17,671 bases of DNA from Cryomorphaceae bacterium (GTDB lineage Bacteria > Bacteroidota > Bacteroidia > Flavobacteriales > Schleiferiaceae), in the NCBI GenBank assembly GCA_949547975.1, contig CATITW010000255.1, forward strand, positions 1-17,671. The letters run 5' to 3'. Positions 1 through 17,671 of the stretch are shown here, piece after piece. The notes beneath the pieces were generated by a model, which did no database searches, had not been told where the DNA came from, and saw nothing but the letters and a program-made list of their open reading frames with translations. How positions within the stretch are numbered: the stretch's first letter is position 1; each line of letters starts with the position of its first letter. A program made the translations under genes and the position numbers.

Positions 1-447
1 CAAACCATTACTGCCCTGCCTGGCGCCTCGTTTTTCTCGAGTGAACTCAGCTTTGCCATGATTCGTGGACAGCACGTACAGCTCACCGTTTTAGGAGCGA
101 TGGAGGTCAGTGACAGCGGAGATATCGCCAACTGGAAAATCCCAGGCAAGATGGTCAAAGGCATGGGTGGCGCGATGGATCTCGTGGCCTCGGCGGAGAA
201 CATTATCGTCGCGATGCAACACACGAATCGCAAAGGGGAAAGCAAGCTTCTACCTTCGTGTAGCCTACCGTTAACGGGCGTGGGCTGCGTAAAGCGTATC
301 GTTACGGATCTCGCCGTTTTAGAAGTGGATTCCGAGCGCGGATTCGTTCTGATCGAGCGTGCTCCCGGGGTAACTGTTGAAGAGATTCAGGAGAAGACCG
401 CTGGCCGATTGATCGTCGAGGGCGACGTCCCTGAAATGAACCTTTAG
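1..447 (+). CDS. scoB: 3-oxoacid CoA-transferase subunit B, C-terminal part (5' end outside window)
   Basis: This is the beta subunit of succinyl-CoA:3-ketoacid (acetoacetate) CoA-transferase, a cytosolic enzyme that moves CoA from succinyl-CoA to acetoacetate in ketone-body and butanoate metabolism. The reading frame is open from base 1 (QTITALPGASFF...), so the internal ATG at 58 is not the start and the gene begins outside the window. Family hallmarks seen are the stretch around MIRGQHVQLTVLGAMEVS, then DIANWKIPGKMVKGMGGAMD, then a conserved late segment ending ERAPGVTVEEIQ. About 148 residues are visible of a family length near 215-225. The alpha subunit gene, normally just upstream, would lie outside the window. 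The stop overlaps the convergent osmC-like gene by 4 bases. The family call is firm; the exact acyl-CoA substrate is inferred. Confidence 0.93.
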   Translation, partial: QTITALPGASFFSSELSFAMIRGQHVQLTVLGAMEVSDSGDIANWKIPGKMVKGMGGAMDLVASAENIIVAMQHTNRKGESKLLPSCSLPLTGVGCVKRIVTDLAVLEVDSERGFVLIERAPGVTVEEIQEKTAGRLIVEGDVPEMNL

Positions 448-854
448 TCGTTGTAACTCGTATCGATCTCGAAGCTCCCCTGGAGCATGCGATGGACGAA
501 ACAACGCGAGGCAGAAGCAAGGATTTTTTCACGTTGCTGCTCTGAAGTAGCACCGTCCCAATCCAGCTTTACATCAACTTTAGAGGCGAGGGCTCTGCCT
601 TCGCCTCTTGTTGTTTCTATAGCTAGGCTCGCACGAATCTCACCAAGCTCCACGCCCAGCTGTGCCGCTTTTGCACGTACCGTAACGGCCTTGCATTCTG
701 CTAATCCTGCAAGCACCAGCTCTACGGGATTCATGGCAGAGTCAAAGCCGCCAAAATCTTCGGGCTCATCGGCCTCCACGATATGACGACCGTTCGTGAT
801 AAAACTGCGGTAGACTTTGGGGTTGCGTAGGGTTACTTCGGTACGATCGGCCAT
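444..854 (-). CDS. OsmC family protein (peroxide/electrophile defence)
   Basis: A 136-residue OsmC/Ohr-superfamily protein, likely cytosolic. Members with two conserved cysteines reduce organic hydroperoxides. Here Cys54 lies in the motif LAECKAVTVR, preceded by the family signature SAMNPVELVLAGL, and Cys118 lies in SRCFVHR. Both positions match the reactive cysteine pair of the family. It looks closer to the general OsmC/YhfA-like branch than to classical Ohr, and the substrate is not known. It is the last gene of the minus-strand efflux operon: its ATG directly follows the stop codon of the cytochrome b561 gene with no gap, which points to translational coupling. Its own stop overlaps the convergent scoB stop region by 4 bases, and no terminator is visible between them. 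Confidence 0.88.
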   Translation of the reverse strand: MADRTEVTLRNPKVYRSFITNGRHIVEADEPEDFGGFDSAMNPVELVLAGLAECKAVTVRAKAAQLGVELGEIRASLAIETTRGEGRALASKVDVKLDWDGATSEQQREKILASASRCFVHRMLQGSFEIDTSYND

Positions 855-1355
855 TTATACAATGCGTTTTAAGGTGTTTTCTTTGGTGCGGAGGTAGTGG
901 CGAACTACTCCTCCGATGTGTGCGATGAGCAATACGATGAGCAGCAAGGTGGTGATCCCGTGAACGGGCTTTAAAGGCGTCCCTGTGATGAGCGCCGCAT
1001 CGCCTGCTTCAAACGCTTCAGGATACCCACCGGTGGCAACGACGGTCATCCCGCTGGCGATTGCTACGAACATCAAGACGTAGAACGCGCGATGGATGAC
1101 GTACATGAGTTTCTGGTTCCACGCCTTACCCGTTTCTACAGGGGCAGGGCGCTCCTTCTTGAAGAGCAACCAGGTGCGGTATATCGTTAAAAAGAGCAGC
1201 ACATAGCCGCCGATCGCGTGAAAAGGCATGAGCGACATGACGACTTCATTGTCCGATTTCTCCATGACCTTACCAACGACAAATAAACTGATGATCAGCA
1301 AGGCAGACAGGGCGTGAATGACGCGAACGTGTTTGTGGTATTTCGTAACAGACAT
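855..1355 (-). CDS. Cytochrome b561 family membrane protein
   Basis: A 166-residue, four-helix inner-membrane di-haem b protein of the bacterial cytochrome b561 (CybB-like) family. Likely helices are about residues 10-30, 44-64, 85-107 and 130-152. Candidate haem-ligand histidines sit where the family has them: His14 (VIHALSALL), His46 (PFHAIGGYV), His88 (VIHRAFYVL), and His132 with His146 (VHGIT...IAHIGG). E. coli CybB has been described as a superoxide oxidase that passes electrons to ubiquinone. A similar role here is inference, and haem-linked electron transfer is the safe statement. It starts 15 bases after the tolC-like stop and its stop codon touches the next ATG, so it belongs to the same operon as the RND pump and OsmC genes. 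Confidence 0.85.
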   Translation of the reverse strand: MSVTKYHKHVRVIHALSALLIISLFVVGKVMEKSDNEVVMSLMPFHAIGGYVLLFLTIYRTWLLFKKERPAPVETGKAWNQKLMYVIHRAFYVLMFVAIASGMTVVATGGYPEAFEAGDAALITGTPLKPVHGITTLLLIVLLIAHIGGVVRHYLRTKENTLKRIV

Positions 1356-1370
1356 GGCGGTAAGTACGGT

Positions 1371-2684
1371 TTAAGGTTGATCCGAATGAATGGTTCCCAT
1401 GAGCTGAAGCAGCGCGATTTGGGCATTGGTAGCGCGGAACTGTGCGCTCATCTTGCCTTGTTCTGCGGCCATCCATGCGAGCTGACTTTGACGGAGCTCG
1501 AGGCTCGAGGCTTGGCCTAAGGCGTAGCGCTCCTGAAGTTTTTCGAAACGCTGGAAAGCGACAGTCGCATTCGCTGTTTCTAAGGTCGCTACTTGCAGGG
1601 CATTTTGGAACGTACGGTAGGCATTGCGAACGGTATTTTCCATGGTTTCTCGGACTTGGTCGAGGCGGCGCGTGGCCTTCATCGATTCTAGCGCTGCGTT
1701 TTGGCGCTGAGTAGCGCTCTGGAAACCTGAGAACAAGTTGTACTGAAGACTTACTCCTGCCGAGAAGCCCGTGACTTGTTGCGAGGACAAGAAACCTGCC
1801 TCGGCTTGGCTTTGGTTGAGGCCGTAGCTCGCTTGGGCACTTACCGATGGGAATAGGGTCGACTGTTGCAGCTTTTGCTGAAGTACGGCCGTTTCAGCGG
1901 AGATTTCTGCGAGGCGCACGGTGGCGTTCTGATTCATGACAGCGGTTAAAATCTCTTCCACGCTCGCTTTGATGGCGTCTTGGTCCAAAGTGGTGTTTTG
2001 GGCTACGGTAAAGGATCTAGAAGACAGGCCGGCGAAGGTCGCAAAGGTGTTGCGCGCAGCTTCGAGCTGGGTTTGTAGATCGAGCAGGCTGACTTTATCG
2101 CGGTTCAGATCGACTTCGGCGGCGAGTAGGTCGGTAGAATTGGACCCGCCTAGGTCGTTCGTTAATACGGCTTTGTCGTAGCGCTCCTGAGAGATGGCGA
2201 CACTTTTGGTGGAAACCGCGACCGATTCTTGCAAGAGCGCGATGGCCATGTATTGCGACCATACGCCCGCAACGGTGTTTTCTAAGGCCTGGCGGTAGCT
2301 GAGATCGGCGGCTTGTTGCGATTTTTTCAAAAGGCCATAGCTGCGCTGGATGCGGCCTCCGGCGAAGAGCACTTGGCTCACTCCGAGGGACGCGTTTTGG
2401 CTCAGGGATTGGGCTCCGGCGACATCTTGGGTTTGACCCGTTGCAAATTCGAGGTTGGAGTTTTGGTTGCTACCGTTCGCACCAGCAGAGGCGGTGACGG
2501 TTGGGAGCATTCCGGCGTTACCGTACGTGGCAGAATTGGCCGCTTGCTGGGCGGAGACATCAGCGATGTACAGGTCGTGATTGTGCTCGAGCGCACTGGT
2601 GAGGGCCTCGTCGAGGGTGACCAAGTTTTGTGCGCCCAGTGTTGCGCTGAGCACGAGGCCCAAAAGGGTGAAACACTTATTCAT
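1371..2684 (-). CDS. TolC family outer membrane efflux channel
   Basis: The outer membrane factor of a tripartite RND exporter. The protein of about 437 residues has a signal peptide (MNKCFTLLGLVLSATLGAQ), then two similar halves of long alpha-helical periplasmic segments and short beta-strand segments (for example LGVSQVLFAGGR and VSLQYNLFSGF), as in TolC/OprM. I chose the ATG at 2684, which overlaps the RND stop by 8 bases and puts the signal peptide at the very N terminus. An in-frame ATG at 2711 would add nine residues (MNKSKTTRK) before it and deepen the overlap. Helical, Gln/Ala-rich composition and length fit the family. It is the partner of the adjacent RND pump and fusion protein. 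Confidence 0.9.
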   Translation of the reverse strand: MNKCFTLLGLVLSATLGAQNLVTLDEALTSALEHNHDLYIADVSAQQAANSATYGNAGMLPTVTASAGANGSNQNSNLEFATGQTQDVAGAQSLSQNASLGVSQVLFAGGRIQRSYGLLKKSQQAADLSYRQALENTVAGVWSQYMAIALLQESVAVSTKSVAISQERYDKAVLTNDLGGSNSTDLLAAEVDLNRDKVSLLDLQTQLEAARNTFATFAGLSSRSFTVAQNTTLDQDAIKASVEEILTAVMNQNATVRLAEISAETAVLQQKLQQSTLFPSVSAQASYGLNQSQAEAGFLSSQQVTGFSAGVSLQYNLFSGFQSATQRQNAALESMKATRRLDQVRETMENTVRNAYRTFQNALQVATLETANATVAFQRFEKLQERYALGQASSLELRQSQLAWMAAEQGKMSAQFRATNAQIALLQLMGTIHSDQP

Positions 2685-5600
2685 CTTGCGCGTCGTTTTT
2701 GATTTGTTCAAAATATTGTTCGCTTTTCATCTCAATGATCGCGGGCTCTACCTCTTCACGAGTGGGTTTTTCGTTCGTCCAGATGTGGCGGATGAGTACA
2801 CGAGCGTCATTCACCAAAGCCATCATCGAAGGAAGTACTACGAGGGTGAGCATGGTGGCGAATCCGATCCCGTAGGCGATGGAAACGGCCATTGGAATGA
2901 GGAATTGGGCCTGGAAAGAGGTTTCAAAGATCAGCGGTGCAAGACCTGCAATGGTCGTAACTGTGGTCAAGAATATCGCACGGAACCTGCTGATACCCGC
3001 ATTGTAGATGGCTTCGTACACGCCCTGACCGGACTTCACATTGATGTTGTATTTACTGACCAATACCAGCGAGTCGTTCACGATGATCCCGATTAAAGCA
3101 ACTACACCGAGGAAACTTAAAATGGACATCGGCATGCCGTGCAGGTAGTGGCCCCATGCTACACCCGTTAAGCTGAGCGGGATGAGCAGCATGATGACGA
3201 TCGTTTGCACGAGCGATCGGAAGGTGAAGGTGATGGTCAGGATGATCAAAAAGAGGATCAGAGGCATCACGGTTTGTGAGCTGTCCTGGGTCTTCTGACT
3301 TTCCTTTTGCTGCCCTTCGTAACGCGCGTTTACCGATGGATATTTGGCGAAAATTTCGGGTAGGATGTCTGCTTTGATTTGCGACAAGAGGGCTGGCGCA
3401 GAGCCGTTTGGCGAGGATAAATCACTTTCCACTCGGAATTCACGCTGGCCGTCGAGGTGGTTGATATTGACCGTTCCACGTTCGATGGTATAATTGGCCA
3501 ATTCTCTCAACGGCACATTGCCCGAAGGCGTAGTGATCGGCAATTCTTCCAAGTCCCAAAGTTGTTTGCGGTCCTTTTCATTCAGGCGTACCCAAACTTT
3601 CACCTCGTCCTCGCCGCGCTGCAGACGTTGCACCTGGGCGCCGAAGAAGGTTTCACGCACTTGGCTCATCACAGCGCCAGGCGTCAAGCCTAAAAAGCGG
3701 GCTTTATCCGTCAGCTCTAAAGTCACCTCGCGGATCCCTTTCTGGTCGTTATCGACAACATCGGCAAGGGCTTCCATCCCTTTGAGTTTCGACTTGAGCA
3801 TTTCTTTAGCCGCCTTGAGCTCCACGAGATCATAACTCACGAGCGAGATGGAGATCGGCTTACCGAAGGCTTGCACACCGCCAAAACTCACGTTGTCCGC
3901 ACCAGGAATGTCTCCTGCAGCACTCCGAATGTCGTTTTGGATCAAATACGAAGGTGTTAGACGCGTCTCAGAATCCAGCAGAATCACGTTCAAACGAGCT
4001 TTAGAAGAGATCGGTCCGATGTTTTTCTGCACGGCGGTTACGACGTCTAAACTGTCGTCACGTTCCGATTTGTATTGCGTATTCACTTCCCAAACCTTTG
4101 CTTCGATGTGGTCGATCCATTTCTGGGTAACCGCCTCATTCGTTCCGGCGGGCATGTCGAGACTGATATTGAGGTTATCGCGTTCGATGAACGGGAAAAA
4201 TTGGGTACGAATCACACCACCACCGATCGCGCCGAAGGTGACTACCATGATGGCGATGAAGAAACTGATGGTGATGATCTTGTTGTTCAACGACCAATTC
4301 AAAAATGGCGCATACACCCGGTCGCGGAATTTGAACAAGGCTTTGGTCGCTGCGCTCTGAACCGGATTCATTTTGGCCTCACGGTCCAGCTTCGCATGCG
4401 ACAAGTGGGCCGGCAAAAACAGCAGACCCTCGATGAGCGAAACCGCTAAGGTCGCTACCACGATGAATGACATTTCCGAGAAGAAATCACCCGCACGTCC
4501 GTCCAAAAAGAAGAACGAAGAGAATGCAATAATGGTCGTCAAAACCGCACTCACTACCGAAGGAACCACTTCAACGGTTCCATCCAATGCCGCCTTTAAA
4601 AGGGGCTTGCCGCGCTCAAAATGCGAGTAAATGTTCTCGGCAATGACAATCCCGTCATCCACCAGAATCCCAATCACAACAATCATCCCGAACAGCGAGA
4701 TGACGTTTATGGTAATCCCAAAGAAGGTGGCTAACACAAACATCCCGGCAAAGGATACCGGAATTCCGATCGCTACCCAAAACGCAAGACGTAGGTTCAA
4801 AAACAGCGCTAAAAGAATGAGTACCAAGAAAAATCCAAGTAACCCGTTCTCAAACAAGAGTTCCTTACGTTGCTGAAGCGTCACCGAGAAATCAGTGATG
4901 ATGTCGAGCTGCATGTGGTCCGTGTTCGCATTGTAGGTATCGATGTACCCGCGCAGGTATTCACAAGTCTGCAGCAAATCTTCCTGGTCGGTATTATTCA
5001 CGGTGATTTCTACCGATGAAATGCCATTGTACGCCGCACGTGCGGGGCTGTCTTCCCAGCGGTTGCGTACCTCACCAAGGTCTTTTAAACGGATCGTTTG
5101 CCCGTTCGGACGGCTCTGAACCACCACATTTTGCAAATCTTGCGCTTCGTAGTTTTTATTGCGCGAACGGATGAGCATCTCCTCTTGGGTTCCTTTGATA
5201 GTACCCCCGGTGATGTCCAGGTTCGTGGTGCGAAGAGCCGTTGCGATCTGCGATAAGGTCAAATCGTACTTGCGGAGCGTACTTTTGTCTAAGGCAATCT
5301 CGATCTCCTCGGCGGGAAATCCACTCAGCAACACTTTGGAAATGCCGTCAGCGAGGCGAAGTTCCCCTTCGATGCGGCGTGCTTCGGCTTTTAAACTATG
5401 AAGATCCACGCCCTCTCCTGTCAGCGCCATACTCATGGCGAGGGTGAGGTTTTCGCGCTTGGCCACACGCACGGGCTCCAGCCCTGTCGGGAAGGAAGCG
5501 ACGTTTTCAACCGCATTTTTTACGTCCTCGAGCACCATGTTCGCGTCATAGCCTTTCAAGACATCGACGGTGATGGTCCCTCGATTTTCGTTCGAGGTGG

Positions 5601-5847
5601 AGGTGTACTGCTCTACCCCGGTAAGTCCTTTGAGGTTTTGCTCAATTTTATTAATCACCCCTTCTTCTATCTCCTCCGGAGAGGCCCCAGGATATACCGC
5701 GCTAATGGTAATGTTGCGCGATTCAACGAGCGGAAAAAAGGTCGTATTTAGATTATTGTAGCTGATGTAGCCAAACAGGAAGAACCCGATCAAGAGCGCG
5801 TCTACGCCTACGGGATATTTGATGAAAAACTCTATTAACTTCTTCAT
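2677..5847 (-). CDS. RND efflux transporter permease subunit (AcrB/HAE1-like)
   Basis: A 1056-residue inner-membrane proton-driven exporter with the usual RND layout: TM1 near residues 12-30, a first large periplasmic loop to about 335, six helices, a second periplasmic loop, and the last helices, ending near residue 1010. Transmembrane helix 4 carries the paired proton-relay aspartates Asp397-Asp398 in GILVDDGIVIAENIY. In the TM10 motif the AcrB lysine region is replaced by IIVNDSLVLV (Asn924-Asp925), a variant known in several RND branches. The substrate cannot be read from sequence: drug, bile-like or other amphiphile export is likely, and metal export is unlikely because the sequence is HAE1-like. 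The start is 4 bases after the fusion-protein stop (TAAGGATATG), with an AGGA ribosome-binding element. The stop overlaps the TolC start. Confidence 0.95.
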   Translation of the reverse strand: MKKLIEFFIKYPVGVDALLIGFFLFGYISYNNLNTTFFPLVESRNITISAVYPGASPEEIEEGVINKIEQNLKGLTGVEQYTSTSNENRGTITVDVLKGYDANMVLEDVKNAVENVASFPTGLEPVRVAKRENLTLAMSMALTGEGVDLHSLKAEARRIEGELRLADGISKVLLSGFPAEEIEIALDKSTLRKYDLTLSQIATALRTTNLDITGGTIKGTQEEMLIRSRNKNYEAQDLQNVVVQSRPNGQTIRLKDLGEVRNRWEDSPARAAYNGISSVEITVNNTDQEDLLQTCEYLRGYIDTYNANTDHMQLDIITDFSVTLQQRKELLFENGLLGFFLVLILLALFLNLRLAFWVAIGIPVSFAGMFVLATFFGITINVISLFGMIVVIGILVDDGIVIAENIYSHFERGKPLLKAALDGTVEVVPSVVSAVLTTIIAFSSFFFLDGRAGDFFSEMSFIVVATLAVSLIEGLLFLPAHLSHAKLDREAKMNPVQSAATKALFKFRDRVYAPFLNWSLNNKIITISFFIAIMVVTFGAIGGGVIRTQFFPFIERDNLNISLDMPAGTNEAVTQKWIDHIEAKVWEVNTQYKSERDDSLDVVTAVQKNIGPISSKARLNVILLDSETRLTPSYLIQNDIRSAAGDIPGADNVSFGGVQAFGKPISISLVSYDLVELKAAKEMLKSKLKGMEALADVVDNDQKGIREVTLELTDKARFLGLTPGAVMSQVRETFFGAQVQRLQRGEDEVKVWVRLNEKDRKQLWDLEELPITTPSGNVPLRELANYTIERGTVNINHLDGQREFRVESDLSSPNGSAPALLSQIKADILPEIFAKYPSVNARYEGQQKESQKTQDSSQTVMPLILFLIILTITFTFRSLVQTIVIMLLIPLSLTGVAWGHYLHGMPMSILSFLGVVALIGIIVNDSLVLVSKYNINVKSGQGVYEAIYNAGISRFRAIFLTTVTTIAGLAPLIFETSFQAQFLIPMAVSIAYGIGFATMLTLVVLPSMMALVNDARVLIRHIWTNEKPTREEVEPAIIEMKSEQYFEQIKNDAQDE

Positions 5848-5851
5848 ATCC

Positions 5852-6958
5852 TTATTTCACTGGAATAACAACAAGTCCTGAAGCCGCCTTCAACGTAGGC
5901 TCGTCTACAAGCACGGTCCCTGTAGGAACGCCCGTAATGATGATCTCGTTATCAAGCCACTCCACCACATTCACCACCTTGCGCTGCAAAACGCTATCGT
6001 TCTCTATCGTATATACATATTCGTTGTCGGAAACCATGTATGCCGGCACTTTGAGCGCATCATGCACTTCGACCCCTTGCACTTTACCGGTGAGGTACAT
6101 GCCTTCGCGAAGGTCTTTTCCACGCACCTGGATCACGATCGAAACGCTTTGGGTAGCATCGTCCACAACGGGTGCAATACGTACAATCTTTCCGGACCAA
6201 TTCCCCCTAATGTCCGGCGAATCGAACACCACCGTCTGGCCTACGCTGAGCTGATCTGCATACGCTAAGGTTACCGCTGTGGCCATCTCGTAGCTCGAAG
6301 GCGAAAGGAAGGTTCCAAGTGCGCGGCCGGGTGACACTAAATTTCCTGGCTTCACAAGTGCACTGGCAACCACCCCGTCAAACGGAGCCTTTACCGCGAA
6401 TTTTTCGAGACGTTCCTCGGCACTTTTTACTTGGTAATAGGCGCTGGACATGCCGCGGGCAATCAAAAACTTCTCTAGTTTACCGGTCGTTTCCGGCAAG
6501 GCTGGCAGAGCGGCCTCTAGGCTCAAACCTTCGTAGTAGCTTTCGAAGCGTTCGTAGTCCCCTGGGTAGTCCTGCGAAATGTCCGGCAGCACGCCGAGCA
6601 AGGCATTGATGAAGTTCCCTTTGAGGCTCATCACGTTTGCGAGCGCTTCGGCATCGTCAAGCTGAATCATCACTTCGCCCTTTTTAAAGGTAGTTCCCTC
6701 GAGGAAGCTGCGGTCACTTGTGCGGAAAATACCACTCACTTCAGCGAGTAGGTTCGCACGCTTCTGCGCTGTGAGCTTTCCGTACACCTTCAAAGGAACC
6801 GCGATGGTATCCGTTTTGGCCGCTACGACGCGAAGTTCCATTTTGCGCGTGTCCTCTTTGATTTCCTCTTTCTGAGACATGCTACCGAGTCGCTTCGACA
6901 CGAGGATTCCTACTACGAGGATGGCAATCGCAATGATTGCATTCTTTACAAATTTCAT
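5852..6958 (-). CDS. Efflux RND transporter periplasmic adaptor (membrane fusion protein)
   Basis: A 368-residue HlyD/AcrA-type adaptor linking the RND pump to the outer membrane channel. An uncleaved N-terminal membrane anchor is visible at residues 6-22, with no lipoprotein cysteine. Then come the first half of the lipoyl/barrel-sandwich domain (VYGKLTAQKRANLLAEVSG ... GEVMIQLD), a helical hairpin of about residues 103-185, and the second half (FAVKAPFDGVVASALVKPGN). A beta-barrel follows (MATAVTLAYADQLSVGQTVV) and then a membrane-proximal domain ending near the C terminus. The ATG overlaps the marR stop codon by 4 bases (ATGA), so it is translationally coupled to the regulator, and the RND gene follows after 4 bases. 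Confidence 0.93.
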   Translation of the reverse strand: MKFVKNAIIAIAILVVGILVSKRLGSMSQKEEIKEDTRKMELRVVAAKTDTIAVPLKVYGKLTAQKRANLLAEVSGIFRTSDRSFLEGTTFKKGEVMIQLDDAEALANVMSLKGNFINALLGVLPDISQDYPGDYERFESYYEGLSLEAALPALPETTGKLEKFLIARGMSSAYYQVKSAEERLEKFAVKAPFDGVVASALVKPGNLVSPGRALGTFLSPSSYEMATAVTLAYADQLSVGQTVVFDSPDIRGNWSGKIVRIAPVVDDATQSVSIVIQVRGKDLREGMYLTGKVQGVEVHDALKVPAYMVSDNEYVYTIENDSVLQRKVVNVVEWLDNEIIITGVPTGTVLVDEPTLKAASGLVVIPVK

Positions 6959-7413
6959 AATTCGCCTGTATTGAGATTGTTGTTGATTTTGTTCAATGCA
7001 TTTTTTACCAGATCCAGCTCCACGTCACTTAGTCCCTGTGTAGCGCCTTGGTGCACGCGCTGCGCACAAGCGGCAATCGCAGGAAGAAACGACTTTCCCT
7101 CTGCGGTCAGCTCTACCCTATTTTCCCGTCTATTCTGAGGATTCGGTGCGGTCTGTACCCAATTTTTGTCTTGGAATTCTTTCACCATGCGAGAAACGCG
7201 GTGACGGTCCATGCCCATGACTTCAGTGAGCTCGCTTTGATTCATCGGCTCCCCTTTTCGCATGACCATGCAACCTATAAACGGCAAATACGAGGTGTTG
7301 ATCTCGATCCCTTCTTCGGCTAAGGCACGCCCCATGGCTTCGCGCATCGCACGATGTACTTTGCCGGTAAGGAAGCCTAAGCTGTTGGAAAGGTTATTTG
7401 GGTCGGGTCCCAT
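6955..7413 (-). CDS. MarR family transcriptional regulator
   Basis: A 152-residue winged-helix regulator, first gene of the efflux operon. The DNA-binding segment spans about residues 57-110: helix-turn-helix MNQSELTEVMGMDRHRVSRM, followed by the wing with the family pattern PNPQNRRENRVELTAEG. Flanking N- and C-terminal helices would form the dimer interface. MarR proteins usually repress their own operon and release DNA on binding an aromatic or amphiphilic ligand or after cysteine oxidation. Two cysteines are present (Cys48 and Cys116), so redox sensing is possible but not shown. The perfect inverted repeat just upstream of the start is the natural candidate operator. The stop overlaps the next start by 4 bases. 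Confidence 0.92.
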   Translation of the reverse strand: MGPDPNNLSNSLGFLTGKVHRAMREAMGRALAEEGIEINTSYLPFIGCMVMRKGEPMNQSELTEVMGMDRHRVSRMVKEFQDKNWVQTAPNPQNRRENRVELTAEGKSFLPAIAACAQRVHQGATQGLSDVELDLVKNALNKINNNLNTGEL

Positions 7414-7427
7414 GCACTTGGTTTAAG

Positions 7428-7452
7428 ATTGTTGCATAGGTACAACAACAAT
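7428..7452 (-). promoter_or_regulatory. Inverted repeat and putative -7 box upstream of marR (candidate operator)
   Basis: The arms ATTGTTG (7428-7434) and CAACAAT (7446-7452) form a perfect 7-base inverted repeat with an 11-base spacer, centred about 27 bases before the marR ATG. On the minus strand the spacer holds TACCTATG (7442-7435), close to the Bacteroidota -7 consensus TAnnTTTG. The nearest well-formed -33 TTTG lies at 7470-7467, giving a 24-base spacer, slightly long. An operator overlapping the promoter fits MarR autorepression. The repeat is seen directly; its function is inferred. Confidence 0.5.
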
Positions 7453-7454
7453 GC

Positions 7455-7474
7455 CAAACACGTGTTCAAACACG
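7455..7474. repeat. Short direct repeat with internal palindrome upstream of the efflux operon
   Basis: CAAACACG occurs twice, at 7455-7462 and 7467-7474, 12 bases apart (about one helical turn). The 10-base perfect palindrome AACACGTGTT sits at 7457-7466, overlapping the first copy and reaching the start of the second. A small hairpin, CGTGT/ACACG with loop TCAA (7461-7474), can also form. The segment lies between polA and marR, upstream of the putative marR promoter, and may be a second regulator site. Such short matches can arise by chance. Confidence 0.35.
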
Positions 7475-7519
7475 GGAAAAAATTGGTACTCAAAAAGTGC
7501 GTAACGGATGTGCTACAGG

Positions 7520-10366
7520 TTAGTGTGCCTCGAGCCAGCTCTGACCGGTACCGACCTCAGCAATCATCGGGATTTCCAGCTCCACTGCGGCCTCCATGTG
7601 CTTCACAACCAGTGCTTTCAACTCCTCCAGCTCATCTTTGAACGCATCAAAGACCAATTCATCATGCACCTGCAACAGCATTTTCGACTTCATTCCCGCT
7701 TCGCGCATCGCCTTATCTACCTGAATCATAGCGAGCTTGATCACGTCGGCAGCAGAACCTTGGATCGGCGCATTCACCGCATTGCGCTCACTGTGTCCAC
7801 GAACCACTGCATTGCGAGACTCGATGTCCTTCAAATAGCGGCGACGGCCCGTAATGGTTTCTACATACCCATGTTCACGGGCAAAACTGACTTGCTCATC
7901 CATATATGCCTTGATGCCCGGATACGTTCTGAAATATCCGTCGATCGCTGCTTTAGCCTCTTTACGACTCATGTCCGTTTGCTGGCTCAACCCGAAGGCA
8001 CTCACCCCGTACACGATTCCAAAATTCACCGTTTTCGCATTCGAACGCTGCTCGCGAGTCACCTCTTCTAACGGCACTTCAAACACCTTCGCAGCAGTGG
8101 CTTTATGGATGTCCTCTCCTGCTTTAAACGCAGCAATCATCGCCTCGTCCTTCGCTAAGGCTGCAATAACGCGAAGTTCAATCTGGCTGTAATCCGCTGC
8201 GAGCAGAATATGATCCTCGTTCGCTGGAACAAACATGCCGCGGACTTTTCGCCCGTTCTCAGTACGGATCGGAATGTTTTGCAGGTTCGGATTGGTTGAA
8301 CTCAAGCGACCCGTGGCAGCCACCGTTTGGTTGAAGCTGGTATGAATACGACCCGTCTTCCCGTGGACCAATTCCGGCAACGCATCCACATAAGTGCTCT
8401 TGAGCTTTTTCAACTCTCTAAAGGTCAATATCTTGTCCACGATCGGGTGTACAGATCGCAAGTCTTCTAAAATATTTTCACTGGTCGCATATTGCCCGGT
8501 CTTCGTCTTTTTCGGCTTTTCAGAAAGCTTCAAATCGTCAAACAACACCTCGCCCAGCTGACGTGGTGAGCCGACATTAAACGGACGACCCGCGAGCTCA
8601 ATGATCTCTTCCTCAAGCGTGACGATCAATCCGCCCAATTCTTTACTGTAGCTGTTCAACGCATCCACGTCCACGCGAATCCCTTCACGCTCCATGCGTG
8701 CAAGCACCGGAACGAGCGGCATTTCGATGGTACGGAACACGCTATCTACCTTCGTTTCTTGGAGCATCGGCTCAAAAAGCTGCTTCAGCTGGAAGGTAAT
8801 GTCTGCATCTTCACACGCGTAGTCCACGACCTCAGCGGCCGGAATATCGCGCATGTTTTTCTGGTTCTTTCCTTTTTTCCCAAGGAGCGTCTCGATGGAA
8901 ATGGTTTCATAATTCAGGTACGTCTCGGCGAGAATATCCATCCCGTGGCGCATGTCGGGTTGAATGAGGTAATGTGCGATCATGGTATCGAAAATTGGCC
9001 CAGAGACCTCCACGTCGTAATTCATCAGCACGCTTAGGTCGTACTTTATGTTCTGACCAATTTTTTCCACGCCTTCAGACGTCCAAAATGGCGCGAACGC
9101 ATCCACCATTTCTTGTGCCTTGTCGCGCTGCTCGGGCACCGCCACATAGTACGCCTTGCCTTTTTCATAAGCAAAACTGATCCCCACGAGCTCCGCATCT
9201 AATACGCTGAGCGAGGTGGTTTCGGTATCAAACGCAACGCTGGATTGCGCAGCCAAAAGTGCCGCCAATTCACGCGCCTCATCCACATGTTCGATCAGCT
9301 GGTACATGTGCAGCTCCGTGCTCACCGTCTTGCGCGAGCTCACTGCCGGCGCATCATCACCTGCGTCTGAAGCCGGCGCTCCTCCACCGAACAAATCCAT
9401 CTGGTCGTTCGAAGTGAGGTTGACTTTCTTCGTCGGTTTCTTTGGAGCATCACTTTGCGCAGCATCACCACCGCGGGTCAAACCTAAACGGCGACCTAGC
9501 GTACGGAATTCCAATTCCTCGAAAATATCCAAGAGCGCTTCCGCATTCCAATCGCTGCGCGTTAACGTATCCGATTCGAGCTCCACGGGAACTTCGGTGA
9601 TGATCCGTGCCAATTTCTTCGACAGTATCCCCTGCTCGGCATTGTCCCGAATCTTCTCTCCTAATTTTCCTTTAATCTCATCGGCGTGCGCCAGCGTTTC
9701 TTCCAAACTGCCGTACTGCGCCAAAAGCTTGGTGGCGGTTTTCGCACCCACGCCCGGAAGGCCCGGGATATTGTCCACCGCATCGCCCATCATACCGAGG
9801 TAATCCACGACCTGATCGACGTTCGCGAGCCCAAATTTCTCACACACCTCTTCCGTGCCCCAAACTTCGGGTGGGTTGCCACCACGGCCGGGACGGAACA
9901 TGAAGATGTGGTCCGAAACTAATTGGCCAAAATCCTTATCAGGGGTCATCATGTAGGTCGTAAACCCTTCTTTCTCCGCCTTCTTCGCTAGCGTCCCGAT
10001 CACGTCATCCGCCTCGTAACCGCTCACTCCAATCGCAGGAATGTCAAACGCTTCCAGGATTTTATGAATGTACGGCACCGCCAATTTTATCGCCTCCGGC
10101 GTGGCATCTCTATTCGCCTTGTACTCCGGAAAGATCTCATGACGCTCGGTCGGCTCCGGCAAATCGAAACAAACGGCGATGTGCGTCGGATTTTCCTTCG
10201 ACAACAGATCTAACAGCGCACTCGTGAACCCGTAAATAGCGCTCGTGTCCAGCCCGGAAGAAGTGATGCGCGGATTTTTCGCAAAGGCGAAATAGGCTCT
10301 GAAAATGAGCGCATAAGCATCTAAAAGAAAGAGTTTTTTGTCCGTATCTGGCGTTTGTTGACCCAT
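7520..10366 (-). CDS. polA: DNA polymerase I
   Basis: A complete 948-residue family A polymerase for Okazaki-fragment processing and repair. The 5'-nuclease domain covers about residues 10-300, with acidic-site motifs FDLPEPTERHEIFPEYKANR, YEADD, TPDKD and GDAVDNIPG. The proofreading 3'-5' exonuclease covers about 355-545 and keeps all DEDDy positions (Asp380 and Glu382 in FDTET, Asp in QNIKYDL, Tyr and Asp in YACEDAD). The polymerase domain has motif A (AADYSQIELR), motif B (RSNAKTVNFGIVYG, Phe at the sugar-discriminating site) and motif C (LQVHDELVFD). The linker between nuclease and exonuclease is Lys/Gly/Ala rich and contains QMDLF at 322-326, resembling a sliding-clamp-binding motif. The ATG at 10366 is the sensible start. 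The gene lies divergent to the phosphoesterase and is not part of the efflux operon: 106 bases separate its stop from marR. Confidence 0.97.
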   Translation of the reverse strand: MGQQTPDTDKKLFLLDAYALIFRAYFAFAKNPRITSSGLDTSAIYGFTSALLDLLSKENPTHIAVCFDLPEPTERHEIFPEYKANRDATPEAIKLAVPYIHKILEAFDIPAIGVSGYEADDVIGTLAKKAEKEGFTTYMMTPDKDFGQLVSDHIFMFRPGRGGNPPEVWGTEEVCEKFGLANVDQVVDYLGMMGDAVDNIPGLPGVGAKTATKLLAQYGSLEETLAHADEIKGKLGEKIRDNAEQGILSKKLARIITEVPVELESDTLTRSDWNAEALLDIFEELEFRTLGRRLGLTRGGDAAQSDAPKKPTKKVNLTSNDQMDLFGGGAPASDAGDDAPAVSSRKTVSTELHMYQLIEHVDEARELAALLAAQSSVAFDTETTSLSVLDAELVGISFAYEKGKAYYVAVPEQRDKAQEMVDAFAPFWTSEGVEKIGQNIKYDLSVLMNYDVEVSGPIFDTMIAHYLIQPDMRHGMDILAETYLNYETISIETLLGKKGKNQKNMRDIPAAEVVDYACEDADITFQLKQLFEPMLQETKVDSVFRTIEMPLVPVLARMEREGIRVDVDALNSYSKELGGLIVTLEEEIIELAGRPFNVGSPRQLGEVLFDDLKLSEKPKKTKTGQYATSENILEDLRSVHPIVDKILTFRELKKLKSTYVDALPELVHGKTGRIHTSFNQTVAATGRLSSTNPNLQNIPIRTENGRKVRGMFVPANEDHILLAADYSQIELRVIAALAKDEAMIAAFKAGEDIHKATAAKVFEVPLEEVTREQRSNAKTVNFGIVYGVSAFGLSQQTDMSRKEAKAAIDGYFRTYPGIKAYMDEQVSFAREHGYVETITGRRRYLKDIESRNAVVRGHSERNAVNAPIQGSAADVIKLAMIQVDKAMREAGMKSKMLLQVHDELVFDAFKDELEELKALVVKHMEAAVELEIPMIAEVGTGQSWLEAH

Positions 10367-10384
10367 GGGTGAAGGAGGTTGTGT

Positions 10385-10423
10385 ATGCGTAGAAAAATAA
10401 GAGGAGGTAAGTTAGCTACTTAA
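10385..10423 (+). CDS. Possible 12-residue leader peptide ORF with a strong Shine-Dalgarno site
   Basis: ATG at 10385 opens a 12-codon frame (MRRKIRGGKLAT, stop TAA at 10421). It is preceded by AAGGAGGT, a full-consensus ribosome-binding site placed about 6 bases before the ATG. A second GAGGAGGT lies inside the frame at 10401-10408. Bacteroidota seldom use Shine-Dalgarno sites, and the real genes of this window mostly lack them, so the match stands out. It lies on the strand of the phosphoesterase, 76 bases before that gene's likely ATG. It may equally be a chance purine run complementary to the pyrimidine-rich polA leader. Confidence 0.2.
   Translation: MRRKIRGGKLAT
10392..10399 (-). promoter_or_regulatory. 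Weak candidate -7 element for polA
   Basis: On the minus strand this reads TATTTTTC, matching TAnnTTTG at all but the last base, and lies 25 bases upstream of the polA ATG. No convincing -33 TTG stands at the expected 17-23 base spacing (only TTAA about 20 bases away), so the call is tentative. Confidence 0.2.
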
Positions 10424-10499
10424 GTCGAAATACCGAGTTTTGTACCATAAAACAATCCCCTATTCGATGGCGTTGTTATTGAGCATACAATCTGACATT

Positions 10500-11723
10500 A
10501 TGATTTTTAGAATCCTGTTCACCCTAGGATTTGTCTTAGCCATAGACGCCTACGCCTACCAAGCCTTTAAAACCGCCTTCAAAAGTCCCGCCACCCCTTG
10601 GATTTACTGGGGAGTAACCGTTGCTTATGTGGTGTTCAGTGTCGCTATCAGCGTAATGATGAATACCGGAAAAGTCGACTATACATACCTCGGCCTGCTG
10701 ATGGGAACGACCGTTTTATTGTCGGTACCGAAACTCGTCGCGATCCTCCCCCTCTTGCTCGAAGATGTGGTCCGTTTGGGCCAATTCATTTTTCGCGCCA
10801 CCACCACCCAGCCGACCCTCATGCCAGAGCGCCGCAGGTTCATCTCACAAATCGCGCTTGGTCTAGCAGCCATCCCCTTCATCGGTATTATCGACGGAAT
10901 CTGGAAAGGCCGCTACCGCTACCGCGTTTTAAGCCACACGTTGGAGTTTGACGATCTGCCCGAAGCCTTCGACGGATTCACCATCGCCCAGATCTCGGAT
11001 GTGCACAGCGGTTCTTTTGACAACAAAGAAAAAGTGCAATACGGCGTCGACATGGTGACCCAGCTGGGCGCCGATGCCATCATGTTCACTGGTGACCTGG
11101 TCAACAACACTGCCGACGAAGCAGAGCCTTGGATCGAAACCTTCAAGCGCCTCTCCGCAACCTCTGGTGTGTTCTCTATTTTAGGAAACCACGGCTATGG
11201 CGACTACTGGAAATTCCCTACCGCCGAAGCGAAAGTGCAGAATCTGGACCGCCTGAAGGCCATTCACGGCGAGATGGGCATGGACTTGCTCTTGAACGAA
11301 AGCCGCTATTTTGAGCGCGACGGACAGCGCTTGTATTTGGCGGGAGTTGAGAATTGGGGTTTACCGCCCTTCCCGCAATACGGCGATCTCAATGAAGCCT
11401 TAGCAGGAATTCCAGAAGATGCGTTCACCATATTGCTAAGCCACGATCCATCACACTTTGATGCTGAAGTAAAACAGCACGGCAAAAAAGTACACCTGAC
11501 TTTAAGCGGTCATACGCATGGAATGCAGTTTGGGATTGAGATTCCGGGCTGGATCAAATGGTCGCCCGTGAAGTTCAAATACCCGAAGTGGGCCGGATTG
11601 TATCCGGAGGACGATGGACAAATTCTTCACGTGAACCGTGGGTTTGGATTCCTCGCATTCCCAGGACGTGTGGGCATGTGGCCGGAGATTACGCACATTA
11701 CATTGAAAAAGAAATTGGCGTAG
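10500..11723 (+). CDS. Membrane-anchored metallophosphoesterase
   Basis: A calcineurin-like (YkuE-type) binuclear metal phosphoesterase of 407 residues from the ATG at 10500. In-frame starts at 10467 (ATG) and 10440 (TTG) would add 11 or 20 residues. About three N-terminal helices (residues 3-22, 34-53, 62-86) are followed by RRRFISQIALGLAAIPF (111-127), resembling a twin-arginine motif plus hydrophobic segment. The catalytic domain then begins: QISDVHSG (Asp167, His169), TGDLVNN (Asp199), LGNHG (Asn230, His231), a later LLSHDP and GHTHGMQFG. These are the metal ligands of the family. The catalytic face is probably extracytoplasmic by topology. Phosphodiesters or UDP-sugar lipids are family substrates, but none can be chosen here. 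It ends 9 bases from the convergent crtY-blh fusion. Confidence 0.88.
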   Translation: MIFRILFTLGFVLAIDAYAYQAFKTAFKSPATPWIYWGVTVAYVVFSVAISVMMNTGKVDYTYLGLLMGTTVLLSVPKLVAILPLLLEDVVRLGQFIFRATTTQPTLMPERRRFISQIALGLAAIPFIGIIDGIWKGRYRYRVLSHTLEFDDLPEAFDGFTIAQISDVHSGSFDNKEKVQYGVDMVTQLGADAIMFTGDLVNNTADEAEPWIETFKRLSATSGVFSILGNHGYGDYWKFPTAEAKVQNLDRLKAIHGEMGMDLLLNESRYFERDGQRLYLAGVENWGLPPFPQYGDLNEALAGIPEDAFTILLSHDPSHFDAEVKQHGKKVHLTLSGHTHGMQFGIEIPGWIKWSPVKFKYPKWAGLYPEDDGQILHVNRGFGFLAFPGRVGMWPEITHITLKKKLA

Positions 11724-11732
11724 AAAAATCCG

Positions 11733-13700
11733 CTAGTGCGTCCTGTTCCGATAGAACGACGACATATAATACACGTGCGGTAGACTCAGTGCGCTCAGGA
11801 AGATCATGCTTTTTCCGAAAACCGCCGTTGCAGACGCTAACGTGCCGACATACAGCAGGGCACCAAACATCAGTAAGGCACCAAAGGTAAACGGTGCGGC
11901 ACGTTTCCACATCACCGCAGTGGTCCAGCGCTGACTCCGCTTTAAATGCCGCCAGCCCACGACGCTATGGCGCAGCACAAAGTAGACACCAAAGGCAATC
12001 ACAAGCGGTAATCCCGTAGTTGCGATCAGCGTCACCACTGTAAGCAGCCACTTCCAAGAACCTTTTGCCAGGGCAAGTAGTAGTCCGATAACGCTCAAGA
12101 CTACAGTCGCCGTCTGGGTCTGCTCCAGCGACGCTTCAAAGGCCGAAACACCCATCGTACCAAGCACGTTTACGACGCTGTCCCAATGCGGCACAAGCAA
12201 TATGCCCATCAGAACCGTGCCCCAAAGCAAGGCCAAGCCAGGCGTAGGGATACGCCATTCCTCGAGGTCGGTTTGGCCAAAATGCCAAGCGCTGTAGCCC
12301 AAAAAGCCGATGAGGGCCAGTGCAGGCATCCACCACCAGAGCAAGAGCGCTAGGGCCATGATCCCGACATATTTCAAAATGAATACCGGCAACGCCTCTT
12401 TTCGCTGTTCGACGTAGGCATCTAAGGCGCCGTGTGGGATGCCCACAACAAAGAGCACAACGGCTAAAACTCCGCCGATCACGGGGAGGGTGAGTTGGGG
12501 TTGGAATTGGTTTAAAATCAATGCTATGAGGGACAGCGAGAACGGCATAAAACGCCAAGCGTGCTTGACCCCTTTAAAACGGACATAGCGCCCGACGCTC
12601 CACAAAAACTTGGGAACGGGCAGGCGTGCGAACATTCGAACTTCCCAACCTATCGTCGAGCGTTCTTCTAAAAATCGGAAAATCTCTTCAGTGCGCTCGT
12701 TCTTGAGCAACGTATTAAAGATGGTCGCACCCCAGTCGGGTCTGAACTTTAAGATGATAAGCAATAGGGTATCGTACCACTGAAAACGACGGCTCATAGC
12801 CGAGGGACTAGAAACAATCTTCTCTGGCTGGGCATATTGAGAAGCTATAGTTTCGGCATGTTCGTACATGGCTTTGAATCCATACCCGGTCGTCGCTTTT
12901 ACTTTGCCTGCACGGGCACCTGTGGGCGTAACACCACCCTGCTGATCCACCTGAATGTCCTGCGACATAGGGATCACGCCGAATTCTTTATCCTCGACAA
13001 CGTAGGTATCGACCTGCTGAGCACAATATGCTGCCAACACATTCGCTGCACGGGAATGGTCTATTTTTTCTGTTGAAAACCGGGTCAATTCAACCATCGC
13101 CTCCCGCTCACTCGTTGGCAGCACATACACAAACTGCGTACCCCCGTCTTGAGGAACTGAGAAATCCATTAACGTAAATGTCGACGGATCAAACGCTGGC
13201 GTTGAGCTCTTTATTTTCCACCCAACAAAACTTTGAAGGACCGTCTCGCCCATCTCCTCCTTAAAAGCAGGGGGTCTACTGTCGTATACCCGGTCCACCG
13301 CATAGGTCTGATCATTTGCCGCTAGTACACATCCGTTATCGGACGCGTTTACCTCTGAAACAGCCGATGGAACAAACTCAACGTTCGGGTGATTTGCGAC
13401 GAGTGATTTTCCTCGATCGTAGATCGCCGAAGATTCAATCATGTAATAACGCATGCCCTGCATGTTGTCCACGCGTTCCGCAGTGCGAACGTTCCCCCAA
13501 GAGGTCAATATGAACTCGCTCAGATCACCAACCATGGTAGATTTTGGGTGGGCCCAGAAGCAATACGTCTTGTCGTTGTGCTCCTTAGTGGATGCATCGA
13601 ATACCAAAACACGGATACGGTCAAGCACTCCTCCACGCTCTAAGGCATGAAGTAGTAATGTGTTTGACGCGCCGAATCCGACAAGTGCGATGGTTTCCAA
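11733..13700 (-). CDS. Fused lycopene beta-cyclase / beta-carotene 15,15'-dioxygenase (CrtY-Blh)
   Basis: One uninterrupted 655-residue frame joins two enzymes of retinal synthesis. Residues 1 to about 375 are a CrtY-type lycopene beta-cyclase: FAD-binding N terminus (VGFGASN), VYDSRPP at 138-144, QSFVGW at 156-161, LMDF...QDGGTQFVYVLP at 177-195, and TGYGF at 271-275. Residues about 385-650 are a Brp/Blh membrane dioxygenase with several helices and iron-ligand candidates His423 (GIPHGALDAY), His473 (SAWHFGQTD), His578 and His585 (RHSVVGWRH) and His642 (LPHVYY). The protein would turn lycopene into beta-carotene and cleave it to retinal at the membrane. Translation must start at TTG 13700: an in-frame stop lies directly before it and the next Met (55) is inside the cyclase. 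It is divergent from the rhodopsin gene. Both domain calls rest on motifs, and activity is untested. Confidence 0.9.
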   Translation of the reverse strand: METIALVGFGASNTLLLHALERGGVLDRIRVLVFDASTKEHNDKTYCFWAHPKSTMVGDLSEFILTSWGNVRTAERVDNMQGMRYYMIESSAIYDRGKSLVANHPNVEFVPSAVSEVNASDNGCVLAANDQTYAVDRVYDSRPPAFKEEMGETVLQSFVGWKIKSSTPAFDPSTFTLMDFSVPQDGGTQFVYVLPTSEREAMVELTRFSTEKIDHSRAANVLAAYCAQQVDTYVVEDKEFGVIPMSQDIQVDQQGGVTPTGARAGKVKATTGYGFKAMYEHAETIASQYAQPEKIVSSPSAMSRRFQWYDTLLLIILKFRPDWGATIFNTLLKNERTEEIFRFLEERSTIGWEVRMFARLPVPKFLWSVGRYVRFKGVKHAWRFMPFSLSLIALILNQFQPQLTLPVIGGVLAVVLFVVGIPHGALDAYVEQRKEALPVFILKYVGIMALALLLWWWMPALALIGFLGYSAWHFGQTDLEEWRIPTPGLALLWGTVLMGILLVPHWDSVVNVLGTMGVSAFEASLEQTQTATVVLSVIGLLLALAKGSWKWLLTVVTLIATTGLPLVIAFGVYFVLRHSVVGWRHLKRSQRWTTAVMWKRAAPFTFGALLMFGALLYVGTLASATAVFGKSMIFLSALSLPHVYYMSSFYRNRTH

Positions 13701-13737
13701 TTAAACGTATGCTTTACCACTTATTAATAACCCTGAC

Positions 13738-13760
13738 AACAATTGGGTTTTAAAATTGTT
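13738..13760. promoter_or_regulatory. Inverted repeat in the crtY-blh / rhodopsin intergenic region
   Basis: The arms AACAATT (13738-13744) and AATTGTT (13754-13760) are perfect complements around a 9-base spacer, 38 bases upstream of the fusion gene's TTG and about 70 bases before the opsin promoter. The 201-base region holds no gene and is strongly A/T rich. The repeat could be an operator shared by the two divergent genes, or a weak hairpin. The arms are A/T rich, so chance is a real alternative. Confidence 0.35.
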
Positions 13761-13808
13761 TTATGGCCCTTATCAATCTTTTTTTACTGACCCTCAAGAC
13801 CATGAGTA

Positions 13809-13840
13809 TTTGTACTTTGTTTAAACTTTTTTTATATTTC
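13809..13840 (+). promoter_or_regulatory. Bacteroidota-type promoter for the proteorhodopsin gene
   Basis: TTTG at 13809-13812 and TATATTTC at 13833-13840 are 20 bases apart. This fits the known Bacteroidota sigma-factor pattern, a -33 TTG/TTTG, 17-23 bases, then TAnnTTTG, with one mismatch at the last base. Transcription would start near 13846, giving a leader of about 55 bases. The leader just before the ATG (TTTAAAAATTAGTACC) is A-rich without Shine-Dalgarno, the usual strong initiation context in this phylum. Confidence 0.6.
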
Positions 13841-13855
13841 ATGAACAAAATCAAA

Positions 13856-13875
13856 ACCCCGCAGTTATAAGGGGT
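13856..13875 (+). promoter_or_regulatory. Hairpin in the rhodopsin mRNA leader
   Basis: ACCCC (13856-13860) pairs with GGGGT (13871-13875) across a 10-base loop. The stem can be lengthened by AAA (13853-13855) with TTT (13878-13880) after a 2-base bulge. It would lie near the 5' end of the opsin transcript, followed by an unstructured A-rich stretch to the ATG. There is no U-run, so it is not a terminator. mRNA stabilisation is a plausible but unproven role. Confidence 0.4.
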
Positions 13876-13901
13876 AGTTTAACCATTTAAAAATTAGTAC
13901 C

Positions 13902-14687
13902 ATGTCTTTAACAACAACACTTGCTAGCGTGACGGCTGGCGCATCGGCAGTAGATCTTACTGCCTACACAGACATTACCACAATCACGTCGTTTACCTTC
14001 TTCGTAGGGTGTATGGCAATGATGGCGGCTTCTGTCTTTTTCTTCTTCGAAATGTGGAACGTAGACAAAAAGTGGCGCACCTCTTTATTGGTGAGCGGTT
14101 TGATTACGTTTATCGCATTCGTACACTACTACTACATGAGAAGCTACCACTTCGAAACAGGTGACTCTCCAACGTTCTTCCGTTATGTGGATTGGACGCT
14201 GACTGTGCCATTGATGTGTGTGGAGTTCTATTTGATTACTAAAAAAGCAGGAGCGAAAATGAGCTTGCTTTGGAAACTCATCGCAGCTTCTGTAATCATG
14301 CTTGTAACAGGTTACTTCGGTGAGACAATCTACCGCGAGCAGTCTGTTATGTGGGGTGTTCTTTCAGGTGCAGCTTACTTCTACATTGTTTTCTTGGTAT
14401 GGAAAGGCGAAGTGGCTCAATTGGCCCAAAACGCTGGTGGTGCCGTAGCAAAAGCAGTAAAGGTTTTATTCTGGTTCGTTCTTGTAGGATGGGCAATCTA
14501 CCCACTAGGTTACATCCTAGGAACTCCAGGAGGATTATTTGGTATCCAATTAGTATCTGATCCTGAAGCAGCTTCTGCCTACATGGACGTGGTATACAAC
14601 ATCGGTGATGCAGTGAATAAAATCGGATTTGGTCTTGTGATCTACTCACTAGCCGTAAGTAGCTCTGACGAGAAAGCTGCCGCTTAA
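13902..14687 (+). CDS. Proteorhodopsin, green-type light-driven proton pump
   Basis: A 261-residue seven-helix microbial rhodopsin of the inner membrane that binds retinal and pumps protons outward in light. In helix C, RYVDWTLTVPLMCVEFYLI gives Arg94, Asp97 (proton acceptor), Thr101 and Glu108 (proton donor), the DTE pattern of proteorhodopsin pumps. It is not the NDQ pattern of sodium pumps or the chloride-pump pattern. Met105 at the colour-tuning site predicts green absorption. His75, the partner of the acceptor, is in FVHYYYMR. Lys240 in DAVNKIGFG is the Schiff-base lysine. By eye, Gly152 in helix E aligns with Trp138 of bacteriorhodopsin and the antenna-window glycine of xanthorhodopsin. 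The N terminus before helix A is Thr/Ala rich. Codons look more A/T-ending than in neighbours, fitting high expression. The chromophore enzyme gene is divergent next door. Confidence 0.97.
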   Translation: MSLTTTLASVTAGASAVDLTAYTDITTITSFTFFVGCMAMMAASVFFFFEMWNVDKKWRTSLLVSGLITFIAFVHYYYMRSYHFETGDSPTFFRYVDWTLTVPLMCVEFYLITKKAGAKMSLLWKLIAASVIMLVTGYFGETIYREQSVMWGVLSGAAYFYIVFLVWKGEVAQLAQNAGGAVAKAVKVLFWFVLVGWAIYPLGYILGTPGGLFGIQLVSDPEAASAYMDVVYNIGDAVNKIGFGLVIYSLAVSSSDEKAAA

Positions 14688-14709
14688 TCTATTTCTTTAG
14701 TGTTTTATT

Positions 14710-14747
14710 AGCCCCGTTTCTTAAGTCTTAAGAAGCGGGGCTTTTTT
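14710..14747 (+). terminator. Rho-independent terminator after the rhodopsin gene
   Basis: A 15-pair stem: AGCCCCG, a T-G wobble, then TTCTTAA on the left arm (14710-14724), loop GTC, and the complementary right arm ending CGGGGCT at 14742. A run of six T (14742-14747) overlaps the last stem base. It begins 23 bases after the opsin stop and insulates the monocistronic opsin mRNA from the peptidase gene downstream. Confidence 0.93.
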
Positions 14748-14794
14748 ATTTGTGGTTCTTGCTACCTTCGCTTGAAGACACCAGCAACCTACTT

Positions 14795-16684
14795 ATGAAA
14801 AGGCACCTCCTCCACTTCGTACTTGCCGCGTTACCGCTGTTTAGCGCAGCTCAAAAAACCGGCATTCACTCGTATTCCATCGACCTTACTACTGTCGTGG
14901 AAGACCGCGTCAAAGTCACCGTAGATGCCAGTGCCGCTGGACTCGGAGATACTAAAAACAGCTACTACGCCTACCATTTCCCCGCAACCATCCCCGGCAC
15001 CTATGCCACGTTAGACTACGGCCGATTCATTCGCGACTTTAAAGCGTTCGATCCTGCAGGCAATGCAATCAAGGTGAAGAAATCGGGCAACACCTACCGC
15101 ATTTACGGTAAACCTTCCCGCTTGGAATATTGGGCGGACGACACCTTCGACGCGAAAATTCGCAAAAACAAGGTTTTTGAACCTGCCGGAACAAACAACC
15201 AGGAACGCCGCAACTTCTTGCTGAACCACGCGGGCTACTTTGGCTTTTTTGAAGGCCTCGAAGAATTGCCTGTATCTCTTGAAATTTTAAAAAGCCCCAC
15301 CCTCTATGGCATCAGCGCCATGGAGAGCTACAGCTACGGCAACACCCAAGTCTTTAACGCGCGAAACTACCATCACTTCCTGGACTGCCCGGTGATGGTC
15401 AGCAAGCCTGATACGACCAGCTTCAAGCTCGGCGGCGCGAAGGTGACCATTAGCGTATTCACCGAAAACGGTCGTGCACTTTCCGACGACATCTATGGGG
15501 CTGTTGAAACCAGTATGCAGGCCATCGAACAATTTCTCGACGGCAACCTCCCTGTAGACAACTATGCTTTTATTTTCTACATCAAAGACTACACGGAATT
15601 TGAGCCGCTGTTTAGTGGGCGTGAGATCAAAATTGGTACCATTATCAAGGCCCTTCGTCAACTCTCTGGCAAGGGATTTGGCGCGCTCGAACACGGGAAC
15701 AGTTCAGTGTATTACCTCCCCGATTTCGGAGGAACCTCCGTTTTGGACGATATGGCGGATGTGTGTATCCATGAATTCTTTCACATCTTGACTCCGCTGG
15801 GGTTGCACAGCGAAGAAATTGGCGACTTTAACTACATCGAACCCGAGATGAGCCAGCACCTGTGGTTGTATGAAGGGATCACAGAATACTTTGCCGGCAT
15901 TAGCCAAGTCAAAGGCGGCGTCATCACTAAGGACGAATATGTGCGCAGTTTGTTGCGTCAGAAATTGGTCACGAGCGAGAAATTTCCAAATCATAAAATG
16001 TCGTTTACACAGATGAGCGAAAATGTGCTGGAGAAGCCGTACAAAAAGCAATACTTACAGGTCTACCAGCGCGGTGCTGTGCTCGGAGCACTCCTAGACA
16101 TCCGTATCATGGAGCTTACCGGTGGGAAGATGAACTTACGAGACGTCATCCTCGCCTTGCGCGACCGCTATGGCGCCGAAGCCAGTTTTAAAGACGAAGA
16201 AATCATCGCCGAATTCGTCGCACTCGTGCATCCTGACCTTCAACGCTTCTTTGATCGCTACATCACGGGAAAAGAAGATTTACCCCTCCAAGAATACTTG
16301 GCCAAAGTGGGCATCGACTACGACCGTTCTTATGTTGGGCCCATGGTTGTGGATCCTTTGGCGGATAACGACATCAAAACCAAACGTATGCGTGGGACCA
16401 ACCAAATGCTCGTCAAAAAAGTAGGTAAGAACGAGTTCCTCGGACTGCAAGCTGGAGACAAGGTTGCTCTAACGAATGCCATTACCCAAACTCCGTATGG
16501 AGGACTGCAAGAAGGCACCGTGGTTCCGGTCGAGGTAGTGCGCGGCGATAAAGAACTTGAAATCCCCTACACGGTACGTTATGAAAAAGGCGCTAAGGGG
16601 CATTTCATTCGTTTCCAACGCAACCCCGAAGCGAAGGCACAAACGCTCCAAGACTTGTGGCTCGGCGAAGGGCCATTGCGCTAA
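14795..16684 (+). CDS. M61 family metallopeptidase (glycyl aminopeptidase-like), secreted
   Basis: A 629-residue exported zinc peptidase. The ATG at 14795 gives a clear signal peptide (MKRHLLHFVLAALPLFSAAQ); the frame opens earlier at a TTG (14750) inside the terminator tail, which is unlikely to be used. An N-terminal M61 beta domain is followed by the thermolysin-like catalytic domain: GALEHGNSSVYYLP, then the zinc motif HEFFH (His326, Glu327, His330) and the third-ligand region WLYEGITEYFAG (Glu360). The C-terminal part, about 535-600 (LGLQAGDKVALTNAI...), looks like a degenerate PDZ domain, as often found in the family. It would act in the periplasm or outside on peptides. TACCTTCG at 14763-14770 resembles a -7 box, but no -33 element is properly placed. 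It has no obvious tie to phototrophy. Confidence 0.9.
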   Translation: MKRHLLHFVLAALPLFSAAQKTGIHSYSIDLTTVVEDRVKVTVDASAAGLGDTKNSYYAYHFPATIPGTYATLDYGRFIRDFKAFDPAGNAIKVKKSGNTYRIYGKPSRLEYWADDTFDAKIRKNKVFEPAGTNNQERRNFLLNHAGYFGFFEGLEELPVSLEILKSPTLYGISAMESYSYGNTQVFNARNYHHFLDCPVMVSKPDTTSFKLGGAKVTISVFTENGRALSDDIYGAVETSMQAIEQFLDGNLPVDNYAFIFYIKDYTEFEPLFSGREIKIGTIIKALRQLSGKGFGALEHGNSSVYYLPDFGGTSVLDDMADVCIHEFFHILTPLGLHSEEIGDFNYIEPEMSQHLWLYEGITEYFAGISQVKGGVITKDEYVRSLLRQKLVTSEKFPNHKMSFTQMSENVLEKPYKKQYLQVYQRGAVLGALLDIRIMELTGGKMNLRDVILALRDRYGAEASFKDEEIIAEFVALVHPDLQRFFDRYITGKEDLPLQEYLAKVGIDYDRSYVGPMVVDPLADNDIKTKRMRGTNQMLVKKVGKNEFLGLQAGDKVALTNAITQTPYGGLQEGTVVPVEVVRGDKELEIPYTVRYEKGAKGHFIRFQRNPEAKAQTLQDLWLGEGPLR

Positions 16685-16721
16685 AAAAAACAAGGGCGGA
16701 CACCTTTCGGAATCCGCCCTT
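16683..16721 (-). terminator. Hairpin terminator for the regulator gene, possibly bidirectional
   Basis: AAGGGCGGA (16692-16700) pairs with TCCGCCCTT (16713-16721) around a 12-base loop. The A-run 16683-16690 becomes a U-run after the stem on the minus strand, so termination mainly serves the LuxR-type gene ending at 16835. It sits just 7 bases beyond the peptidase stop and could also slow plus-strand transcription, but no T-run follows on that side. Confidence 0.8.
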
Positions 16722-16732
16722 ACTTATAGGTT

Positions 16733-16757
16733 GTAGAACCTTTCTCACCAGTTCTAC
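16733..16757. repeat. Inverted repeat between peptidase and regulator genes
   Basis: GTAGAAC (16733-16739) and GTTCTAC (16751-16757) are perfect complements around an 11-base spacer. The site lies in the transcribed 3' end of the regulator gene, upstream of its terminator. It may be a second weak hairpin in that 3' untranslated region. No tRNA or known RNA fold could be built around it. Confidence 0.4.
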
Positions 16758-16834
16758 GTCGTTAACTCAGGGGCAAATATGCGCTAAGGAAATGGCAGCG
16801 CCAAAGAACCCTGCCGGACATCAGCTGGACACCC

Positions 16835-17671
16835 CTAAAGCGCTTGTATATAAGCGTCTAGCGATTCTGTCTTGTCGAGGTCAATCTTCTTTTTCAGTCG
16901 GTATTTGGCCTTTTCAACCGCCGCTGGGCTCACATTGAGTACCGTAGCAATCTCTTTATTGTTCATCTTCTGACGGATCAAATAACTCAAGCGAATCTCT
17001 CCTTTGGTCAATTTCTCATGCACCGCCACGAGCCTTTCAGAAAACTCGTCGTGCAAATCGCGGTAATTCTGCTCAAAATTGTCCCAATAATTTTCGCTTT
17101 GCAGTTCTCGGTTCAATTCCCGGATCAAACCGCGCAGCATCGAAACGGTCTCCTCTGAACGGTTGGGCTTCGAAGTTTCTTGCTCCAACCGTTGCTTGAA
17201 CTCCTTCAAAAGCTCCACGCGGGAGGACGTCTTTAACAGCTGGAAATTCAGCTCATCGCTCTTTTCTTTTGCCTTTGCCTCCATCGCTGCAGCTTTCGTA
17301 GCGAGCAGCTCTTTTTCAGTTTCCAACAAATGCACACGGGTTGCACGTAGCTGACGTTCTTGAATAACCGCTGCAATGCCCGCGAATCCTAAGAAGATCA
17401 GTAGTCCCAGAGTCCATTTGAACCAATTTTTCTGATAGTAAAATGCCTTTTGAACCAGCGTCAACGCCAATACGCTGTGCGCATCGTCCAGCTCATTCAA
17501 CACCCGAAATTCCAGCGTGTATTTGCCAGGGTCGAGATTGCTTAATGACACCGAACGGCTCGACGCGTTCAGCAACGTCCAGTCTGACGATAAACCGAGC
17601 ACGCGGTATTCCACTCGTGGTCGCGTATTCGTACCCGAGGTAAACAGCTCGTAGCGAACTTCTACCGTGCG
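16835..17671 (-). CDS. Triple-tyrosine / LuxR-type HTH membrane regulator, C-terminal part (5' end outside window)
   Basis: The C-terminal 278 residues of a Bacteroidota one-piece sensor-regulator. The frame is open to the window edge, so the GTG at 17614 is not the true start. Visible in order are the end of an extracytoplasmic Y_Y_Y (triple tyrosine) domain (about residues 18-58, EYRVLGLSSDWTLLN ... LDPGKYTLEFRVLN), one membrane helix (84-103), a long charged coiled coil (about 105-190), and a LuxR/GerE-type helix-turn-helix (about 224-263, IRLSYLIRQKMNNKEIATVL ... KAKYRLKKKI). The missing N terminus most often holds a beta-propeller that senses a ligand. Signal and targets are unknown. It is convergent with the peptidase gene, with terminator and inverted repeat in the 150-base gap. 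Confidence 0.88.
   Translation of the reverse strand, partial: RTVEVRYELFTSGTNTRPRVEYRVLGLSSDWTLLNASSRSVSLSNLDPGKYTLEFRVLNELDDAHSVLALTLVQKAFYYQKNWFKWTLGLLIFLGFAGIAAVIQERQLRATRVHLLETEKELLATKAAAMEAKAKEKSDELNFQLLKTSSRVELLKEFKQRLEQETSKPNRSEETVSMLRGLIRELNRELQSENYWDNFEQNYRDLHDEFSERLVAVHEKLTKGEIRLSYLIRQKMNNKEIATVLNVSPAAVEKAKYRLKKKIDLDKTESLDAYIQAL

Follow-up and report, generated by a model that had tools for sequence, protein, structure and literature searches.

Can a single bacterial protein carry out both of the reactions that turn lycopene into retinal, and if so, what would a cell gain from having them joined? The question is raised by the window, that is, the whole stretch of 17,671 nucleotides analysed here (from an aquatic-type Cryomorphaceae bacterium, contig CATITW010000255.1), in which the initial annotation had claimed one unbroken frame of 655 residues with CrtY in its first half and Blh in its second. 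The frame was confirmed and lies on the minus strand, a point on which the annotation was silent; a plus-strand reading of 11733-13700 is ruled out by many stops throughout. Since a TAA stands in frame directly 5′ of the TTG start at 13700, no earlier start is possible. The gene and its parts are the following.

11733..13700, minus strand: CrtY-Blh fusion gene, 655 codons open, from the TTG at 13700 to the stop codon at 11733-11735
12615..13691, minus strand: CrtY-type lycopene cyclase domain, residues 4-362 (PF05834, 139.1 bits)
12459..12614, minus strand: junction region, residues 363-414, with the old gene boundary at 377/378 (about 12569/12570) from alignment to the CrtY and Blh of locus L163
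11760..12458, minus strand: Blh-type beta-carotene 15,15′-dioxygenase domain, residues 415-647 (PF15461, TIGR03753, H423, H473, H578, H642)

A conserved fusion of two known enzymes

PF05834 and PF15461 were the only Pfam families matched by the window protein. The score of its N-terminal half against PF05834 (Lycopene_cycl) lies far above the gathering cut-off of 23.4 bits, and positions 2-372 of the 380 in the profile are covered; against the NCBIfam cyclase models TIGR01789 and TIGR01790 the protein reaches 53.5 and 87.6 bits under curated cut-offs of 215.2 and 209.5, and by cut-off it is outside both families. The CrtY pattern is present in full, with a GxG near the start (G8, G10), which we take to be FAD-binding, followed by F-x-Y, E-x-T-R with the conserved glutamate E204, and a late GY, all presumably functional stretches of CrtY-type cyclases. 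G10, F190, Y192, E204, T206, R207 and G272 are invariant in all 82 aligned fusions, as are D43 and R142 among others; G8 occurs in 80 (two gaps) and Y273 in 81. Structure comparison gave a flavoprotein fold with a geranylgeranyl reductase-like protein as the top match, in rows (Foldseek, VIA-align) that span residues 1-371 only, and a PDB sequence search at E 0.01 returned no relative of the window protein. On these features, the CrtY half is predicted to turn lycopene into beta-carotene.

The C-terminal half passes the cut-offs of both PF15461 (BCD, 104.9 bits against 28) and TIGR03753 (Brp/Blh, 118.8 against 95.25). The Blh alignment held 136 rows, 85 fused and 51 separate (one separate protein being in twice), and covered 50 of the 53 unfused genomes described below; G354, G370 and G072 were left out, the Blh of G072 having an internal stop. 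H423, D427, H473 and H578 are found in all 136 rows and H642 in 134, with two gaps, and the conserved histidines are presumably iron-binding. The Blh half would thus be expected to cleave beta-carotene to retinal. Loss of key residues among relatives, which the annotation had named as evidence that would speak against it, was not what we saw: the residues are kept in both halves, and both are under purifying selection (median dN/dS 0.11 for CrtY and 0.14 for Blh, from the 27 of 63 pairs that remained after 36 saturated at silent sites had been dropped). Two extra histidines are a mark of the fused clade, namely H505, found in 85/85 fused Blh domains versus 4/21 linked and 6/30 other separate rows, and H585, found in 79/85 fused domains and outside the five commonest residues in both separate groups.

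An assembly chimera or a frameshift artefact could also produce a frame of this kind, but we found no supporting point for such an explanation. A search of 5.8 billion proteins, in which the 7997 candidates with the largest number of shared words were scored, yielded 352 homologues; among the matches listed, all 120 have both domains in precomputed assignments, so that other two-domain proteins, which the annotation had proposed to look for, do exist. Among these 120 is a protein identical to that of the window, and full-length relatives with 84% and 54% identity are likewise among the matches listed. In a scan of species genomes, both domains share one frame at each of the best 80 loci of at least 383 relatives, the fusion at one of these loci (L018) being cut by the contig end. 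Together with the supported fused clade on both the CrtY and the Blh tree (see below), these relatives and loci refute an artefact for the fusion family at the level of sequence comparison, leaving it a practically nil chance. The fusion of two known enzymes is real and conserved.

Phage carriage was considered separately and rejected, as 50,697 phage records gave no match and no relative is encoded by any of the 59 pattern matches in viral contigs.

Origin of the fusion

The junction had been placed at about residues 375-385 and described as clean, which holds: there is neither stop nor frameshift, and the boundary aligned to L163 falls within that interval. The window protein can be aligned end to end, through the junction, with the two unfused proteins of L163 at the cost of a one-residue gap, so that the fusion resembles a whole CrtY joined to a whole Blh with no added linker. 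The region of residues 365-412 is 42-55 residues long across 82 fusions, and the junction is modelled as helices with block means of pLDDT of at least 88.

The fused rows fall into a single clade, both on the CrtY tree (bootstrap 99 and SH-aLRT 97 in a careful tree of 60 rows, 99 in a quick tree of 94 rows) and on the Blh tree (98 in a quick tree of 96 rows), with the window row inside it in each case. The quick trees took 45 of the 85 fused rows and the careful CrtY tree 25. Because roots were not inferred, a single gain of the fusion is the simplest and most likely reading of these trees rather than a proof. On the CrtY tree, the sister of the fused clade is the unfused L163 of genome G172 (support 97 in the quick tree, 100/97 in the careful one), where rhodopsin (PF01036, 138.4 bits), crtY and blh follow one another in this order and the TGA of crtY overlaps the likely ATG of blh by one base (TGATG). 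The Blh tree puts L163 on a long branch whose position is unsure and does not resolve it as sister, which weakens an L163-like origin without contradicting it. Separate pairs of crtY and blh on the same strand are generally tight: with start codons guessed as the nearest ATG, 20 of 21 overlap or lie at most about 61 bases apart, one pair being ~590 bases apart, and the coupling is therefore likely to be older than the fusion. The fusion has very probably arisen once, through read-through of a tightly coupled crtY-blh pair and with no linker added.

Distribution in Bacteroidota

The frequency of the fused form was estimated from 395 Bacteroidota genomes drawn from across the phylum, with the fused genome G001 as centre. 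Blh was found over cut-off in 58 of them, five of which have the fusion (G001, G067, G230, G246, G344). The fusion is thus a minority form in Bacteroidota as judged from these 58 Blh-bearing genomes, and the annotation was right that crtY and blh are normally separate, as they are in the remaining 53 and in Dokdonia (PMC3587595, in the sections available to us). Among the 53, crtY stands before blh on the same strand in 21 (hereafter linked) and elsewhere in 18 (unlinked, meaning not beside blh; in G398 and G153 it is ~7 and ~16 kb off), while in 14 no CrtY exceeds 100 bits, the limit for calling one strong; flavoprotein matches below it, some of them slightly above the Pfam cut-off, were left uncounted.

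The best 80 fusion loci carry labels of Flavobacteriales, Chitinophagaceae and other Bacteroidota drafts. A few have labels such as Candidatus Parcubacteria, Chitinophaga pinensis, Sphingobacterium thalpophilum or Chryseobacterium gleum (L060, L027, L042, L078), which may reflect binning or naming errors; labels like Parcubacteria for L060 were given no weight.

One further candidate was rejected. A 958-codon frame of G257 (G257:C1; L097, L177) holds a divergent Blh (Pfam, 203 bits), but it was left uncounted as a fusion because it has no CrtY match within and the fusion-derived Blh profile finds only two weak pieces. Weak PF18916-like cyclase matches adjoin the frame, which may be no CrtY fusion at all but a long frame that is open by chance.

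Rhodopsin and other neighbours

Retinal is the light-catching part of rhodopsin, and in the window a rhodopsin gene stands beside the fusion. The following features surround the latter.

13701..13901, no strand: divergent intergenic region between fusion and rhodopsin, 201 bases, delimited from the sequence
13902..14687, plus strand: rhodopsin gene, 261 aa, divergent from the fusion (PF01036, 148.8 bits)
10440..11723, plus strand: metallophosphoesterase gene, convergent flank (PF00149; its cluster in 20/81 loci)
14750..16684, plus strand: M61-type peptidase gene, flank (PF17899 and PF05299; its cluster in 13/81 loci)

The rhodopsin has the stretch RYVDWTLTVPLMCVEF, which we take to fit the DTE proton-pump pattern. 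A rhodopsin gene is upstream and divergent in 15 of the 17 loci L001-L017, L004 and L010 ending before it would be reached. With the window included, rhodopsin adjoins the fusion in 47 of 81 loci; none was seen beside it in 34, some of which are cut short. All 30 fused genomes studied below have a rhodopsin gene. The metallophosphoesterase and the M61 peptidase are shared synteny outside the retinal module.

In the window, PolA (named by resemblance), metallophosphoesterase, fusion, rhodopsin and M61 peptidase follow one another over 7520-16684, an order kept in several of the nearest relatives (L001-L003, L005-L009), which are labelled Schleiferiaceae, Cryomorphaceae, Flavobacteriales or Bacteroidetes. 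On the minus strand of 1371-7413, outer-membrane-factor-like, RND-like and membrane-fusion-like frames follow one another downstream of a MarR-like regulator, a putative efflux operon by resemblance only.

Second cyclases and a probable retinal branch

The carotenoid genes were compared in 30 fused genomes, 26 of them picked from the 80 loci (mostly those with long flanks) and four from the draw. Phytoene/squalene synthase (PSY/SQS) is present in 29, G015 being the exception. The fusion is the sole strong CrtY in 29, G022 having a separate one too, and a CrtYcd-type cyclase, of a family unrelated to CrtY, was found in 23. A second lycopene cyclase, usually CrtYcd, occurs in 24/30 fused, 10/21 linked (eight through a second CrtY and two through CrtYcd) and 0/18 unlinked genomes, at most four candidates per genome having been scored for a second CrtY. 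With kinship ignored, the Fisher p values are 4e-8 for fused versus unlinked, 6e-4 for linked versus unlinked and 0.03 for fused versus linked. The fused count leans on the picked genomes, because a second cyclase is present in 23/26 of these versus 1/4 from the draw (2/5 with the centre G001). CruF-type genes were found in 24/30 fused, 3/21 linked and 4/18 unlinked genomes. Eight of the 21 linked pairs (L106, L117, L151, L156, L158, L159, L160, L164) come with two CrtY genes, the one beside blh being apparently a copy reserved for retinal without fusion.

In G001, CrtYcd adjoins a CrtZ-like frame, and CrtD (NF042421, 615 bits) and CruF (PF04240) are nearby; in G025 a CrtI/D-type desaturase (NF058655, 656 bits, cut-off 640), crtB, cruF, a CrtZ-like frame (PF04116) and crtYcd follow in this order; and in G020 CrtD (603 bits) stands with CruF, CrtYcd being on a separate contig. 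The unfused sister genome G172 has CrtYcd and CruF as well. CrtYcd with CruF has been tied to monocyclic carotenoids, and CrtYcd, CruF and CrtD or CrtI/D-type genes, the kinds that stand together in G001 and G025, are listed for flexixanthin (PMC10784355, in the portion available). The CrtZ of G001 is likely to be the frame beside CrtYcd, which has no Pfam match and was recognised by histidine pattern and place only. Matches to 'FA_hydroxylase' of 183-189 aa in Schleiferiaceae-type genomes were rejected as CrtZ, the two tested (G001, G008) being Lipid_desat.

We propose that the N-terminal CrtY half would cyclise lycopene to beta-carotene, that the C-terminal Blh half would cut this into two retinals for the neighbouring rhodopsin, and that pigment carotenoids would come from the second, unrelated CrtYcd or, in one genome, from a second CrtY. 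The excess of second cyclases in fused over unlinked genomes supports such a dedicated retinal branch, and we see in the fusion the probable retinal arm of a carotenoid pathway that is split; the simplest reading is one cyclase per product, with CrtYcd serving pigment and CrtY-Blh serving retinal. We consider it quite probable that one membrane protein serves the last two steps to retinal, as a dedicated branch in most carriers examined and with a single origin by read-through.

A second cyclase could also mean that the Blh half alone is active, with CrtY as a relic or scaffold and beta-carotene supplied by the other enzyme. The CrtYcd found in 23 of the 30 fused genomes and the scores of the CrtY half under the NCBIfam cut-offs would agree with this. 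We nevertheless regard it as very unlikely, given the CrtY residues that do not vary across 82 fusions, the purifying selection on this half, the six of the 30 fused genomes in which no other cyclase was found, and the link of CrtYcd with CruF to monocyclic carotenoids in what was available of PMC10784355.

The six fused genomes without a second cyclase of the searched families are G005, G009, G015, G230, G246 and G344. Since G015 lacks a phytoene synthase match too, gaps in draft genomes may contribute. In G230, G246 and G344 there are CrtZ-like frames (151-154 codons) but no second cyclase of these families, so beta-carotene may escape there; either the fusion would have to release beta-carotene in these genomes or an unrecognised cyclase would have to exist. 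The same three (L172, L170, L169) have neither CrtYcd nor CruF and show several SQS/PSY matches, far stronger than in other fused genomes, suggesting a different carotenoid or terpenoid set-up. The claim that the fusion commits lycopene to retinal therefore stands in part: a dedicated branch gains indirect support from the second-cyclase counts, whereas strict commitment is at odds with these three genomes.

How far the dedication goes can be read in two ways. It could be that the fusion couples expression only, giving equal amounts and a common membrane address, while its beta-carotene joins the cell pool and can be used by CrtZ and other enzymes. G230, G246 and G344, where a CrtZ-like frame coexists with the fusion as sole strong CrtY and no PF18916 cyclase was found, would fit this, as would the overlap or close spacing already seen in 20 of the 21 separate pairs. 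However, a second cyclase in 24 of the 30 fused genomes would be needless were beta-carotene freely shared, and the 18 genomes whose crtY is unlinked get by on one cyclase of the searched families. We rate coupling of expression alone as possible, if somewhat doubtful. The other possibility is a private pool, in which CrtYcd would lead to monocyclic xanthophylls and CrtY, locked to Blh, to rhodopsin; beta-carotene would be handed on inside one membrane protein, as the annotation had inferred, and stay hidden from CrtZ, and the supplies of retinal and pigment could be set independently. The split would then predate the fusion, because the unfused sister G172 already has CrtYcd and CruF. This version, too, we put forward tentatively, as falling short of an even chance. 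If the dedicated branch is true, it would answer how a rhodopsin bacterium can make retinal and pigment carotenoids without one synthesis competing against the other. The idea is testable, since nature offers one protein that would lead from lycopene to retinal and, as a control, its unfused sister.

Comparison with known systems

In the open-licence PMC literature, which mostly leaves subscription papers outside, our searches brought up no bacterial protein described as a CrtY-Blh fusion. None is named in the parts available of PMC5877348, PMC5459899, PMC9418006, PMC2889829, PMC13043013, PMC10784355, PMC10675870, PMC4831467, PMC5864233, PMC8386455 and PMC3587595. Public databases already contain such fusion proteins, named after one half only ('lycopene beta-cyclase' or 'Brp/Blh family'), and surveys that count crtY and blh through separate HMMs (PMC8386455, as far as its available text goes) would tally one gene under both names in fused lineages. 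The initial annotation's term 'undescribed' can therefore be kept for the literature searched, but not without noting that the protein is common in databases and that another kind of cyclase-Blh fusion occurs in a protist (PMC10016063, from excerpts). The parts are known, and the CrtY-Blh arrangement has no earlier bacterial description in the literature searched.

That protist protein, CrtI-CrtB-CrtYcd-Blh of Thecamonas trahens, is described in the same excerpts and resembles the window protein in that a C-terminal Blh comes after a cyclase in the same chain; it differs in coming from a eukaryote, in its CrtYc/d-type cyclase and in two further domains. Having no PF18916 match, the window protein does not belong with a T. 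trahens-like CrtYcd-Blh. The CrtYcd and Blh of T. trahens were placed near halobacterial genes (PMC10016063, same excerpts). Carotenoid parts are joined in one protein also in the thraustochytrid CrtIBY (PMC10016063) and in the fungal synthase-cyclase and fusion-type CrtYcd (both cited in PMC2889829), which, in the passages available, join other steps and have no Blh.

Closer in function are crtY and blh of proteorhodopsin bacteria such as Dokdonia (PMC3587595) and RCA roseobacters (PMC10675870), two genes whose separate proteins, according to the available sections, serve the same two steps. In Dokdonia blh adjoins the rhodopsin gene, and in the RCA operon the genes are linked to rhodopsin in the order Blh-crtY, the reverse of the domain order of the fusion. 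The closest likeness is to the adjacent crtY-blh pairs of 21 Bacteroidota genomes, L163 among them, which share the order of the fusion and have close or overlapping ends but keep a stop codon between two proteins; such a pair is likely to be the precursor form of the fusion.
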